Assembly (NCBI GenBank): GCA_902616615.1
Contig: CACMTN010000003.1
Location: forward strand, 53,708-117,707
From: an uncultured SAR116 cluster alpha proteobacterium
GTDB lineage: Bacteria > Pseudomonadota > Alphaproteobacteria > Puniceispirillales > Marisalimonadaceae
DNA: 64,000 nt
Direction of reading: 5' to 3'
Shown here: positions 1 to 64,000 of the stretch, one piece after another
Layout: each line of letters starts with the position of its first letter
How positions within the stretch are numbered: position 1 is the stretch's first letter
The notes under the pieces: generated by a model
Database searches by the model: none
Told to the model about the DNA's origin: nothing
Seen by the model: only the letters and a program-made list of their open reading frames with translations
Position numbers and translations under genes: made by a program

Positions 1-375
1 TGTATTTCAATAGGATTAATCAATGGATCTGCAGGCTTAAATGAGTTTACTGATAAATGTTTGAAAAATTTAGAGGTGATAAAATTAGCTTCTAAAGTAA
101 ATTATGAAATTAATCCAAATGATGAATATCCAAGAAATTATACTGGTAGAATAAAAATATTTATGAAAGATGGGACAATGTATTCTTCGTCACAAGAGTG
201 TTTAAGAGGTGGCAAACGTGACCCTCTTAGTACTAATGAAGTTAGAAAAAAATTTGAAGCTAATTTAAAATTTGCAAATGTAAAGTCTAGTGAGATTAAA
301 AAACTATTTAATTTTATTAAAAAAATTTTTAAATCAAAAAATCTTAACAGCTTAGACGATGTTAACTTCTATTAA
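1..375 (+). CDS. MmgE/PrpD family protein, C-terminal part (5' end outside window)
   Basis: Frame 1 is open from the first base of the window, so the TTG at position 61 used by the ORF track is internal and the gene is cut by the window edge. The visible ~124 residues carry the C-terminal pattern of the MmgE/PrpD family (2-methylcitrate dehydratase, cis-aconitate decarboxylase and relatives): a beta-strand segment GRIKIFMKDG followed by GGKRDPLS and a helical end. Family members are cytoplasmic dehydratases or decarboxylases acting on small organic acids; the substrate cannot be told from this fragment. Its stop overlaps the convergent downstream gene by 14 bases. Confidence 0.8.
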   Translation, partial: CISIGLINGSAGLNEFTDKCLKNLEVIKLASKVNYEINPNDEYPRNYTGRIKIFMKDGTMYSSSQECLRGGKRDPLSTNEVRKKFEANLKFANVKSSEIKKLFNFIKKIFKSKNLNSLDDVNFY

Positions 376-1381
376 TTAAACCACTGCAGTTTTTTCCTAA
401 GAGTAAATCAAAAAATCTCTTCCATTTTTCTACATAATTACTTCTATTTACAACCCAATCAATATGATCAGTAGGGGGTTTGTGTGGATTTATTCTAATT
501 CCCCACAAACCATCAACCTCATTAGGAACTGCTGAATACCTGACATCTGTTATTATATTTTTATCAATGCCTTTTCCTAGATAACCTTGCGAGAACCAAT
601 CAAATCTTTTTATATCCTTATATTGTTGACTTTTTTTATTAAGATCCAAAAAATCATTGAGAAGATCAAGTTTTTTAATTTTTGTTCCTTGACAGTATTC
701 TGACTTAGAAAACAATCTTACTGCATCAACATAATAAAAACCTTCATCCTCATAAATTGTTTTCCATAAAAACAAATTTCCCAGACTAGGTTTCACAGTC
801 AAATTTTTACTTTCATGACCTCTAAAATTAGCAATTGATTTCCCAATATATTCTGCACGATTTTCTTGAAAGGCACCAAAGGTTAGATAAATGAAGATAT
901 AAAAAATACCAAAAACGGTACTTAATTTATTTTTCATAATTATTGTAAAAATTATAATTAGAAATAATGGAACACTTAAAAAAGGATCAACTACCGACAC
1001 ATAATTCCAAGAAATTCTTTCATCAGAAAATGGCCAAAAAAGCTGGGTTCCATAACTTGTACAAGCGTCTAATAAACCATGTGTGGCATAACCAAAAAAA
1101 CTAAACAGATACGTTTCACCCCAACTTAAATATTTTTTGAAAAATATCCTCGAAAATAACGTTACAATTAGAGCACCAATAGGTATAAAAATTATGGAGT
1201 GTGTAAATTGTCTATGATATTCTAATTTTAACAAAGGGTCAGAGGCAGATCTAATAAAAATGTCTAGATCAGGTGCTAAACCAGCAAGGCAACCTACTAT
1301 TGACCCTACTAAAATTTTTTTCTTATTAGATATCGTTTGAGCAAAAATTGCGCCGAATGCACCTTGAGTAACAGGATCCAT
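362..1381 (-). CDS. YdjM/DUF457-type membrane metal-dependent hydrolase
   Basis: The 339-residue protein begins MDPVTQGAFGA and contains PDLD near residue 38 and HRQFTHS near residue 57, the conserved acidic and histidine motifs of the LexA-regulated YdjM / DUF457 membrane-bound metal-dependent hydrolase family. Four to five hydrophobic segments fill residues 1-180; the C-terminal ~150 residues are polar and probably lie outside the membrane. The family is related to zinc phospholipase C by motif, but the substrate is unknown. It is convergent with the PrpD gene and divergent from the monooxygenase gene at 1485. Confidence 0.8.
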   Translation of the reverse strand: MDPVTQGAFGAIFAQTISNKKKILVGSIVGCLAGLAPDLDIFIRSASDPLLKLEYHRQFTHSIIFIPIGALIVTLFSRIFFKKYLSWGETYLFSFFGYATHGLLDACTSYGTQLFWPFSDERISWNYVSVVDPFLSVPLFLIIIFTIIMKNKLSTVFGIFYIFIYLTFGAFQENRAEYIGKSIANFRGHESKNLTVKPSLGNLFLWKTIYEDEGFYYVDAVRLFSKSEYCQGTKIKKLDLLNDFLDLNKKSQQYKDIKRFDWFSQGYLGKGIDKNIITDVRYSAVPNEVDGLWGIRINPHKPPTDHIDWVVNRSNYVEKWKRFFDLLLGKNCSGLINRS

Positions 1382-1484
1382 TATATAACCAAAATTATTA
1401 AATAATCTATTTATACACTAAGTTGTCTTGACTGTTCATATTTTTTTCTTTTAACATATTAATCTAATTACAAGAGACTTTTCA

Positions 1485-3101
1485 ATGAACCAAATTAAAT
1501 TAAATAATAAAGATTATGACGCCATAATCGTAGGAGCTGGTTTCTCGGGATTATACCAATTGATCTGTCTTCGTGACCAACTTAACCTTAATTGTGTGGT
1601 TTTAGAAACAGGAGATGATGTAGGTGGTACATGGTATTGGAACCGCTACCCAGGCGCTAGATGTGATACAGAAAGTCATGCCTATTCTTATTATTTTTCT
1701 GAGGAATTACTAAAAGAATGGACATGGTCAGAAAGATATCCAGGGCATGCTGAAATTAGAAGATATATGAATTTTGTTGCTAACAAATTTCATCTTAAAA
1801 AAGATATTATTTTTCAACAAAAAGTTACTAGTGCAACTTTTAATAGTAATAAAAAAAAATGGAAAGTAGTCTCTAATAAAAAAATTGAGTTTAATGCTAA
1901 GTTTCTTATATCTGCGGTCGGTTGTTTATCAAGTGCTAATATTCCAAATATAAAAGGACTAGAAAATTTCGAGGGAAAATACTATCATACTGGAAATTGG
2001 CCTAAAAATGGTGTTTCATTTGTTGACAAAAAAGTTGGTCAAATTGGAACTGGATCTACTGGTATTCAAGCTGTTCCTGTTATTGCTGAAGAAGCAAAAT
2101 ACTTAACTGTTTTCCAAAGAACTGCTAACTACAGCATTCCTGCAAGAAATAAACCTTTAACATCAGAATTTAAAAACCATGTAAAAGAAAATTCAAATAT
2201 TTACAAAAAACTAGTTAAACGTACACCTAATGCTCATCCTTTTGAAATAAGTGATCGTAAAGTTTCTGACGTAGATAAAAAAGAATTGAATGAAATTTAT
2301 GAAAAGGCCTGGGAGATTGGAGGACTTCAGTTTAGGGCAGTATTTAACGATTTAGTAACTAATATTGATGCTAATAAAACAGCCTCTGATTTTATAAAAA
2401 AGAAAATTAGAGAAACTGTTTCAAATAAAAAGTTTGCTTCAATATTGTCAGATATTGACCACCCTTATGCTGGCAAACGTCCACCCATAGACAGTAATTA
2501 TTTTGAAACTTTTAACAGGGATAACATCAATTTAGTTGATCTTCGTAGTGATCCAATTGAAAAAATAGACAAAACTGGAATTAAAACCAAGAATAATCAT
2601 TTCGAATTAGATGTAATTGTTTTTGCAACTGGCTATGATGCGATGACTGGACCGTTATTAAACATGAACATAACTGGAAAGAATAATTTAAAACTTAAGG
2701 ATACATGGAAAGAAGGGCCAAAAACTTTTTTAGGTCTTCAAGTTCCTGGATTTCCAAATTTGTTTACAATTACAGGGCCAGGTAGTCCATCAGTTTTAAC
2801 AAATATGCCGATGGCTATTGAACAACATGTAGAATGGATTCGAGATTGTATAGAATTTATGAATAAAAAAGATTATTCAACAATTGAAGCTAATACAAAT
2901 GCTGCCGAGAAATGGGGTGCGGAGGTAAATTCTGTAGCCAATAAAACACTTTTACCAACTGTAAAACATTCTTGGTATTTAGGAGCAAATATTCCTGGCA
3001 AGCCGAGAGTATTCATGCCATATGCAGGTGGTCTTCCAAGATATACCGAAGTATGTGACAATATTAAAAATAATAATTATAGAGAATTCAATTTGAATTA
3101 G
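1485..3101 (+). CDS. Flavin-dependent Baeyer-Villiger-type monooxygenase
   Basis: This 538-residue protein has the FAD Rossmann motif GAGFSG near residue 17, GGTWYWNRYPGARCD near 48, the Baeyer-Villiger fingerprint FEGKYYHTGNWP near 161, a second (NADPH) Rossmann motif GTGSTGIQ near 188, and FATGYD near 380. Length and motif order match cyclohexanone/phenylacetone monooxygenases, which insert an oxygen atom beside a carbonyl to make esters or lactones using NADPH and O2. The natural substrate is not evident; the neighbouring aromatic-acid operon does not obviously need it. The stop is three bases from the convergent CNB gene. Confidence 0.88.
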   Translation: MNQIKLNNKDYDAIIVGAGFSGLYQLICLRDQLNLNCVVLETGDDVGGTWYWNRYPGARCDTESHAYSYYFSEELLKEWTWSERYPGHAEIRRYMNFVANKFHLKKDIIFQQKVTSATFNSNKKKWKVVSNKKIEFNAKFLISAVGCLSSANIPNIKGLENFEGKYYHTGNWPKNGVSFVDKKVGQIGTGSTGIQAVPVIAEEAKYLTVFQRTANYSIPARNKPLTSEFKNHVKENSNIYKKLVKRTPNAHPFEISDRKVSDVDKKELNEIYEKAWEIGGLQFRAVFNDLVTNIDANKTASDFIKKKIRETVSNKKFASILSDIDHPYAGKRPPIDSNYFETFNRDNINLVDLRSDPIEKIDKTGIKTKNNHFELDVIVFATGYDAMTGPLLNMNITGKNNLKLKDTWKEGPKTFLGLQVPGFPNLFTITGPGSPSVLTNMPMAIEQHVEWIRDCIEFMNKKDYSTIEANTNAAEKWGAEVNSVANKTLLPTVKHSWYLGANIPGKPRVFMPYAGGLPRYTEVCDNIKNNNYREFNLN

Positions 3102-3104
3102 TTG

Positions 3105-3581
3105 TTAATCATCAATAGTATTTTTTATTTGATTAATTTTAGTCCTAATTTTTTTCATTCTTTCTTCAAGTACGTTTTTCTTAGGTGGGTTATTTGAGTC
3201 AAATTGGTCTAAGAGATTTGACATTTCATTTGCTAATTCATTACTTTGTCTATTCGAGTCTAAAAGTCTTATCTGAGTTTTTCTAATTAATGCACTTAAT
3301 ACGACATTTGATTTAATCATTTTTGTAAAGTATGATTTAGGTATTTTTTTGGCTACTAACTTTTGTGCACATACTTTAGCGGTAACTGTTCTTGGAACGT
3401 TAAGTAAAATGGAAGTTTCACCAAATATTTCTCCCATGCCAAGCCTATTAAGTTTCAATCCATCTTTGGTTTCAATATTTACATATCCTTCTAAAATTAA
3501 GTATGCCTCAGAGGCCTCGTTTCCAGCTTCATATATTACTTCACCAGGTTCCCAAATTGCTGATTTACCATTGTCTTGCAT
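3105..3581 (-). CDS. Cyclic-nucleotide-binding domain protein without HTH
   Basis: Residues ~8-115 form a cNMP-binding (CRP-like) beta-barrel: GEVIYEAGNEASEAYLILEGYV, then GEIFGETSILLNVPRTVTAKV, which corresponds to the phosphate-binding cassette; the usual GE-x-S/A and R-T are visible. Instead of a DNA-binding domain the C-terminus is a short, charged, probably coiled helix. It therefore looks like a cAMP/cGMP sensor that acts through protein contact. A strong AGGAG site precedes the start. It is the last gene of the minus-strand pobA-pcaHG run, and three class III cyclases elsewhere in the window could supply its ligand (inference). Confidence 0.8.
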   Translation of the reverse strand: MQDNGKSAIWEPGEVIYEAGNEASEAYLILEGYVNIETKDGLKLNRLGMGEIFGETSILLNVPRTVTAKVCAQKLVAKKIPKSYFTKMIKSNVVLSALIRKTQIRLLDSNRQSNELANEMSNLLDQFDSNNPPKKNVLEERMKKIRTKINQIKNTIDD

Positions 3582-3614
3582 CTAATACTCCTCCTAAAGA
3601 AAAAGTAAAAATAT

Positions 3615-3776
3615 TTACACTGGAATATCTAGTGGCTTCATCCAAAAAATATATCCATAAAATATCAAGTAACAATAAAATAATAAATAAGCCCACCATG
3701 GTTTAGGTTTAAAAGTTTTGCTTTTTTCTTCAATAACCTCTAATTCTTCTTTATAATTTTTATAATAGTTCATCAT
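3615..3776 (-). CDS. Small single-span membrane protein (53 aa), missed by ORF track
   Basis: An ATG ATG start at 3776 opens a 53-codon frame ending in TAA at 3615. The protein has a charged N-terminus (KNYKEELEVIEEKSK), then a tryptophan/tyrosine-rich hydrophobic span starting PWWAYLLFYCYLIFYGYIFW and a short tail. It fills the gap between pcaG and the CNB gene in the same direction, 33 bases upstream of the latter, and the spacing suggests co-transcription. I do not recognise the family; coding is supported by position and the clean transmembrane pattern only. Confidence 0.55.
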   Translation of the reverse strand: MMNYYKNYKEELEVIEEKSKTFKPKPWWAYLLFYCYLIFYGYIFWMKPLDIPV

Positions 3777-3821
3777 AAAATTTGATCTACCCAATTAACT
3801 TCTCCACCATAAATTTAAATT

Positions 3822-4424
3822 TTAAATATCTAAAAATATTGTTTCTTCTTCGCCTTGTAAAAATATATCAAATAAATAGCTATGCTTAGAAATTTTTTTG
3901 GCAATTAAACTATTTACATTACAATTATTTATTATAGATAGAAGTGGATCATTTTTCAATTCGTCACCTTCAAAATATATTCTAGTATTAAGTGTCATAT
4001 TAAGGCCTCTTGAGGAAATAGATAATGAAATATATGGACTATGAATTTTTCCATCAAATCCCTTAAATGATCCAGGTTTAACTGTTTTCAATATAAACTT
4101 TTTTGTCAAATTATTTGGAATAAACCTAGCAAAACCACTTTCTTCTTTGAATTCTCCTTTTTCATCACACTGCCAAGTTTCTAGCATGACATCATCTAAA
4201 GCAACACCATTACCGTCAAAAACAGAACCTTCAATAGTTATTAATTCGCTTTCATTTTTACTCTTAAATGGTATTTCTCCCAAATCATTTTTATAAAGTT
4301 TTTTAATTTTAATTGCATTAGGCATACAACCTATATGAAGAAAAGGGCCTGCAGTTTGAAAAGGGGTTTCATCAAGATTTTCTTTTGAAGTAGTCAAATT
4401 AAAGGCCTTCTCTTCTATTTTCAA
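3822..4424 (-). CDS. pcaG: Protocatechuate 3,4-dioxygenase alpha subunit
   Basis: This 200-residue protein has the intradiol dioxygenase alpha-chain signature: ETPFQTAGPFLHIGC at the N-terminus, GNGVALDDVMLETWQCDEKGEF in the middle and the beta-sandwich strand order of PcaG. It lacks the iron ligands, as expected for the alpha chain, and pairs with PcaH to cleave protocatechuate to beta-carboxy-cis,cis-muconate. The only plausible start is the TTG at 4424, which overlaps the 3' end of pcaH by 26 bases and suggests translational coupling. Genes for the next steps (pcaB, C, D) are not in the window. Confidence 0.88.
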   Translation of the reverse strand: MKIEEKAFNLTTSKENLDETPFQTAGPFLHIGCMPNAIKIKKLYKNDLGEIPFKSKNESELITIEGSVFDGNGVALDDVMLETWQCDEKGEFKEESGFARFIPNNLTKKFILKTVKPGSFKGFDGKIHSPYISLSISSRGLNMTLNTRIYFEGDELKNDPLLSIINNCNVNSLIAKKISKHSYLFDIFLQGEEETIFLDI

Positions 4425-5124
4425 AATATGTTTGTTTAATACCCCTTAAAACGATATTAAATTTATAAGCTAATAGATTTTGTGTATTTGATCTAGAGGT
4501 GTCCAATGCCCCAATTAAACTTTTTTTTGCTTTTTCATCTGCAATAGAATTAACCATTGGGCAATCTTGGATGAGAGGATCGCCCTCAAAATACATTTGC
4601 GTTATTAATCTTTGTCCAAAACTTTTGCCAAATATAGAAAAATGAATATGCATTGGTCTCCACTCAATTCCACGATTTGGATAAGGATATGGTCCAGGTT
4701 GAATAGTTAAAAATTCATAATAACCACTTGATGTAGTCAAACACCTTCCACAACCAGCAAAATTAGGATCAATTGGTGCTGTATTTTTATCATTATTGTG
4801 TAAATATTTACCAGCTGAGTTAGCTTGCCAAATTTCTATAAGTGCTCCTTCGATTGGTTTAGAAAATTGATCCAACACATTTCCATAGACAATAATTTTA
4901 TGACCAAGAGGAGAATTTTTATTTTTAGAAAAATTTAAGGTTAAATTGTTGTCTAGTTCACCAATAACATTTTCGTCAAAGATCGGCCCTAAAATTTCAC
5001 TATCTGAGGATGGAAACGAAATTTTTTTATTTTTAGGAGCTCTAAAAATACTAGATTTATAATCAGGAAAATCTACTTCTGGTTGTTTTTTATAATTTCT
5101 TCTTATTAGTGATTTAACATTCAT
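4399..5124 (-). CDS. pcaH: Protocatechuate 3,4-dioxygenase beta subunit
   Basis: This is the iron-binding beta chain of the intradiol dioxygenase. Visible motifs are GKYLHNND and PIDPNFAGCGRCLT, the tyrosine ligand region PGPYPYPN, and WRPMHIHFS, which supplies the two histidine ligands, so the Tyr2His2 non-heme iron site appears complete. The ORF track uses a TTG; the ATG seven codons in (5124) follows a GGGAAAA ribosome site and gives about 241 residues, the usual size. The reaction opens the ring of protocatechuate made by PobA, the next gene upstream. Confidence 0.9.
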   Translation of the reverse strand: MNVKSLIRRNYKKQPEVDFPDYKSSIFRAPKNKKISFPSSDSEILGPIFDENVIGELDNNLTLNFSKNKNSPLGHKIIVYGNVLDQFSKPIEGALIEIWQANSAGKYLHNNDKNTAPIDPNFAGCGRCLTTSSGYYEFLTIQPGPYPYPNRGIEWRPMHIHFSIFGKSFGQRLITQMYFEGDPLIQDCPMVNSIADEKAKKSLIGALDTSRSNTQNLLAYKFNIVLRGIKQTYFENRREGL

Positions 5125-5162
5125 ACTTTTTCCCAAATTTACCAAATTATTTTTGATTAAGG

Positions 5163-6332
5163 TTAATAAGGTAAACCAACGTAATTTTCTGCTAAAACTC
5201 TTTGAGATGCAACTGAATTTTCTAGATATTCTATTTCAGAGTCCTGTATTCGTTGATCAAAAGAAGACTGTTCCGGAAATTTATGAAAAGTTGTTGTCAT
5301 CCACCAGCTAAATCTTATAGCTTTCCAAACTCTTGATAAGGCATTGTGCGAATACATTTTTAAATCATCATTTGTATTAAATTGGTAATATTTTTTTAGA
5401 GCGTTATGTAAATAATATACATCTGAAACAGCTAAATTTAGACCTTTGGCTCCAGTTGGAGGCACTATATGAGCAGCGTCACCAACTAAGAATAATTTTT
5501 CCCAACTCATAGGCTCACAAACAAATGAACGCAGTGGAGCAATAGATTTTTCGATAGAAACTCCTGTTATAATTGTGTCTGCAGCTTCAGTTGGAAGTCT
5601 CTTTTTTAGTTCATCCCAAAATTTTTCATCTGTCCAGTGCTCAATTTTTTCATTTAATGGAGTTTGTATGTAATATCTACTCAATTTTTTGTTTCTCATG
5701 GACGCTAATGCAAAACCATTACCATGATTTGCATATATTAATTCATCACTTACTGGTGGCGTTTCTGATAAAATCCCTAACCAACCAAACGGATATATTC
5801 TTTCATAATTTTTAATTATTGATTTTGGTATAATGCTTCTACTTACTCCATGAAAACCGTCACAGCCAGCGATCCAATCACACATAATTTTCTTTTCATT
5901 ACCATTTTTTTTGAAAGTTACAAATGGAGTTTCTGTATTAACAGCTTGAGGTAAAACGTCCTCAGCATTATTTATTATTTCGCCGTTTTCTTTTTTTATT
6001 ATGCTATATAAATCCTTAGTTACCTCTGTTTGCCCGTAAACCGTTACATGTTTATTAGTTAGTTTTTTTAAATTAATTCTAAAACCATGATTTTTAAATG
6101 ATAGTTGTATACCGTCATGTTTAAAACCCTCTCTTTCAAGCCTATTCGAAACACCAGCTTTTTTAAGCATTTCAATTGTTCCACTTTCCAAAACCCCGGC
6201 TCTAATTCTACCAGTAACATGCTCTTCTGATTGTTTTTCGAGAACTACATTATTAATGCCGTCAATAGACAAAAGTCTTGATAATAGCAAACCTGACGGA
6301 CCACCTCCAATTATTACAACATTTGTCCTCAT
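5163..6332 (-). CDS. pobA: 4-hydroxybenzoate 3-monooxygenase
   Basis: At 389 residues this matches the usual ~390 for PobA. It has the N-terminal FAD motif GGGPSGLLLSRLL, RIRAGVLESGT near residue 42, the CDWIAGCDGFHG dinucleotide/DG motif near 150, and GDAAHIVPPTGAKGLNLA near 280. The enzyme hydroxylates 4-hydroxybenzoate to protocatechuate with NAD(P)H and O2 in the cytoplasm. It is the first catabolic gene of a minus-strand run pobA-pcaH-pcaG with gaps under 40 bases. No PobR- or PcaQ-type regulator is adjacent. Confidence 0.92.
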   Translation of the reverse strand: MRTNVVIIGGGPSGLLLSRLLSIDGINNVVLEKQSEEHVTGRIRAGVLESGTIEMLKKAGVSNRLEREGFKHDGIQLSFKNHGFRINLKKLTNKHVTVYGQTEVTKDLYSIIKKENGEIINNAEDVLPQAVNTETPFVTFKKNGNEKKIMCDWIAGCDGFHGVSRSIIPKSIIKNYERIYPFGWLGILSETPPVSDELIYANHGNGFALASMRNKKLSRYYIQTPLNEKIEHWTDEKFWDELKKRLPTEAADTIITGVSIEKSIAPLRSFVCEPMSWEKLFLVGDAAHIVPPTGAKGLNLAVSDVYYLHNALKKYYQFNTNDDLKMYSHNALSRVWKAIRFSWWMTTTFHKFPEQSSFDQRIQDSEIEYLENSVASQRVLAENYVGLPY

Positions 6333-6355
6333 AAAGATTAATCCTCAATTAATAA

Positions 6356-6742
6356 TTATTTTAAATAGGTAACTAACAAAACAATACTTCCAATTATCTG
6401 TAGAAAATTTATAAACACTGAAAATTTATGCAATTTGTTAAACTTACTTTCTTCTCCCAAATCTTTCGATTTATTAATCATGGGCATCAAGACTTGCCTT
6501 GAGAAAACAAATCCAACCATAATAAGTAAAAAAATTAACATGGATAATTTATTGTAATAATATGTTGAAAGGATTAGACCGATTGCGCTCAGAACAAAAC
6601 CATAAAGATAATATTTTGGAAAAAAAAATCTAAGAAATTTAGATGACTGTTTTTCATCCAAGACTTTAAACACAGAAGTAGCTACCACTAATGGAAAAAA
6701 AATCATAAAACTTAATATTGCCGCAGCCACCAATGTTAACAA
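6356..6742 (-). CDS. DUF4149 (TMEM205-like) membrane protein
   Basis: The 128-residue protein has four hydrophobic spans: an N-terminal one beginning LTLVAAAILSFMIFFP, a second after the motif FFPKYYLYG, a third around SMLIFLLIMVGFVF and a C-terminal one. Spacing and the short charged loop with KFNKLHKFS fit DUF4149/TMEM205-like proteins, whose role is unknown. It lies 23 bases upstream of pobA in the same direction, so it may be the first gene of that operon, and is divergent from hpt. Confidence 0.7.
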   Translation of the reverse strand: MLTLVAAAILSFMIFFPLVVATSVFKVLDEKQSSKFLRFFFPKYYLYGFVLSAIGLILSTYYYNKLSMLIFLLIMVGFVFSRQVLMPMINKSKDLGEESKFNKLHKFSVFINFLQIIGSIVLLVTYLK

Positions 6743-6838
6743 ATTTCTCTCCTGTCAAATGAATAATTTTTATTTTCTTATATCAATTATTATCATAAAG
6801 TATACTTTGTTTTAATAAAGTTATCATGAGCAATAATA

Positions 6839-7381
6839 ATGAACAAAAATATCATACATTATTCTGTAGATACATTAATTTCGGAAAAAGAAATAAAGAA
6901 ACGCATTATTGAATTGGGCAAAGATGTCAACCTTTTCTACAAGGAGACAAAAAAACTTTTAGTCGTTGGATTATTGAGAGGGTCTTTTGTATTTATTGCT
7001 GATTTAGTTAGAGAGCTTAAAATACCTGTTGAAGTTGATTTTATGACTGCCTCTAGTTATGGAAACTCTATGCAATCTTCAAATAATATTAGAATTTTGA
7101 CAGATTTAAATACCGATATTAAGAACTTAGATGTACTATTAGTAGAGGATATTATTGATACAGGACACACTCTCAATCAAGTAATCAAGTTACTAAAAAG
7201 TAGGAGACCTAAAAGTTTAGAAGTATGTTGCTTATTAAATAAATTTTCGCGACGGGAAACTGATATTGAAACTAAATGGGTAGGCTTTGATATTCCAGAC
7301 GAGTTTGTTGTTGGTTATGGAATTGATTTCGCACAAGATAATCGACATTTGCCATTCATAGGTAAAGTGGTGCAAGAATAA
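6839..7381 (+). CDS. hpt: Hypoxanthine phosphoribosyltransferase
   Basis: The 180-residue protein carries LLVVGLLRGSFVFIADL near residue 41 and the PRPP-binding loop VLLVEDIIDTGHTL near residue 99, followed by KWVGFDIPDEFVVGYGIDF, all characteristic of bacterial hypoxanthine(-guanine) phosphoribosyltransferases. It salvages hypoxanthine and probably guanine into IMP/GMP in the cytoplasm. It is a single-gene unit read away from the DUF4149 gene and converging on the gene at 7491, with a long inverted repeat in between. Confidence 0.92.
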   Translation: MNKNIIHYSVDTLISEKEIKKRIIELGKDVNLFYKETKKLLVVGLLRGSFVFIADLVRELKIPVEVDFMTASSYGNSMQSSNNIRILTDLNTDIKNLDVLLVEDIIDTGHTLNQVIKLLKSRRPKSLEVCCLLNKFSRRETDIETKWVGFDIPDEFVVGYGIDFAQDNRHLPFIGKVVQE

Positions 7382-7384
7382 GTT

Positions 7385-7447
7385 GGGAATAGCTTTAATT
7401 ATTTACCTTATTTAGGATAATCGTGGAGATTTTAAAAAGCTATTCCC
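7385..7447. repeat. 12-bp perfect inverted repeat with 39-nt inner region
   Basis: GGGAATAGCTTT at 7385-7396 is the exact reverse complement of AAAGCTATTCCC at 7436-7447. The interior can form a second smaller hairpin (ATTAT...CCT/AGG...ATAAT). The element sits between convergent genes, so it may serve as a transcription-ending structure in both directions or a small structured RNA. No long T-run follows either arm, which argues against a classic intrinsic terminator. Confidence 0.55.
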
Positions 7448-7490
7448 TTCATAATGAGTTTTGCAAATTATATGCCAAAAAAATTTATAT

Positions 7491-7814
7491 TTATTCTATT
7501 TTACTAAAATCTTTTAAATCAATTCTAGGAGAGTATTCAACCTCACATTCTCCTTCTGTAAATGAAACTGTTCCTCCCATTTCTCGAATATCTTGCCAAA
7601 ATTGATTAGTCCACCCAGCCCTTTGTTTGTTTACGAATTCCTTATCTTTGAAAAGATGAAATATCTCTATTGAGTTTTCGGTAACATTTGTAAAAGCTCT
7701 AATTATCATGTCTCCATCTTGAAACATATCTTTGCTTCTACTTTTTAGAGCATTTATTATAGCCTCTTTTGCCAATTTATTTTGAAACTTGATTGATCTT
7801 GTCACAGCCCACAT
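7491..7814 (-). CDS. Small conserved-looking protein, possible dimeric alpha/beta barrel
   Basis: I do not recognise this 107-residue protein with certainty. The pattern of predicted strands and helices (an N-terminal helix, strand MIIRAFTN, strand SIEIFHLFKDKEFVNKQRAGW, helix, strand TVSFTEGECEVEY) resembles ABM-like dimeric ferredoxin-fold proteins that respond to or modify small molecules. It is 37 bases upstream of nothing on its strand except the convergent repeat, and lies directly downstream of the MDR dehydrogenase's divergent neighbour side, reading in the same direction as the dehydrogenase start region. It has a clear ribosome site (AGGAGG) before the ATG. Confidence 0.6.
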   Translation of the reverse strand: MWAVTRSIKFQNKLAKEAIINALKSRSKDMFQDGDMIIRAFTNVTENSIEIFHLFKDKEFVNKQRAGWTNQFWQDIREMGGTVSFTEGECEVEYSPRIDLKDFSKIE

Positions 7815-7851
7815 TATTTCCTCCTATATAACTCTAAAGATTAATATATTA

Positions 7852-8991
7852 TTAACCCCACGGTTTGATTACTATTTTTATTGCATCATCTATTCTTTCT
7901 CTTGCATATTTCAAAGCAGTAGGTAGTTCTAACAAATTAAAAGTATGAGTGTGTACTAGTTTTGCATTAAATCTTTTTTCTTTCATAAATTGCATAGCTC
8001 TGTGTGTAGCACTTTTACCCTCACCTCTTATTCCAAACATATAAATATTATTTATAACCATATATGGAATGTTAATTTCAACTGGTTTGTGAGGGAACGC
8101 AGCAAGGCATATTTTACCTCCTCTATTTGTCATCATAATTGCATCATTCAAAGCTTCTTTTGTTCCTGCACACTCAATGACATAATCACAACCTTTTTCT
8201 CCAACTATTTTTTTTACACTTTGAACAATTTCTTTTTCATTCTTAACATTAAGCGTAAAATCTGCACCAAGCTGTCTTCCTATTTTAAGTCTACTTTCTC
8301 TAGTTCCAATTAATATTACTGGTCCTGCACCTAGAGCTTTTGCTACTGCAACACCTAATAATCCAATTGGACCAGGGCCTATTACAACTAAACTTTCCCC
8401 AGCTACTAATCCTCCTAATTCTGTAAGACCATACATTGTAGTTCCTGCTGTAACTACTAAGGTTGCTTCTTCGTCAGACATACTATCTGGAACTTTTATA
8501 AGTGTATTTACATTATTTACAGCAAATTGTTTAAATCCACCATCTGTTGTAAAGCCGTTTGCTCTGTGACCTTTATTTACATTTCCATAGTTTAGACCAT
8601 AGTTATGGCATGAAGTATACATTCCCATCCTACATCTTTTGCATTGACCACAACCAGAATGAATTTCTACCGTCACCCTATCGCCAATATCAAATTCATC
8701 AACTGAAGGGCCTAATGCCACAACTGTACCCATGTACTCGTGTCCAGGAGTGAAGTTTTTATTAAATGGTAATCCACCTTCTATTAGTGCTGGCGGTCCA
8801 TGACTTATCACATCAAGATCTGTTGCACAAATAGCTACTGCGTCAATCTTGACTAGAACTTCTGCTTTACCTGGCATAACGATAGGCTTGTCGATTAACA
8901 TCAGCTGGTCTGGATTTCCTAAGACCCATGCTTTCATTTTTTCTGGTAAAGGAAACTTATCTGAGGTTTTTCCATTAAATCTAACTGTCAT
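7852..8991 (-). CDS. Zinc-dependent MDR alcohol dehydrogenase
   Basis: The 379-residue protein has a catalytic zinc site (ICATDLD and GHEYMG), a structural zinc lobe CGQCKRCRMGMYTSC near residue 115, and the nucleotide-binding motif GPGPIGLLGVAVAKALGA near residue 205. This is the medium-chain dehydrogenase/reductase fold; relatives include sorbitol, threonine and glutathione-independent formaldehyde dehydrogenases. The substrate is not deducible. The gene reads in the same direction as the 107-residue gene below it, 37 bases away, so the two may form an operon. Confidence 0.88.
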   Translation of the reverse strand: MTVRFNGKTSDKFPLPEKMKAWVLGNPDQLMLIDKPIVMPGKAEVLVKIDAVAICATDLDVISHGPPALIEGGLPFNKNFTPGHEYMGTVVALGPSVDEFDIGDRVTVEIHSGCGQCKRCRMGMYTSCHNYGLNYGNVNKGHRANGFTTDGGFKQFAVNNVNTLIKVPDSMSDEEATLVVTAGTTMYGLTELGGLVAGESLVVIGPGPIGLLGVAVAKALGAGPVILIGTRESRLKIGRQLGADFTLNVKNEKEIVQSVKKIVGEKGCDYVIECAGTKEALNDAIMMTNRGGKICLAAFPHKPVEINIPYMVINNIYMFGIRGEGKSATHRAMQFMKEKRFNAKLVHTHTFNLLELPTALKYARERIDDAIKIVIKPWG

Positions 8992-9055
8992 AATAAATCC
9001 TTAATAAAATTCAATGAATCCATTTAATGTGTGATTTGTCAAATAAGATTAAATA

Positions 9056-9928
9056 TCAAATCTTATCTTTTAATTTATATTCCCGCCATGTTGTAAATAA
9101 TCCTGAGCCTATTACTATTAGTGAGCCTACAATAATCATCAAATTTATGCTTTCAGAAAAAATTGTAACTCCAATAATTGATCCAAATACTAACTGAAGA
9201 TACGAAAATGGTTGTACAACTGAAGCTTCAGCTACTTGTAATGTTTTAACCATCATAAAATGCGAAGTTGCACTTAAAAGACACATAATAAAAAGCCACA
9301 AATAATCCTCTCTAAGAATATCATCCCATATGAAAAGACTTATAATACTCATTGTTACGGTACCACCAATGCCTGTCCAAACGAAACTCGTTACTGAAGG
9401 ATCTGATTTTGAAACATATCGCGTCAAGATAAGATAGACTGCAAACATGATCGCACCAATGATTGCAAAAACAGATCCTTCTGAAATAACATTTGTAGTT
9501 GGTCTTAAAATTATAATTACCCCTATAAATCCTATAAATATTGCTAACCATCTCCTCCACCCAAACTTTTCTCCCAGGAAAGGAACTGACAAACCGGCGA
9601 CTATCAATGGGTAACAGGCTATAATTGCATGAGTTTCAACTAGACCTAATAAAGTGAATGTGTAAACAACTAAGCAATTATTTAACGAAAGAATTACACC
9701 TCTAGAAAATTGAATGTATGGTTGATTTGTTTTTAAAATTTCTGATATTGGATTTTTAATAAACAGACATGAAATTAAAATAACTAAAGCAATAAACCAG
9801 TAACGCATTGTCACAAGTGTAAATACATTATTATTTTCAGCAAGATATCTAGAAAATCCATCCATGCTTGAAAACATAAATGTTGTAATAACCATAAGGC
9901 CTATTCCATAAAGAACATTATTTTGCAT
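9056..9928 (-). CDS. EamA/DMT-superfamily permease
   Basis: The 290-residue protein is built of ten hydrophobic spans in two related halves (EamA domains, ~8-140 and ~150-285), with the typical end-of-first-half motif RRWLAIFIGFIGVIIILRP and the second-half SVVQPFSYLQLVFGSIIG. These proteins export or import small metabolites such as amino acids or nucleosides across the inner membrane. Substrate unknown. It lies 64 bases upstream of the MDR dehydrogenase in the same direction. Confidence 0.85.
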   Translation of the reverse strand: MQNNVLYGIGLMVITTFMFSSMDGFSRYLAENNNVFTLVTMRYWFIALVILISCLFIKNPISEILKTNQPYIQFSRGVILSLNNCLVVYTFTLLGLVETHAIIACYPLIVAGLSVPFLGEKFGWRRWLAIFIGFIGVIIILRPTTNVISEGSVFAIIGAIMFAVYLILTRYVSKSDPSVTSFVWTGIGGTVTMSIISLFIWDDILREDYLWLFIMCLLSATSHFMMVKTLQVAEASVVQPFSYLQLVFGSIIGVTIFSESINLMIIVGSLIVIGSGLFTTWREYKLKDKI

Positions 9929-9986
9929 TAAAAGAACTCAATAAGAGAGATAAAGTTAGTATATATTAACAAAAAAATTTATAACA

Positions 9987-10018
9987 AGAAAAAAATAGAG
10001 ACCCAAAGGTCTCTATTT
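9987..10018 (-). terminator. Rho-independent terminator of the bactofilin-csaA-dapA-like operon
   Basis: On the minus strand, AAATAGAGACC and GGTCTCTATTT form an 11-bp perfect stem with a four-base loop, followed by TTTTTTCTT. It sits about 60 bases after the stop of the DapA-like gene and separates it from the EamA gene. Confidence 0.85.
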
Positions 10019-10080
10019 CAATAAGGAGGAATATATAATAATTACTTAGTAATATTTAAAACGACGCATAAAAAAAATGT

Positions 10081-11004
10081 TTAGTTATTATTTAAGGATT
10101 TTTGCAGATTTAAGATGTTTTTTATATGTAAGTTAGCTTCTTCAATTTGAAATTGATCAAAGTCTTTAATAGGTTCTCTACAATAATTTGTGTTAAAAAT
10201 TCCTTCATTTACACGCAACATTTTTGAAAATTTGATAGATATATCTATATGCTGATGTGTAAAAGATAAAATTGGTAAAATTTGAGAAAATAATCTTCTC
10301 GAATCCTCTTTTTTATTTTCTAAATATAAATCATAGATTTTGTTATAGATTAGCTCCATAGTTGAAGGAATAAGAGCATGCACCCCTCTATTTAAGGCTT
10401 CGATCATCCCCATAATTGCCCATCCACCGCTCAGATGTAATCGGTGATTAGTTATATCTAAAACTCTTGTATATTTTGGACCTGAATTAAGGACCTCAAT
10501 TTTCAAACTTTTAAATTTATCAACTTTTTTATGTAATAAAATTATATCTTCATCACTCATTCCATAATCAGTCCATGATAAATCTTGTATCATAAGATTG
10601 TCAGGACCAACTTGAGCAATTTCATTAAAACATTGTGCCAATTCGCTGCCAAAAATATTTTCAGGCGCTTGACATAATATCCAATCAGCACCCAATTCCT
10701 TTGCATTTTTTGACAAAGAAATTCTTTCCATCTGATTTTTAGCAGTGCAACTTACAATGATTGGAATTCTATTTTTATTGTAAGTTACACACTCATTCAA
10801 TAAAATATTTTTTTCATCAAAACTGAGACTTGAATTCTCCCCAGCGACTGCACCAACAAGCATACCAGCACATCCAGTTGCAATAGTATGGTCAATTAAT
10901 TTTCTTAAACACGGTATGTCAATTTTATTTTTTTCATTAAATGGTGTGTGCAAACTGGGTATGATACCCTGCAAATATGGAATATCTTTTGATAATTCAG
11001 CCAA
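10081..11004 (-). CDS. DHDPS/NAL (DapA) superfamily aldolase-like protein, atypical active site
   Basis: The 307-residue TIM-barrel protein has the family's N-terminal GIIPSLHTPFNEKNKID, the G-AGE-like motif GAVAGENSSLS near residue 46, and a lysine in SLKIEV near residue 169 at the Schiff-base position. The usual YNxP tyrosine motif is replaced by QDLSWTDYGMS near 137, so it is probably not a true dihydrodipicolinate synthase but a lyase or aldolase of unknown specificity. It overlaps csaA by eight bases and ends before a strong terminator, so it is the last gene of a three-gene operon. Confidence 0.8.
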   Translation of the reverse strand: MAELSKDIPYLQGIIPSLHTPFNEKNKIDIPCLRKLIDHTIATGCAGMLVGAVAGENSSLSFDEKNILLNECVTYNKNRIPIIVSCTAKNQMERISLSKNAKELGADWILCQAPENIFGSELAQCFNEIAQVGPDNLMIQDLSWTDYGMSDEDIILLHKKVDKFKSLKIEVLNSGPKYTRVLDITNHRLHLSGGWAIMGMIEALNRGVHALIPSTMELIYNKIYDLYLENKKEDSRRLFSQILPILSFTHQHIDISIKFSKMLRVNEGIFNTNYCREPIKDFDQFQIEEANLHIKNILNLQKSLNNN

Positions 11005-11344
11005 TTAATGTACCGTTTTCAAGTTTGACATCAGGACTTAATAAATGAACATCATTACCAGAGATTGCACCAAGTACAAGAACTTCAGAGGTAAAACCTG
11101 CAATTTTTTTTGAAGGTAAGTTGCAGACCGCTACCACCTGTCTATCAATTAATTCTTCTAACGAATAATTAGTAATTTGAGCCGATGTTTGTTTTATACC
11201 AATAGCTTTACCAAAATCAATTTTTAAAATATATGCTGGTTTTATTGCTTTTGTGTTGTTTGAGGCATCTAAAATAGTTCCTAAAACAATACTCAATTTC
11301 GTAAAATCATCTATAGAAATTTGTTCTTTATTTAATAAGTCCAT
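10997..11344 (-). CDS. csaA: CsaA-type tRNA-binding domain protein
   Basis: The 115-residue protein is a stand-alone OB-fold tRNA-binding domain: SIDDFTKLSIVLGTILDAS, KPAYILKIDFGKAIGIKQTSAQIT, LIDRQVVAVCNLPSKKIAGF and a C-terminal LLSPD. These match CsaA, described as an export-related chaperone and tRNA-binding dimer. Its ATG overlaps the bactofilin stop in the arrangement TAATG, and its end overlaps the DapA-like gene, implying translational coupling across all three genes. Confidence 0.88.
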   Translation of the reverse strand: MDLLNKEQISIDDFTKLSIVLGTILDASNNTKAIKPAYILKIDFGKAIGIKQTSAQITNYSLEELIDRQVVAVCNLPSKKIAGFTSEVLVLGAISGNDVHLLSPDVKLENGTLIG

Positions 11345-11697
11345 TATTTTAACTTTTTGTTTAACTCAACTAAGTTATTCAATTTAGACATATTTTGTAC
11401 CATTTGAGATTTTAATATTCCACCCGAGTCTATAATAATATTTCTATAACAAACATCGCCATCTATTATCCCTGTTGCTTTTAAATGTAAAGTTTCGGTT
11501 TCAATATCAGCATTAATTACACCCTCAACAAAAATTTTTTCAGCAGATACTGCTCCATTAAATACACCAGTTTTTTTTATAAATAAGTTTTTTACGAATA
11601 AAGTTCCGTCAAATCTACCCAAAAGCTCAATATCTTCTGATCCAGAATAAGATCCTTTAAATGACGAGTTTTTTGATATTTTAATTAATTTATTCAA
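11344..11697 (-). CDS. Bactofilin (polymer-forming cytoskeletal protein)
   Basis: The 117-residue protein is almost entirely a short right-handed beta-helix of repeated strands (KGSYSGSEDIELLGRFDG, FNGAVSAEKIFVEGVINAD, HLKATGIIDGDVCYRNI) with a short basic tail, the layout of bactofilins. These polymerise without nucleotide near the membrane and help position cell-wall or polarity factors. It is first in an operon with csaA and the DapA-like gene, which is an unusual company for a bactofilin; a peptidase gene of the M23 type, a common partner, is absent here. Confidence 0.85.
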   Translation of the reverse strand: MNKLIKISKNSSFKGSYSGSEDIELLGRFDGTLFVKNLFIKKTGVFNGAVSAEKIFVEGVINADIETETLHLKATGIIDGDVCYRNIIIDSGGILKSQMVQNMSKLNNLVELNKKLK

Positions 11698-11761
11698 TCT
11701 AATTTTCCAATTAACTGATTTTGGAGATAATTTTGAAATAAATCAATAGAAATTGATTTTT

Positions 11762-12121
11762 CTATTCATTGTTTCCAATACATTTTAAAATTATATTTTT
11801 AGTAAAAATTTCATTATAGTTATTATTAATTGATCTTAAATTAGCATTGAATGCTAATGATTTGTCTTTAATTATAAACACATAATTTAATATTGGATTT
11901 TCATTAGTTGATATCTCGCTGATGGCCATTAAAGCTATTTTTGAATTCTCTACAATTTTATATTCTACTGGCTCGCCCTTTTGATCTTCGTATTTTACTG
12001 ATTCACCTTTTACAGTCATTTTAGACAAATGGCCATGTTTTTTGTCTATGCATGAGTATTCAAGAGCATGACTTATAGATGAGAAATATAGTAAAAAAAG
12101 TATAGAATAAAAAAATTTCAT
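11762..12121 (-). CDS. Small exported protein of unknown function
   Basis: The protein starts with a clear signal peptide (MKFFYSILFLLYFSSISHA) if the second ATG at 12121 is used; that ATG is preceded by GGAAAG. The remaining ~100 residues form a small beta-rich domain with two cysteines (SCIDKK and LKCIGN near the ends) that could form a disulfide. No family recognised. It is 64 bases upstream of the bactofilin gene on the same strand. Confidence 0.65.
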   Translation of the reverse strand: MKFFYSILFLLYFSSISHALEYSCIDKKHGHLSKMTVKGESVKYEDQKGEPVEYKIVENSKIALMAISEISTNENPILNYVFIIKDKSLAFNANLRSINNNYNEIFTKNIILKCIGNNE

Positions 12122-12220
12122 CAAACTTTCCATATTGAAACTAAATTAGTACAAAATATTTAAAATTGTAGAAAAAAATCTTATAATATTTTTAAATAAA
12201 CTTACGAAAAAATAAAAAAA

Positions 12221-12358
12221 ATGAATAGTAAAAATTTATCATTATTTATCTTTTGGGGTATAGCTTTTATTGTAATTACCTGGTTGCTGCCTTTTTTAGC
12301 AAGAGATACTCAAATTTTTAATAGCCTTTTGTCATATTGTATATCAATTATAAAATGA
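12221..12358 (+). CDS. Small membrane protein (45 aa), below ORF-track cutoff
   Basis: An ATG at 12221 opens 45 codons to TGA at 12358. The peptide is one long hydrophobic span (beginning SLFIFWGIAFIVITWLLPF) with a short polar connection and a second weakly hydrophobic end. It lies upstream of the SCO gene in the same direction, 55 bases away, and downstream of a divergent secreted protein. No clear ribosome site is visible, so the call rests on composition and position. Confidence 0.4.
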   Translation: MNSKNLSLFIFWGIAFIVITWLLPFLARDTQIFNSLLSYCISIIK

Positions 12359-12413
12359 CAAACTTTTAAAAAAATGTATTAAAGTGTGACCTAAAATTAC
12401 AAACTGATTTATA

Positions 12414-13022
12414 ATGGATTTTGCAAGAAAAAAATTAATCTTACTTTCATCAATAATAATTTCTTTCATTATTATTTTGATTTTAACTTTTCTTTTTGCA
12501 GAATATCTATCACGCAAACATGCTCCACAAAAAATATCAGAGATAATCGATAAAGTTCATTTAATTGATCATCATGGAAAACCTTTTAAGAAAAGCGCTC
12601 TAAAAAATAAACCCTCATTGTTATTTTTTGGGTTCACAAATTGTCCAGAAATTTGCCCTACGACACTAGCTGATTTATCAGAAATTATTAGCGAAGTAAC
12701 ATTAAGCGATGATGAAATAAATATAATTTTTGTTACCTTAGACCCCAAAAGAGATAATAAACAACATCTCAAAGATTATATCCAATATTTTGATGGAAAT
12801 ATTATTGGTGTAACAGGCGATAAAATTGAGATTAAAAAATTTGCAGAAAATTGGGGAGTTTTTTATGAAACTGTCAAAACTTCAAATAATAATTATACCT
12901 TAAACCATACTGCAACTGTATTCATGATTGATGAATTAGGAAATTTTAGAGGAACAATATCCTGGGGTGAAAATGAAACTTCTATAATTCAAAAAATTAA
13001 TAAGTTAAGAAAACTTAATTAA
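12414..13022 (+). CDS. SCO1/SenC family copper-binding thioredoxin-fold protein
   Basis: The 202-residue protein has an N-terminal membrane anchor (residues ~8-30), then a thioredoxin-like domain with the metal/redox motif GFTNCPEICPTTL near residue 77 and the third ligand histidine in LNHTATVFMID near residue 163. SCO proteins deliver copper to the CuA site of cytochrome c oxidase from the periplasmic side of the inner membrane. It is convergent with modA, overlapping it by eight bases. Confidence 0.9.
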   Translation: MDFARKKLILLSSIIISFIIILILTFLFAEYLSRKHAPQKISEIIDKVHLIDHHGKPFKKSALKNKPSLLFFGFTNCPEICPTTLADLSEIISEVTLSDDEINIIFVTLDPKRDNKQHLKDYIQYFDGNIIGVTGDKIEIKKFAENWGVFYETVKTSNNNYTLNHTATVFMIDELGNFRGTISWGENETSIIQKINKLRKLN

Positions 13023-13794
13023 CAATATATCCTAAACTAATTAGTTTATTCTTCACTCTATCTGATGATAAAAATTTTAAAAATAATCTGGCCTTTGATT
13101 TTTTCTTTCCATTTTTTAGTAAAATAGCGTCTTGTTTTATAGGAGTATATAAATTCTGAGGAATATCCCAAACTTTACCTTTTTTATTTTTAATAATAAA
13201 ATCAGATTTGGCTATAAAACCTATATCTAAATTCCCATAATAATTCATTAGAAAAACTTGATTAACATTTTTACTTAAAACAAGTTTTTTTTCTAATACA
13301 TTAAAAATTTTGAGAGATTTTAATACTTCCTTAGCGGCCATGCCATAGGGTACATATTTTGGATTTCCTAAACCAATATATTTAATTTTTTGCGATAAAA
13401 TTATATTTGGAAATGTAAAATCAAAGAGGTCCTTATTTGCGCTAAACAAGAGTAATTTTCCAATTGCGTAAGTAAATCTTGTTCCTTTAATTCCTTTGGA
13501 AGTATTCTCAAGTTTTTTTGGAAGTTCTTGATCAGCTGATAGAAAAATATCTAAAGGAGCCCCATTTATGATCTGAGCGTATAAACTTCCACTAGAACCA
13601 CTTGAAAGAAAAACCTTACTATTATTTTTATTTTCAAAGGTTTTTTTTATAAAATTAATAGGTATTAAAAAGTTTGAAGCAACACCTACATGGATTTCTG
13701 TTGCAATCAGATTTTTATAAGGAAAAATCACCAAAAAAATCGAAATATATAATACAGTTATAAGTATTTTTATTTTTTTAATTAAGAAACACAT
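13015..13794 (-). CDS. modA: Molybdate-type ABC transporter substrate-binding protein
   Basis: The 259-residue protein has a signal peptide (residues 1-32) and the ModA fold: IHVGVASNFLIPINFIKK, FLSSGSSGSLYAQIINGAPLDIFLSAD with the oxyanion-binding serines, then GNPKYVPYGMAAKEVLK. It would bind molybdate or tungstate in the periplasm. modB and modC are not next to it, so it must use a transporter encoded elsewhere. It follows a small membrane protein by four bases and a MOSC gene, forming a molybdenum-linked operon. Confidence 0.85.
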   Translation of the reverse strand: MCFLIKKIKILITVLYISIFLVIFPYKNLIATEIHVGVASNFLIPINFIKKTFENKNNSKVFLSSGSSGSLYAQIINGAPLDIFLSADQELPKKLENTSKGIKGTRFTYAIGKLLLFSANKDLFDFTFPNIILSQKIKYIGLGNPKYVPYGMAAKEVLKSLKIFNVLEKKLVLSKNVNQVFLMNYYGNLDIGFIAKSDFIIKNKKGKVWDIPQNLYTPIKQDAILLKNGKKKSKARLFLKFLSSDRVKNKLISLGYIVN

Positions 13795-13798
13795 TAAG

Positions 13799-14014
13799 TT
13801 AATTAAATAGTGAGGTTACATAATAAATCAAAAATATAAATATTGATAATGACAAAATAAAAATTACTAAAATTGTTTGTACATAATCTTTAATTAATAC
13901 TGTAATTAATTGTTTTGTTTCTTTGAATCCATAGAAAAGCAAACAAAACACAAGCGAAAAAGGAAAGGTTAAAAAAAATACCGTAGAATAGAACCAAAAT
14001 TTAAAGAAACCCAT
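13799..14014 (-). CDS. Small two-span membrane protein between MOSC and ModA
   Basis: The 71-residue frame has two hydrophobic spans (the first ending LVFCLLFYGF, the second from IKDYVQTILVIFILSLSIF) joined by a loop with KETKQLITVL. The annotated ATG lacks a ribosome site; a GGAG at 14057-14060 lies six bases before an in-frame ATC at 14050, which would add twelve residues (SSIQEKNKFKE...). A non-standard start is therefore possible. Function unknown; gene order suggests a link with molybdenum handling. Confidence 0.65.
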   Translation of the reverse strand: MGFFKFWFYSTVFFLTFPFSLVFCLLFYGFKETKQLITVLIKDYVQTILVIFILSLSIFIFLIYYVTSLFN

Positions 14015-14071
14015 TTCTTTAAATTTATTCTTCTCTTGAATGGAACTGATTGTATGCTCCTTAAAAAAAAT

Positions 14072-14851
14072 TTAATTTAAATGTAACTCATCATTAACTG
14101 AAATAGTTCCAGTTTTTTTTACCTTTGCATAAACTCCCAAATCTAAATGACCAAAATAAGAATTAATTTCATTGGGTATATTGATGTCTCTAATAGCATT
14201 TTCAGGATTTACATTTGTTGCTGCACATCTTTGAGTTCTTTTAAAAACTTCTAAAATACTTTCGCCAATTTTAATTTTCTTACCAACCCAATCAAATTCC
14301 TTCCAGGGATCAATATCATCAATCAATAAATTTGCTCTAAATCTAGATATGGCAATTTTTTTTCCTATTTTTTTTTCAAAATCAACAATTGTGTTTAGAT
14401 TAATTATAGAAATGGCCTTTTCTGGAAGATCGGAAAAGGAATGTTTAAGGTTTTTAGTGTTTTCGTTTTTTCTTCCCTTGACTAACTTTGGTTTATTATT
14501 GTCACCTAAATTTAAGAATTTTTGAAAAAAAACTTCAACCTTGTTAATGTTTGATTCATTGACAAGTATTTCGTCTAAAACTATTTTTTTATCAACTTTA
14601 ATAATTAATCTTTTTGATTTGCTAATAAACTTTGTATTTAATTTAGCTAATTTATCTTCTTTAACTAGAGCTAAAAAATTAGTTTTTCTTAAATAGACTG
14701 GATTAATTTCATCAAACGCTACATGCGATCTAGCAAATGCATACTCACGGTCTCCAGGCAAAACTTGATTTTCTTCTAATAAAATTTCGTTTAAATTTTC
14801 GCCAGAGAGACCTTTTATTGGATATCTAAAAATTTTTTTGAGTATGGACAT
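14072..14851 (-). CDS. MOSC domain protein
   Basis: The 259-residue protein has a MOSC N-terminal beta-barrel (KIFRYPIKGLSGENL, LPGDREYAFAR) and a MOSC core with the conserved cysteine in RTQRCAATNVNPE near residue 218 and a C-terminal LGVYAKVKKTGTISVND. MOSC proteins bind the molybdenum cofactor or transfer sulfur to it; this layout is like YcbX/mARC-type proteins that reduce N-hydroxylated compounds, minus any ferredoxin domain. It heads the operon leading to the small membrane protein and ModA. Confidence 0.85.
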   Translation of the reverse strand: MSILKKIFRYPIKGLSGENLNEILLEENQVLPGDREYAFARSHVAFDEINPVYLRKTNFLALVKEDKLAKLNTKFISKSKRLIIKVDKKIVLDEILVNESNINKVEVFFQKFLNLGDNNKPKLVKGRKNENTKNLKHSFSDLPEKAISIINLNTIVDFEKKIGKKIAISRFRANLLIDDIDPWKEFDWVGKKIKIGESILEVFKRTQRCAATNVNPENAIRDINIPNEINSYFGHLDLGVYAKVKKTGTISVNDELHLN

Positions 14852-14954
14852 ATAAAAGTTTTTAAAATTAATCTAAACAAATTACCAAATTATAATTGTG
14901 TTTAATGGTTCATCAAATCCAGATTTTAATTCACAATTCAACATTTTCATATAA

Positions 14955-15377
14955 CTATGATGCTGTTTCAAATAAAACCTCAGGGTTAGACATTGTTTTA
15001 ATTTCAAGAACATTTCCATTTGGATCTTCTAAAAAAAAAGTTTCTTGTTCAAACTTAGAACCTATAAACCTTCTATAAGGTTTATCAAAATAATCCATAT
15101 CACTTGCTTCTATTCTTTTTTTTACCTCTTCAAAATCATTTTCTTCAAGATGCACTCCAAAATGAGGTACACAAACGTCACCCATATCAACATCGTGTCT
15201 TTCTCTAAATTGTTTTGACTTTGTTTCGTGTAATGTTAATTCATTTCCCCAAAAATTAATATCAATCCAACGACCCTCTTCCTGATTTCCAGTTTGACAA
15301 CCTAATATATCACAATAAAATTTTAATGCAGTTTTAATATTTCCAGCAGGTATTGCTAGATGAAAACAGTTAGTCAT
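14955..15377 (-). CDS. VOC (glyoxalase/bleomycin-resistance) family protein
   Basis: The 140-residue protein has two beta-alpha-beta-beta-beta modules, with FHLAIPAGNIKTALKFYCDILGC at the start and FFLEDPNGNVLEIK at the end. Metal ligands can be placed at the first-strand His, the mid-protein PHFGVHLE and the last-strand Glu. Members isomerise, cleave or sequester small molecules; the substrate is unknown. It lies between pseudoazurin and MOSC genes on the same strand. Confidence 0.85.
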   Translation of the reverse strand: MTNCFHLAIPAGNIKTALKFYCDILGCQTGNQEEGRWIDINFWGNELTLHETKSKQFRERHDVDMGDVCVPHFGVHLEENDFEEVKKRIEASDMDYFDKPYRRFIGSKFEQETFFLEDPNGNVLEIKTMSNPEVLFETAS

Positions 15378-15486
15378 TATTTATCTCCTAATATAAATCT
15401 AGTTAACCAAGTTCAAACATCGCAATTACGTAAGCGATTTTTTTAGTAGATATTTATAATATTTTATAAGTATGAATAAGTCAAAA

Positions 15487-15921
15487 TTAGCTTATGGACT
15501 TCAAAAGTGTTTTTAATAATTTTTTTGATTTACCATAAACTTTTACTTTTTTAATTTTATCTAAGTTACTTTTATCATCTCCGACAATAACTATACCTAT
15601 CATTCCCATAGCTTTATGTGGAGTGCATTGATATAAATATACACCAGGTTTAGTGAATTTATAATTGGCATCTTTACTTATTTTTGATTTGAATTTAGAC
15701 ACTCCTTTTGGCATGCCAATAAATTCTACATTATGACCTTTATCTACTGACTTCCAAGTTACTTCATCATTAACTTTAATAGAAACAACTTTTTTAGCGT
15801 AAACCATTTTTTCTTTTCCAAGCTTATTTAACATATCAATGGTATGGTTTTCTGCATAAGCAAAATTTGAAACTAATAAACACATGAACACTGTTAAAAC
15901 AGAGAATTTTGGTATAAGCAT
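15487..15921 (-). CDS. Pseudoazurin-type blue copper protein
   Basis: A 23-residue signal peptide ending FAYA is followed by a cupredoxin domain. The type 1 copper ligands are visible as His in DKGHNVEFIGMPKG near residue 64 and Cys-His-Met in YQCTPHKAMGMIGIVIVGD near 107. Pseudoazurins carry single electrons in the periplasm, for instance to nitrite or nitrous oxide reductases; no such reductase is in the window, so the partner is unknown and could be an oxidase. Confidence 0.9.
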   Translation of the reverse strand: MLIPKFSVLTVFMCLLVSNFAYAENHTIDMLNKLGKEKMVYAKKVVSIKVNDEVTWKSVDKGHNVEFIGMPKGVSKFKSKISKDANYKFTKPGVYLYQCTPHKAMGMIGIVIVGDDKSNLDKIKKVKVYGKSKKLLKTLLKSIS

Positions 15922-16181
15922 TTTTTTCCTCTTAATTATTTATATACATATAATTATTTTGATTTAAATTTCAAACCCATATTATAATAATTGAAGTAGA
16001 AAATAATAATGCATAAAATTATAATATACAATTTGTGAAAAAATATAATCAAGATTAAATTCATAAAAAATAATTCAAAAAATTGTTTGTTTCTTATTAA
16101 TTGATTTTGTAAGTGAAGTAGTTTTAATAGAAAATGCTGGTTATTGGATGACAGTCGAAAAATCTTAATACGTTAATAAAA

Positions 16182-16526
16182 TTAGAACTTCATTTCAGAG
16201 AGCAGAACTGCTAGTTGTGCACCATGCATGTCTCTATCAAAAATGTCTCCTTGTATTATTTTCCTAGGAAAAGAAAATTTAATTACATTTAAATTCTCAA
16301 TCTCAAATCTCTTCAAATCTTGTTCACTAATCATAAATAAACTTGAAATTTTTGAATTTTTTAATTTATTACAAACATCTTTATATACCTTTTTATCTCC
16401 ACAAAATACATCAATAGTAATCCAAAAAGGTCCTGCATTCTTTGATCTTATTTTTTTTACTTTTTCACCTAGAGTTGACAAATTATATCTCTGAAATTTT
16501 AATTTGAAATGCATCCATTGGGTCAT
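16182..16526 (-). CDS. DUF4387 protein (AtuA partner)
   Basis: The core motif KKIRSKNAGPFWITIDVF near residue 24 and the C-terminal DRDMHGAQLAVLL are those of DUF4387, a small protein nearly always found beside or fused to AtuA-type proteins. The start is uncertain because it overlaps the AtuA gene by 44 bases; an internal ATG at 16514 and a TTG just before NLSTLGEK are alternatives. Function unknown, presumed partner subunit. Confidence 0.8.
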   Translation of the reverse strand: MTQWMHFKLKFQRYNLSTLGEKVKKIRSKNAGPFWITIDVFCGDKKVYKDVCNKLKNSKISSLFMISEQDLKRFEIENLNVIKFSFPRKIIQGDIFDRDMHGAQLAVLLSEMKF

Positions 16527-17838
16527 CCAATTCTAAAATATGGTTCATTGCAAATTCATAAACGCACCCCCTATCCGAATGAACTGGAGAAAATGGAAAT
16601 GCAAAAGTTGGGAGTTCTTCATAAATGGAAAGTGGAAAATGTAATAAAAATGGATTTATTAATTTTGCTAATTCGGTAGATATTTTATTTTTTGATGTGA
16701 TTAGACACAAAACACCTACTTCAACTGGGCTTCCTTGTTTTTTTTCTAGCTCTCCCAAAATTGAATTGAGGCCTATATGTCTGAATTCAAGAGAATATTC
16801 TGAAGATGCTATATCCATTCTTTTGTTAATTTCTTTTTTTAAGAATTTTGATAGCTTATTTGTCCATTTTTTTATGTTTTTTACATAATTATTATCTCTT
16901 AATAATACTAATAAAGAAGTTTGGTATCCTGAAACCCTAGCTCCTTCTAATTTAACACAGTAGTTTTTTGATGAATTCCAGGTTGCTCCCTCAACTCGGA
17001 CCTTTTTTTTATCAATATTATAATAATTTGAGTAAGTTACATCCATATACCCACCTGGTTCATGTAAAATATAAGGATCAGCATTTTCATAAAGCATATG
17101 TGCAGCAACTGTTTCAGAAGTGCAGAATGCATTTTTAGACATTGGCTCAACAGTAAATCCAGCTTTATCAAATTCTACCATGACAACTCCAGTTGTAGGG
17201 TTTGTTGAACATAGGGCGCCACACTCAGCAATTTTAGCACCATGCCAAGAAGAACCTGGATTAGCCCCTTTCATTAATGGCAAAGCAGAAATAATTGCAG
17301 TGTCAGTTGTTCTGCCTGCAAGTATGATATCAGCACCTGTATTAATGCACTCTTGTATTTGTTCAGCACCTGCAAGCGCGACTATATTTGTCATTTCGTC
17401 AATTACTGTATTATTAAGCTTAGGGGCAGGATTTAAAGAAAGAATTTTATTTAATTTATAACTTTCTTTAATATAGCTTTTTTCTTGATCGCAATATAAT
17501 TTTGCAATTTTTAAATGTTGATCTAACTCTTCAGCTAATTCTATTGTAATATTCTCCATCCAATCAACCATTCCATTAGTTCCACAAGTACCACAAGAAC
17601 CAATAACTAGTGGCACATTAGCTTTTTCTCTGGCAATCATAAGACTTTTCCATTCTGCTTTTATTGCAGAACGTGAATATTTTGATGTCCCCGAACCTAG
17701 AGAAAATGGACCACTATCTGTAGAGCCTCCATCAATACTAATAATATCGGGATTATTTTTAATGCCATGATTTAGAGCTTCTAAATCAAAACCTAAACCT
17801 AGAACTCCTGATGGTACTAAAACTTTAATAGGTATCAT
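16483..17838 (-). CDS. AtuA-like (DUF1446) acyclic-terpene/acyl-CoA utilisation protein
   Basis: The 451-residue protein starts with a Rossmann-like VLVPSGVLGLGFDLEAL, SIDGGSTDSGPFSLGSG near residue 34, the glycine/cysteine stretch VIGSCGTCGTNGMVDWM near 78, and ADIILAGRTTDTA near 168. These belong to the AtuA/DUF1446 family named from acyclic terpene degradation in Pseudomonas; the reaction is not established. No other atu genes (AtuC/F carboxylase) are present, so terpene use should not be assumed. Confidence 0.82.
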   Translation of the reverse strand: MIPIKVLVPSGVLGLGFDLEALNHGIKNNPDIISIDGGSTDSGPFSLGSGTSKYSRSAIKAEWKSLMIAREKANVPLVIGSCGTCGTNGMVDWMENITIELAEELDQHLKIAKLYCDQEKSYIKESYKLNKILSLNPAPKLNNTVIDEMTNIVALAGAEQIQECINTGADIILAGRTTDTAIISALPLMKGANPGSSWHGAKIAECGALCSTNPTTGVVMVEFDKAGFTVEPMSKNAFCTSETVAAHMLYENADPYILHEPGGYMDVTYSNYYNIDKKKVRVEGATWNSSKNYCVKLEGARVSGYQTSLLVLLRDNNYVKNIKKWTNKLSKFLKKEINKRMDIASSEYSLEFRHIGLNSILGELEKKQGSPVEVGVLCLITSKNKISTELAKLINPFLLHFPLSIYEELPTFAFPFSPVHSDRGCVYEFAMNHILELDDPMDAFQIKISEI

Positions 17839-17902
17839 TATAAAACTATAAATATATTTTATTGATTTGGGAACTTATTTGTCTTTAATTAACATAATGA
17901 CT

Positions 17903-18838
17903 TTAATTGATGCAATACATCCAATTTTTTTCATTGATAACTTCACCTATGAATAAAAATGGCTCATTTCCAGTTTTTTTTGCATAATCTATTAAATCAG
18001 CACTTTTATCTGATTTTATAGTTAATCTATTATTTTTAAAAAATCCTTTTGTTCCAGCTAGCACTACAAATTCAGATGACAAATCTACTAAACCACTTTT
18101 TGGTTGTTTTGGAACCATTATCTTCTCGTATTTGTATCCCCATGAATTCAAGCAATTTATAGAAATATCAATATATTTGGCCTTAACTTTCATTAAGCAT
18201 TGTTGAAAAATATTTTTATTTATGCCTTCTAAACTACGAATAGGGTAATCAAAATTAATATTCCCTTTCAAGGAAAGATTTTTCCACTTATTAATCTGAT
18301 TATCTGATGGAAAAATAATAATTGTATTAAAATGTAATTTTGATTTTACTAAAATTTCTAGCTTAATTTCTGAATTAAATTTTGGATGATCTAAAACTTT
18401 AGTCTCAATATTTCGAGAATTAAGTTTTTGTTTATGTAATTTTATAATTTTATTTATATCATTTCTTTGAGATGACGCTGTTACAATTTTGTTTTTAAAA
18501 AGTTTAACAAACTTTTTACCTCCCTCTTCTTCTCCGTAGTATTTATGATACTGATTGTCTAGAACACTTAATTGATATAATGAGTCAAAAGACGGTGGAG
18601 CTAATTCTCTTATTTCCATTATATTATTGTTAGAACCAATTGAATGCCATTTTGAAAGAGTGCCTCTTGACATCCCAAGTTTTTGAGCTAACTCAACTTG
18701 ACTATTTTCTAACTGATTCAACGCATTCGTAATTGCTTCAGCCATTTCAAATATACTATTTTTGACTTTATTTTTGGCTAAATTAATTTTTATTACATGA
18801 TCATCAAGTGACATTATATTTGAAATTTGTGTGTTCAT
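17903..18838 (-). CDS. HTH protein fused to a degenerate MT-A70-like methyltransferase domain
   Basis: Residues ~43-66 form an HTH (QVELAQKLGMSRGTLSKW). Residues ~80-130 (LAPPSFDSLYQLSVLD ... KIVTASSQRND) resemble the ParB-like linker found upstream of bacterial MT-A70 enzymes. From ~155 the order of elements follows MT-A70: FNTIIIFPSD at the place of the catalytic DPPW, YPIRSLEGI for YPTMSxEEI, SWGYKYEK, then SEFVVLAGTKGFF for HELLLxATRG. The DPPW residues are lost, so methylation is unlikely; it may be a DNA-binding regulator. The MT-A70 relation is my own motif reading, not a search result. Confidence 0.6.
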   Translation of the reverse strand: MNTQISNIMSLDDHVIKINLAKNKVKNSIFEMAEAITNALNQLENSQVELAQKLGMSRGTLSKWHSIGSNNNIMEIRELAPPSFDSLYQLSVLDNQYHKYYGEEEGGKKFVKLFKNKIVTASSQRNDINKIIKLHKQKLNSRNIETKVLDHPKFNSEIKLEILVKSKLHFNTIIIFPSDNQINKWKNLSLKGNINFDYPIRSLEGINKNIFQQCLMKVKAKYIDISINCLNSWGYKYEKIMVPKQPKSGLVDLSSEFVVLAGTKGFFKNNRLTIKSDKSADLIDYAKKTGNEPFLFIGEVINEKNWMYCIN

Positions 18839-18877
18839 TTTTAAATTTATATTATTTTACAGTTAAATGAATTTTTA

Positions 18878-19246
18878 CTAAAATTTTTTGCCACCTTTCT
18901 GAAGGCGGTTAGCAAGTTTATGATCCGCTCGTGATTTATTGTACTCTAATTTTTCGTAAATTGTTTCACCTAAATTAAAATTCCTCGATTCAGCTAGGTC
19001 AAATATTCTAATGACAGCGTCAGCAAGTTCAACCTCCATCATTGATTTGTGTTTTAAATGATTATCCATTAATCCTTTTCTTGCACCTTCCATAGCCTCG
19101 CTAATTTCTGAATGTATTAAACATAATAATTCTCCGATATTTCTATCTTTTTTTCTACCTTCAGCATCATGCCACCAACCGCCCTTAACAGCTGCTTTAT
19201 GGCAATCTTTTGCACAGCCATTTACCCCCAAGATATTTTTATTCAT
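18878..19246 (-). CDS. MazG-like nucleotide pyrophosphohydrolase
   Basis: The 122-residue all-alpha protein has the metal-binding pattern IHSEISEAMEGARKG followed about 20 residues later by EVELADAVIRIFDLAE, i.e. the ExxE...ExxD arrangement of MazG/dUTPase-type NTP pyrophosphatases. An N-terminal KGGWWHDAEGR is typical of phage-type and small bacterial versions. It would hydrolyse a nucleoside triphosphate, possibly house-cleaning or (p)ppGpp-related. It lies 39 bases upstream of the HTH/MT-A70-like gene on the same strand. Confidence 0.82.
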   Translation of the reverse strand: MNKNILGVNGCAKDCHKAAVKGGWWHDAEGRKKDRNIGELLCLIHSEISEAMEGARKGLMDNHLKHKSMMEVELADAVIRIFDLAESRNFNLGETIYEKLEYNKSRADHKLANRLQKGGKKF

Positions 19247-19272
19247 AAATTAATCCTTCAAGTAATTAGGTT

Positions 19273-19581
19273 TTAAAAATTAGACATTATTAAAAAACTT
19301 GCCATACCTATAGATATTGTGACAAGAACATTATTCCAAATTAATGCAACTAATATTGCTATAAAAGCAGCATATAATTTAAAATTGTCAATTAAAAATA
19401 AATTCTTATTTTCAATAATTGATAAGTCACTGACTATAATAGGAGTTAAAACGGCTAAAGGAATATATTTGAATGACTCTTTCACAAATAGCGGTAAATC
19501 ACTCGAAATTATACCTGAAAGAGGAATAAATCTTATCAAAAAAGTTATTACACCACATAAAATAATTAATAACCAAGTCAT
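19273..19581 (-). CDS. azlD: AzlD family branched-chain amino acid export subunit
   Basis: The 102-residue protein has four hydrophobic spans and the AzlD pattern TFLIRFIPLSG near residue 13 with SFKYIPLAVLTPIIV near 36. Together with AzlC (which overlaps its start by four bases) it forms an inner-membrane exporter of branched-chain amino acids or analogues. Confidence 0.88.
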   Translation of the reverse strand: MTWLLIILCGVITFLIRFIPLSGIISSDLPLFVKESFKYIPLAVLTPIIVSDLSIIENKNLFLIDNFKLYAAFIAILVALIWNNVLVTISIGMASFLIMSNF

Positions 19582-20267
19582 AATTTTTTATCCAATTTAC
19601 TGATAAATATTCCTGCTAAAATACCAAAAAGTCCTGATAAGATTATCCAGAAATTTATATCTAAATTTTTAAAAATAAGCGCTGAAATTCCTGCCGTAAT
19701 TACTGTAATAAGAGTTGATTTGGATTTAATCATTGGAACAATTATGGCAATAAAGGTAAGTGGAATAATGAATTGTAAATCCAAAAATTCTGGTAAATCA
19801 TTACCTATTAAAACACCAAATAATGTAGAAATTTGCCAAGATACAAATAACGTGATACCAGAACCCAAGAGATGATAGTGAAGTATAGGGTTTTCTGAGT
19901 GGTTTATAAATTTTCTAATTGAAACAGCATAAGCTTCGTCAGTGAGTAAATAAGCAAGCATCACTCGCCAACTTACAGATAATTTATTTAAATATTCTAT
20001 CATTGAAATACTATACAATAGATGCCTTGAATTAATTGCTCCCACAGTTGCGACTATAACTCCAAATGGAGTGGAATTTGATAGAAGTTGAACAAATGCT
20101 ATCTGACTAGCTCCTCCAAAAATAATTGAGGACATCAGCAGAGCTTGAAAGAAAGTTAGACCACTTTCAATAGCCATAACTCCATATATAATTCCAAAGG
20201 GGAAAACACCTAATTGTATTGGTAGCTCTTCAAGAACACCTTGTTTAAATATTTGCAATTTTTTCAT
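19578..20267 (-). CDS. azlC: AzlC family amino acid exporter subunit
   Basis: The 229-residue protein shows FKQGVLEELPIQLGVFPFGIIYGV at the N-terminus and GGASQIAFVQLL near residue 51, the AzlC family hallmarks, and six to seven membrane spans. It is the large subunit of an AzlCD exporter, known from azaleucine resistance in Bacillus and YgaZH in E. coli. An ATGA-type overlap couples it to azlD. It is divergent from the endonuclease III gene. Confidence 0.88.
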   Translation of the reverse strand: MKKLQIFKQGVLEELPIQLGVFPFGIIYGVMAIESGLTFFQALLMSSIIFGGASQIAFVQLLSNSTPFGVIVATVGAINSRHLLYSISMIEYLNKLSVSWRVMLAYLLTDEAYAVSIRKFINHSENPILHYHLLGSGITLFVSWQISTLFGVLIGNDLPEFLDLQFIIPLTFIAIIVPMIKSKSTLITVITAGISALIFKNLDINFWIILSGLFGILAGIFISKLDKKL

Positions 20268-20357
20268 AACATTTATTATAAACTTTTTATGATTAACAAA
20301 ACTGATATATAATTATACTTTTAAAAATTATAAACCCAAAATTTAGAGAATTAAAAT

Positions 20358-21011
20358 TTGTTAAAATCTGAACGAGCAAAATTTATAGTGGAGTTTTTGG
20401 AACAAACATATCCAAGCACGCCAGTTCCACTTAACAATAAAAATGTTTTTGAGCTTTTAGTTGCTGTATTGCTTAGTGCACAATGTACAGATGAACGTGT
20501 AAATAAAGTAACTCCCTCATTATTCAAAATTGCCGACAATCCTTTTGATATGGAAAAAATTCCTGTTGAAAAGATTTATAAAATTATAAGGCCATGTGGG
20601 CTTGCTCCACAAAAATCCAAAGCTATTTCAAATCTTTCTAAAATTCTCGTTAGCAAATTTGATGGTATTGTTCCCAAGGATTTGGTTGAATTGGAGAAAT
20701 TGCCAGGTGTTGGTCACAAAACGGCAAGTGTGGTAATATCTCAAGGATTTGGCATACCAGCTTTTCCAGTAGATACACACATTCATAGGCTTGCTCAGAG
20801 ATGGGGTTTAACTAGCGGAAAAAATGTCAAAACAACCGAGACTGATTTAAAACGATTATTTCCTAAAGAGAAATGGAATAAGCTTCATTTACAAATAATA
20901 TTTTATGGGCGTCAATTTTGTTCTGCATGGAGTTGTGACGGGACAATTTGTAAAATATGTACAACTTGTTACCCAAAAAGAAAAAAACCTGTCAGAACTA
21001 AGAAAAGTTAA
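20358..21011 (+). CDS. nth: Endonuclease III with unusual cysteine spacing
   Basis: The 217-residue protein has the HhH-GPD fold: the helix-hairpin-helix ELEKLPGVGHKTASVVIS near residue 115 with catalytic Lys, and the catalytic Asp in AFPVDTHIHRLAQRWGL near 138. The start is a TTG. The C-terminal cluster motif is C-x4-C-x4-C-x2-C-x2-C rather than the classic C-x6-C-x2-C-x5-C, so the iron-sulfur ligands differ from the E. coli enzyme. It removes oxidised pyrimidines from DNA. Confidence 0.92.
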   Translation: MLKSERAKFIVEFLEQTYPSTPVPLNNKNVFELLVAVLLSAQCTDERVNKVTPSLFKIADNPFDMEKIPVEKIYKIIRPCGLAPQKSKAISNLSKILVSKFDGIVPKDLVELEKLPGVGHKTASVVISQGFGIPAFPVDTHIHRLAQRWGLTSGKNVKTTETDLKRLFPKEKWNKLHLQIIFYGRQFCSAWSCDGTICKICTTCYPKRKKPVRTKKS

Positions 21012-21013
21012 AA

Positions 21014-22534
21014 CTATATAAGTTGAAGTTGATTATTTCTTTTTGTTGATTTTTTTCTTGTTCTACTTCCTAAATTTTTAAAAACTATGTTTGAATTTTT
21101 TCTATACCCCTCTTTTTTAAATATAGATGATAGTTTTATTTTTGCATCTCTTATTGCAGTAGCATGATCAACAATTGGTTTAGGATAATCTTTTCCAATT
21201 AAACAATTAACATTTACTTGTGTCTTCAGATCCATTTTCCAGGGCTCATGAACCCACATTTTTGGAACATTTTTAAGTTCAAAAACCCATCTTTTTATAA
21301 ATTCGCCATTAACGTCATGATCTATTGATTGCTTTATTGGGTTATATATTCTTAATGTGTTTATACCTGTTACTCCAGATTGCATTTGCAATTGGCTGTA
21401 ATGAATTCCTGGCTCATAATCTGTAAAGGTCTGAGCTAAATGGTGTCCCGTTTTTTTCCAATCAAGCCAAAGATCATAACTTGCAAAACTTACCAACATT
21501 GCCCTCATTCTGAAGGTAATCCATCCATTGTAATTTAAACTTCTCATGCAAGCATCTATAAAAGGATAGCCAGTCAGCCCCTCTTTCCATGCTTTATAAT
21601 ATTCTAAATTCATATCATCCTTTCTCAATTCATTATAAAAAGGATGCATACAAGAAAATTCTATTGAAGGTTGAGTTTCTAATTTTTGAATGAAATGGCA
21701 CCTCCACGAGAGACGAGATTTAATTGCATTTAGGTTTTTATTACAAATTTTTTTATTATTTTGTAGGGAGTTATTTTTTTTTAAATTCAATAGTTTTATT
21801 ATTTCTTTTGAAGAGATAGTCCCCCAAGTCAAATGAGGAGAAATGCGAGAGCATGTTTTTTCAGATATTCCTGGTTTGGAAATATTAAATAAATAATTTT
21901 TACTTCTATCATTAATAAAACTTTTTATTATTTTGAGAGCTTCATCTCTACCACCTTTTTGAACTTTACCTGTAAAATCATTTTTAAAAATAGGACTATC
22001 TTTTTTAGGTATGGATCCAACTTTAATTCCTTTAATAGGAACTAAAGAGATAGGTTTAGGAATCAAATTTTCTTTCATTCTGAGATTTCTAATTTTTAAC
22101 CAATCATCTCGATTTTTCAGATTTCTAACTGTACCGTTAGTGGGATGTTCTATTAATGAAACATTATTTTCTTTACACCAATTTTTTACATTTATATCCC
22201 TATCATAAGTCCATCTGTTTCCTGTTTCTTCATGTGCATATATAGAAATAATACTAAATTGGGTTAATAAATTATTAAAAACTTCTATAACAGATCCTGT
22301 GCGTAAAATTAAAGATTGGCCAATTTTTTTTAGGTCGTTTCTTAGCACTATCAAACTGTCATGAATAAAACACCAATGTCTTCTATTAGAAAAAGGTTGT
22401 TTCCAATATTCATCTTCCACTATATAAATTGGTAATATAGGTTTTAAGGTTTTTGAAGCTTCAAATAATGGTCTGTGGTCAGTAATTCTCAAGTCTCTCT
22501 TAAACCATACTATTAGTACTTCAGATTTTTGCAT
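21014..22534 (-). CDS. Cryptochrome/DNA photolyase family protein
   Basis: The 506-residue protein has an N-terminal antenna domain (LIVWFKRDLRITDHRPL) and a C-terminal FAD-binding domain: HLTWGTISSKEI near residue 234, WRCHFIQKLETQPSIE near 285, GYPFIDACMRSLNYNGWITFRMRAM near 333, and FTDYEPGIHYSQLQMQSGV. It would repair UV pyrimidine dimers or act as a blue-light receptor; the divergent FAD site wording suggests a proteobacterial cryptochrome-like branch. It overlaps the TIGR03643 gene by 14 bases and ends a four-gene operon. Confidence 0.88.
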   Translation of the reverse strand: MQKSEVLIVWFKRDLRITDHRPLFEASKTLKPILPIYIVEDEYWKQPFSNRRHWCFIHDSLIVLRNDLKKIGQSLILRTGSVIEVFNNLLTQFSIISIYAHEETGNRWTYDRDINVKNWCKENNVSLIEHPTNGTVRNLKNRDDWLKIRNLRMKENLIPKPISLVPIKGIKVGSIPKKDSPIFKNDFTGKVQKGGRDEALKIIKSFINDRSKNYLFNISKPGISEKTCSRISPHLTWGTISSKEIIKLLNLKKNNSLQNNKKICNKNLNAIKSRLSWRCHFIQKLETQPSIEFSCMHPFYNELRKDDMNLEYYKAWKEGLTGYPFIDACMRSLNYNGWITFRMRAMLVSFASYDLWLDWKKTGHHLAQTFTDYEPGIHYSQLQMQSGVTGINTLRIYNPIKQSIDHDVNGEFIKRWVFELKNVPKMWVHEPWKMDLKTQVNVNCLIGKDYPKPIVDHATAIRDAKIKLSSIFKKEGYRKNSNIVFKNLGSRTRKKSTKRNNQLQLI

Positions 22535-22727
22535 GTTTAGCTTTACGACCGTAGACTCTTTCTCTCCAAACTTGAAAACTCGTCTTTTTTAAACTTGACC
22601 TCATTATTTTTATAACTTCTTTTTCACTTAAATTAGTTTGTAACTTAATGGAGTCAAAACTTGTTTTATCACACCATGCCATTTCAATAATACTATTTAC
22701 ATCATAACCATTATTATTTGTTTTCAT
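22521..22727 (-). CDS. TIGR03643 (DUF2805) small protein
   Basis: Using the ATG at 22727, which overlaps the DUF2256 stop as ATGA, the product is 68 residues: [48 protein letters not shown]. This matches the TIGR03643 family. The longer start in the ORF track (22754) would overlap DUF2256 by 31 bases and adds a lysine/glutamine-rich N-terminus unlikely to be real. It sits between DUF2256 and the photolyase, a recurrent neighbourhood; its role is unknown, though the helices look DNA-binding. Confidence 0.82.
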
Positions 22728-22867
22728 TTCATTTTGATCCTGTTTCTTCTGCATTTTTCACTACAATACTTAACTTCGTCCCAAACTCTTTGCCATTTCT
22801 TTCTCCATGTGAATGGTTTTTTGCAAACAATGCAAATTTTGGTGGGTAAATTTTCTTTTTTAATCAT
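22724..22867 (-). CDS. DUF2256 zinc-ribbon microprotein (47 aa), missed by ORF track
   Basis: Reading 22867 to 22724 gives [21 protein letters not shown]...[12 protein letters not shown], the DUF2256 pattern with a CxxC and a CxxxC pair that would bind zinc around PFTWRKKW. It begins 12 bases after the thioesterase stop and its TGA overlaps the TIGR03643 start. The family recurs next to photolyase/cryptochrome genes and may assist them; this is an association from known gene neighbourhoods, not shown here. Confidence 0.85.
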
Positions 22868-22879
22868 ATAAGTTCTCTT

Positions 22880-23350
22880 TTAGTTATTATCAATATCTGT
22901 TGTCTTAACTAAAAGAGCTGTATGTAGACCTGAAGCAGCTATCTTACCAGAAGAAGAATATAATCTACCTTCTATAGAAACTATCTGTTTACCTAATTTG
23001 ATAATTTTAGCACTACCAAATACTTTCCCTTCAAATAATGGTCTATGAAAAGTTATATGAATATCTGTTGTGCTAGGTAAATATTCGTCTTTTGTTAAAA
23101 TATTTACACTTATGGATGTAATTTCATCTATTGCACTTGCAATCATTCCACCTTGAACAGAGTTAAATGGATTTAAACATTGTTTTGAAAATTCAAGTTC
23201 ATATTTATAAAACCCATCCTCTAAATTCAAAAATTTCGTATTTAAAAATTTATGAGTTCCACCTGAATTAGCTCTTTGTAGTGATTTTTCTAAACTTTTA
23301 TCTTTCACATTAATTACCTTTTTTATAAGTTTATTATAATGTTTAATCAT
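22880..23350 (-). CDS. Hotdog-fold (PaaI-like) thioesterase
   Basis: The 156-residue protein shows the PaaI-type hotdog motif NPFNSVQGGMIASAIDEITS near residue 60, in which the Asn/Gly helix and the acidic residue of the active site are recognisable, then STTDIHITFHRPLFEGKVFG. It would hydrolyse acyl-CoA thioesters, with unknown acyl group. It is the first gene of the DUF2256-TIGR03643-photolyase operon, 12 bases upstream of DUF2256. Confidence 0.85.
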   Translation of the reverse strand: MIKHYNKLIKKVINVKDKSLEKSLQRANSGGTHKFLNTKFLNLEDGFYKYELEFSKQCLNPFNSVQGGMIASAIDEITSISVNILTKDEYLPSTTDIHITFHRPLFEGKVFGSAKIIKLGKQIVSIEGRLYSSSGKIAASGLHTALLVKTTDIDNN

Positions 23351-23396
23351 TTTAAAAAAAGTAGATATTGTAACAATAAGCTTTAAAGGAGGATTT

Positions 23397-23687
23397 ATGC
23401 CTAAAGGTTATTTTTTGAGTGCGCACCGCTCACCAGCGGATCCTGAAAAAAGACAAGCATATCTTGATCTTGCTGGACCTGCCATTTTAAAAGGTAATGG
23501 TAAAATTTTAGCTAGCACTAATGATGTAGATGCTCACGAAAATGGGGTGTCTGAACAAACTGTACTAGTTGAATTTGAGAGTCTGGAAAAAGCAAAAGAT
23601 TTTTATTATGGTTCTGACTATCAACTAGCATTAAAAGCCCTTGATGGTGGTGCAGACAGAGATATTAGAATTTTTGAAGGCAAGTAA
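23397..23687 (+). CDS. DUF1330 protein
   Basis: This 96-residue protein has the DUF1330 ferredoxin-like barrel: PKGYFLSAHRSPADPEKRQAYL, NGVSEQTVLVEFESLEKAKDFYYGSDYQLAL. A strong AAAGGAGG precedes the start. Members are dimeric cytosolic proteins of unknown activity, often near oxidative metabolism. It is divergent from the thioesterase and ends in a hairpin shared with the convergent dehydrogenase. Confidence 0.88.
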   Translation: MPKGYFLSAHRSPADPEKRQAYLDLAGPAILKGNGKILASTNDVDAHENGVSEQTVLVEFESLEKAKDFYYGSDYQLALKALDGGADRDIRIFEGK

Positions 23688-23707
23688 TTTAAAAAAAATA
23701 ATTACTT
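23682..23707. terminator. Candidate bidirectional terminator hairpin
   Basis: AAGTAATT and AATTACTT form an eight-base stem with an A-rich loop exactly between the convergent DUF1330 and dehydrogenase genes. On the plus strand it is followed by TTTTGG. The stem is AT-rich and weak, so the call is tentative. Confidence 0.4.
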
Positions 23708-24598
23708 TTGGTTTGTCATTCTGTCATAAGTTTTAAACAAAGATTGATTTCCATTTTTTCCTTCATTATGCGCTCGTGATCCTAAATAAAGAGTTTGAAC
23801 TAGAGATAAGCCTGGTAAGGGAACACCACTCTCAAAGGCAGCCTCACTTGCTAATCTTAAATCTTTTAGTTGTAAATCTATTCTGAACCCTGCTTGATCA
23901 TTTTTATCAATTACTTGATTACCTAAATTCTCTAACATCCACGAATTAGCTGATCCACCCATAAGAGTTTCTCTTAAAAGATTTAAATTACCACCCTTAG
24001 ATTTACATAAAGCAAATGCCTCACACATAGCTTGAATATGTGAGCCAACCATAATTTGGTTACACATTTTAAAAATTTGACCCATACCAGATTTTCCAGC
24101 ATAAATTACATTCTTCCCGAAACAACTAAGTATATTTACAGATTTTTTAAAAGCATCTTTCTTACCCCCTACCATAATTGACAAGTTTGCATTCTGGGCT
24201 CCTTTTACACCCCCACTTACTGGGGCATCTAAAAACTCAACTTGCAGTTTTTGCAGAAGTTTACCTATATTTATTGCAGATGATGATGAAATCGTACTCA
24301 TATCTATTACTGTTGTGCCAGGCTTTAAGTAAGAATTTATTCCTGTACGATCGTTAAAAACACTTTCAACATCATTTGTGTCTGGCAGAATAGATATTAT
24401 AAAATTATTATTTGCTATAGCTCTTAAATTGTTTACAGCTTTAATTTTTTCTTTTTCTAATCTTTTTGTAATCTTTGGATTAATATCATATACTTTAACA
24501 TCATAACCCTGCTTTACTAAATTTTTTAGCATTGGCAATCCCATGTTACCTGCACCAATGAAACCAATTGACTGATTAGTCTTATCCTTAGCCTTCAT
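23702..24598 (-). CDS. 3-hydroxyisobutyrate dehydrogenase-family oxidoreductase
   Basis: The 298-residue protein has the N-terminal NAD(P) motif IGFIGAGNMGLPMLKNLVKQG, the family's DAPVSGGVKGAQNANLSIMVGG near residue 122, catalytic lysine in GMGQIFKMCNQIM near 172, and a long all-alpha C-domain. Family members oxidise 3-hydroxyisobutyrate, tartronate semialdehyde or related beta-hydroxy acids; which one is not deducible. It stands alone. Confidence 0.88.
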   Translation of the reverse strand: MKAKDKTNQSIGFIGAGNMGLPMLKNLVKQGYDVKVYDINPKITKRLEKEKIKAVNNLRAIANNNFIISILPDTNDVESVFNDRTGINSYLKPGTTVIDMSTISSSSAINIGKLLQKLQVEFLDAPVSGGVKGAQNANLSIMVGGKKDAFKKSVNILSCFGKNVIYAGKSGMGQIFKMCNQIMVGSHIQAMCEAFALCKSKGGNLNLLRETLMGGSANSWMLENLGNQVIDKNDQAGFRIDLQLKDLRLASEAAFESGVPLPGLSLVQTLYLGSRAHNEGKNGNQSLFKTYDRMTNQK

Positions 24599-24829
24599 AT
24601 ATTATTCTTCCACAATTTAAGTTTAATTTTACTGACAAAAACTAGTATTATTTATAATAAAGATTACATTTATAATCCAATTGAATCTTAAAATATCAAC
24701 CTCCAATTTAATTGTAAATATGTAAGTAGATCCAAACATTTAACATGCTAATTGTAATGACTTGAAATAGTTGCCTAAAAATGTATCATTTTAATATTGT
24801 ATCAGTAATAATGTATATGGGGGTGTTGC

Positions 24830-25129
24830 ATGAAGGATACAAAACAATCCTTGTCTGAATTGTGGGCGCTTCTTAGAAATAAGGAAAAAGAGTTTGGACT
24901 AGACAATCTTTCCCTAATAGAACGAGAGATATTTCAAGGAATATTAAATCTTCAAGGTAAAAACGAAAAAATTAGTCTTGACATTATTTTAAAAAATTGT
25001 CCTCATCCAAGAGCAACTTTCTTTAGATGTTTTAAGAAACTACGTTATGAAGAAATTATAGAAGTTACAAAAGATGTTAATGATTCTAGGAAATCGTTTG
25101 TCAATGTTAAACCAAAATTTTTGTATTAA
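24830..25129 (+). CDS. Small winged-helix-like regulator upstream of porin
   Basis: The 99-residue protein looks like a MarR/winged-helix fragment: a helix ELWALLRNKEKEFG, then LSLIEREIFQGILNLQG, the recognition-like PHPRATFFRCFKKLRYEEIIEVTKDVNDSRKSFVNV with a wing hairpin. It is preceded by GGGGGTG and two TATCA half-sites. The next gene in the same direction is the porin, separated by 226 bases containing palindromes. I infer it regulates the porin or itself; the family is not firmly recognised. Confidence 0.65.
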   Translation: MKDTKQSLSELWALLRNKEKEFGLDNLSLIEREIFQGILNLQGKNEKISLDIILKNCPHPRATFFRCFKKLRYEEIIEVTKDVNDSRKSFVNVKPKFLY

Positions 25130-25178
25130 TCGATGAGAACTAAATTTAAATTATAAAAATACTACAATGTTGCACAAA

Positions 25179-25258
25179 TATCACATGAATTGATAAAAAT
25201 ATCAATGTGATACTTATTTGGCTTTAAAAAGAGCGTTATTTAAGATATCAATATGATA
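25179..25258. promoter_or_regulatory. Cluster of TATCA-type palindromes upstream of porin
   Basis: TATCA-ATG-TGATA at 25200-25212 and TATCA-ATA-TGATA at 25246-25258 are near-identical 13-base palindromes 46 bases apart. A third, looser pair TATCA...TGATA runs from 25179 to 25195, and together with the first copy it can fold into a longer hairpin. Spacing of about 4.5 helical turns suggests co-operative operator sites. The winged-helix gene just upstream is the obvious candidate binder (inference). Confidence 0.6.
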
Positions 25259-25290
25259 CCGAACGTTGCGTATCCCCGTAATTTTTGGGA

Positions 25291-25319
25291 GGCGCCATCA
25301 TTAACCATATTTTGGCGCC
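25291..25319 (+). promoter_or_regulatory. GC-rich hairpin in porin leader
   Basis: GGCGCCA and TGGCGCC form a seven-base GC-rich stem around a 15-base loop, 36 bases before the porin start. In this AT-rich genome the element stands out. It would lie in the 5' untranslated mRNA and could stabilise the message, act in translational control, or be an anti-sense RNA target. Confidence 0.5.
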
Positions 25320-25354
25320 GACTTTTAAACTTTAACGCTTTTAAGGAGATTATA

Positions 25355-26335
25355 ATGCGTAAATTACTTTTAGGTACAACAGCTTTAGCTGCTGCTGCCA
25401 CTCTTACAGCAAACACTGCTCTTGCAGACGTTTCTATAACTGGTGCTGCAGAATTTAAGTATTTGTCAAGAAGTTCAAATGACAATGCTAAAGATGGTAC
25501 AACAATGACTTCTGATAATGAACTTACAATCACAATGACACAAAAGACTGATTCTGGTCTAGATCTAACATATAGAATAGATTTTGATGCAGATCCAGGT
25601 GAAGATGCAGCTTTGCCTGTTGATGAGTCATCATTAGCAATTGCTGGTGGTTTTGGTAAAATCGTATTAGGCTTTGACGATGATGCTGCTGATGCTTACA
25701 ACATTGATGAAATGGATTTAATTGCAGAAGAGCCAACAATTTCTATAACTTCTGCTTCTATTGGATCATCTTCATCAATTTCATCCGATGATGAAAATAA
25801 AGTAGCTTATCATCTTCCTGCAATGGGTGGATTAACAGCTGGTATTTCTCACACTGACCGTACGGCAGCTGGTGGAACAGACACAACTTCTTACGGTGCT
25901 AAGTACGCTATGTCAGCAGCTGGTGCATCAATCACATTGGGTTATGCAGCTGTTCAGGATGAGAATGCAACACAGGATGTTGACATGGAAAACATGGGTA
26001 TGAAGATCGTATCCGGTGATGTATCTGTAATTATCTCTCAAGGTTCATACGAAGCTCTAGATGAAGACAGAGAAAACCAAGGTGCTTCAATATCATACAC
26101 AATGCCAAATGGTATGGTAATTGGTGCTTTTACATTTAAATCAGAAGATGATTTAGATGTTGGTGAAGAATATACAACAGCTGGTGCTGAAGTTCAGTAC
26201 ACAATTGCTTCTGGATTAAAAGCAACTATAAGTGTTACTGACTATGACTATAAAGTTATTGCTGGAAACCACGAGGGATCGCCTAGTGCTGATTCAGGTA
26301 CAGCAACACAACTTACAATTGGGGCATCATTCTAA
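25355..26335 (+). CDS. Major outer-membrane porin
   Basis: The real start is the ATG at 25355 after AAGGAG, not the upstream frame start at 25253. The product is 326 residues with a 22-25 residue signal peptide (LLLGTTALAAAATLTANTAL, cut after ALA) and a mature chain beginning DVSITGAAEFKYLS. It is acidic, glycine-rich and built of alternating beta strands ending in GASF, the terminal Phe typical of outer-membrane barrels. It is an alphaproteobacterial general porin, probably abundant given its strong ribosome site and GC-rich codons. An excellent terminator follows. Confidence 0.9.
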   Translation: MRKLLLGTTALAAAATLTANTALADVSITGAAEFKYLSRSSNDNAKDGTTMTSDNELTITMTQKTDSGLDLTYRIDFDADPGEDAALPVDESSLAIAGGFGKIVLGFDDDAADAYNIDEMDLIAEEPTISITSASIGSSSSISSDDENKVAYHLPAMGGLTAGISHTDRTAAGGTDTTSYGAKYAMSAAGASITLGYAAVQDENATQDVDMENMGMKIVSGDVSVIISQGSYEALDEDRENQGASISYTMPNGMVIGAFTFKSEDDLDVGEEYTTAGAEVQYTIASGLKATISVTDYDYKVIAGNHEGSPSADSGTATQLTIGASF

Positions 26336-26355
26336 TTGCTTTAATAATATCTTAG

Positions 26356-26380
26356 AAAAGGCGACTTCGGTCGCCTTTTT
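26356..26380 (+). terminator. Rho-independent terminator of the porin gene
   Basis: AAAAGGCGAC-TTCG-GTCGCCTTTTT is a ten-base perfect stem with a UUCG tetraloop followed by TTTTTC, 20 bases after the porin stop. Confidence 0.95.
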
Positions 26381-26443
26381 CTTTCTTAATATTCATTTTT
26401 TTTGAATAGATTTGAAGCAAAAATTATTCTAGAGTTAATTTAA

Positions 26444-27019
26444 ATGATTAATAAGCTTTTTGACAATCTTATTTCTAACGCGATTGTATTAATAGTTTAC
26501 GTTATAACTTTATTATTATGGAACTTTAATTTTGATTTTGAAAGTCTATTGTCTTACGTATTTTTTCCATTTGGGATAATAATCTTAGGCTATCTTTTTT
26601 TTGGCAATAAAATTATTTATGCATTCATTTCTGGACATATAATTTATTTTTTTATATGTAATAGTTATAATCTAAACTTATATCTCCCTAATTATTTGTT
26701 CTCATCTATTTCGTATATAATTTGCGTACCTGTTACATTATTTATGTTTAAAGTTTTAAATTTTACAGTAGGAGTAGGAAACATTTATATACTTGACAAA
26801 ACAAACATTTATCACGTCTTGTTAATAACTTTATTTGTTTCAGTTATATTTTTTATCTTAGTTATCAGTTTTGGTCTATTTAATAAAACATCGATCTTAA
26901 GTGTTAATTTTATATTAGGTAATTTAATAGGTGGATCACTATTAATAATCTTACTAAAAATTTTAGTAATTATTTCAAATTTTTTTAGAAAACTGTTTCG
27001 GTTTTACATTAGATTTTAA
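26444..27019 (+). CDS. Hydrophobic membrane protein of unknown family
   Basis: The 191-residue protein contains five or six hydrophobic spans (around residues 10-30, 35-55, 60-80, 90-110, 125-145 and 160-180) and a basic C-terminus RKLFRFYIRF. I recognise no motif. The layout recalls rod-shape or folate-type transporters but the sequence does not support either. It ends 11 bases inside the convergent CoA-binding gene. Confidence 0.65.
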   Translation: MINKLFDNLISNAIVLIVYVITLLLWNFNFDFESLLSYVFFPFGIIILGYLFFGNKIIYAFISGHIIYFFICNSYNLNLYLPNYLFSSISYIICVPVTLFMFKVLNFTVGVGNIYILDKTNIYHVLLITLFVSVIFFILVISFGLFNKTSILSVNFILGNLIGGSLLIILLKILVIISNFFRKLFRFYIRF

Positions 27020-27467
27020 GATCTAATCTTGGTTTCCAAAACGGACGGAACAATTCAATTTTTGGACAACGATTCATTACAACTTTTAAACCTGCATTTT
27101 CAGCGAGACGAGCCGCTTCGTGATTAACAACACCAATTTGACCCCATAAAACTTTTGCACCAATCTCAATTGCTTCTTCAGCTATACTATATAAATCTTC
27201 TGATCTTCGAAATACTTCAACCATGTCAACTGGCTGATTAATTTTTTTTAAATTTGGGTAAACCTTTAAACCTCTTATTTCTTTTAATCCAGGTTTTGGG
27301 TTTACTGGTATCATATCATAGCCTGTTTCATGCAACACTCTTAGAACCCCATAGCTAAACTTTGTTTTATCAGGACTTGCTCCAACCATTGCGATAGTCT
27401 TTACAGAACTTAAAATATCTTGAAGATAATTGTCTTTATATGGTTCGTCATGATTCATATTAGTCAT
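27009..27467 (-). CDS. CoA-binding (YccU-type) protein
   Basis: The product contains TIAMVGASPDKTKFSYGVLRVLHE, YDMIPVNPKPGLKEIRG, VDMVEVFRR and AKVLWGQIGVVNHEAARLAENAGLKVVMNRCPKIE, the classic CoA-binding/YccU Rossmann domain. The chosen ATG at 27467 overlaps the ferredoxin stop by eight bases. Family members bind CoA and are often linked to acyl metabolism, but reactions are unproven. It is the third gene of the methanethiol oxidase operon. Confidence 0.88.
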   Translation of the reverse strand: MTNMNHDEPYKDNYLQDILSSVKTIAMVGASPDKTKFSYGVLRVLHETGYDMIPVNPKPGLKEIRGLKVYPNLKKINQPVDMVEVFRRSEDLYSIAEEAIEIGAKVLWGQIGVVNHEAARLAENAGLKVVMNRCPKIELFRPFWKPRLDLKI

Positions 27468-27834
27468 CTTTAATTTCCGTGAAAGTTGCAATATCAGATT
27501 TTAATTCGTGTGGCGCGAGTGGATCAATAAATGGATTACGATATAATTTATCATGACTTTCCACTCCTATGTCAAAAGTACAATTTGATTTAGCTCTTGC
27601 CACACATAATATTACATAACCATCATTAATTTGCCTATTATTAAGTGCAACTTGGGATTTTTGGTCAACTTTACCTTTAATTAATTTGGCAGCACACGTA
27701 ATACATCCCCCATATTGACAACCATATGGTAAGTCAAGACCAAGTGCGCGTAATTCTAATAATAAAGGTCTATTACCTTTAACCTCATATGTGCTGTTAT
27801 TACGATTTGCTATTGTAATTTTCTTCATAGCCAA
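27460..27834 (-). CDS. [2Fe-2S] ferredoxin
   Basis: The 124-residue protein has a plant-type iron-sulfur loop CQYGGCITCAAKLIKG near residue 38, giving C-x4-C-x2-C, with a fourth cysteine in YVILCVARAK near 73. It would carry one electron in the cytoplasm. Its start overlaps the end of the methanethiol oxidase gene by ten bases and its end overlaps the CoA-binding gene, so the three are translationally coupled and it may be the redox partner. Confidence 0.9.
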   Translation of the reverse strand: MAMKKITIANRNNSTYEVKGNRPLLLELRALGLDLPYGCQYGGCITCAAKLIKGKVDQKSQVALNNRQINDGYVILCVARAKSNCTFDIGVESHDKLYRNPFIDPLAPHELKSDIATFTEIKDD

Positions 27835-29180
27835 ATATCACTTGTACAGTCACCCCCTGGATAACGACTTTCGTGACAACGACTTGGACCATTTGGTTCA
27901 TCACCAAAGTTTACAACAAAATCATTATTTATTTTCATACCACCATTTTCCACATCACAGTCGATCATGAGCATTACACCACCTTTGGTTCTAATTTCTG
28001 GATAAAATTGATTATCCCAAGTTGAAAAAAGTGATGTAGTTACATACATCCTTTTCCCATCTAAAGATAATTGATACATCTGTGGACCCCCAGCAACTTT
28101 AACCCCATTTACTATTGGCGCTTTTCCCAAAAGACCACCCATCCAAACTTGACCAGTTAAAACTGGTTTGTGTGGGTCTGTAATATTATATTGTCTCATA
28201 TCACCATGAAGCCAATTGTTAATATAAAGATATTTATCATCCATAGACACTAAAAGAGCTGACATTACCCCTGGTATTGGAATGGGCCAATCTGAATGAG
28301 GCTCATTGTCAATGTCTATAATCTTTTCCCATTCCCAATTTCCATTTTCAGACTTCCAAAAATGTATTACATTTGCGCTTAAGGCTGCACCACAAAATCC
28401 ATGACTACTATTGGGGTTATGTAAAAATTTAACCTCTAAAGGTATTAGGCCATCTTCTCCTAAATACATTGTTTGAATTGGCTTTTTTTTCTTAAAATCC
28501 CAAATATGTATTCTTCTTCCATATTTAAGATGGCCAACTTCTTCAAGATCAAAACCTGGCATAAATGTGTTTGGAGCCGCCCATTCTGAACTAACCATTA
28601 CATTATGGCGTGGCTGATACCAAAAGTCATAACTAAATGGTATATCTCCCATCGAATTTTCCCAACGTCCTATAATTTCAAAATCTTTGTTAAGATGTAG
28701 ATAACCTCCTGGAGCCTCACCTTTAGCGTCTCCTAGAAAAGAGATGATTATTTCCGAACCCAAACAATGAACAGTATGAGGTCCTGATAAATTGGTTTTG
28801 GACTTAATTTCTGAACCTTGGATAACTTTATATAAGTTGGGTGCTTTTGGATTTGTTGCAGTATCAACAACATAAATATTATTAGATCTAACACCAGGAA
28901 CAATTAAATATTTTCTACTCATACTATTATCATCATGGCAAGATGAACATGCGTTCCACCCCATATGGTGAAGTTCATCTCCTATTCCTGGCATTTCTAG
29001 TCTATGTATTACTTTTGAGTAATTTTCACTATTTGGGTCAACATCAACTGTAGCTAAATAATCAGGTTTTTGAATACCAGTTCCAGTATAAATAGCTATG
29101 GTGTAAAGTAATTTTTCACTTGGTGCTCTAATTGCCTCTGAAGGACTTGCGTACCCTGGACCACAACATAATCCTTCCAT
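27825..29180 (-). CDS. Methanethiol oxidase / selenium-binding protein (SELENBP1 family)
   Basis: The 451-residue protein starts MEGLCCGPGYASPSEAIRAPSEKLLYT and continues with VDVDPNSENYSKVIHRLEMPG and HHMGWNACSSCHDD, then a beta-propeller with KGGVMLMIDCDVENGGM near the end. These are the signatures of SELENBP1, shown in bacteria and humans to be a copper-dependent methanethiol oxidase giving formaldehyde, hydrogen sulfide and peroxide. The bacterial enzyme is reported as periplasmic in Hyphomicrobium, but no signal peptide is visible here. Methanethiol is a common product of DMSP breakdown at sea. Confidence 0.9.
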   Translation of the reverse strand: MEGLCCGPGYASPSEAIRAPSEKLLYTIAIYTGTGIQKPDYLATVDVDPNSENYSKVIHRLEMPGIGDELHHMGWNACSSCHDDNSMSRKYLIVPGVRSNNIYVVDTATNPKAPNLYKVIQGSEIKSKTNLSGPHTVHCLGSEIIISFLGDAKGEAPGGYLHLNKDFEIIGRWENSMGDIPFSYDFWYQPRHNVMVSSEWAAPNTFMPGFDLEEVGHLKYGRRIHIWDFKKKKPIQTMYLGEDGLIPLEVKFLHNPNSSHGFCGAALSANVIHFWKSENGNWEWEKIIDIDNEPHSDWPIPIPGVMSALLVSMDDKYLYINNWLHGDMRQYNITDPHKPVLTGQVWMGGLLGKAPIVNGVKVAGGPQMYQLSLDGKRMYVTTSLFSTWDNQFYPEIRTKGGVMLMIDCDVENGGMKINNDFVVNFGDEPNGPSRCHESRYPGGDCTSDIWL

Positions 29181-29251
29181 AATTAATCTCCCAGAAATAT
29201 TGATTAATGTTTGAAAATTACAACAAAAAACCCAGAGGTAAAAGGTAATTT

Positions 29252-30157
29252 TTAACTTAAATTGTTAATGTAATCTTTGATACCTCTTTCTATGGAATAT
29301 TTAGGTTCCCATTTAATATCTTTCTTTACTTTTTTTAAACTAAAAAGTTTTCTATCACTTATTGAATTGTGATTAGAAAAATTCACTTGTAAATTGTCTA
29401 TATATCGACTTATTTCGTTAAAAATTGTTAGGTATGATGGAAAATCAGGTCCTGAAATATTATAATCATAAAAATGTTCTTTTTTATGAAATATACATTT
29501 TTCTATACATGAAACAACGTCATTTACATATACATATGGCCAACAAAAATTACTTTTAAATGGTAATGTAATTTGGTTATTTTTAATTCCTGAATTTATT
29601 ATATCATTAATAAAACAGAGTGTTGATCTTCGATGTCCATAGATAGTCGATAACCTAAGAGAAATTATATCTAATTTATAATTTTCATAATACTTCTTTA
29701 ATAATAAATCACATGAAGCCTTTGTTGCCCCATATAGATTTTCTGGAGCAAATCTGTAATCTTCTGTTGTATCACTTTCTGCTAGCTCTCCATATGCTGA
29801 AATAGAAGAACAGAAGATAAATCTATTAATTTTTTTATAAATTCTAGCAGCTTCAATTAAATACATAGTAAAAAAAACATTATTTTCGATAATTATATTT
29901 GGATTTTCATTTGCCAACATTGGACCAGAAATTCCACCAGTATGAATAATTTTTGTTATATCGTACTTTTCTAATAAACTTGTAACATCCTCAACACTAT
30001 TTAAAGAAATTGAAATATGCTTATAGTTTTTGTTACTTTCTGGGTTAATAACCGGGTCAAGACCAACAATTAGATTACTTTTGTTTAAAAGTTTTGTAAC
30101 TAAGGGAGCACCAACTAAACCAGATGAACCTGTAATAAGGATGTTTTCAACATTCAT
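29252..30157 (-). CDS. NAD-dependent epimerase/dehydratase
   Basis: The 301-residue extended SDR starts with ILITGSSGLVGAPLVTKLL and has the YGATKASCD (YxxxK) active site near residue 145 with an upstream catalytic serine in FCSSISAYGE. It acts on a nucleotide sugar or similar; NDP-sugar contacts cannot be read reliably. It lies upstream of the methanethiol oxidase gene on the same strand, 71 bases away, but with no functional link. Confidence 0.85.
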   Translation of the reverse strand: MNVENILITGSSGLVGAPLVTKLLNKSNLIVGLDPVINPESNKNYKHISISLNSVEDVTSLLEKYDITKIIHTGGISGPMLANENPNIIIENNVFFTMYLIEAARIYKKINRFIFCSSISAYGELAESDTTEDYRFAPENLYGATKASCDLLLKKYYENYKLDIISLRLSTIYGHRRSTLCFINDIINSGIKNNQITLPFKSNFCWPYVYVNDVVSCIEKCIFHKKEHFYDYNISGPDFPSYLTIFNEISRYIDNLQVNFSNHNSISDRKLFSLKKVKKDIKWEPKYSIERGIKDYINNLS

Positions 30158-30262
30158 ATTTCCCTCTACATTTTTTTTATAATTTTTAATAATTTTATTA
30201 TTGAAAACTTAACAAGCTTATTGATAAATTAAAATAATTAATCTTTTTTGAAAGAGGTTTAA

Positions 30263-30868
30263 ATGAAATTGTATTTTGCGCCTAATTCACGCGCGGTTAG
30301 AATAGCCTGGCTTCTTGAAGAATTAGGGATGGACTATGAAATAGAAAAATATTCAGTAGGCGATAAAGCTCTAAGAACTCCAGAATATTATAAATTACAT
30401 CCTATGGGAAGAGTTCCTGTACTGGAGGATGAGAGTATTAAAATTTATGAGTCTGGTGCAATTGTGGAATACCTACTATCTAAATATGATAAAGGAAAAT
30501 TTTGTCCTGACAAAACAGACCCAACCTTTCCTTATTATCTACAATGGCTTCATTATGCTGAAGGCTCAATTATGCCACAAGTTAATACAATTGTTGTAGA
30601 GACTATCTTACTACCTCCTGAACGAAAGAACGAAGTTAACATTGCAAGAGCTTTTAAACTTTTAAATGTTGCACTATTAAACGTAAATAATAACTTAGAA
30701 AATAAAGACTTTTTAACTGGTACATTTTCTGGAGCTGACATAATGACAGGACACGCATGTATAGGGGCAAAAAGAGTAGGTGCAGACATTTCAAATATGA
30801 CTAATGTAGAAAATTATATTAATCGTTTATTGTCTAAGCCTGCATTACAAAAAGCTATGAAAATTTAA
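30263..30868 (+). CDS. Glutathione S-transferase family protein
   Basis: The 201-residue protein has an N-terminal thioredoxin-like domain (MKLYFAPNSRAVRIAWLLEELG with PMGRVPVLED and YESGAIVEYLL for glutathione binding) and an all-alpha C-domain including the FSGADIMTG capping motif. A serine/arginine near residue 9-13 suggests the bacterial theta/beta-like active site. Substrate unknown. It is convergent with the acyl-CoA dehydrogenase gene. Confidence 0.9.
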   Translation: MKLYFAPNSRAVRIAWLLEELGMDYEIEKYSVGDKALRTPEYYKLHPMGRVPVLEDESIKIYESGAIVEYLLSKYDKGKFCPDKTDPTFPYYLQWLHYAEGSIMPQVNTIVVETILLPPERKNEVNIARAFKLLNVALLNVNNNLENKDFLTGTFSGADIMTGHACIGAKRVGADISNMTNVENYINRLLSKPALQKAMKI

Positions 30869-30873
30869 TTTGT

Positions 30874-32541
30874 TTAAATTAAATTATTTATGAGATCATA
30901 ATCAATATCATCCCTTGTGATAGGGCTGTTTTTATGAATTTTATACTTAATAATTAATTCACTAATTTTAGATCTATAGGCTAAATCTTCACAATAGTTT
31001 CCCTCTTCAATAAGGAAAATAGCTGAACTCAAGTAATATAAAGATGTCGTTATTTGCCTTGATGAAGAAGTAAAATCTTCCTTTACTTCATTTTCAACAA
31101 AATCAAAAACATCTTCTATGACAGATAATAAATGTTTCTCGTATTTTTTTTCAGAATTAATTTTGATGGAATCTATGAGAAAATTTTTAAATATATGTAA
31201 ATTGTTGTCTTTTTTAAGAGCTCTAATTGTATCCAAAGAAATTATATTGCTAGTACCTTCCCAAATAGAACCAAGATGGGAGTCTCTCAAAATTTTTGGA
31301 TCAAGCCAATCTTCTATATAGCCTAAGCCACCTCTGATCTCCATTGCATCTCCAGCAACTTTTCTAACATCTCTACATGCTCTAAATTTAATAAGGGGTG
31401 TTATTATCCTAAAAATTTTCTGCGAAACAATATCTCCTTTATCTGCTTTATTTAAGAGATCTGCTGCTTTAAATACGATAGATCTAGAAGCTTCTGTAAT
31501 TATCAGTATCTTTAAAAGTTGTTTTTGTATTAAAGGAAGATCAATTAATTTTTTATTAAATGCAAGACGATTAATTGAAATAAACAAGCTTTCTTGAAGA
31601 CACCTTTGCATCATACCAGATGCTCTAACCCCATTAGATAACCTCGACATATTTATCATGTCGGTCATTTGTTTAAAACCCTCATCAGGGTTACCTACAA
31701 GATAAGCAAATGCTCTATTTAATTTAATCTCACCACTTGCAAAAGATCTTCCTCCTAATTTATCTTTTAATCTTATAATCTCGTAATTATTTAAATCTCC
31801 ATTTTCAAGTTTTTTTGGCAAAAGAAATAATGCAAGCCCTTTTGTGCCACTGATGTTTTTATTATGTCTAGCAAGAACCATAGCAAGATCAGCATCTGGA
31901 TTAGAGCAAAACCACTTATCTCCTGTTAAAAACCAATTTCCATCCTCATATTCAGCATATGTATCAATAGACCCTACGTCTGATCCTGCATGTTGTTCTG
32001 TCATAAACATGGCACCTTGAAATAGATGATCTAGATCTTGTGAAGTTAATTGATCAAAAAATTTATCAATTAATTTTTTATCTCCAAATTTTGTAAGAGT
32101 TCGTGTTAAAGAATCTGTCATACTTAATGGACAACAAAGACCAAATTCACTTTGAACGAATAAAAAAGTAAGTCCATATTTTACTATGGGCGGAAGTGGT
32201 TGTTGCATTCCAAAAACACCATGCCTGTGCGACATAGCTGCTAAACCAAATTTTTCAAAAGCAAATTTTTCAATTTTTATAAAGTCTGGGTGTTTTTCAA
32301 TATCATTTGATAATTCACCAACTCTTGATCTTTTTTTCAATTTTGGAGGATGCTTATCAGCTGACAAGGCTAATTCTTCTAATTCAGAACCTACAACTTC
32401 TCCTAACTCAATAAACTTATTCTCAACTTGTTCAAATAATTCCTTTCCACAGTAATATTCTAATAATTTTGAAAACGACTTATCCCTTAAATAAGCGTTT
32501 ATTCCTTTACTATCTGGAATATTGTTTGAAGAAAGAACCAC
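30874..32541 (-). CDS. Large acyl-CoA dehydrogenase (AidB-like)
   Basis: The 555-residue protein is longer than ordinary acyl-CoA dehydrogenases (~385) and has an N-terminal extension as in AidB. Core motifs are GAMFMTEQHAGSDVGSI near residue 155, DKWFCSNPDADLAMVLARH near 185, and RGGLGYIEDWLDPKILRDSHLGSIWEGTSNI near 395 where the Glu in EGT is the active-site position. AidB-type enzymes bind FAD and are tied to alkylation response, but as many are ordinary acyl-CoA dehydrogenases no repair role is assumed. Confidence 0.85.
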   Translation of the reverse strand: MVLSSNNIPDSKGINAYLRDKSFSKLLEYYCGKELFEQVENKFIELGEVVGSELEELALSADKHPPKLKKRSRVGELSNDIEKHPDFIKIEKFAFEKFGLAAMSHRHGVFGMQQPLPPIVKYGLTFLFVQSEFGLCCPLSMTDSLTRTLTKFGDKKLIDKFFDQLTSQDLDHLFQGAMFMTEQHAGSDVGSIDTYAEYEDGNWFLTGDKWFCSNPDADLAMVLARHNKNISGTKGLALFLLPKKLENGDLNNYEIIRLKDKLGGRSFASGEIKLNRAFAYLVGNPDEGFKQMTDMINMSRLSNGVRASGMMQRCLQESLFISINRLAFNKKLIDLPLIQKQLLKILIITEASRSIVFKAADLLNKADKGDIVSQKIFRIITPLIKFRACRDVRKVAGDAMEIRGGLGYIEDWLDPKILRDSHLGSIWEGTSNIISLDTIRALKKDNNLHIFKNFLIDSIKINSEKKYEKHLLSVIEDVFDFVENEVKEDFTSSSRQITTSLYYLSSAIFLIEEGNYCEDLAYRSKISELIIKYKIHKNSPITRDDIDYDLINNLI

Positions 32542-32646
32542 TTTTAAACCTAATTATAATAGCTATGATGAAATTTTAAGTTTGAATTACATAACAATGT
32601 AATGCTTGTAATCATATAACTAACAAGACTTAAATTACAAAGTATT

Positions 32647-32904
32647 TCAATTTTTTGTTAGTTGATATACTTCGTGTGATAAGCCAAGCTCTTTTTCCAT
32701 TTGTTTAAATTCATCTGATGTCATAAATTGACCAACCATATCAGGGTTAAAAACTTCTGTACTAATCATTGCTGTGTTATCATCTACCTTACCAACAATC
32801 GTATTTCTCATCATTTGAGACTGAACTTCTGCATCTGCATCAAATTTTTTTTTCCATTCATCGTAAGTTGTATTTTTAATCTTCACAATTATAAGAGTGT
32901 TCAT
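32647..32904 (-). CDS. Small barrel-like protein, ABM/dimeric ferredoxin-fold type
   Basis: The 85-residue protein has strands LIIVKIKN and VGKVDDNTAMISTEVF around helices ready to form a dimeric alpha/beta barrel. DEWKKKFDADAEVQSQMMR resembles DUF3764-like and monooxygenase-related families, but no catalytic residue stands out. It is 25 bases upstream of nothing on its strand except intergenic DNA and directly follows, in transcription order, the 93-residue gene, so the two are probably one unit. Confidence 0.6.
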   Translation of the reverse strand: MNTLIIVKIKNTTYDEWKKKFDADAEVQSQMMRNTIVGKVDDNTAMISTEVFNPDMVGQFMTSDEFKQMEKELGLSHEVYQLTKN

Positions 32905-32929
32905 GTATCAATCCTTTGATTTTTGTTAT

Positions 32930-33211
32930 CTAATCAGTTACGTCCATTACATTTGACATCTCTTTTATGTCATTATGAAACATGCCTGCCATATCACCTA
33001 AGGTGTCTAAAATAGCTTGAGGAGAGTTCGCTTTCCACCAACAATACATGACCATATCATTCTTTTCATTATTCCAATTCATTTGAAAATTTGCATTTTC
33101 ATTTTTCATATTTTTACGCACATCATCTGTGGTCATGTCTTTCATTGCTTCAAAATACTGCTCTCTCATTTCTTCAGACTTAAATTTATGTTCTACCATG
33201 TAATCTTTCAT
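32930..33211 (-). CDS. Small barrel-like protein with methionine- and tryptophan-rich region
   Basis: The 93-residue protein has a helix YMVEHKFKSEEMREQYFEAM, a strand ANFQMNWN, the strand MVMYCWWKANSPQAILDTLG and a methionine-rich end MAGMFHNDIKEMSNVMDV. Fold and length again suggest a dimeric alpha/beta barrel like the neighbour, from which it differs enough that duplication is old if it occurred. Function unknown. It starts before the AT-rich stretch that precedes the copper island. Confidence 0.6.
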   Translation of the reverse strand: MKDYMVEHKFKSEEMREQYFEAMKDMTTDDVRKNMKNENANFQMNWNNEKNDMVMYCWWKANSPQAILDTLGDMAGMFHNDIKEMSNVMDVTD

Positions 33212-33382
33212 TTATTATTTCCTAAAATTTATATATTATTATGGTTAATTTTTTTATAACTTCAAAATCTTATTTTAATAAAATTAATTAACTATTCTAT
33301 TTTAATAGTATTTAAATTATTTAATTAAATAATTAATTAACAGTTAAATGTTGCATTATAATTAAAATTTTTAATTTTTTTC

Positions 33383-33414
33383 TTTACCTTCCTCTTAGGG
33401 AAGGGTTTAAAGAT
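33383..33414 (+). promoter_or_regulatory. CueR/MerR-like copper promoter 1
   Basis: ACCTTCCTCTTAGGGAAGG (33386-33404) contains a perfect CCTTCC-N6-GGAAGG dyad between a -35-like TTTACC and a weak -10-like TAAAGA at the long (19-base) spacing used by MerR-family activators. It precedes the DUF4396-cytochrome-multicopper oxidase operon by 47 bases. It is similar base for base to two further sites in this island. The regulator gene is not in the window. Confidence 0.7.
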
Positions 33415-33429
33415 TTAAATGAGGTTAAA

Positions 33430-33873
33430 ATGATTATTCAAGATGTCATACAGATAAACTGGTTCTGCCAACATACTTGGTTACAGTCGTCTAAAAATAC
33501 TTTGTGGTGTTTGCTTGGATGTTGTATTGGAGATTTTGGTACAATTGCATATTTTCAATTCATGGAGATTGAATGGCCCGTTATATTAATCATGTCGCTG
33601 GCCATTGTTAATGGAATATTGACATCTATCGCACTTGAAACTTTTATACTTTCAAAGCAAATGTCTATGAAATTAGCCTTTAAAACAGCAATAGGGATGT
33701 CTTTAGTTTCTATGATTTCTATGGAATTAGCTATGAATTTAACTGATGTTGCACTTACTGGTGGTGCTATTTTAACATGGTGGGTTATTCCTTTTATGCT
33801 TATCGCAGGATTTATAACACCCCTACCATACAATTACTGGCGATTAAAAGCTTTAGGCAAAGCATGTCATTAA
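33430..33873 (+). CDS. DUF4396 membrane protein
   Basis: The 147-residue protein has a cysteine-bearing first span CLLGCCIGDFGTIAYFQ and three to four hydrophobic segments ending in YWRLKALGKACH. This matches DUF4396, a family found in copper and other metal islands whose function is unknown. Cys/His content near both termini suggests metal contact. It is first in a plus-strand operon and overlaps the cytochrome start by ten bases. Confidence 0.8.
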   Translation: MIIQDVIQINWFCQHTWLQSSKNTLWCLLGCCIGDFGTIAYFQFMEIEWPVILIMSLAIVNGILTSIALETFILSKQMSMKLAFKTAIGMSLVSMISMELAMNLTDVALTGGAILTWWVIPFMLIAGFITPLPYNYWRLKALGKACH

Positions 33874-34364
33874 ATTTTAAAAGTTTTATTAAAAATAAAT
33901 CTTTATTTCTAATAATTATTCCTTCAATAATTTTAATTTTAGGAATGGTTATCTACTTGGCTAAGGAAAAGGTTGCTGAAGCATCTATTACTTTAATCCC
34001 TGATAATAAAGAAGCTATTTCATTAGGAAAATCTGTATATGTTCAAAATTGTGCATCATGCCATGGTGCAAAATTAGAAGGTCAAAAAGATTGGATGTCC
34101 AGACTCCCAGATGGATTAATGCCTGCTCCTCCTCATGACGAGACGGGTCACACTTGGCATCATAGTGATAAATATTTATTCCTGATTACAAAATACGGTA
34201 TTGAGGATATTATAGGTCAAAATTATCCTAATAATATGCCCGCTTATAAAGATATCCTCTCGGATAAAGAAATTATATCAGTATTATCTTATATAAAAAG
34301 TACTTGGCCAAACAAAGTTAAAAAAATCCACGATCAAATCAATGATCGTGAGAAATCAAAGTAA
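33864..34364 (+). CDS. Membrane-anchored c-type cytochrome
   Basis: The ATG at 33864 (residue 30 of the ORF-track frame, overlapping the DUF4396 stop) gives 166 residues: an N-terminal membrane span LFLIIIPSIILILGMVIYLA, heme motif CASCH near residue 63, and a likely axial Met in NNMPAYKDI near 127. It is a single-heme periplasmic cytochrome that could pass electrons to or from the adjacent copper oxidase. Confidence 0.88.
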   Translation: MSLNFKSFIKNKSLFLIIIPSIILILGMVIYLAKEKVAEASITLIPDNKEAISLGKSVYVQNCASCHGAKLEGQKDWMSRLPDGLMPAPPHDETGHTWHHSDKYLFLITKYGIEDIIGQNYPNNMPAYKDILSDKEIISVLSYIKSTWPNKVKKIHDQINDREKSK

Positions 34365-34382
34365 AATTTAATTAAATTATTA

Positions 34383-35780
34383 ATGGAAATAAATATGCTA
34401 TCTCGACGTGAATTTTTAAATTTTTCAGCAGCGACAATTGCTTTAACATCTTTACCTAATCAAATTCAATCTAACCAATTAATTCGTAATTATAAGCTAA
34501 CAGCTGAGATTACCCCACATTTATTCGATAAGAAAGGTGTCTTGGATAGCTTGTGGTTGTATAACAAACAATCACCTGGGCCAGTCATTGAGGCAAAAGA
34601 AAACGATGTCATAAGAGTTGAGTTTGTTAATAATTTAGATGGGGCCAGCACAATCCACTGGCATGGTATAAAAAATATTAATAAGATGGATGGTGTTCCA
34701 TATTTAACTCAGGACCCAGTACAGCCTGGAGAAACTTATATATATGAATTTCCAGTTAATAATGCAGGAACATTTTGGTATCATGCACATTTTGAAACTT
34801 GGAAACAAATTTCGAAAGGTTTATATGGACCTCTGATAGTCAAAAACCATTTAGATAAACAATTTGATAATGATATCATTATATTAGCTGATGATTGGAG
34901 ATTGAATAAAAATTATCAATTAGATAAAAAATCATTAGGCTCACTTCATGATTGGTCACATGCAGGAAGAATTGGAAATTGGCTTACTATTAATGGAAAA
35001 AAATTTCCTGAATACTCTGTAAATAAAAATGGCTATGCAAGATTAAGATTTATTAATGCCTCTAATGCAAGGATACTTTCATTTGGCTCTAGTTTAAATG
35101 GAATGAAGATCATCTCAATAGATGGCATGTCGGTTGAACCATTCATTCAAGATAAATTTGATTTGGGGCCAGGACAAAGGATTGATTTGTTAATAAAAAC
35201 TGATGATATGTCAACAATTGATTTCTTTGAAGTCAGTGGTAAAAAACCGTTAAATGCTTTCAAGCTAAATGTTAATCAAAGTAGTAAAAAAAATATTCTA
35301 AAAAAAGAAATAAAACTACAATCTTTAAAAAAAATACCACCGTATAAAAATCCAAAAATATTAAAAATTCATATGCAAGGCGGTGCAATGGGAAATCTTG
35401 CTAAAGCCTATTTTGAAGGTGAAGAAAAAAATTTTCGTTCATTAGCAATGGAAGATAAAAAATTCTGGGCGTTTAATAAAGAGGTAGGTAAGTATGAACA
35501 TTCACTCGCAAGTATAAAAAAAGGAGAGATAATAATTTTAGATGTTTGGAATGACTCAAGATGGCCACATAGTATGCATCTGCATGGTAATCATTTTTAT
35601 GTTGAGTCAAAAGAATTTTCTGGAGATGATAAACTAATCCTCAGAGATACATATCTAATGCAACCAGGTGAAAAATCAAAATTTATATATTTAGCAGATA
35701 ATCCTGGTAAATGGCTTTTTCATTGTCACATGTTGGAACATGCAGCTTCTGGTATGATAGGTTACATAGAAGTAGTTTAA
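34383..35780 (+). CDS. Tat-type multicopper oxidase 1
   Basis: The ORF starts with a twin-arginine signal (SRREFLNFSAATIALTS). Copper-site motifs are complete: IHWHG near residue 98, WYHAHFE near 135, HSMHLHGNHF near 395 and FHCHMLEHAASGM near 445. It is a laccase/CueO-like three-domain oxidase that could oxidise Cu(I) in the periplasm. An alternative ATG lies four codons in. It is 18 bases from the cytochrome gene and ends seven bases before the convergent cyclase gene. Confidence 0.9.
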   Translation: MEINMLSRREFLNFSAATIALTSLPNQIQSNQLIRNYKLTAEITPHLFDKKGVLDSLWLYNKQSPGPVIEAKENDVIRVEFVNNLDGASTIHWHGIKNINKMDGVPYLTQDPVQPGETYIYEFPVNNAGTFWYHAHFETWKQISKGLYGPLIVKNHLDKQFDNDIIILADDWRLNKNYQLDKKSLGSLHDWSHAGRIGNWLTINGKKFPEYSVNKNGYARLRFINASNARILSFGSSLNGMKIISIDGMSVEPFIQDKFDLGPGQRIDLLIKTDDMSTIDFFEVSGKKPLNAFKLNVNQSSKKNILKKEIKLQSLKKIPPYKNPKILKIHMQGGAMGNLAKAYFEGEEKNFRSLAMEDKKFWAFNKEVGKYEHSLASIKKGEIIILDVWNDSRWPHSMHLHGNHFYVESKEFSGDDKLILRDTYLMQPGEKSKFIYLADNPGKWLFHCHMLEHAASGMIGYIEVV

Positions 35781-35787
35781 TTTAAAA

Positions 35788-36975
35788 TTAAGTACGTACC
35801 AAAACTGTGTCCATTAAGCCTTTTCCTCTGATCTGAATAGTTTTTCGCTCTATATTACTATCTTTATAGTTTACTAAATCGAAAGTATTTTTAGACATAT
35901 GAATACAGTCAGGTGTTCCATAGCTCTCTAATCTTGCAGCAGTATTAATAGTATCGCCCCATACATCAAAAGCAAATTTTGACTTTCCAATAACTCCAGA
36001 TATAGCAGGGCCTGAATTAATTCCTATTCTAAGTTTTATGGGATTACCATTATGATCTTTGAATTGAGCAGATATTTTTATCATTTCCTTGGCAAGATTA
36101 AATAAAGTTAGAGCATGATCTTCTTTTTGGACTGGCATGCCTGAAACAACCATATATGAGTCGCCAATTGTTTTTATTTTTTCTACACCATATGCTTCAG
36201 TTAAGTCATCAAACTGAGAAAACATGTCATTTAAAAAACCAACAATTTTCTCTGATGAAATTTTTTCAGACATTTCAGTAAAACTAACTATGTCTGCAAA
36301 TAAAACAGATATTTCAGGATTATCCATAGATATGGTTTTGATATTATTTTTTAGCTTTTCTGCAATTGATTTAGGCATAATATTATGAAGAAGTTTTTCA
36401 GATTTGTTACGCTCTTGTTCTAAAAAGATAGAATACATCCCCATAGGTAATCCTAAGACAAGTAAACTGCCAACTATATTGCTGACACCAATTATAGACT
36501 CTGTTAAATCATTGATCTGATAAAGAGGTTCCATTTCAGAAAAAGAAATAAACATATATGAATAGATTGAAATAAAGACCAAAGCTAAAAAGGCTTTAAG
36601 CCTAATATCTAAAGGGACAGCTATAATTAATATTGCTAAGTTAATATACCAAAGGTGAAAAAATGAATTCCAACCAATCAAAAAAATAAATGCTGTAGCC
36701 GAACCTACGCCAGCAATGCAAGACAATATAACTCCAAATTTTGCAAAACCTAAAGTATGTAGAATAAATCCAAACGCTATAAATGAAGCAAAAAACAATT
36801 CAGAAAGAACTAAAGGTTCCCAATTTTGAATGGTCAAATAAAATAGAAAATCCCTTCCAATAAGCCCTACTCCACCAGCTATAAAACCTAACTGCATTGC
36901 TAGAAAGGCAGGTTTCCATTTTTCTGGATATCTTAAAGGGGGAACGCTTAATATATTAACAATAAAATTAATCAT
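35788..36975 (-). CDS. Membrane class III adenylate/guanylate cyclase
   Basis: Residues 1-185 are six hydrophobic spans with almost no polar loops (seven-helix-like), followed by a short coiled linker (LEQERNKSEKLLHNIMP) and a class III cyclase domain: ISVLFADIVSFTEMSEKIS near residue 218, KIKTIGDSYMVVSGMP near 265 and FAFDVWGDTINTAARLES near 335. Metal-binding Asp residues and the transition-state Asn/Arg appear intact. It makes cAMP or cGMP in the cytoplasm. A copper-type operator lies just upstream, linking it to the surrounding island (inference). Confidence 0.88.
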   Translation of the reverse strand: MINFIVNILSVPPLRYPEKWKPAFLAMQLGFIAGGVGLIGRDFLFYLTIQNWEPLVLSELFFASFIAFGFILHTLGFAKFGVILSCIAGVGSATAFIFLIGWNSFFHLWYINLAILIIAVPLDIRLKAFLALVFISIYSYMFISFSEMEPLYQINDLTESIIGVSNIVGSLLVLGLPMGMYSIFLEQERNKSEKLLHNIMPKSIAEKLKNNIKTISMDNPEISVLFADIVSFTEMSEKISSEKIVGFLNDMFSQFDDLTEAYGVEKIKTIGDSYMVVSGMPVQKEDHALTLFNLAKEMIKISAQFKDHNGNPIKLRIGINSGPAISGVIGKSKFAFDVWGDTINTAARLESYGTPDCIHMSKNTFDLVNYKDSNIERKTIQIRGKGLMDTVLVRT

Positions 36976-37001
36976 GTATTAAAGTCCATTTATAATTATA
37001 A

Positions 37002-37032
37002 AGACTAAACCTTTCTGTTGGGGTAAGGTAAA
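37002..37032 (-). promoter_or_regulatory. CueR/MerR-like copper promoter 3 (upstream of cyclase)
   Basis: On the minus strand TTTACCTTACCCCAACAGAA, then AGGTTT, gives ACCTT-N11-AAGGT, the 21-base dyad length of CueR sites. It aligns gap-free with the other two island sites, with 15 of 26 positions identical in all three. The presumed -10 (TAGTCT) is weak. It is 27 bases before the cyclase ATG. Confidence 0.6.
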
Positions 37033-37136
37033 GAAAAAAATTAAAATAATTAAAGTAATATTTTATAAGTAACTGTATTTTTAAAAAAACCAGAAAAATA
37101 TTGTAAATTTAAATTGGTAATATTGAATTATAATAG

Positions 37137-37358
37137 ATGAGCGAGTTTGTTTTAGTCATTTTAGTAACGATGGGTCTAAGTAAGGTTCCCTCTACCTATG
37201 AAATAAGGGTTCCAAAAAAAACCTACAAACAATGTGTAGAAGATTCTAAAACTTATAAATTTCCATTTGAAGAGCTGCATAAAGTTATATCTGTAAAAAC
37301 TAGATGTGAAAAAGTGATTGGAAATCAAAGACAATTGGAAAATGACAAATCTATTTAA
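37137..37358 (+). CDS. Small protein of unknown function in the copper island
   Basis: The 73-residue protein has a hydrophobic start MSEFVLVILVTMGLS that looks like a weak signal/anchor, a beta hairpin TYEIRVPKKTYKQCVED, and two cysteines (KQCVED, TRCEKV) that could bridge. It is divergent from the cyclase and upstream of promoter 2. No family recognised; a clear ribosome site is missing. Confidence 0.5.
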   Translation: MSEFVLVILVTMGLSKVPSTYEIRVPKKTYKQCVEDSKTYKFPFEELHKVISVKTRCEKVIGNQRQLENDKSI

Positions 37359-37466
37359 AATTATTTTCAAATTATAAAAATAAATAAGGTTTCATTTTAT
37401 TTATTTTATTAAATTTTTGTTACGAAGAATAATATTTTAAAAATTATTTAAAAAAATAAAATAGCA

Positions 37467-37497
37467 TTGACCTTCCCCTAAGGGTAAAGCTTATATG
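37467..37497 (+). promoter_or_regulatory. CueR/MerR-like copper promoter 2
   Basis: TTGACCTTCCCCTAAGGG, then TAAAGC, combines a good -35 (TTGACC), a 19-base spacer and a -10-like TATATG. The E. coli CueR-controlled copA promoter has the same TTGACCTTCCCC start. It precedes the CopC-CusF gene, with the ATG at 37570, and is the best of the three island promoters. Confidence 0.75.
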
Positions 37498-37569
37498 TTA
37501 TAATAAACCAAGTTATTATTAATAAATTATCTTGATTTCGATATGTTTTTTAAAAATCGGAGTAAATAT

Positions 37570-38202
37570 ATGATGAAGATACTAGTGATCTGTGTATTAA
37601 GTTTATTTTTAAATTTCTCAACTGCTACAGCTCACTCGCCAGTAGGATTTGTGGTTCCAAAAGATGGGTCTATAATCAAAAAGGCTCCAGAAAAAATGGA
37701 AATCGTTTTTACTGCACCGGCAAAACTCATTAAGGTTGAGTTTTCAAAAGTTACATCAAACCAAAAAAAGTCATTAATTAGTGGCCTGCTTGGAAACGAA
37801 ACTTTAACTCCAATAAAATTAAATAAAGATCATCTTATGAATGAATCAAGACGACATATTATCAGTCTACCTAAATTAGACGATGGTATATATAAAACAG
37901 CATGGCGCGCACTTAGTGAAGATGGTCACGCTATTAAGGGTGAGTTTATATTTGAGGTGTCACCCGAAGGTACAGATGTATCAGGTGCTGATGTAAAATT
38001 GTTAATTGGTGAAGGTCAAGTTAAACGTGTAAGAGGGACAAAAATAACAATAAAACATGGACCGTTAGGAGAGTTAATGCCAGCGATGACAATGGAATTT
38101 AGTGTCTCAGACAAAAAAGTAATCTCAAACTTTAAAAGGGGAGACAAAGTTAGGTTTCAAGTTAATAAAGAATTAGAACTTATTAAAATTGAATTAAATT
38201 AG
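37570..38202 (+). CDS. CopC-CusF fusion copper-binding protein
   Basis: The ATG at 37570 (after CGGAGTAAATAT) is preferred to the ORF-track start nine codons upstream. A signal peptide ends at TATA, then HSPVGFVVPKDGSIIKKAPEKMEIVF is the CopC N-terminus with its copper-binding first His; HAIKGEFIFEV closes that domain near residue 140. Residues ~155-205 are a CusF-like barrel, VKRVRGTKITIKHGPLGEL then MPAMTMEF with its Met pair. Both domains bind copper in the periplasm; fusion suggests hand-over within one molecule. Confidence 0.85.
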   Translation: MMKILVICVLSLFLNFSTATAHSPVGFVVPKDGSIIKKAPEKMEIVFTAPAKLIKVEFSKVTSNQKKSLISGLLGNETLTPIKLNKDHLMNESRRHIISLPKLDDGIYKTAWRALSEDGHAIKGEFIFEVSPEGTDVSGADVKLLIGEGQVKRVRGTKITIKHGPLGELMPAMTMEFSVSDKKVISNFKRGDKVRFQVNKELELIKIELN

Positions 38203-38216
38203 AAAACTAAGAAAAT

Positions 38217-38537
38217 ATGTATATAAAAAAAGAAATAACTACAAAAACCAATTCTAAAAAGGCTATTTTTACCTCTGCTAACTATTTTAATTTTCAAAAT
38301 TTTTTATTCACTTTTAAAGCTCTTGTTTTCTTAATGATTGTTAAAACCATTTCGTTTTCAGTAATTGCCAAAAGTGAAGAGAATTCAACAAATAAAAATA
38401 TATATATATCAATTTTTGACTCTTATGAAAAATGGGAATGGGAGGACACATCAGACTGGATTATTTCAAATAAAACAGTCGATGAGATTGGAGGGTGGCA
38501 ATATTACTCTCGTGAAAAAAGCAAGGAAAAAAAATAG
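38217..38537 (+). CDS. Small protein with WEDxxDW ... IGGWQYYSRE tail
   Basis: The 106-residue protein has a single hydrophobic span (FTFKALVFLMIVKTISFSVI) and a periplasmic-looking tail with EKWEWEDTSDW and EIGGWQYYSRE. The same aromatic tail (W....GGWRxYxRE) is, as I recall it, typical of small proteins between copC and tolC-like genes in other alphaproteobacteria. Function unknown. The large frame that starts inside it (38365) is just the extended reading frame of the next gene. Confidence 0.6.
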   Translation: MYIKKEITTKTNSKKAIFTSANYFNFQNFLFTFKALVFLMIVKTISFSVIAKSEENSTNKNIYISIFDSYEKWEWEDTSDWIISNKTVDEIGGWQYYSREKSKEKK

Positions 38538-38544
38538 GTTAGCG

Positions 38545-39945
38545 ATGAAATTGAGAATTTTTTATTTTGGCTTAATATTTTTAATATCTGGTTGTTCGTC
38601 TTATAAATTTGATCAAAGTTTAAATAATATTAATAGCAACAAAGATATTGTTATTGCTGGTAAAATAACCGCAGCTATTAACCAGGAACAACAAAATGAA
38701 TTATTTAATAATTCAAAAGAGCTTCTAAATTCAGAAGTTGGTGAAAAGGAAGCTGTAGAATTAATGCTTTCCAAAAGTCCTAGTTTTCAATCCCTTTTAT
38801 TTAAATATCGCGGAAGTGGGTCAGCTGCTGCTCAAAAGGGAAGGATTTCTAATCCAGTGTTTTCGTTTGAACGAATGGTGAAGGGTTCTGAAATAGAATA
38901 TGGGAGGTTTCTGAGTTTTGGACTCCTTGATTTGCTTTCACTTCCAACTAAACAAAAATCCTCAAAACTTGCTGTTGATTTGAATGATATAAATTTTGCT
39001 TCTGAAATTTATGGGGCAATTAGTGATGTAAGAATGTCTTGGTTTGAAGCAGTTGCTTCAGAACAACAACTAACTCTTTATGATAATGCCTTTGTTGCTC
39101 TTTCTGCGAATGCTGAACTTGCTAAACGAATGAAAAAAACTGGTAATATGACAACTAGTGATAGAGTTCGTCAACAATTAATCTATTCGGAATCCACTGT
39201 AGCACTTGCTAAAGCAAAAATGAGAAAAATATCTAGTAGGGAAAACTTAATACGTCAAATAGGTCTAACCGAGAGTGAAGCTAATAATTTAACCATACCT
39301 AAAAAATTACCAGAATTACCAAAAACACCAATATCAATAGAGAAAATTGCTGATAAAATTAGTAACAGATTTGACGTAAAAACTGCTCGTATTGAATATG
39401 AATTGCTATTGGAACAGTTAGGAGTTGAAAAAATCAATTCTTACACAGATATCGAATTTGGATATAGAAATGATAGAATAAAAGATGATGGAGTTATCTC
39501 AAACAAAAAAGGCTATGAACTTGAAATTAAAATCCCAATCTTCGATTGGGGTAATCTTCAAAGAGATACAATTCAAGCAGATCTAATTGCTAAGCAAAAA
39601 ATTTATGAGAATATCGTACTAGCTGCAGCGTCTGAACTTCGTGAGGCTTATCAAAACTATAGGACAGCCTTTGATATCGCAAAACATTATTATGATCAAA
39701 TTATTCCAATGCACGAAATACTCTTAGAAGAAGCAACTTATAATTATAATGGAATGATAATTGGAATATTTGAGTTGATGCAAAGTGGGCTTGAGAAATC
39801 AACAGCTGAGATAAAAGCTACAGACGCATTACAAAACTTATTTACTGCAGAACTAAACTTAAATAGTGTTGTTCTAGGTAGAAAACTAGGGGCAAAATCA
39901 AGAACCACAGAAATTGCCTCTAATAAAGCTAAAAAAGGGCATTAG
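38545..39945 (+). CDS. TolC-like outer-membrane efflux lipoprotein
   Basis: The real ATG is at 38545 after AGCG, giving 466 residues with a lipobox LISGCSS. The rest is the TolC/OEP pattern: two repeated long helices (residues ~95-230 and ~310-460) with FSFERMVKGSEIEYG in between and EIKIPIFDWG near 350, which is typical of efflux-channel family members. It would form the outer-membrane duct of a tripartite pump; no CusA/CusB-type partner is present in this window. Confidence 0.85.
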   Translation: MKLRIFYFGLIFLISGCSSYKFDQSLNNINSNKDIVIAGKITAAINQEQQNELFNNSKELLNSEVGEKEAVELMLSKSPSFQSLLFKYRGSGSAAAQKGRISNPVFSFERMVKGSEIEYGRFLSFGLLDLLSLPTKQKSSKLAVDLNDINFASEIYGAISDVRMSWFEAVASEQQLTLYDNAFVALSANAELAKRMKKTGNMTTSDRVRQQLIYSESTVALAKAKMRKISSRENLIRQIGLTESEANNLTIPKKLPELPKTPISIEKIADKISNRFDVKTARIEYELLLEQLGVEKINSYTDIEFGYRNDRIKDDGVISNKKGYELEIKIPIFDWGNLQRDTIQADLIAKQKIYENIVLAAASELREAYQNYRTAFDIAKHYYDQIIPMHEILLEEATYNYNGMIIGIFELMQSGLEKSTAEIKATDALQNLFTAELNLNSVVLGRKLGAKSRTTEIASNKAKKGH

Positions 39946-39976
39946 TGAAAAATAATAGCAAAAAATGGAGACTTAA

Positions 39977-41383
39977 GTGAAAACAAGACGCGAATTTATA
40001 AAGATGTCTGCATTAGCAGGCACAGCAATAGCAGGTGCATCCGTTGCTACCTCGTCACTCGCGGGGTTACCCGAGCCGGTGATACAAACATCTGCAGACA
40101 CAATCAGTCCAAATAAGTCGAAAGAAACATCCGAGTATAATCCCGTTGTTACACTTAATGGATGGACATTGCCTTACAGAATGAACGGTAACTTTAAAGA
40201 GTTTCATTTAGTTGCTGAACCTGTTGTTCGTGAACTAGCACCTGGAATGAATGCTAATCTTTGGGGATATAATGGTCAAAGTCCTGGCCCTACAATTGAA
40301 GTTTTTGAGGGTGATAAAGTTAGAATTTTCCTTACAAATAAATTACCAGAACATACAAGTATTCATTGGCACGGCCAAAGACTACCTAATGGAATGGATG
40401 GAGTAGCAGGACTAAATCAGTTAGCTGTAAGTCCTGGTAAAACCTTCGTATATGAATTTGAAGCAAAACGACCAGGAACCTTTATGTACCATCCTCATGC
40501 TGACGAAATGACTCAAATGGCAATGGGTATGATGGGATTTTGGGTTACTCATCCCAAAAAAAAACATCCATGGATTAGCAAAGTAGATAGAGACTATTGT
40601 ATTTTACTAAATGCGTTTGATATTGTCCCAGGCTCAGAGACACCAAAAATAATGACCATGCTTGATTTCAATTTATGGGCTTGGAACAGCAGAATTTTTC
40701 CTGGAATTTCACCCCTTATAGCAAGAAAAAATGACCGTGTTAGAGTAAGAATTGGAAACTTAACAATGACAAACCATCCTATACATGTCCATGGAATAGA
40801 GTTTGAGGTAACAGGTACAGATGGTGGACCAACTCGACCAGAAAGTCGATGGAAAGAAGTAACTAGTGATATAGCAGTTGGCCAAATGAGGCAAATAGAG
40901 TTTATTGCTGATGAAGAAGGAGACTGGGCAATGCACTGTCACAAAAGCCATCATTCAATGAATGCTATGGGTCATAATGTACCTACAATGATTGGTGTTG
41001 ACCATAGAGGAGTATCAGAAAAGATTAAGAAGTTAGTTCCAGATTATATGGTTATGGGTGAACGAGGAATGGCTGATATGACTGAAATGACTATGCCATT
41101 ACCAGATAATACTATCCCAATGATGACAGGAGATGGTCCTTATGGCTCTGTTGAAATGGGAGGTATGTTTAGTATACTTAAGGTTAGAGCTGATCAAGCC
41201 CCAGGTGATTACACTGATCCCGGCTGGTTTAAAAACCCTGTAGGTAAACAGGCTTATGAGTATAAAGGAGAATTGCCAAAAATATCAAAAATAAATGGAA
41301 CAGGCAATCCACTTATGTCTTCAAAACCTAAAATAAAAACAACTCAATTTACAGCTGTAAAACCAAATTATAGGAAAAGTTAA
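39977..41383 (+). CDS. Tat-type multicopper oxidase 2
   Basis: A twin-arginine signal (KTRREFIKMSALAGTAIAG) precedes a 430-residue mature oxidase. Sites seen: IHWHGQRLPNGMDG near residue 126, MYHPHADEMTQMAMG near 170, HPIHVHGIEFE near 265 and MHCHKSHHSMNAMGHN near 315 (HCHxxxH with the axial Met). The methionine/histidine-rich end resembles copper-resistance CopA-type oxidases. It shares the operon with the TolC-like and CopD genes and would oxidise Cu(I) or a similar substrate. Confidence 0.9.
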   Translation: MKTRREFIKMSALAGTAIAGASVATSSLAGLPEPVIQTSADTISPNKSKETSEYNPVVTLNGWTLPYRMNGNFKEFHLVAEPVVRELAPGMNANLWGYNGQSPGPTIEVFEGDKVRIFLTNKLPEHTSIHWHGQRLPNGMDGVAGLNQLAVSPGKTFVYEFEAKRPGTFMYHPHADEMTQMAMGMMGFWVTHPKKKHPWISKVDRDYCILLNAFDIVPGSETPKIMTMLDFNLWAWNSRIFPGISPLIARKNDRVRVRIGNLTMTNHPIHVHGIEFEVTGTDGGPTRPESRWKEVTSDIAVGQMRQIEFIADEEGDWAMHCHKSHHSMNAMGHNVPTMIGVDHRGVSEKIKKLVPDYMVMGERGMADMTEMTMPLPDNTIPMMTGDGPYGSVEMGGMFSILKVRADQAPGDYTDPGWFKNPVGKQAYEYKGELPKISKINGTGNPLMSSKPKIKTTQFTAVKPNYRKS

Positions 41384-41417
41384 TAAATACATCTAAGGAT
41401 GTTAAAGGGTATAGTTG

Positions 41418-42287
41418 ATGGATGTATGGATCGTTTTCACTCCTATTTTGAAAGTTCTACTTTATTTGGCTGGATTAGCAGTAGTTGGAACAAAATTGTT
41501 TGATCTTCATTTTAGTAAGTTTCAAACTATAGACAACATAGAATACTGTAACTTTTTATCTAAAAAAAGTTGTTTGTATGGCCTTATAATATCAGTTGGG
41601 ATGATATTTTCCATAGCAGGTAATTTAGGTGGAGAATTATTGAGTATTTTAGACCCAATTATTTTAGAGCTTGCTTTAACATCAAAGGCAGGATATGCAG
41701 CAATTTTTGCATTAATTGGTTTTATACTAATTGGAATTAGCACAAGACATGAAATAGTCTCTATTAAGTTCCTTGGGTGGCTAGGTATTGGTTTTGTTCT
41801 TTTATCATTTATTTACACAGGTCATTCCCAAAAATCTGGTATCTTAGCACAGATTTTACTTTTATTTCATCTCATTTGTGTGGCGTTTTGGATTGGATCT
41901 TTTATACCATTATACAATATGTGCTCATCTGCTAAAACAAGTAATCTTCATGTAATAGCCCACAGATTTGGTATTTTAGCTATTTTTTATTTGGCTGTTT
42001 TAATAATATCTGGAGGTTCATTTGCATATATTTTGATGAATGACATTGGTTTATTATTGAGCACTTCTTATGGTAACGCATTTTTAATTAAAATGTCTTT
42101 AGTTTCTTTATTACTTTTATTTGGAGCTCTAAATAAATTTAAAAATGTTCCATTAATAAAAAACGAGCCTACAGTTGGCTCGTTTCAACTAAAAAAATCT
42201 ATTCGCATTGAAATGTTCATTGCATTACTCATTTTATCCTTAACTAGTATTCTTACAACTTCGATGACATTACCTATGGGTGGTTAA
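41418..42287 (+). CDS. copD: CopD-family copper resistance membrane protein
   Basis: The 289-residue protein has eight hydrophobic spans, with HSQKSGILAQILLLFHLICVAFW near residue 135 (histidine-bearing helix) and a last-half domain GILAIFYLAVLIISGG typical of CopD. CopD is believed to take copper from CopC across the inner membrane. The ATG at 41418 is preferred to the TTG at 41415. A minus-strand terminator is embedded in its 3' end. Confidence 0.85.
   Translation: MDVWIVFTPILKVLLYLAGLAVVGTKLFDLHFSKFQTIDNIEYCNFLSKKSCLYGLIISVGMIFSIAGNLGGELLSILDPIILELALTSKAGYAAIFALIGFILIGISTRHEIVSIKFLGWLGIGFVLLSFIYTGHSQKSGILAQILLLFHLICVAFWIGSFIPLYNMCSSAKTSNLHVIAHRFGILAIFYLAVLIISGGSFAYILMNDIGLLLSTSYGNAFLIKMSLVSLLLLFGALNKFKNVPLIKNEPTVGSFQLKKSIRIEMFIALLILSLTSILTTSMTLPMGG
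42161..42185 (-). terminator. Rho-independent terminator for the amidase gene, inside copD
   Basis: AAACGAGCC and GGCTCGTTT form a nine-base perfect stem with a seven-base loop; read on the minus strand it is followed by TTTTTATT. The amidase gene converges from the right, so its transcript would end here, about 160 bases beyond its stop. The hairpin is translated in copD on the other strand. Confidence 0.75.
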
Positions 42288-42346
42288 AATCATTAATTTA
42301 GATCAGACCTTGCTTATAGATGAAATTTTGAATTTTATACTTTAAT

Positions 42347-43714
42347 CTATATAAAATCCGCTCTAATAATTTCTTTTTTTCTAATATTTTCCCAGTCAGT
42401 TTTTATGAGAAAATCATGGGCAATATCAGAGATGAACTGATCTGCGTTGTAACGTCCAACTATTTGGAAACCAATTGGAAGGTTTGTTTTTGACAAACCA
42501 CATGGAACTGATATTGCTGGATTGCCTGAAACGTTAAATGGTGATCGAGCATGTCTCATATAGTATTTATTAATTTGTGAGATATCACCAACATTGAAAG
42601 GAAGATCAAAATTTGTAGGTGTGATTAAAATATCAAAATTTTCCAACACTTCATGGATGTTTTGAGTTAGTTCTTTTTTTTTATTTTTAGCATTTTTATA
42701 ACTTTCATCTAAGATATGTTTACCTTTATATAATCTTTCAAATGTTAATTTATCTATTAGATCCTTCCTTAGTTCTAATTCTTTATTAAACTGTTTATAA
42801 CCTTCTTTAGCCATTATTGTACCATTTACTTCGTGGTAAGTTTTAAGATTATCAAGATTTACTTTTGAAACTACCGATCCATTTTGTTCAAATACTTTGA
42901 TAGTTTTTTCAAACGATACAACTACTTCTTCATTTGCTATAAAATCTTTATTATAAAAATGTTCAATAACACCTATCTTAAGATTTTTTAAATGGTGATT
43001 TACTGTATTTAGAGTTTTTTTAAGTACCGAAAAAATAAGTGATATGTCTTTTCCAGTTCTTGCCATTGGGCCAACTGTATCGATAGTCTTAGCTAATGGT
43101 TGTATACCCCTCATTTCTATAGAATTATATGTTGGTTTTAGACCCACAATTCCACACATTGACGAAGGATTTCTTATTGAGCCACCTGAATCAGTCCCCA
43201 ATGCAAATGGTACAAGATATCCTCCAACTGCAGACCCAGATCCACTTGAAGATCCACCAGCTGTTTTATTAAAATCCCAGGGATTACTTGCTGGTTTATC
43301 AACACCTGAGAATGTTGGGGCACCTATTGCTAATTCATGTGTATGTAATTTCCCAATATAAATTGCTCCTTCATCTATTAATTGATTTACAACAGTTGAG
43401 TTATTTTTTTTTACTTTAGAATTCTCAAAAAGCTTAGATCCATTCATAGTTTTTTCTTGCTGAACGTCTATAACATCTTTTACTCCAAAAGGGATTCCTT
43501 CAAGTTTTCTCTCGGTATTATTTAAGTAATGTACTTCTGAGAATTTGGCCTGTTTCAAAGCCTTTTTCTCAGCTATCGAGATAAATGCATTAAGCTTCGG
43601 ATTAAGCTTTTTAATTACATCAAATGTGTTTTTTAAATTTTCTATTGGTGATAGCTTTTTAGACTTGTATAGATTTATCAAATCGCAGGCTGATAAAAAA
43701 ATTGTATCATGCAT
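42347..43714 (-). CDS. Amidase-signature family hydrolase
   Basis: The protein has the amidase Ser-Ser-Lys catalytic set: lysine in GVKDVIDV near residue 78, GGSSSGSGSAVGG near 150 and GTDSGGSIRNPSSM near 170. The ORF-track start adds a 16-residue leucine/lysine-rich segment; the ATG at 43714 (MHDTIFLSACDLINL) is the usual family start. It hydrolyses amide bonds of unknown substrates, for example as in GatA/AtzF-like enzymes. No GatB/C neighbours are present, so it is not the tRNA amidotransferase. Confidence 0.88.
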   Translation of the reverse strand: MHDTIFLSACDLINLYKSKKLSPIENLKNTFDVIKKLNPKLNAFISIAEKKALKQAKFSEVHYLNNTERKLEGIPFGVKDVIDVQQEKTMNGSKLFENSKVKKNNSTVVNQLIDEGAIYIGKLHTHELAIGAPTFSGVDKPASNPWDFNKTAGGSSSGSGSAVGGYLVPFALGTDSGGSIRNPSSMCGIVGLKPTYNSIEMRGIQPLAKTIDTVGPMARTGKDISLIFSVLKKTLNTVNHHLKNLKIGVIEHFYNKDFIANEEVVVSFEKTIKVFEQNGSVVSKVNLDNLKTYHEVNGTIMAKEGYKQFNKELELRKDLIDKLTFERLYKGKHILDESYKNAKNKKKELTQNIHEVLENFDILITPTNFDLPFNVGDISQINKYYMRHARSPFNVSGNPAISVPCGLSKTNLPIGFQIVGRYNADQFISDIAHDFLIKTDWENIRKKEIIRADFI

Positions 43715-43793
43715 TTTCCTTAAATTCTTTTCCTTTAATAAAATTAATTCTTTTGATAACAAAAAGTCATTAATTTAAATAATGATTTTTTAA

Positions 43794-44591
43794 CTAACCT
43801 CGTGGTCTTGACGATAGTGAGCATCCACCGTCAACTACCATTAGATGGCCTGTAACATATCTTGCCCAACTTGAAGATAAATACACAACAGCTTTTCCAA
43901 TATCCCAGCCATCTCCCTCCATCTGTATCAGAGAAGCGTTTTGCCTTTGAGAACGATGTTGCTTGGTCATCCCACTTGAGTAAACCATAGGTGTATAAAC
44001 TGGACCAGGAAGAATGCAATTTACTCTTATTCCATCTGCTCCATGATCCACTGCCATAGCTTGACTAAGTGATAAAATAGCTCCCTTAGAGGCAGAGTAT
44101 GTAGTGAAGCCCCTTGGTCTAGTAGCAGAAATAGAAGATATATTCACAATTGATCCCCCATTTCCTGACTTTATCATTTCCGGAATAGCATATTTTGACA
44201 TCAGAAACATTGGTTTAAGATTAATATCCATAACATGATCCCAATTTTCTTCTGGTTCATCAACTACAGATAGCTTGCTAGCAATACCTATATTGTTATC
44301 CAATATATCTAATCTTCCCCATTTACTTATAACAAAATCTACAACTTTTTTGCATTGTTCAGATTTTGTTAAATCTCCACTAATACTTGTTGCTTCTCCG
44401 CCTCTGTCTTTAATCATTTGAACAGTGTTTTTTGCTAATGCGTCATCCTTATCAGCAACGAGCACTTTTGCACCAGCCTCAGCTAATAATATAGAAGCTG
44501 CTCTCCCATTTCCTATTTCTTTTCCAACTGCTCCGCCTCCAGCAACAATCGCGACTTTATCTTTAAGACCAAAATCAAGAGATTCAATCAT
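43794..44591 (-). CDS. Short-chain dehydrogenase/reductase
   Basis: The ATG at 44591 after GGAGTAAG gives ~265 residues; the ORF-track start is 16 codons further upstream without a ribosome site. The NAD(P) motif VAGGGAVGKEIGNGRAASILL, NNIGIAS, and the Ser/Tyr/Lys site (IVNISSISATRP, YSASKGAILS) are all present. Substrate is unknown. It lies upstream of the amidase on the same strand, 79 bases away. Confidence 0.88.
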   Translation of the reverse strand: MIESLDFGLKDKVAIVAGGGAVGKEIGNGRAASILLAEAGAKVLVADKDDALAKNTVQMIKDRGGEATSISGDLTKSEQCKKVVDFVISKWGRLDILDNNIGIASKLSVVDEPEENWDHVMDINLKPMFLMSKYAIPEMIKSGNGGSIVNISSISATRPRGFTTYSASKGAILSLSQAMAVDHGADGIRVNCILPGPVYTPMVYSSGMTKQHRSQRQNASLIQMEGDGWDIGKAVVYLSSSWARYVTGHLMVVDGGCSLSSRPRG

Positions 44592-44698
44592 TATTCTTAC
44601 TCCAAAAATAACTGTCAATTTTATATTAATTTTACACATTAATAGTATGAAATAAAAAAATTATTTATTTAAATTTAATTTAAACCTATTGTTAATTT

Positions 44699-45715
44699 AT
44701 GATGAAAAATAAAAAAAAAATTTGTGTAGTAGGCTCAAGTGGCTTAGTCGGATCTAGCATTGTCAGGTATGCTCTAGAAAGAGGCTATTTTGTAAATGGA
44801 ACTCTTACAGATAAGTCAGATATAACTAAGGTCAAGTATTTAAAAAAACTCAAAAATTCTAGGAACTTAGAATTGTTTAGCGCCAAAATGGAAAACGAAA
44901 AAGATTTTATAAATCCGATGGATAATACAGATGCTGTTTTTATAGCATGTCTAATACCTACATATAAGGGTAAAGACGGGACTCCATCCAAAGAAATGGA
45001 CGATAAAAGAGGCTATGAAGAAATAATTAATCCGACAGTTAATGGATGTTTAAATATAATAAAATCAGCTAAAAATAAAGGTATAAAAAATATTATTATA
45101 TGTTCTTCTACATCTAGTACAAACCCTATACCACCTGTAGAATTTAAAAATGAAATAGAACATTGGTCCGATGAAAAAGAACAATGTAAAGCCAAAAAAT
45201 ATACATCTGCTACTAAAACAGTTATGGAGAAAATGGCTATTAAATATTGTGAAGAAAACAATATTAGACTTTCAATTATTTTACCTACAGGGTTATATGG
45301 TGATCCCGTTTTACCTATGCATCTAAAGCATAACCCCTTCATCTGGCTAAAAAGAGTGATTGATGGAGGTAGTCCTAGACATGAAAAAATACCTAATGAT
45401 TCTGCTTCGATGATACATTTAAAGGATCTTGCAAAAATATTTTTAGCAGTATACGAGAACCCTAGTGCATCTGGTAGATATTTTGGAGTCTATAAAAGTC
45501 TTCATTGGGAAGATATTTATAATGAATGTAAAAAATTAATACCAAACATGAAAATGCCTCAAGGTTTTTCTGAAGCACCTGTAAAACCAACTACTTTTGA
45601 TTTTACTAGAAGAGATTCACTTAACGTAAAAATAAAAGATTTTTCTACAACTTTAAAAGAAACGGTTGATTGGCTAAAAACAAACCCTTTTTCAAAAGAA
45701 ATAGGTAATGAATAG
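44699..45715 (+). CDS. Extended-SDR reductase (cinnamoyl-CoA/dihydroflavonol reductase-like)
   Basis: The 338-residue protein has the NADP motif VVGSSGLVGSSIVRYALERG at the N-terminus, CSSTSSTNP near residue 137 and YTSATKTVMEKMA near 172. The spacing between the Tyr and Lys is one residue longer than the normal YxxxK, so the catalytic Tyr may be displaced. It acts presumably on an aldehyde or ketone with NADPH. It is divergent from the SDR gene. Confidence 0.8.
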   Translation: MMKNKKKICVVGSSGLVGSSIVRYALERGYFVNGTLTDKSDITKVKYLKKLKNSRNLELFSAKMENEKDFINPMDNTDAVFIACLIPTYKGKDGTPSKEMDDKRGYEEIINPTVNGCLNIIKSAKNKGIKNIIICSSTSSTNPIPPVEFKNEIEHWSDEKEQCKAKKYTSATKTVMEKMAIKYCEENNIRLSIILPTGLYGDPVLPMHLKHNPFIWLKRVIDGGSPRHEKIPNDSASMIHLKDLAKIFLAVYENPSASGRYFGVYKSLHWEDIYNECKKLIPNMKMPQGFSEAPVKPTTFDFTRRDSLNVKIKDFSTTLKETVDWLKTNPFSKEIGNE

Positions 45716-45785
45716 ATTAGAACTTGTTTTATTTTCATTATTCATACTTTTTTTACCAACGATATTGTATTGGGTTGATATTTAA
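45708..45785 (+). CDS. Possible 25-aa membrane peptide
   Basis: An ATG overlapping the reductase stop by eight bases opens 25 codons to TAA at 45785, coding for a hydrophobic peptide LVLFSLFILFLPTILYW. The frame overlap resembles translational coupling, but such short hydrophobic ORFs occur by chance in AT-rich DNA. Confidence 0.3.
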   Translation: MNRLELVLFSLFILFLPTILYWVDI

Positions 45786-45824
45786 TTCTTTTATTTTTTC
45801 CAATAACATAAATAGGATCTTAAT

Positions 45825-46439
45825 ATGAACAATTTCAAAGAAAGAGATTTTTTCCATGAAGGTATGAGAGAATTTCAAGATCTTTTTGATGGCCGAAGAA
45901 CAGCTGAAGCTATAGAAAAAAATAGAAAACATTATGAATTTTGGGATGATGAAATAGAATTAATAAAAAATTCTAAGTTTTTCTTTATTGCTAGTTCATG
46001 GAATGGATATATTGATTGTAATATAAAATCAGGAGACCCAGGTTTTGTAAAAATAGTTGAAAAAGGAATTATTGAGTATCCTGAATATGACGGAAATTCA
46101 ATGTATCGTACTGCTGGCAACATTTCTAAAAATCCAAATGTAGCTTTACTATTTTTGAACTTTGATGGGAAAAGTCGAAGAATTAGGATAAATGGTCATG
46201 CAACTATCCATCATGACAACAAATCTCTAGAAAATCATTTTGGTGCAAAGTTTGTTGTGAGAATTAATTGCGAAATATATCCAAACTGTCCAAGGTATAT
46301 TCCGAATCTAGAAAAAGATGAACCGTCAGCTTTTGTGCCAAGAAAAGGCAAAGGAGTTCCACCTGCTCCTGAATGGAAAGAAAGAGATTACATTAAAAAT
46401 ATTTTACCAAAGGATGATCCTCACAAAAGTCGAAATTAA
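45825..46439 (+). CDS. Pyridoxamine 5'-phosphate oxidase-like flavoprotein
   Basis: The 204-residue protein starts FHEGMREFQDLFDGRRTAEAIEKN and has the FMN split-barrel core FFFIASSWNGYIDCNIKSGDPGFVKI, YDGNSMYRTAGNISKNPNVALLFL, and a later RRIRINGHAT. This is the general stress/PNPOx-like family that binds FMN and reduces various compounds, not true PdxH. It is alone. Confidence 0.85.
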   Translation: MNNFKERDFFHEGMREFQDLFDGRRTAEAIEKNRKHYEFWDDEIELIKNSKFFFIASSWNGYIDCNIKSGDPGFVKIVEKGIIEYPEYDGNSMYRTAGNISKNPNVALLFLNFDGKSRRIRINGHATIHHDNKSLENHFGAKFVVRINCEIYPNCPRYIPNLEKDEPSAFVPRKGKGVPPAPEWKERDYIKNILPKDDPHKSRN

Positions 46440-46751
46440 TTGTAGTTTCAGAGTGCCTAAGATTGATTCGAGTAGTATTTAAATTTATGCAATACTCTTA
46501 ATAATTCGATAAAAATATATGCAAAACTTTTAATCAAATAATAATTTTTTACATAAAGTTTTCTTTTAAAATACTAATAAAATTATGATTTAGCTAGAAA
46601 GTTTACGAATATATGATTGCTTATTTTTTAAGCAAAAATTTTTCTTGCTAACTTTTAATTGACTCATGATTTTATTTTATCGATCCTAAGATACTTTAGA
46701 AGGTTATTGGGGAATAGCATTCTAGAGATAAAATAAATTGGAGGAGAAATA
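46440..46751 (+). other. Non-coding 5' region of the ABC operon
   Basis: About 310 bases between the flavoprotein gene and the binding-protein gene hold no convincing coding frame. A weak hairpin TTGCTT-N7-AAGCAA lies at 46617-46635, and a strong ribosome site GGAGGAG precedes 46752. The region is AT-rich and is where the promoter and regulatory sites of the sugar operon should be; I could not identify an operator. Confidence 0.6.
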
Positions 46752-48095
46752 ATGAATAAGTTTATTAATTATATTTTTTATAGTCTATTTTTTTTATTAT
46801 TTTCAAACTTAGTTAATGCTGACACAATAAAATTTTGGACTACAGAAGAGCAACCTGCGCGCCTTGCAAAACAAAATGCAATGGCTGCAGATTTCTGGCA
46901 AAAGACTGGTCACGAAGTAGAGGTTATACCTGTATCGGAAAAAGATCTAGGTAAAAGAGCAACAGCTGCATTTGCTGCAGGCGATTTACCTGATGTTATT
47001 TATCATACACTACAATATGTTTTGCCATGGTCAGAGGCTGGTATTTTAGACGTAGAAACTAATGATGACATAGTTAATTCTTTGATGAAAAGGACCTTTG
47101 CACCAGGCGCTATTAAAATGGCGCAATTTGACGGAAAAACTGCTGCAGTACCAGTTGACGGTTGGACACAAATGGTAGTTTATCGTAAGGATATTTTTGA
47201 TGCAGCTGGATTAGCTCCACCAAATAGCTATGCAAACATTGAAAAAGCAATTGATAAGTTACATAACCCACCAAACATGTACGGTTTTGTTGCAGCAACT
47301 AAGGTTGATGAAAATTTTATGAGCCAAGTTTTGGAACATGTTTTTTTAGCTAATGGGGTATCGCCTGTTAATAAAAATGGTTTCAGCCCACTAGACGAAA
47401 AAGCAACTTCTGAAGTTTTAAATTTTTATAAAAAAATTGCTAAAGCTTCCCCAGCTGGCGAATTATACTGGAAACAGTCTAGAGCAATTTATTTTGCTGG
47501 TAAAGCTGCTATGATTATATGGTCACCTTTTATTTTAGATGAATTAGCTGGTTTAAGAAACTCCGCACCACCAACAATCAATGATGACCCAACTTCAAAG
47601 GCTTTAGCACAAAAGACTGGAATTGTAACAACTTTTGGAGGTCCATCTAATCCTGCAGGCGCTGCTTGGGCGGACATACGTTATTTTGGAGTAACCTCAG
47701 ACGCAAATACTGAGGTTGCTGCAGAGTTTGTTAAATATTCAATGAAAGATGGATATACAGCAACACTGTCAATTGCACCAGAGGGCAAATTCCCAGTTCG
47801 TAGGGGCGAGCCTTTTAATACAGCAAAATATGTTGATGCATGGTCAAAGTTACCAGTTGGAGTTGATAGAAAGGCTCCTCTATCAGAATTATATTCAGAT
47901 CTTACAATTAATAAAATTGTTTCTGGACTTCAAACTGCTGACAGATGGGGTGTTAAAGAGGGCCAATTATCTTTAGCATCAAAAATTATAAATTCTCAAA
48001 TTATTAATAGAGTGGTTCGTGAATTTATTGATGATCAGATTGATGTTAACACTGCTGTAAGCAAGTTAAATAAAGAACTTTCAAAAATAAATTAA
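46752..48095 (+). CDS. Carbohydrate ABC transporter substrate-binding protein
   Basis: The 447-residue protein has a cleaved signal peptide ending VNA and the type 1 carbohydrate-binding fold: TIKFWTTEEQPARLAKQN, LPDVIYHTLQYVLPWSEAG, and PVDGWTQMVVYRKDIFDAAGL, then WADIRYFGVTSDANTEVAAEF. It would capture a sugar or glycosylated solute in the periplasm. A GGAGGAG site precedes the start. It is the first gene of the operon and is followed by an intercistronic hairpin. Confidence 0.9.
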   Translation: MNKFINYIFYSLFFLLFSNLVNADTIKFWTTEEQPARLAKQNAMAADFWQKTGHEVEVIPVSEKDLGKRATAAFAAGDLPDVIYHTLQYVLPWSEAGILDVETNDDIVNSLMKRTFAPGAIKMAQFDGKTAAVPVDGWTQMVVYRKDIFDAAGLAPPNSYANIEKAIDKLHNPPNMYGFVAATKVDENFMSQVLEHVFLANGVSPVNKNGFSPLDEKATSEVLNFYKKIAKASPAGELYWKQSRAIYFAGKAAMIIWSPFILDELAGLRNSAPPTINDDPTSKALAQKTGIVTTFGGPSNPAGAAWADIRYFGVTSDANTEVAAEFVKYSMKDGYTATLSIAPEGKFPVRRGEPFNTAKYVDAWSKLPVGVDRKAPLSELYSDLTINKIVSGLQTADRWGVKEGQLSLASKIINSQIINRVVREFIDDQIDVNTAVSKLNKELSKIN

Positions 48096-48103
48096 ATTAT
48101 TTG

Positions 48104-48130
48104 TTAGACGATCTTTATAAGGTCGTCTAA
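48104..48130 (+). promoter_or_regulatory. Intercistronic hairpin after the binding-protein gene
   Basis: TTAGACGATC and GGTCGTCTAA form a ten-base stem (one G-U) with a seven-base loop, nine bases after the binding-protein stop and without a T-run. Such structures often protect the 5' part of the message so that the binding protein is made in excess of the permeases. Confidence 0.7.
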
Positions 48131-48159
48131 CCTTATATTATAATTTCAAGTATTTTTGA

Positions 48160-49443
48160 ATGACAAATATCGTCAAAAAAAATCAAAACACTTTATTAGA
48201 AAAAGAAAAAAAACTTGGTCTAATACTCCTACTACCAACTATTTTAATAGTATTATCTGTAGTTATATTTCCACTCTTAGCTAATTTTTGGATTTCCTTT
48301 AAACCAATATCCTTGGGAGATCTACGTCCACCAAAGCTTATAGTAAAAGAACGCATTAAAGGAAAATTATCTGACAAAAATCAGCTTGCAGAAATTCAAT
48401 ATAGATATAGAAATTCATCAATTAAATATGATCTTGAAAATGTAATAATTAAAGACATGATACCAAATGGTTTCACCGTTAAAGATTTGCAACCAGCCCA
48501 ATTTTGTAAGTTAAAATTAAAAGAGTTGACGTGTAATTTAGATAATGTTTCCTCAAGATCGTCTGGAAAGATAATTCTTAAAGTGCATAAGAATGATCAA
48601 TGGCAAAAAGAACTAGATAACCCAAAAAAAACAAAACCGTTAGTGACTTTTTCAAGTAAAAATATACTAACATCTTTTGAATTTAACACTGAAAATTTTA
48701 AAAAAGTTTTTTCTGCTTCCGAATTTTTTGAAGTATTTAAAGTCTCTTTTTACTATACTATATTTGGTACCGCTGGAGCACTGTTGGTTGGACTTCTAGC
48801 AGCACAAATTTTACAAAAATCTTTTAGGGGGAGGTCTATTGTTCGTGGTTTACTTCTTTTCCCTTATGTCTCCCCAGTAATAGCGGTAGCTTTTGCGTGG
48901 GTAATATTATTTGATCCTTTTTCAGGTATTGTAAATGCAATGTTGGTTCAAATGAATGTCATTGACAAACCAATTAATTTTTTTGGACAAAAATATACTG
49001 ACATAATTATTTTTGGTTATGTCTTTAAATTTCCTTTAGCTTTATCAATGGTTATAGCTTTTGAAATTTGGAGATATTTTCCTCTTTCCTTTTTATTTAT
49101 TCTTGCACGTATGCAGTCATTTCCTGAGGAAGTATATGATGCAGCCAAAATAGATGGGGCGTCACCATTACAACAATTCTATTATATTTCACTTCCATTT
49201 TTGATTGGTATTATGTCTATTTTATTCTTACTAAGATTCATATGGACCTTTAATAAATTTGATGACATTTTCTTACTCACTGGCGGCAACGCAGGAACAA
49301 GAACTTTTACTGTGAATGTTTATGAACAAGCATTTGCAATTTCTAATCTTGGAGCAGGAGCAGCTGTAGCAGTAGTAATTTTTATATTTCTACTTACATT
49401 CTCTTTACTTTTTATTAGATATTCAAAAAAGGAAACATTTTAA
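48160..49443 (+). CDS. ABC permease 1 with periplasmic DUF11-like insertion
   Basis: The 427-residue protein is about 130 residues longer than usual sugar permeases. TM1 is at ~20-46; then residues ~48-180 form a large inserted domain between TM1 and TM2, with a part (~75-143: IQYRYRNSSIKYDLENVIIK, IPNGF, LTCNLDNVSSRSSGKIILKV) that reads like a DUF11 beta-sandwich. From ~188 it continues as a normal MalF-type permease with the EAA loop EEVYDAAKIDGASPLQQFYYI near 325. The insertion lies on the periplasmic side, like the MalF P2 loop that contacts the binding protein. Confidence 0.85.
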   Translation: MTNIVKKNQNTLLEKEKKLGLILLLPTILIVLSVVIFPLLANFWISFKPISLGDLRPPKLIVKERIKGKLSDKNQLAEIQYRYRNSSIKYDLENVIIKDMIPNGFTVKDLQPAQFCKLKLKELTCNLDNVSSRSSGKIILKVHKNDQWQKELDNPKKTKPLVTFSSKNILTSFEFNTENFKKVFSASEFFEVFKVSFYYTIFGTAGALLVGLLAAQILQKSFRGRSIVRGLLLFPYVSPVIAVAFAWVILFDPFSGIVNAMLVQMNVIDKPINFFGQKYTDIIIFGYVFKFPLALSMVIAFEIWRYFPLSFLFILARMQSFPEEVYDAAKIDGASPLQQFYYISLPFLIGIMSILFLLRFIWTFNKFDDIFLLTGGNAGTRTFTVNVYEQAFAISNLGAGAAVAVVIFIFLLTFSLLFIRYSKKETF

Positions 49444-49444
49444 G

Positions 49445-50668
49445 ATGTTTTGGAAATATGGTTTATTTTTTTCGATTTTGTCTGGAGGTGTATGGGGTGT
49501 TTTTTGGCAAATTTTCTTCACTGTAGTTGGCATTTTAATCCTTGGAACTCCACTAAGTTTAGAGTTAAGCCAAATTATGATTATTGGACCAATAGCAGGA
49601 ATTTTATACATCAAAAGTCAAAAACTTTTATCCATAAAATTCCATTTGACCGTAATAATTATAATTACTTTGCTTATTTTTGTTTCTCACTCTGGAAACC
49701 CATATCAAGCAGAAGATGAAAATCAACTAATAATATTTATGTTAATCTTATTAACTTCATTTTTTTTATGGTTAAGTTTGAACCATTCTTTATATAATTT
49801 AAGTCCTGGAAAATTGTCAAAGCATGATATTGAAAGTTTTTTCATAAAATTTATATGGGGTATAGGTTTAATCATACTAATTTTAATTACCTTAATTCCC
49901 TTTTATATAATGATTATTACTAGTTTAAAAAATCAACAGAGCTTGATTTTAAACCCTCTAGATTTGTCTATTAATTTAAATACTGATTTAAAAACTCTTT
50001 TTAATTCTTACATCGAATTGTTTACTAATTTCAATTTTCATTTGTTTTTGATTAATTCTTTCATTGTATCCTGCACAACAGTCATTATAACTTTATTTTT
50101 TTCAATTCCAGGAGCGTATGCACTTGCTAGATTGAGGATACCCAACAAAAAAATTTTTTCAGGTACTGTAATTTTAATTTATTTAATTCCTTCTATAGTT
50201 TTAATTATTCCACTCTATGCAATTTTTTCTTATATAGGCTTAAGAAATTCTTTATTAGGTCTAATACTAGTTTACCCAGCAACTACAATTCCTGTTGCGC
50301 TGTACATGCTAAGAGGTTATTTCAGCGCATTATCAAGCGAAATTGATGATGCTGCTTTAATGGATGGTCTCTCTCGTATTCAGATAATTTTGAAAATAGC
50401 TATACCTCTATCTAAACCAGCTATTGTTAGTGTTGGGTTATATGTATTCATGATTGCTTGGAATGAATTCTTAATTGCATTCATGTTTTTGGATGATCCC
50501 AATATATTTACATTGTCCAGGGGTATCATGTCTTTAAACTCTTCAGAAATTCCACAACAACACCTAATGGCGGGTGCCGTAATAGCAACAATTCCTGTGA
50601 TGATAATTTTTCTTTATTTAGAAAAATTTTTAATATCTGGTCTTTCAGCAGGTGGAGTTAAAGGATAA
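49445..50668 (+). CDS. ABC permease 2 with N-terminal four-helix extension
   Basis: The 407-residue protein contains ~130 extra N-terminal residues with four hydrophobic spans (around 5-25, 33-53, 65-82, 95-112) before a MalG-type permease that begins GIGLIILILITLIPFYIMI. The EAA loop is SSEIDDAALMDGLSRIQII near residue 300. The extension is not found in standard sugar permeases and may add to the lipid-facing surface. Its stop shares one base with the start of the glycosidase gene. Confidence 0.85.
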   Translation: MFWKYGLFFSILSGGVWGVFWQIFFTVVGILILGTPLSLELSQIMIIGPIAGILYIKSQKLLSIKFHLTVIIIITLLIFVSHSGNPYQAEDENQLIIFMLILLTSFFLWLSLNHSLYNLSPGKLSKHDIESFFIKFIWGIGLIILILITLIPFYIMIITSLKNQQSLILNPLDLSINLNTDLKTLFNSYIELFTNFNFHLFLINSFIVSCTTVIITLFFSIPGAYALARLRIPNKKIFSGTVILIYLIPSIVLIIPLYAIFSYIGLRNSLLGLILVYPATTIPVALYMLRGYFSALSSEIDDAALMDGLSRIQIILKIAIPLSKPAIVSVGLYVFMIAWNEFLIAFMFLDDPNIFTLSRGIMSLNSSEIPQQHLMAGAVIATIPVMIIFLYLEKFLISGLSAGGVKG

Positions 50669-51957
50669 TGATTAGAGATAAATTTCAAAATGCAGTTGAA
50701 ATAATAACCAAAAATGACCGTGGTGGATATACTGTCCCAACTTCTAAACTTTATCCACACCAATGGAATTGGGACTCTGCTTTTACAGCTTTGGGTATTT
50801 CTACTTATGACAAAAATAGAGCATGGCAAGAATTAATTTTTTTGTTTAAAGCACAATGGAAAAATGGAATGATACCTCATATAATTTTTCATAAAAATAA
50901 TCCAAATTATTTTCCTGGTCCAAATCATTGGCAAATTAAATCAAATGCTAATACTAGTTGTCACTCTCAACCACCAGTGTTGGCAAGCATAATTTGGGAT
51001 ATGGTAAAAAATGGAAATAATTATGATTTACAGAAAGGTAAAAGTCTTTTTAAATCTTTAATGGCTTATCACGAATGGTTTTTTTCAGCAAGAGATCCAA
51101 ATAATGAGGGTTTTATCAGCATAATTCACCCTTGGGAGTCTGGAAGGGATAATTGTCCTGATTGGGACTTAGGTTTACATAGTGTCAATGTTCCAGATAA
51201 TTTTGGAGATTATATTAGATGCGATATATCACATGTAGAAATATCTCAGAGACCTACAAATAAAGATTATGATAAATTTATGTCTATAGTCCAATATGGA
51301 AGAAACTGTAATTGGGACACAAAAAAAATGTATGATGAGGGTCCTTTCTTGGCAATTGATCCAGGAATAAATTTTATTTTTTTAAAGGCAAATAAAGATC
51401 TTTTATCATTAGCAAAATTATTTAATTATAAAAACACAGTAAATAAAATTGAGAGTTGGATAAATAAACTTGAGGACGGTTGCCAAAAATTTTGGAATGA
51501 TGAAGTAAAAGCATTCACCGCATTTGACATAAGAAGCAGTCAATTCTGCGATGCTATAACTAATGCATCAATGCTTTGCTTATATGCTGGCACAGGTTCA
51601 GATAAGCAAAAAAATTATACAATTAAGCATTGTGAACGAATTTTAAATAATTGTGTTTATGGAATGCCAAGCGTTGATCCAAAACATAAAAAATTCGAAA
51701 GTGAAAGATATTGGAGAGGTCCAGTTTGGTCAATCATGAATTATATGATCTCATATGGTTTAGAGCATGAAGGTGAATACTCACTAGCCAAAAGAATTAA
51801 GGATGATACTATTAAACTTATAGAGGTTGGTGGTATGCATGAATATTTTAACCCACATACAGGAAAAGGCCTAGGTGGACATGACTTCTCATGGACTGCT
51901 GCAATTTTATTAGTACTTGGTAGAGATAGTTCTAAATTAAAATTAACAAACAATTAG
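50668..51957 (+). CDS. GH63/MGH-like glycosidase
   Basis: The 429-residue protein shows an (alpha/alpha)6 toroid pattern: SKLYPHQWNWDSAFTALGI near residue 26, HPWESGRDNCPDWD near 152 (proposed acid Asp), and GMHEYFNPHTGKGLGGHDFSW then TAA near 393-416 (proposed base Glu). These motifs match mannosylglycerate/glucosylglycerate hydrolases of family GH63. No signal peptide, so it acts on a compound inside the cell. Being inside the ABC operon, it probably hydrolyses the imported solute; glucosylglycerate-like solutes are an inference. Confidence 0.82.
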   Translation: MIRDKFQNAVEIITKNDRGGYTVPTSKLYPHQWNWDSAFTALGISTYDKNRAWQELIFLFKAQWKNGMIPHIIFHKNNPNYFPGPNHWQIKSNANTSCHSQPPVLASIIWDMVKNGNNYDLQKGKSLFKSLMAYHEWFFSARDPNNEGFISIIHPWESGRDNCPDWDLGLHSVNVPDNFGDYIRCDISHVEISQRPTNKDYDKFMSIVQYGRNCNWDTKKMYDEGPFLAIDPGINFIFLKANKDLLSLAKLFNYKNTVNKIESWINKLEDGCQKFWNDEVKAFTAFDIRSSQFCDAITNASMLCLYAGTGSDKQKNYTIKHCERILNNCVYGMPSVDPKHKKFESERYWRGPVWSIMNYMISYGLEHEGEYSLAKRIKDDTIKLIEVGGMHEYFNPHTGKGLGGHDFSWTAAILLVLGRDSSKLKLTNN

Positions 51958-51967
51958 TGAGCACATA

Positions 51968-53023
51968 ATGGCTTCTATTATTTTACAAAATATCTCAAAA
52001 TGGTTTTCTAGTAATCAGGTAATTAAAAATGTTGACCTAAACATTAAAGATGGAGAGTTCATTGTATTTGTAGGTCCCTCGGGATGTGGAAAATCGACAC
52101 TTTTAAGAATTATCTCTGGTCTTGAAGATTTAAATAATGGAACTGTTTTAATTGATGATTTGGATGTAACAGATAAAATTCCATACGATCGAGGCCTATC
52201 AATGGTTTTTCAATCTTATGCACTATATCCGCACATGAATGTTTTTGATAACATAGGTTTTTCACTGAAAACCTCAGGCGTAAACAGTGATATTTTAAAG
52301 AAAAAAGTTGGAGAAGTTGCAAAAATTCTTCAATTAGAAGATCTGTTGCATAGACTACCTAAACAACTATCTGGAGGACAAAAACAAAGAGTTGCAATTG
52401 GAAGAGCAATTATTAGGAAACCCAAAGCTTTCTTGTTTGACGAACCACTTTCTAATCTAGATGCAGCACTGAGAGTTGAAATGCGTTTGGAAATTTCAAA
52501 ATTGCATAAAGAACTTGGAGTTACCACAATTTATGTTACTCACGACCAAGTCGAAGCAATGACACTCGCAGATAAGATAGTAGTTCTTAACGAAGGAAAA
52601 ATTATTCAAATTGGTTCTCCACACAAGCTTTACAATCATCCAAAAAATTTATTTGTTGCTGAATTTATTGGCACACCAAAAATGAATATTTTAAACTGCA
52701 TTAAAAAAGAAGAATATATTTATTTAGACGAAAATAAAAAAACTAATATTAAAACTAAAAAAGAAAAAATATTCAAACTGGGAATACGACCGGATAATAT
52801 AGAAATTTGCAAATCTGAAAAAAACATATTGAGTGGACAAATAAAATTTTGTGAATACTTAGGTTCTGAACAATACGTTTATGTTGATTGTGGAATTAAT
52901 AATAAGCTAATTATAGTAAAAATAGACCCAAACATTAAAGTTGTTCTAAATGAGAAGATAGGCTTGAAATTTATCTCTAAATATGTGCACTTTTTTTCTA
53001 AGGATGGTCTAAGGTTAATTTAA
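51968..53023 (+). CDS. UgpC/MalK-type ABC ATPase
   Basis: The 351-residue protein has Walker A GPSGCGKST near residue 36, signature LSGGQKQRVAIGRAI near 133, Walker B AFLFDEPLSNLDA near 155, the H-loop TIYVTHDQVEAM near 182 and the C-terminal MalK-type TOBE region. It powers the sugar transporter encoded just upstream. Gap to the glycosidase is ten bases. Confidence 0.92.
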   Translation: MASIILQNISKWFSSNQVIKNVDLNIKDGEFIVFVGPSGCGKSTLLRIISGLEDLNNGTVLIDDLDVTDKIPYDRGLSMVFQSYALYPHMNVFDNIGFSLKTSGVNSDILKKKVGEVAKILQLEDLLHRLPKQLSGGQKQRVAIGRAIIRKPKAFLFDEPLSNLDAALRVEMRLEISKLHKELGVTTIYVTHDQVEAMTLADKIVVLNEGKIIQIGSPHKLYNHPKNLFVAEFIGTPKMNILNCIKKEEYIYLDENKKTNIKTKKEKIFKLGIRPDNIEICKSEKNILSGQIKFCEYLGSEQYVYVDCGINNKLIIVKIDPNIKVVLNEKIGLKFISKYVHFFSKDGLRLI

Positions 53024-53198
53024 AATGTTTATTCTTAAATCGCGGTTGTTCAACTTTCATAATTTCATAAATTTGTGAGTTTATTATGGTCAAAAATAAA
53101 AAAGTTTATTACTTAGAAATTTACTAGCAAAGTAACTTGATTTAATTAAACCTTAATGTGCTTAATTAAATTTTAATTTTAGTAGTGTGTAAGAAAAA

Positions 53199-54050
53199 AT
53201 GAAAACAAAAAATACTAAGAAGATAATGACTGTTTCTGGAGAATATAGTGTAAGAAATTTTACTGTCGCAGACATTCAGTTATACAAAGGTAAACGTCAA
53301 CTTACGAAAACAATTCCTTTTTCAGAAGAAGAAGCTGAAGCTGCTGAGACTGCAGGCATTGAGACACTTAATATAAGACATAATCCAGAAAGACCTGAGA
53401 TTTCAAAAGCTCTAAGAGCTGCTGCTCCAAATACATTTATGAGTTTTGCACTTCCGATGCAGTCTGCTAAATCCGAATATGATGCTTTAAAATTGTCTTT
53501 TGATGCGATGGAACTTGGAGCCGATTCTGTAATATGCGGAACATGGGGTGTAAAGTTTATTGAAGCTGTCGCTCATGCAGGCATACCAACTGAAGGTCAC
53601 ATAGGACTTGTGCCTAGACGAAGTACTTGGACAGGAGGCTTTAAGGCAGTAGGAAAAACAGTAGAACAAGCTAAAAAACTATATGATGATATTAAAATTC
53701 TTGAAAATATAGGTGTATGGGCTGTTGAAGTCGAAGTTATACCAGAAAATATTATGGCCATTCTATCTCCACAAACTTCATTAATTACATCATCTCTAGG
53801 AAGTGGTGTTGGAGATATACAATTTTTATTTGCAGAAGATATTTTAGGTAACACTAAAGGACCATATCCACGTCATTCAAAGCAGTATGCTGATCTTTAT
53901 GAGTTAAAACAAAAGTTACAACAAACCAGAATAAATGCTTTCAAAAATTATATTAAAGATGTAAAGGATAATAAATTTCCATATAAGGACGTTACAGTAA
54001 GCGCTAATAATGACGTTGTAAATTCACTTGAAAATTATATAAAAAAATAA
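53199..54050 (+). CDS. PanB-like (ketopantoate hydroxymethyltransferase superfamily) protein
   Basis: The 283-residue TIM-barrel protein shows GHIGLVPRRSTWTGGFKAVGKT near residue 133 and the run IGVWAVEVEVIPENIMAIL, SSLGSGVGDIQFLFAEDILG near 178-218, corresponding to PanB motifs. The N-terminal half lacks the usual PanB wording (VTAYD; DMV-YH), so substrate may differ from ketoisovalerate. panC is not adjacent. The next gene is a cupin. Start at 53199 has no strong ribosome site. Confidence 0.75.
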   Translation: MKTKNTKKIMTVSGEYSVRNFTVADIQLYKGKRQLTKTIPFSEEEAEAAETAGIETLNIRHNPERPEISKALRAAAPNTFMSFALPMQSAKSEYDALKLSFDAMELGADSVICGTWGVKFIEAVAHAGIPTEGHIGLVPRRSTWTGGFKAVGKTVEQAKKLYDDIKILENIGVWAVEVEVIPENIMAILSPQTSLITSSLGSGVGDIQFLFAEDILGNTKGPYPRHSKQYADLYELKQKLQQTRINAFKNYIKDVKDNKFPYKDVTVSANNDVVNSLENYIKK

Positions 54051-54086
54051 AAAATTAATTTTGTAATTATAAAAGGAAGAATACTT

Positions 54087-54569
54087 ATGAATATGATATC
54101 TAAGAGTTTTGATCCAAAACTAGTAGAATGGCGAAATGTTAAAGATCCAGAAAATAAGGAGTTTAAAGTTGACTTTGATTATAGTCTTCTAGGATATGAC
54201 ATTAAATCAGGGCGCCTTGATATGCTACTAAGGTATGCTAATTTAAGTCACTGTAGACGACATAGACATGTAGCTTCAACATTAACGATGGTTTTAGAAG
54301 GTGAACAACACTTAACTGAATGGCAATCAGACGGATCCAAAAAATCTATCGTAAGAAAAAAAGGAGATTATGCTATAGCAGGTGCTGATGCACTTCCACA
54401 TGATGAGCGTGGAGGCGAACATGGGGGAACAGTCCTATTGTCAATGAATGCGCCTGATGGAATACTATTTGAATATTTTGATGAAAATATGGAAAATGGA
54501 TGGACATTATCGATAGAAGAATATGTAGACAATTGGAAAAAAGGAATAATATACGGACAGAGAAAATAA
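54087..54569 (+). CDS. Cupin-domain protein
   Basis: This 160-residue protein contains one cupin motif: HCRRHRHVASTLTMVLEGEQHLTEW near residue 52, followed by KKGDYAIAGADALPHDERGGEHGG near 92. The metal ligands (two His, Glu, His) can be placed, so a small-molecule dioxygenase, isomerase or sensor is possible. It follows the PanB-like gene by 36 bases in the same direction, preceded by AAAAGGAAG, and the two may act together. Confidence 0.82.
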   Translation: MNMISKSFDPKLVEWRNVKDPENKEFKVDFDYSLLGYDIKSGRLDMLLRYANLSHCRRHRHVASTLTMVLEGEQHLTEWQSDGSKKSIVRKKGDYAIAGADALPHDERGGEHGGTVLLSMNAPDGILFEYFDENMENGWTLSIEEYVDNWKKGIIYGQRK

Positions 54570-54582
54570 GAAGAATTTTTTA

Positions 54583-55152
54583 ATGATAAAAATCTTATTA
54601 TTAATGACAATTTTTGTAATTTCTAATAATTCTTTTGCTCAAAATAATACTATTGATATTGACAAACTTTGTTTAGGTAAGACTTGTACTAAACCTATAA
54701 AAGAATTTAAAATTTCAAATTTTTTTTTTAAAACAAGAAACTGTGAAACTAAAGACTATAGAAAATGTCTGCTATGGTTTGGAAATAAGGAAAACAAAGT
54801 TAAAATTAGTTGGGTCAAATATTACAGAATAATTAATGGCCCAATTCCAACCAAGTCAACTTGTATAAAAGGAAAACCAGTTTGGTTTCAAGATATACCT
54901 TTTCCGAATAATAAGGATCTAAATATCAATATTTTAAAATTTTTTCGAAAATTTAATTATCAAAATAAAGAAAAAATGTACTTTAATGAACCAATTATTA
55001 AAACATTTAACTATTTTTCAGAATCCGACAAATCCTTGGGAGTATTAGTTCAAAGTAAGAACTTTAAAGGTATTAGAAAAAAACAAATCTATGTATTTAA
55101 CACCGAAGGGGATAATTTTGAGGTTGTTAAACCACTTTGTAAAAATGATTAA
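54583..55152 (+). CDS. Exported protein of unknown function, cysteine-containing
   Basis: The 189-residue protein has a signal peptide (IKILLLMTIFVISNNSFA) and then a domain with cysteines LCLGKTCTK, NCETKDYRKCLLW and a last KPLCKND, so two disulfide bonds could form. Other features are WFGNKENKVKISWVKYY and SVKTFNYFS-like strands. No family recognised. It reads 13 bases after the cupin gene in the same direction. Confidence 0.65.
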   Translation: MIKILLLMTIFVISNNSFAQNNTIDIDKLCLGKTCTKPIKEFKISNFFFKTRNCETKDYRKCLLWFGNKENKVKISWVKYYRIINGPIPTKSTCIKGKPVWFQDIPFPNNKDLNINILKFFRKFNYQNKEKMYFNEPIIKTFNYFSESDKSLGVLVQSKNFKGIRKKQIYVFNTEGDNFEVVKPLCKND

Positions 55153-55276
55153 AATGACAATTTTAATGAGCGTGATTTAAATTTGTAATTTACAAACGCT
55201 ATCTATGAAAATTATGCAATCAAATTACAAATATACTTTTGAATGAGCAGCGTAATCAATTTATAGCTACTTAGGG

Positions 55277-56782
55277 TTAAGACTTTGATTTTAAATCCTT
55301 CAAAACTTCAGAAACGACCTTAATTGCAATTTTATTGTCTTCAATCTCTGACTTATCAATAGATAAAGACAAACCCGGAATATTTCTTTGAATCAAATTA
55401 TCATTTTCCTGCGAAAATTTTACAACTTCATATGTTTGAACCGGATAAGAAATACCCTTCACATTAATAGCCTCTTTTTTTTCACAGATAATTTTATTTC
55501 GAATTAATAAATATGTGTCTTCTGACAATAAAATTTTGTTAATACCAGCTCTTGCCTCAAGCCTAGATGCTAAGTTTACACCGTTGCCAATAATCGTGTA
55601 GTCCAGTCTATCTTCAGAACCAAAATTACCAACTGTGCACACTCCAGTATGGATTCCCATTCGAGCATTTAAAGGTTTTGCTAATCCTTTTTTTCTCCAT
55701 GAAATTCTAAGCTTGTTGAGTTCATCTAACATGTCCATTGCCATCGAAACACACGCGATTGCATCTTCTTCGTCTCCCCTTGAATTAGGGTCTCCAAAAA
55801 AAACTAAAATCGCATCACCAATAAATTTGTCTATTGTCCCACCCCATTTAATGGCGACATCAGACATTTTTGTTAGATATTGGGTTAGAAGTTCTGTTAA
55901 AACCTCTGGTTCTAATCTTTCAGTTAATTCTGTAAAACCTTGCAAATCTGAGAAAAAGACTGTCAAAGGCTTTCGCTTTGTTTGGACCTTTACGTCTAGT
56001 TTGCCTGAAAATATTGACTCATAAACTTGAGGTGAAAAGTATTTTGACAACTTTTCTGAAAGTGTTTTCAATTCAGAAGTTCTTTCCTCAACCTTTTTTT
56101 CGAGATTTATGTTTAAACTCTCTAGTTCTTGATGAGCTTTATTTAATTCTTTTAATCTTTTTTGCTCAAGTTGATAAAGCCTTGCATTTTCTAAAGCACT
56201 AGCAGTTTGATTTGCTAATATTCCAATCAATATTTCATCAGATTTATCAAAAATGTTCATTTTTTCACTTTCAACAGAAAATACACCGACAAGCTCATTA
56301 TCTATAAGCATTGGGATTGCGACCTGACTTTCCGCGTTTTTTAGACCTGGCAATTCAACTTTGTCCTGTAATTTATTTTTATTAGTAATTTGAACTTGTT
56401 CACGAATTGCTTGCATGTAACTTCTCTGCATTCCTAAATTTGCCATTCTCATGAGTTTTTTCTTTTCAGCAACTATGCCAATTACTCCAACACCAAATTC
56501 AACTTTTGCACCAATCCCTCTTTTTTCATATCCATAAGTTTCTAAAACGTTGAGATGTTTTTTATTTTCAGAAACTAGTAAAATCATAGAATGTTTAAAT
56601 CCAAAAAATTCATTCATTAATGATAGCATTGAAGAAGCAATTAAGTTTAAATCGAGAGATTTATTTATTTGATTAGAAATTTGTTTGATTATTTCGATTT
56701 CTTTTGATTTTCTATCAAGAAGAATTTTAATATTTTCTAATTCATTTTTAGATTGTGAAATTTTATCCATGCAAACTGACAT
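55277..56782 (-). CDS. GAF-domain class III adenylate/guanylate cyclase
   Basis: The 501-residue protein is soluble. Residues ~1-30 form a coiled region, ~35-205 a GAF domain (HSMILLVSENKKHLNVLETYG, AIPMLIDNELVGVFSVES), ~210-245 a coiled-coil, and ~260-440 a class III cyclase: TVFFSDLQGFTELTERLEP, KFIGDAILVFFGDP and YTIIGNGVNLASRLEARAG. The Asp pair for metal is intact. A ligand bound to GAF likely controls cAMP/cGMP output. It is the first of two minus-strand genes after a promoter at ~56800. Confidence 0.88.
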   Translation of the reverse strand: MSVCMDKISQSKNELENIKILLDRKSKEIEIIKQISNQINKSLDLNLIASSMLSLMNEFFGFKHSMILLVSENKKHLNVLETYGYEKRGIGAKVEFGVGVIGIVAEKKKLMRMANLGMQRSYMQAIREQVQITNKNKLQDKVELPGLKNAESQVAIPMLIDNELVGVFSVESEKMNIFDKSDEILIGILANQTASALENARLYQLEQKRLKELNKAHQELESLNINLEKKVEERTSELKTLSEKLSKYFSPQVYESIFSGKLDVKVQTKRKPLTVFFSDLQGFTELTERLEPEVLTELLTQYLTKMSDVAIKWGGTIDKFIGDAILVFFGDPNSRGDEEDAIACVSMAMDMLDELNKLRISWRKKGLAKPLNARMGIHTGVCTVGNFGSEDRLDYTIIGNGVNLASRLEARAGINKILLSEDTYLLIRNKIICEKKEAINVKGISYPVQTYEVVKFSQENDNLIQRNIPGLSLSIDKSEIEDNKIAIKVVSEVLKDLKSKS

Positions 56783-56812
56783 ACTTCATAATTTAAAAAA
56801 ATTTAATAAAAA

Positions 56813-57196
56813 CTACTCACTTATTGATATAACTTTATACACATCAGCCGCTCTTAATTTAAAGATACCTGTCATACCCGTCATAGACGCTATAGCTTGT
56901 AATTTCATATCCATTTCATCAAATAATTCACCTTCGGTCTCTTCATGATCAAATTTCAATTCTAAGTTGTATTGTTTTAATGTGCTAGGATCTGAAATTG
57001 TTGCATAGGCATATGGATTTTCAGAAATATTTTTCTTTGTCTTATTAAAAAACTGAAATGAGAGAGCTACATGGTTTTCATCTACATACCATATCTGGGA
57101 TATCACAGTGGTATTTGGCTCACCATCAGATGAACAACTTGTAATCCAACTTGGAAACATTCCTTGTAACGCTGGCATGTGCTTATCTTTAATCAT
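56813..57196 (-). CDS. PNPOx-like split-barrel flavoprotein (127 aa)
   Basis: The 127-residue protein has PALQGMFPSWITSCSSDGEPNTTVISQIWYVDENHVALSFQF, then KNISENPYAYATISD, the FMN split-barrel pattern of pyridoxamine 5'-phosphate oxidase-related proteins. It overlaps the 156-residue gene upstream by four bases (ATGA), indicating translational coupling. Likely reductant-binding or flavin reductase-like; no substrate assigned. Confidence 0.8.
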   Translation of the reverse strand: MIKDKHMPALQGMFPSWITSCSSDGEPNTTVISQIWYVDENHVALSFQFFNKTKKNISENPYAYATISDPSTLKQYNLELKFDHEETEGELFDEMDMKLQAIASMTGMTGIFKLRAADVYKVISISE

Positions 57197-57663
57197 TTGG
57201 TTTCACTATTAGTTATTTCTTTACCAGCATCTGGGCCTGGTGTTTGAATATAGACTTTGTCAACTTTAAAAGTTATGCCAAGGTCTGGCACTTTCCCAAA
57301 TTTATCTAAAGCAGCATCTTTTGACAAACCAACACTAGTGATAACATCAATAACATTATTTCTATAATTTTCTGATATTTTAAGATCTTCATTATTTAAT
57401 TTTTCTGAGGAGACAAATTGGCCTTTAAAATTATAAGCTTCATGACTTATCATACCAACAAAAAAACTAACCCTTCCAGACTCACTTAAATATTGCAAAA
57501 CATTTTTGCACTCAGAATTTATTACAAAACAAGTAAGTGTGGATTGTATGTTATCAATTTTTACACCTAAAGTGTCTACATGCACTGTTTTATTGTTTTT
57601 GGACGAAACTCCAAAATGACCTAATCCCTGCTCTAATGCATTTATTGTTAAGTTCGGTATCAA
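57193..57663 (-). CDS. Split-barrel-like protein (156 aa)
   Basis: The protein shows a more divergent split-barrel arrangement: VHVDTLGVKIDNIQSTLTCFVIN, GRVSFFVGMISHEAYNFKGQFV and SVGLSKDAALDKFGKVPDLGITFKV. The central barrel motif is recognisable, suggesting a flavin-binding partner for the downstream gene. It starts at an ATG preceded by only a weak ribosome site. Family assignment is tentative. Confidence 0.6.
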   Translation of the reverse strand: MIPNLTINALEQGLGHFGVSSKNNKTVHVDTLGVKIDNIQSTLTCFVINSECKNVLQYLSESGRVSFFVGMISHEAYNFKGQFVSSEKLNNEDLKISENYRNNVIDVITSVGLSKDAALDKFGKVPDLGITFKVDKVYIQTPGPDAGKEITNSETK

Positions 57664-57845
57664 AATTTTTCCAAAAGTTTAAATTATTAACAAACTAGTT
57701 TAAATTTAATTTAAAACATATAAAAAGTAAATTAATTGGGTACTTAAATTATGAAAAATTTAATATGAAAAATTGTAAATATTTGTGAAGTAGACTAAGA
57801 AATTGTTTTGCTTGTATATAGTGTAAATTTTAATAGAGTTACAAT

Positions 57846-58400
57846 CTAAGGTGAGAGCCACTCACCTTGCCAATTTGTTGTCTTTTTATAATGAGCACGA
57901 ATATGTTTTATACCCAAAAGCAGTAGTTGAATTGATTGTATATCACATAATAATACGGCAAAACGTTTCTGATCTGGTGCATGATCATAGTCAAAGGGAC
58001 CTTCAATCACACTACCAGGGTTAGGAATAGTTCCATAAGCGACCCTTGAGTAAGTTGGAACATTTCTCCAGTTTTTAATGGTAGTGTCTCCAACCTTCAC
58101 TTCAACAATAATTTCCATCTGAATTTGTAATTGCACTTTTGGCAACCAAATGTGAATTCCTGCGCGAGGGTTCTCCTCGAGTGCAATCATTTTTGAAGAA
58201 GCGGTGTCAGTATGGAATTCTATCTGGTTATTTTTTTGGTCACACCGTCTCATCACTAAGGTGCGAGCATTTGGGAAACCATTAGCACTTGAAGTCACAA
58301 AGGTAGGATTTCTTGCGGGCGATTTTTTATCTGCCTTACCACGATAAATTTGTGCCCAGCCAAAGTTTAAAAAATCATCTAATTTTTGAAAATCTTTCAT
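57846..58400 (-). CDS. Pyridoxamine 5'-phosphate oxidase family protein
   Basis: The ATG at 58400 gives ~184 residues: MKDFQKLDDFLNFGWAQIYRGK, TFVTSSANGFPNARTLVMRRCDQKNN, and ENPRAGIHIWLPKVQLQIQMEIIVEV, matching the general PNPOx/pyridoxamine oxidase-related fold more closely than PdxH itself. FMN contacts RTLVMR are seen. The ORF-track start is 18 residues longer with no ribosome site. It is separate from the pair below by about 180 bases. Confidence 0.8.
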   Translation of the reverse strand: MKDFQKLDDFLNFGWAQIYRGKADKKSPARNPTFVTSSANGFPNARTLVMRRCDQKNNQIEFHTDTASSKMIALEENPRAGIHIWLPKVQLQIQMEIIVEVKVGDTTIKNWRNVPTYSRVAYGTIPNPGSVIEGPFDYDHAPDQKRFAVLLCDIQSIQLLLLGIKHIRAHYKKTTNWQGEWLSP

Positions 58401-58551
58401 TTCTATAATACTTAAAATTGAATATTTGGGTTGTAAACTATAATTATTTAACAAAACAAGTATGTATGAAAAGAAAAAATACTCTTTTTCATACTTAGAC
58501 TATAGCATAATTAATAGAAATAAATATGTAGTTAGAAAATTCTAATCACCA

Positions 58552-58734
58552 ATGCCTAGAATAAGATCAAAACAATGTTATAAATGCTCTACATATAAAG
58601 ATATTTTGTATCGTTGTAGATACGATGAAATCAAGTATTGGGTTTTTCTTTGTGGAAATTGTCTTATGAAGATAAAATTTGAATTTAACAATACCTATCA
58701 ATATGGTGGTACTTGGAAGGGTAAGAAGAAATAG
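58552..58734 (+). CDS. Small zinc-ribbon protein (MPRIRSKQC-type, 60 aa)
   Basis: The 60-residue protein has two CxxC pairs, QCYKCSTY at the N-terminus and LCGNCLMK near residue 33, with a C-terminal FNNTYQYGGTWKGKKK. The conserved MPRIRSKQC.KC...YRCRYD start is familiar from small proteins in marine picocyanobacteria and SAR11-like bacteria. Function unknown; nucleic-acid binding is likely by fold. A remnant of a second copy lies at 61770. Confidence 0.75.
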   Translation: MPRIRSKQCYKCSTYKDILYRCRYDEIKYWVFLCGNCLMKIKFEFNNTYQYGGTWKGKKK

Positions 58735-58737
58735 CTA

Positions 58738-59466
58738 TTATCTTGCTAACTTTATAAATACATCCCCCATACCAGATTTTAATTCATCAATTGGAGTACT
58801 ATTTCTATATGGACAAAATCTTCCTGTTATCTTATTAGCATATATCTTTCTTAAATCAGAAGGCTCACAGTATTTTGCTTCATGTAACATTCCAATTATT
58901 AATTTACCATCTTGTATTCCCACTTGTTCATCATCTAATTGATTTCCTCTACAAAAATAATTCTTGTTAACTTTTTTAGGAAAATCACTCTTTGTACATG
59001 GATTATCTATGACCAATGCGTATACAAACTTGTTACCTTCTTTAAATGCCCTTGTTATCTTTTTAACTTTAGCGTATTTCATTAAGTCACATACGCAAGG
59101 CCAACAGCATTTGTAGTAGTAACCACAAACTTCTTTTTCAGTTATATCCTCTTTTATATTTATAAATTGTGGTGTTGAACCTTCTGCAATCAAAGATCCT
59201 GAAACAGCACAATAATGTTTATTATATTCTTTAAACTCTGAAAAATTCTTATATTTATCTGAAATATGTTTATAAAATTTTGGTCCCGCTGCATTCCTGT
59301 TTCCATCTGGAAAAATTGATCGCCAGTCTTTAGATAGACTTTGGTAATATTTACCTTTGTTATCATTTGCTGTAGAAACAACCACATTTGTAATAATAAA
59401 TAATAAAGATAAAATGAAATAATGGGCGAGTCTTAAAACCAATCTAAATACCTTTTCTAAAAACAT
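58738..59466 (-). CDS. Exported cysteine-rich protein of unknown function
   Basis: The 242-residue protein has an N-terminal signal/anchor (HYFILSLLFIITNVVVSTA) and a mature part with about eight cysteines, including KEVCGYYYKCCWPCVCDLMK near residue 112 and YCEPSDLRKIY. The CCWPCVC cluster suggests metal or disulfide chemistry. Its stop overlaps nothing, but its start overlaps the FG-GAP gene by 23 bases and the two are co-directional, so it is likely the second gene of the operon. Not recognised. Confidence 0.65.
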   Translation of the reverse strand: MFLEKVFRLVLRLAHYFILSLLFIITNVVVSTANDNKGKYYQSLSKDWRSIFPDGNRNAAGPKFYKHISDKYKNFSEFKEYNKHYCAVSGSLIAEGSTPQFINIKEDITEKEVCGYYYKCCWPCVCDLMKYAKVKKITRAFKEGNKFVYALVIDNPCTKSDFPKKVNKNYFCRGNQLDDEQVGIQDGKLIIGMLHEAKYCEPSDLRKIYANKITGRFCPYRNSTPIDELKSGMGDVFIKLAR

Positions 59467-60862
59467 AAGTTTTATTAAGTTGATTTATATTAAAATTATC
59501 TGATGACCCGTCAGTCCATCTAATTGTTACACTATTAACTTTTTCTCCATCTCTTAGTCCGTAATGAGCAACGGGCTCCATCTGACATAAATAACCAGAT
59601 CCAGCATCAATGGTTTTTGCGTGATTTCTCATATTAGTATTGAGTATAACAGTAGCTCCTCTTGCTGGTGCATTGAAGGGTGTTTTTGGTAAAATTCTTA
59701 AAAATCTGAAAGATTTTTTAATATCTGCTTTAAATAAAGAAAGTGGTTGCAACCCTGATTCACCATGTGAAACTAGTAATTCAAGAATGCCATCGTTGTC
59801 TATATCTGCTACAGCGGCACCTGTACCTAATCCTAAAGGTTCTAGTCCGTTACTTAGTTGAATTTGTTTTAATTCTCCATCACTTAAGATCTTAAAAAGT
59901 TTATTTGGCTCTCCAATGTTATTTATAAAAATTTCGTCAAAACCATCATTATCAAAGTCGGCTGAAATTATAGTTCTTACTCTTGATGGAATTTTGAATT
60001 CAGAATTAGCGATATCATTAAACTGATTTCTGTTATTTAGAAAAATTCTGTGTTCTCCATTCCAATTACCACTAACAATATCTAACTTACCTCTATATAA
60101 AAAATCAGTTAGCGTTGTACCGCGACCATTTTCAAACGTGTCCTCAACACCTATAATATCTGCAACATCTTTGAACGTACCATTTTCATTTATATAAAGA
60201 AAGTTTGGTCCTCTCTCATTTGCTGCAAAAATATCCATATAATTACTTAAGATATGGCCTGCAACAACTGCTCTTCCACCAGTAATTCTGTTGATGTTTA
60301 GGAACGGTGCTTGGTCTACGATACTTCCATTTTGCAGTTCATAAAAACGGGTTGGGCCACCATAATTAGCAACATAAATTCCATACTTCCCATCACCATT
60401 TCGATCTACACAAACAACTGATCTTCCCGCTGTTAAATTTAACGAACTTAAGTTTTTGTCAAGTTGAAATAAATCTATTACACCTTTGTTTTTATCAAGT
60501 AATCGATCAGAAAACTGTTTTTGACCACTATATGTATCTGTATTAAGAAAATATAATTCTTCAAAACCATCCTTATCAATATCGCATGCAGCTACCCCAA
60601 TCGTGGATCTAGCTTGGTCAGCAAACAAATTGTCTGTATTAATATTTTCTAAAAAACCATTCTTGTGGGATAAGATCAAATTAGGAAATTTAAATCCTGT
60701 AACAATGAATTCAAACTTTCCATCTTTATTAAAATCAGTTACAGAAACCCCATAACTTAATCTTTTTTGATTATTTTTTATTGAGGAAGATATATCTTGA
60801 AAAAATTCACCAAAAGAAGGATTAAACATAAAAATAAAGATTAGTGTAAATATTGTTTTCAT
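59444..60862 (-). CDS. Secreted FG-GAP/VCBS repeat protein with ASPIC/UnbV domain (CRTAC1-like)
   Basis: A signal peptide (MKTIFTLIFIFMFNPSFG) precedes about seven repeats each containing a calcium-loop motif: DFNKDGKFEF, DIDKDGFEEL, DRNGDGKYG, DFDNDGFDE, DIDNDGILE. The C-terminal ~85 residues (GARGATVILNTNMRNHAKTID, HYGLRDGEKVNSVTIRWTDG) form an ASPIC/UnbV domain. It is a cell-surface or secreted beta-propeller, perhaps adhesive or glycan-binding. It is upstream of the Cys-rich gene. Confidence 0.88.
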   Translation of the reverse strand: MKTIFTLIFIFMFNPSFGEFFQDISSSIKNNQKRLSYGVSVTDFNKDGKFEFIVTGFKFPNLILSHKNGFLENINTDNLFADQARSTIGVAACDIDKDGFEELYFLNTDTYSGQKQFSDRLLDKNKGVIDLFQLDKNLSSLNLTAGRSVVCVDRNGDGKYGIYVANYGGPTRFYELQNGSIVDQAPFLNINRITGGRAVVAGHILSNYMDIFAANERGPNFLYINENGTFKDVADIIGVEDTFENGRGTTLTDFLYRGKLDIVSGNWNGEHRIFLNNRNQFNDIANSEFKIPSRVRTIISADFDNDGFDEIFINNIGEPNKLFKILSDGELKQIQLSNGLEPLGLGTGAAVADIDNDGILELLVSHGESGLQPLSLFKADIKKSFRFLRILPKTPFNAPARGATVILNTNMRNHAKTIDAGSGYLCQMEPVAHYGLRDGEKVNSVTIRWTDGSSDNFNINQLNKTYVFRKGI

Positions 60863-61011
60863 TGGGCTTATATATTATTTATATAAAAATTTTCAATGGA
60901 TTAGATTTTTAAAATGAAGAGTTGTAATTTGCAAGGTTAAGATTATATGAATTTCATAGATATTATTTACCCATAATATCTTCAAGTAATTTCAGTTCAG
61001 TTGTTCGTAAA

Positions 61012-61749
61012 ATGAAGAATATCCAAAAAATTTCGGCTTGTTTAGTGCATATCTTTACTGGTTCAGGAATAATTTTTAGCTTTATGGCATTAGTGTCCGT
61101 TATTGAGGGTTATAAATTATTGACTTTTATGTTTTTGGGTATTGCATTGCTGGTTGACATTGTTGATGGTACCTTGGCTCGAAAATACAAAACTGAAATG
61201 ATTTTTCCAAATATCGACGGAAAGACGCTAGATACAATAATTGATTACATAAATTACATTTTTATACCTTGTACAATGATTTTTAAGTTTAAGTATTTAC
61301 CTCCTAACTTTACGATAATCATACCAATTGTCGTCATTTGTGTTTCTCTTTATTCTTATGTAAACACCAAGTTAGTTGATACATCATTTTCGTACCTAGG
61401 ATTTCCTTCTATATGGAATGTAGTTTTATTATACTTAGAAATTTTGAATTTTAATCAATGGATGAACTTATTTATAATCTTACTATTTATATTACTTAAG
61501 TTTGTTCCATTTAAAGTTTTGCACCCAATGCGAAATATTGCCCTAAAAAAAACTAATATCATTTTTTTATTTGGAACACTTCTTACAAGTTCAATTTTGT
61601 TAATGAGTAAATTAGAAATAAAATTTATAAATGATTTTTATATTTATTTTTTTAGTTTATGGCTAATATTTAATAGTTATTTTATTTTATTTGTAATTTT
61701 TTCTAATTTATTATCATCAAAACTTTATCAAAAATTAAAAAAAACCTGA
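61012..61749 (+). CDS. pcs: Phosphatidylcholine synthase (CDP-alcohol phosphatidyltransferase family)
   Basis: The 245-residue membrane protein has the CDP-alcohol phosphotransferase pattern DIVDGTLARKYKT near residue 48, then PNIDGKTLDTIIDY near 70, i.e. DGxxAR followed by GxxxDxxxD as in bacterial Pcs. It has seven to eight hydrophobic spans. Pcs joins CDP-diacylglycerol and choline to make phosphatidylcholine at the inner membrane, typical of alphaproteobacteria. Standing alone; choline import genes are not nearby. Confidence 0.85.
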   Translation: MKNIQKISACLVHIFTGSGIIFSFMALVSVIEGYKLLTFMFLGIALLVDIVDGTLARKYKTEMIFPNIDGKTLDTIIDYINYIFIPCTMIFKFKYLPPNFTIIIPIVVICVSLYSYVNTKLVDTSFSYLGFPSIWNVVLLYLEILNFNQWMNLFIILLFILLKFVPFKVLHPMRNIALKKTNIIFLFGTLLTSSILLMSKLEIKFINDFYIYFFSLWLIFNSYFILFVIFSNLLSSKLYQKLKKT

Positions 61750-61769
61750 CGAACCAATAATGTATTTTA

Positions 61770-61814
61770 AATACCTATCAATACGGTAGTCATTGGAAGA
61801 GTAAGAATAAATAA
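61770..61814 (+). pseudogene. 3' remnant of a second MPRIRSKQC-type zinc-ribbon gene
   Basis: Bases 61770-61814 encode NTYQYGSHWKSKNK and a stop, matching the end of the 60-residue protein (NTYQYGGTWKGKKK) at about 40 of 47 bases. No cysteine pairs or start codon are found upstream in this frame, so only the tail survives. It lies just after the phosphatidylcholine synthase gene. Confidence 0.65.
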
Positions 61815-61837
61815 GAAGCATTAAAAATTTACAACAA

Positions 61838-63805
61838 CTACTCATGCCACCCTAAAGTATCCATTACTTCGATAATTTTCTTAAATTGTTTAGACCATAT
61901 AAAATTAGCTGGGTTTGTCCTACCTGTAAACATAGCTTTTGTATATTTATTTTCCAATTGATTGTATTCTAGTAAATATTTTTTCTGATTTTCAAAATCT
62001 TTTTCATGTTCGAAAACATACAAAAGAAATACGTGTGCATATCCAGAATTTCCGCAAAAAGGGCTTTTGCAATTATCAATTTCATCAGAAGTTTGTCTGT
62101 TTAAAATAATTTTTTTAGCTAATTGCTTTACTGCTTCTAGATCATCATTTAAAAAACTTGCTTGCATATAAAAAGACGTAAATGTATCAGTAGGGTTGTC
62201 GTCTAGTTCAAATAATTTTTTAAAAGAAGCAGTTGCTTGCTCAAACTTGTTACAAAGGGTAAAAACTTCTCCTGCTAATCCATATTGATAAGAATTATTA
62301 TTTATCAGGCTGTAACCTTTTTCAGCAAATTCTCCAGCTTTTTTGAGCCCACCCCATTCATTGGCTCTATCTCCGTCACGATTTAAGATATGTGCTGAAG
62401 CTAAAAAATAACCTTGCGCTAAATATGCATCAGCTTTGTCAGGATTTATTTCAATTGCTTTAGTTGCAAACTCCATTGCTTTTAAAAAGCATGCAGTTGA
62501 CGCTGCCCTTCGTTCTTTTTTTGATGCTTTATTACTTTTTGGTTTACAAAATCCGAGTCTAAATTTGTAATGATGTTTCCATGCTTGACTTAAATTATGC
62601 GCATATCCATTTGGATTAATTTTATATAGCTTGTCTAAGGCTTTTTCATAATCAGAATAACCTTCTCTAGACCACTTTTCCCTTTCTTTTGCAGCAAATT
62701 GCAGAAGTCTTAATTCTTCTATTGTTTCAATGTCATCATTTGACACACGAATTTTGTCTTCTCTAAGATTAAATTTAGATAGAACTGAAAGTACTAATTC
62801 GTCTTGGACTTTAAATAGATTGTCAGTTTTAGAATTTTTTAATTGTGAAAGAAGAATTTGATTATTTTTAATATCACGAATTTCAATATTAGTTCTCATG
62901 TCTTTGCCAAAAACCGTTACAGAACCACTCAGTATGTATCTCACGTTGTAACTCTTAATTAATTCTTTCTTTTGCAGATTTTTTTTTGCTACTAATAGGC
63001 TAGTATTCTTAGAAAGCACTTTCAAATTATCATACCCTGATAAACCACTTACAAAAAGATCAAGCATACTCTCTGATATAAAATTATGTTTAGATGAATT
63101 TGCTAAATTTTGAAATGGAAGGACAAGAACGACTTGTTTGTCTTCTAAGCTAGGATCTTTTAAATTTTCATTGTTTTTGTAAAATTGAAACGAGATAAAT
63201 CCTATAAACAACACTACTATTAATCCAATAGAACTAAGAGCGACCAAGTTTTTCTTAGCTCTAGTTTTACTAGATCTTTTTTGTGAAGAGTCTAAGAGTA
63301 CATCAAATGCATGAAATTCGTTTTGTTTTACTTTTTGAATACCAAGATCATTGAATGTAATTTTTGTTTTAGGCACCACAAAATCGTATACACTCTTAGA
63401 TATAGATATTCCATTAGGTTGTGCAAGGGCTTCCAAACGTGCCGCAATATTAACACCATCTCCAATAAGATTTCCATCTTTGTTAACTACGTCACCCATA
63501 TTGATACCAATGCGAAATTCTAACTTTATACCAGTTTTATTAGATTGATTCCTTTTTTTGATTTTATTCTGGAATTCAACACCACATTCTACAGCATTTA
63601 CCGCACTTGCAAATTCAGCTAAAACCGAATCCCCAGCTGTATTAAACACAGATCCATTATATTTGTTTAAAAGTTTTTTTAAAATTTTTTCGCATTCATT
63701 ATAGCTGTGCACTGTTCCGTTTTCATCTACTTCCATATGTTTGGAGTAGCCCACAACATCAATAACAAATATAACAGCTATTTTACGAATAATCTCGACA
63801 GACAT
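61838..63805 (-). CDS. Class III cyclase with membrane span, FlgO/TolB-like region and TPR repeats
   Basis: The 655-residue protein has a cyclase domain at ~8-170 (VIFVIDVVGYSKHME, FNTAGDSVLAEFAS, GDGVNIAARLEALAQ), a single membrane span at ~195-217, a domain at ~228-345 like FlgO/TolB (VVLVLPFQNLANSS, RYILSGSVTVFGKDMRT) and an alpha-helical tail at ~370-650 with TPR-like repeats (AYLAQGYFLASAHIL, FEQATASFKKLFEL). This architecture is common in rhizobial and marine alphaproteobacterial cyclases. The class III catalytic set appears complete. Confidence 0.88.
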   Translation of the reverse strand: MSVEIIRKIAVIFVIDVVGYSKHMEVDENGTVHSYNECEKILKKLLNKYNGSVFNTAGDSVLAEFASAVNAVECGVEFQNKIKKRNQSNKTGIKLEFRIGINMGDVVNKDGNLIGDGVNIAARLEALAQPNGISISKSVYDFVVPKTKITFNDLGIQKVKQNEFHAFDVLLDSSQKRSSKTRAKKNLVALSSIGLIVVLFIGFISFQFYKNNENLKDPSLEDKQVVLVLPFQNLANSSKHNFISESMLDLFVSGLSGYDNLKVLSKNTSLLVAKKNLQKKELIKSYNVRYILSGSVTVFGKDMRTNIEIRDIKNNQILLSQLKNSKTDNLFKVQDELVLSVLSKFNLREDKIRVSNDDIETIEELRLLQFAAKEREKWSREGYSDYEKALDKLYKINPNGYAHNLSQAWKHHYKFRLGFCKPKSNKASKKERRAASTACFLKAMEFATKAIEINPDKADAYLAQGYFLASAHILNRDGDRANEWGGLKKAGEFAEKGYSLINNNSYQYGLAGEVFTLCNKFEQATASFKKLFELDDNPTDTFTSFYMQASFLNDDLEAVKQLAKKIILNRQTSDEIDNCKSPFCGNSGYAHVFLLYVFEHEKDFENQKKYLLEYNQLENKYTKAMFTGRTNPANFIWSKQFKKIIEVMDTLGWHE

Positions 63806-63867
63806 AATTTTAGAATAAGTAGATACAAATTTTTTACAAGATTGAAATAATTAGAAACTCAATATAG

Positions 63868-63903
63868 GAGTAAAAAAGTTTTGATGATACCTTATTTACT
63901 CCC
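63868..63903. repeat. Inverted repeat upstream of the TPR-cyclase gene
   Basis: GGAGTAAA and TTTACTCC form an eight-base stem with a 20-base loop, 63 bases before the cyclase start. It would lie near the 5' end of that transcript, or be a terminator of an upstream minus-strand gene beyond the window. No long T-run adjoins on either strand. The function is unknown. Confidence 0.4.
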
Positions 63904-64000
63904 TTATATTTTAAGTTGAAATTATTTATTAGATATTTAATAACACTCTCGATGACATTAAAGTTCCAGCATTACTTGCTTTTAAAACAATTTTTTGAAA

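Follow-up and report, generated by a model that had tools for sequence, protein, structure and literature searches.

A helix-turn-helix protein with a degenerate MT-A70-like domain in SAR116 bacteria, and its relatives in predicted DNA-carboxymethylation cassettes

The window analysed here is a stretch of 64,000 nucleotides from the 1.73 Mb genome of a SAR116 (Puniceispirillales) bacterium. Its minus strand carries an intact open reading frame, from an ATG at 18838 to a stop codon at 17903, which encodes a protein of 311 aa and is surrounded by azlC, an azlD-like gene and genes for a 122-aa protein, AtuA and a DUF4387 protein (Table 1). Orthologues are known at 83–98% identity; 29 of the 40 genomes of the genus have one, as does a single genome from a sister genus, and a more distant one occurs in a complete genome from another family. 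In this SAR116 genus the gene belongs to the chromosomal core. It stands beside the gene for the 122-aa protein in all 29 genus genomes where that marker gene is assembled, and neither gene is present in the other 11 of the 40, most of which are incomplete assemblies. In the sister genus the order is azlC, azlD, 122-aa gene, one small inserted gene and HTH gene. No relatives of the protein were found in the phages or plasmids searched, nor outside the order among 385 genomes of the class. Beyond its own genome, 399 genomes of the phylum gave HTH-level matches only, and the one examined, L245, has 233 aa and may have the linker in common with the window protein.

For the 122-aa neighbour no family was found in Pfam, NCBIfam or the PDB; a MazG assignment was rejected as no family supports it, and by eye the protein has a likeness to small NTP pyrophosphohydrolases. 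One orthologue of the window gene (L004, G037:C4:157432-158364) has a single internal in-frame TAA, attributable to a sequencing error or to a recent nonsense mutation.

Table 1. Coordinates of the window gene, its features and related loci (positions without a locus prefix are those of the window)
Feature	Position	Strand	Evidence
HTH + pseudo-MT-A70 protein, 311 aa	17903..18838	-	Intact ORF; 29/40 genus genomes; overall dN/dS 0.19
Helix-turn-helix, ParB/XRE-like, residues 39-68, recognition helix GMSRGTLSKWHSIG	18635..18724	-	Weak HTH_3, HTH_ParB and TIGR00180 matches; alignment
ParB-like helical linker, ~residues 81-143, 'P.SF..LY.LS.L...' and further helices	18409..18598	-	phrog_4715 match of paralogue; AlphaFold2 helices 84-141
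Degenerate MT-A70 domain, residues 160-311	17906..18361	-	Foldseek; hhalign P=4.5e-7; dN/dS 0.18
FPSD in place of the DPPW catalytic tetrad, residues 176-179	18302..18313	-	Alignments
YPIRSLEGI, residues 198-206, counterpart of MT-A70 Y(P)xMSLxxI	18221..18247	-	Direct reading and alignments
SWGYKY, residues 232-237, counterpart of MT-A70 AWGFxY	18128..18145	-	HMM alignment; hhalign
SEFVVLAGTKGFF, residues 255-267, counterpart of xELLLxGxRGxx	18038..18076	-	hhalign
PFLFIGEVINEKNWMYCIN, counterpart of PYLELFARxxRxGWxxWGNE, SAM-pocket residues lost	17906..17962	-	Joint alignment and hhalign
Conserved 122-aa protein, directly upstream of window gene, 39 bp gap	18878..19246	-	29/29 co-occurrence and adjacency
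Island paralogue of HTH/pseudo-MT-A70	L058:8526-9488		Own-genome island
Predicted CmoA-HTH/pseudoMT-A70-CmoYX module	L058:6428-10417		Own genome, G000:C1
Predicted CmoA-HTH/pseudoMT-A70-C5-MTase module	L057:6607-9377		G077, another SAR116 genome

The anatomy of the window protein, an HTH joined to a degenerate MT-A70 domain, is well supported. For the HTH proposed in the initial annotation, the window protein gives weak but consistent matches to HTH_3 (E=3e-4) and HTH_ParB (E=0.0056), below the Pfam cut-offs, and a TIGR00180 match (E=0.0025) that is likewise below cut-off. A sequence search of the PDB with the same protein gave HTH-level matches only. Support for the HTH and for a ParB-like linker comes from a paralogue on an island of the same genome, residues 31-173 of which match the ParB-like phrog_4715 (E=1.9e-6). 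A ParBc (ParB CTPase) domain was not matched in the window protein, whose N-terminus extends only ~30 residues ahead of the HTH. The first 80 residues, which hold the HTH, have a dN/dS of 0.12.

In the C-terminal half, each of the motifs quoted in the initial annotation in MT-A70 order (YPxxSLExI, SWGYKY and SEFVVLAGTKGFF) is present where it had been placed, and FPSD was found by alignment at the exact position of the DPPW tetrad. A further collinear match at the C-terminus had been missed, in which S..K..DLI..A....PFLFIGEV....W.YC pairs with HSRKPDE..ERIE...GPYLELFAR...GW..WG of genuine MT-A70 proteins. DPPW is absent from every family member found, be it chromosomal, from the island of the same genome, from the second SAR116 genome (G077) or from the viral contig L163. 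The tetrad reads FPSD, IPSD, VPSN, VPLE or IPSL in chromosomal copies, and IPTP in the island paralogue, QPSS in G077 and DLQK in the viral-contig homologues. The SAM-pocket motifs HSRKP (HSxKP), ELFAR (ELFxR) and WGNE/Q are lost too in the joint alignment. What is kept is the structural skeleton (LxxWGF/Y, GxxG, PxL and W), and P177, Q181 and W185 are conserved among the SAR116 members. To judge from these residues, catalysis and SAM binding are probably absent from the family. A dN/dS of 0.18 on the degenerate domain indicates purifying selection, which argues for a maintained pseudoenzyme rather than a decaying enzyme.

Profile libraries were blind to this domain. Nothing significant was returned by Pfam, NCBIfam or PHROG, and PF05063 gave no match to the window protein at E<=10; three independent routes were therefore taken to the question of MT-A70 membership. 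An AlphaFold2 model of the window protein, built from an alignment of 18 homologues (pLDDT 72), was compared with the PDB using Foldseek, and the 50 matches listed were all MTA1, METTL14 or METTL3 complexes (best E=6.9e-5, probability 1.00). For a homologue of 26% identity, modelled likewise (pLDDT 78), the 50 PDB matches listed were all MTA1/METTL3 complexes (best E=1.2e-7), and a search of BFVD retrieved phage IME4/MT-A70 proteins. The models are of moderate confidence (pLDDT 72-78, pTM below 0.5), and with modest TM-scores of 0.3-0.6 the details of packing are uncertain. This check by structure prediction, which had been suggested beforehand, thus yielded an MT-A70-type Rossmann domain, with matches listed all of the MTA1/METTL3/METTL14 type. 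Neither of the two outcomes that the initial annotation named as refuting its reading, a model lacking the Rossmann methyltransferase fold or best matches to an unrelated family, was observed. Using hhalign, the C-terminal 162 residues aligned to 15 alphaproteobacterial MT-A70 proteins with P=6.9e-6, against 0.04 to 0.71 for reversed, column-shuffled and N-terminal controls. The widest and more diverse alignment gave P=4.5e-7 (probability 92.6%, 150 columns). When a family HMM was run against 2304 viral ORFs, the best matches outside the family were genuine MT-A70 proteins, at E values of only 0.1-0.34. On predicted structure and profile comparison, the C-terminal domain can safely be placed in the MT-A70 family.

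Compared with the adenine-N6 methyltransferases of that family (PF05063; bacterial and phage enzymes, METTL3 and MTA1), the window protein agrees in the order of its motifs and in the predicted Rossmann fold across all of the C-terminal 150 residues, but lacks DPPW, HSxKP/ELFxR and a PF05063 match and has an HTH fused at its N-terminus. Pseudo-MT-A70 proteins are known in eukaryotes, METTL14 being one. Another is MTA9 (PMC9174199). Both likewise have a catalytically degenerate MT-A70 domain under selection, and METTL14 chains are among the Foldseek matches listed for the window model; however, METTL14 and MTA9 need an active MT-A70 partner, whereas here an HTH is fused and a partner, if there is one, would be either a C5-cytosine enzyme or simply DNA. 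PF05063 was matched in none of the 40 genus genomes, some of which are incomplete assemblies, and in 38 of 289 genomes of the class, which served as positive control. Fusions of ParB, HTH and MT-A70 domains have been surveyed in bacteria, archaea and phages (PMC12704722). With such fusions, for example L071 with its DPPW, the window protein shares an HTH and linker, here weakly ParB-like, followed by an MT-A70 domain, but it has no ParB CTPase domain and its MT-A70 domain is dead. The proposed descent from a DNA methyltransferase with a ParB-like linker and HTH fits; L071 is an intact ParB-HTH-MT-A70 fusion from the same class. The literature searched, which leaves out most subscription papers and is weak evidence of absence, reports no HTH-fused pseudo-MT-A70 protein, bacterial or other.

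The sole paralogue in the same genome has 36% identity to the window protein. The island on which it lies adjoins tRNA-Met and carries a tyrosine integrase and a serine recombinase, and the paralogue occupies the middle of a tight operon, between a CmoA-like enzyme and a fusion of an asparagine-synthetase-like protein with a C5-cytosine methyltransferase (CmoY and CmoX in one protein of 713 aa). A comparable module occurs in G077, and in a further genome (G116) the assembly ends inside a 57%-identical CmoA. Two initial scans of viral contigs with narrow alignments found no relatives; those in IMG/VR were reached through CmoX and through a broader alignment. They lie on contigs L163, L243 and L244 in the order serine recombinase, CmoA, HTH/pseudo-MT-A70 and fused ligase/C5-methyltransferase, with differing cargo downstream. 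In all operons seen, the HTH/pseudo-MT-A70 gene overlaps CmoX.

A study of December 2025 showed that Synechococcus phage S-B43 forms 5-carboxymethylcytosine by means of CmoA, a carboxy-SAM synthase, CmoX, a C5-carboxymethyltransferase, and CmoY, an asparagine-synthetase-like amide ligase (PMC12783734). The key Arg350 of its CmoX stands at the place of M.HhaI Asn304 and contacts carboxy-SAM (PMC12783734). The SAR116 island CmoA is 37% identical to that of S-B43 and matches TIGR00740 at E=1.6e-29 (1e-26 to 1e-30 across the element CmoA proteins). The island CmoX is 41% identical to the biochemically proven S-B43 enzyme (E=8e-85) and has ERIGRMVPP with the diagnostic Arg, and the island CmoY has 28.5% identity to its counterpart (E=1e-19). 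ERxGRMV, with Arg at the M.HhaI N304 place, is found in all three element lineages. The SAR116 CmoA, CmoX and CmoY proteins are thus predicted from sequence to form 5-carboxymethylcytosine. The element-borne paralogues, then, are set inside CmoA-Cmo(Y)X operons homologous to the S-B43 system, in bacterial islands and not only in phages, whereas the window copy has no CmoA or CmoX adjoining it among the neighbouring genes identified. No carboxymethylcytosine modules in SAR116 are reported in the same literature, with its same weakness as evidence of absence.

Among the order's 136 genomes, just two have close CmoX homologues, and these are the two with an operonic HTH copy; such homologues are missing from 28 of the 29 members of the genus in which the chromosomal gene occurs. 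Only L163 among 80 phage CmoX loci carries an HTH/pseudo-MT-A70 protein. In 12 of these 80 loci an intact MT-A70 gene is directly upstream of CmoX, and CmoY was detected in none of the 12. In these 12, the free-standing MT-A70 gene has DPPW and directly precedes CmoX-CmoA; they are the IMG/VR loci L179, L205, L208, L214, L216, L217, L228, L231, L232, L234, L239 and L242. The S-B43 study names no candidate for an adenine-N6 carboxymethyltransferase next to CmoA (PMC12783734). A ParBc protein often adjoins the phage CmoA-CmoX-CmoY genes (PMC12783734), and the ParB proteins of the PaBG and Mcat8 modules were considered as a missing link and rejected, their sequences having no MT-A70-like region.

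In the phylogeny the chromosomal copies form one clade (UFBoot 99) and the element copies are deeply diverged. A single chromosomal clade amid such diversity suggests that domestication occurred once; its direction rests on this diversity, as the tree is unrooted. Since the closest relatives sit in mobile gene sets predicted to write 5-carboxymethylcytosine, the window gene is probably a domesticated regulator from a carboxymethylation element. DNA binding, regulation and the direction of domestication are all inferred from these comparisons. On balance we favour, by a modest degree, the combined reading of a DNA-binding pseudo-methyltransferase that regulates carboxymethylation elements and was domesticated once on the chromosome. 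The protein would comprise a ParB/XRE-type HTH and helical linker fused to an MT-A70 domain without DPPW or SAM pocket, and its family would belong to mobile cassettes, as the gene between CmoA and Cmo(Y)X in a tightly packed operon. In these, CmoA would make carboxy-SAM, CmoX would put the carboxymethyl group on cytosine C5 and CmoY would amidate it. The cassette protein may bind DNA to regulate the operon, restraining or timing a modification that uses up SAM and prephenate; the dead MT-A70 domain would then be a scaffold for dimerisation or DNA contact. By analogy, the simplest reading is a regulator like the controller proteins of restriction-modification systems. The window copy would be the chromosomal descendant, having kept the recognition helix and not the enzymes. 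The recognition helices of the window protein and island paralogue are nearly identical (GMSRGTLSKWHSIG and GMSKGTLSKWVSIG), which suggests a shared class of sites. The role of sensor or regulator offered in the initial annotation divides here: a regulator is plausible, while a sensor of SAM finds no support in the sequence, where the SAM-contacting motifs are lost too.

Candidate operators for such a regulator may be found upstream of CmoA. In L163 a perfect 22-bp palindrome, ATAATTTCTTATAAGAAATTAT (L163:1041-1062), lies 20 bp before the CmoA start; L243 likewise has a perfect 22-bp palindrome 20 bp upstream of CmoA, and L244 keeps its core. On the island of the window's own genome (L058), a palindrome with 9-bp arms, AATAATTTAACTGAATTATT, overlaps the -10 element of a promoter-like TTGACA-17-AATAAT site. 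The palindromes are AT-rich and differ in sequence. No comparable palindrome turned up in the G077 operon or the chromosomal gap, nor was an operator found that the window gene and the island operon share, and the evidence for operators is weak.

The window copy may exemplify how a gene of a modification element is exapted as a core gene. With the operonic copies, the recently described carboxymethylcytosine system gains one more conserved gene, complete CmoA-CmoX modules are placed on islands of abundant ocean bacteria, and the role of a DNA-binding accessory protein in such modules becomes directly testable. The tie between a pseudo-MT-A70 protein and so recent a DNA modification was unexpected.

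Regulation by itself leaves the retention of the MT-A70 fold unexplained, and the conserved residues of the domain could instead serve a protein partner. A bolder proposal, which we regard as possible though doubtful, is that of a new bacterial class of DNA-binding pseudo-MT-A70 proteins: a dedicated non-catalytic part of cellular, not only phage, carboxymethylation machines, which would direct or gate CmoX as METTL14 does for METTL3, with one copy domesticated as a core SAR116 DNA-binding protein. About as unlikely is a plain non-catalytic subunit of the modification enzyme that would bind CmoX in the elements and deliver it to DNA or tune its specificity, by analogy with METTL14 for METTL3 and MTA9 for MTA1, the chromosomal copy having switched partner. 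Pseudo-MT-A70 scaffolds are a known kind, as in METTL14 and MTA9 (PMC9174199), the overlap with CmoX in every operon would suit a subunit, and the 12 phage loci tie MT-A70 proteins repeatedly to CmoX. However, the CmoX of S-B43 works unaided by any such protein (PMC12783734), a search of the genus found no MT-A70 partner, and a CmoX subunit cannot be the whole story because CmoX is missing from almost every genome that has the chromosomal gene.

It is improbable that the domesticated copy provides immunity, repressing the CmoA-CmoX operon of incoming elements in the manner of a prophage repressor that blocks superinfection. The near-identical recognition helices and the retention of the gene across the genus without the enzymes would suit this, but both copies are present in the window's own genome, so immunity would be incomplete, and no operator common to the two loci was found. 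That the protein is still an active methyltransferase, or one that senses a ligand, through an unusual active site is very unlikely: the L163 lineage keeps Asp at the first tetrad position and P177, Q181 and W185 are conserved, but no lineage retains DPPW or the SAM motifs, and there is free variation at the tetrad (F/I/V/Q/D-P/L-S/T/L/Q-x). That the resemblance is coincidental and the domain an unrelated alpha/beta fold, as the lack of any PF05063 score and the weak HMMER matches might hint, can be set aside as the least probable of all, given the collinear profile match and Foldseek matches listed for two models that are all MT-A70.

CmoA-like genes in four other SAR116 genomes were considered as CmoX modules and rejected, three being in sugar/polysaccharide-type clusters (L130:7062-7790, L131:5554-6264 and L132:7064-7807) and the fourth having a nearby C5-methyltransferase with an ordinary GNAVP. 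Asparagine-synthase-like genes lie close to the CmoA-like genes in L130 and L131, and the three clusters possibly use carboxy-SAM chemistry in surface glycans. In L244, type I restriction-modification genes (hsdM, a specificity-like gene and hsdR; L244:4765-10725) directly follow the CmoA-pseudoMT-A70-CmoYX cassette, where L163 and L243 have other cargo. For L163:6046-7071, a possible restriction nuclease, no relative was found in the PDB. The island-like region of the G077 operon holds what appears by eye to be a fusion of an HNH-nuclease-like region with a HIT-like domain (L057:11920-12909). Between the integrase and the cargo of the island in the window's own genome lies an Rfam Methylobacterium-1 sRNA (RF01712, 61.5 bits; L058:3739-3842).
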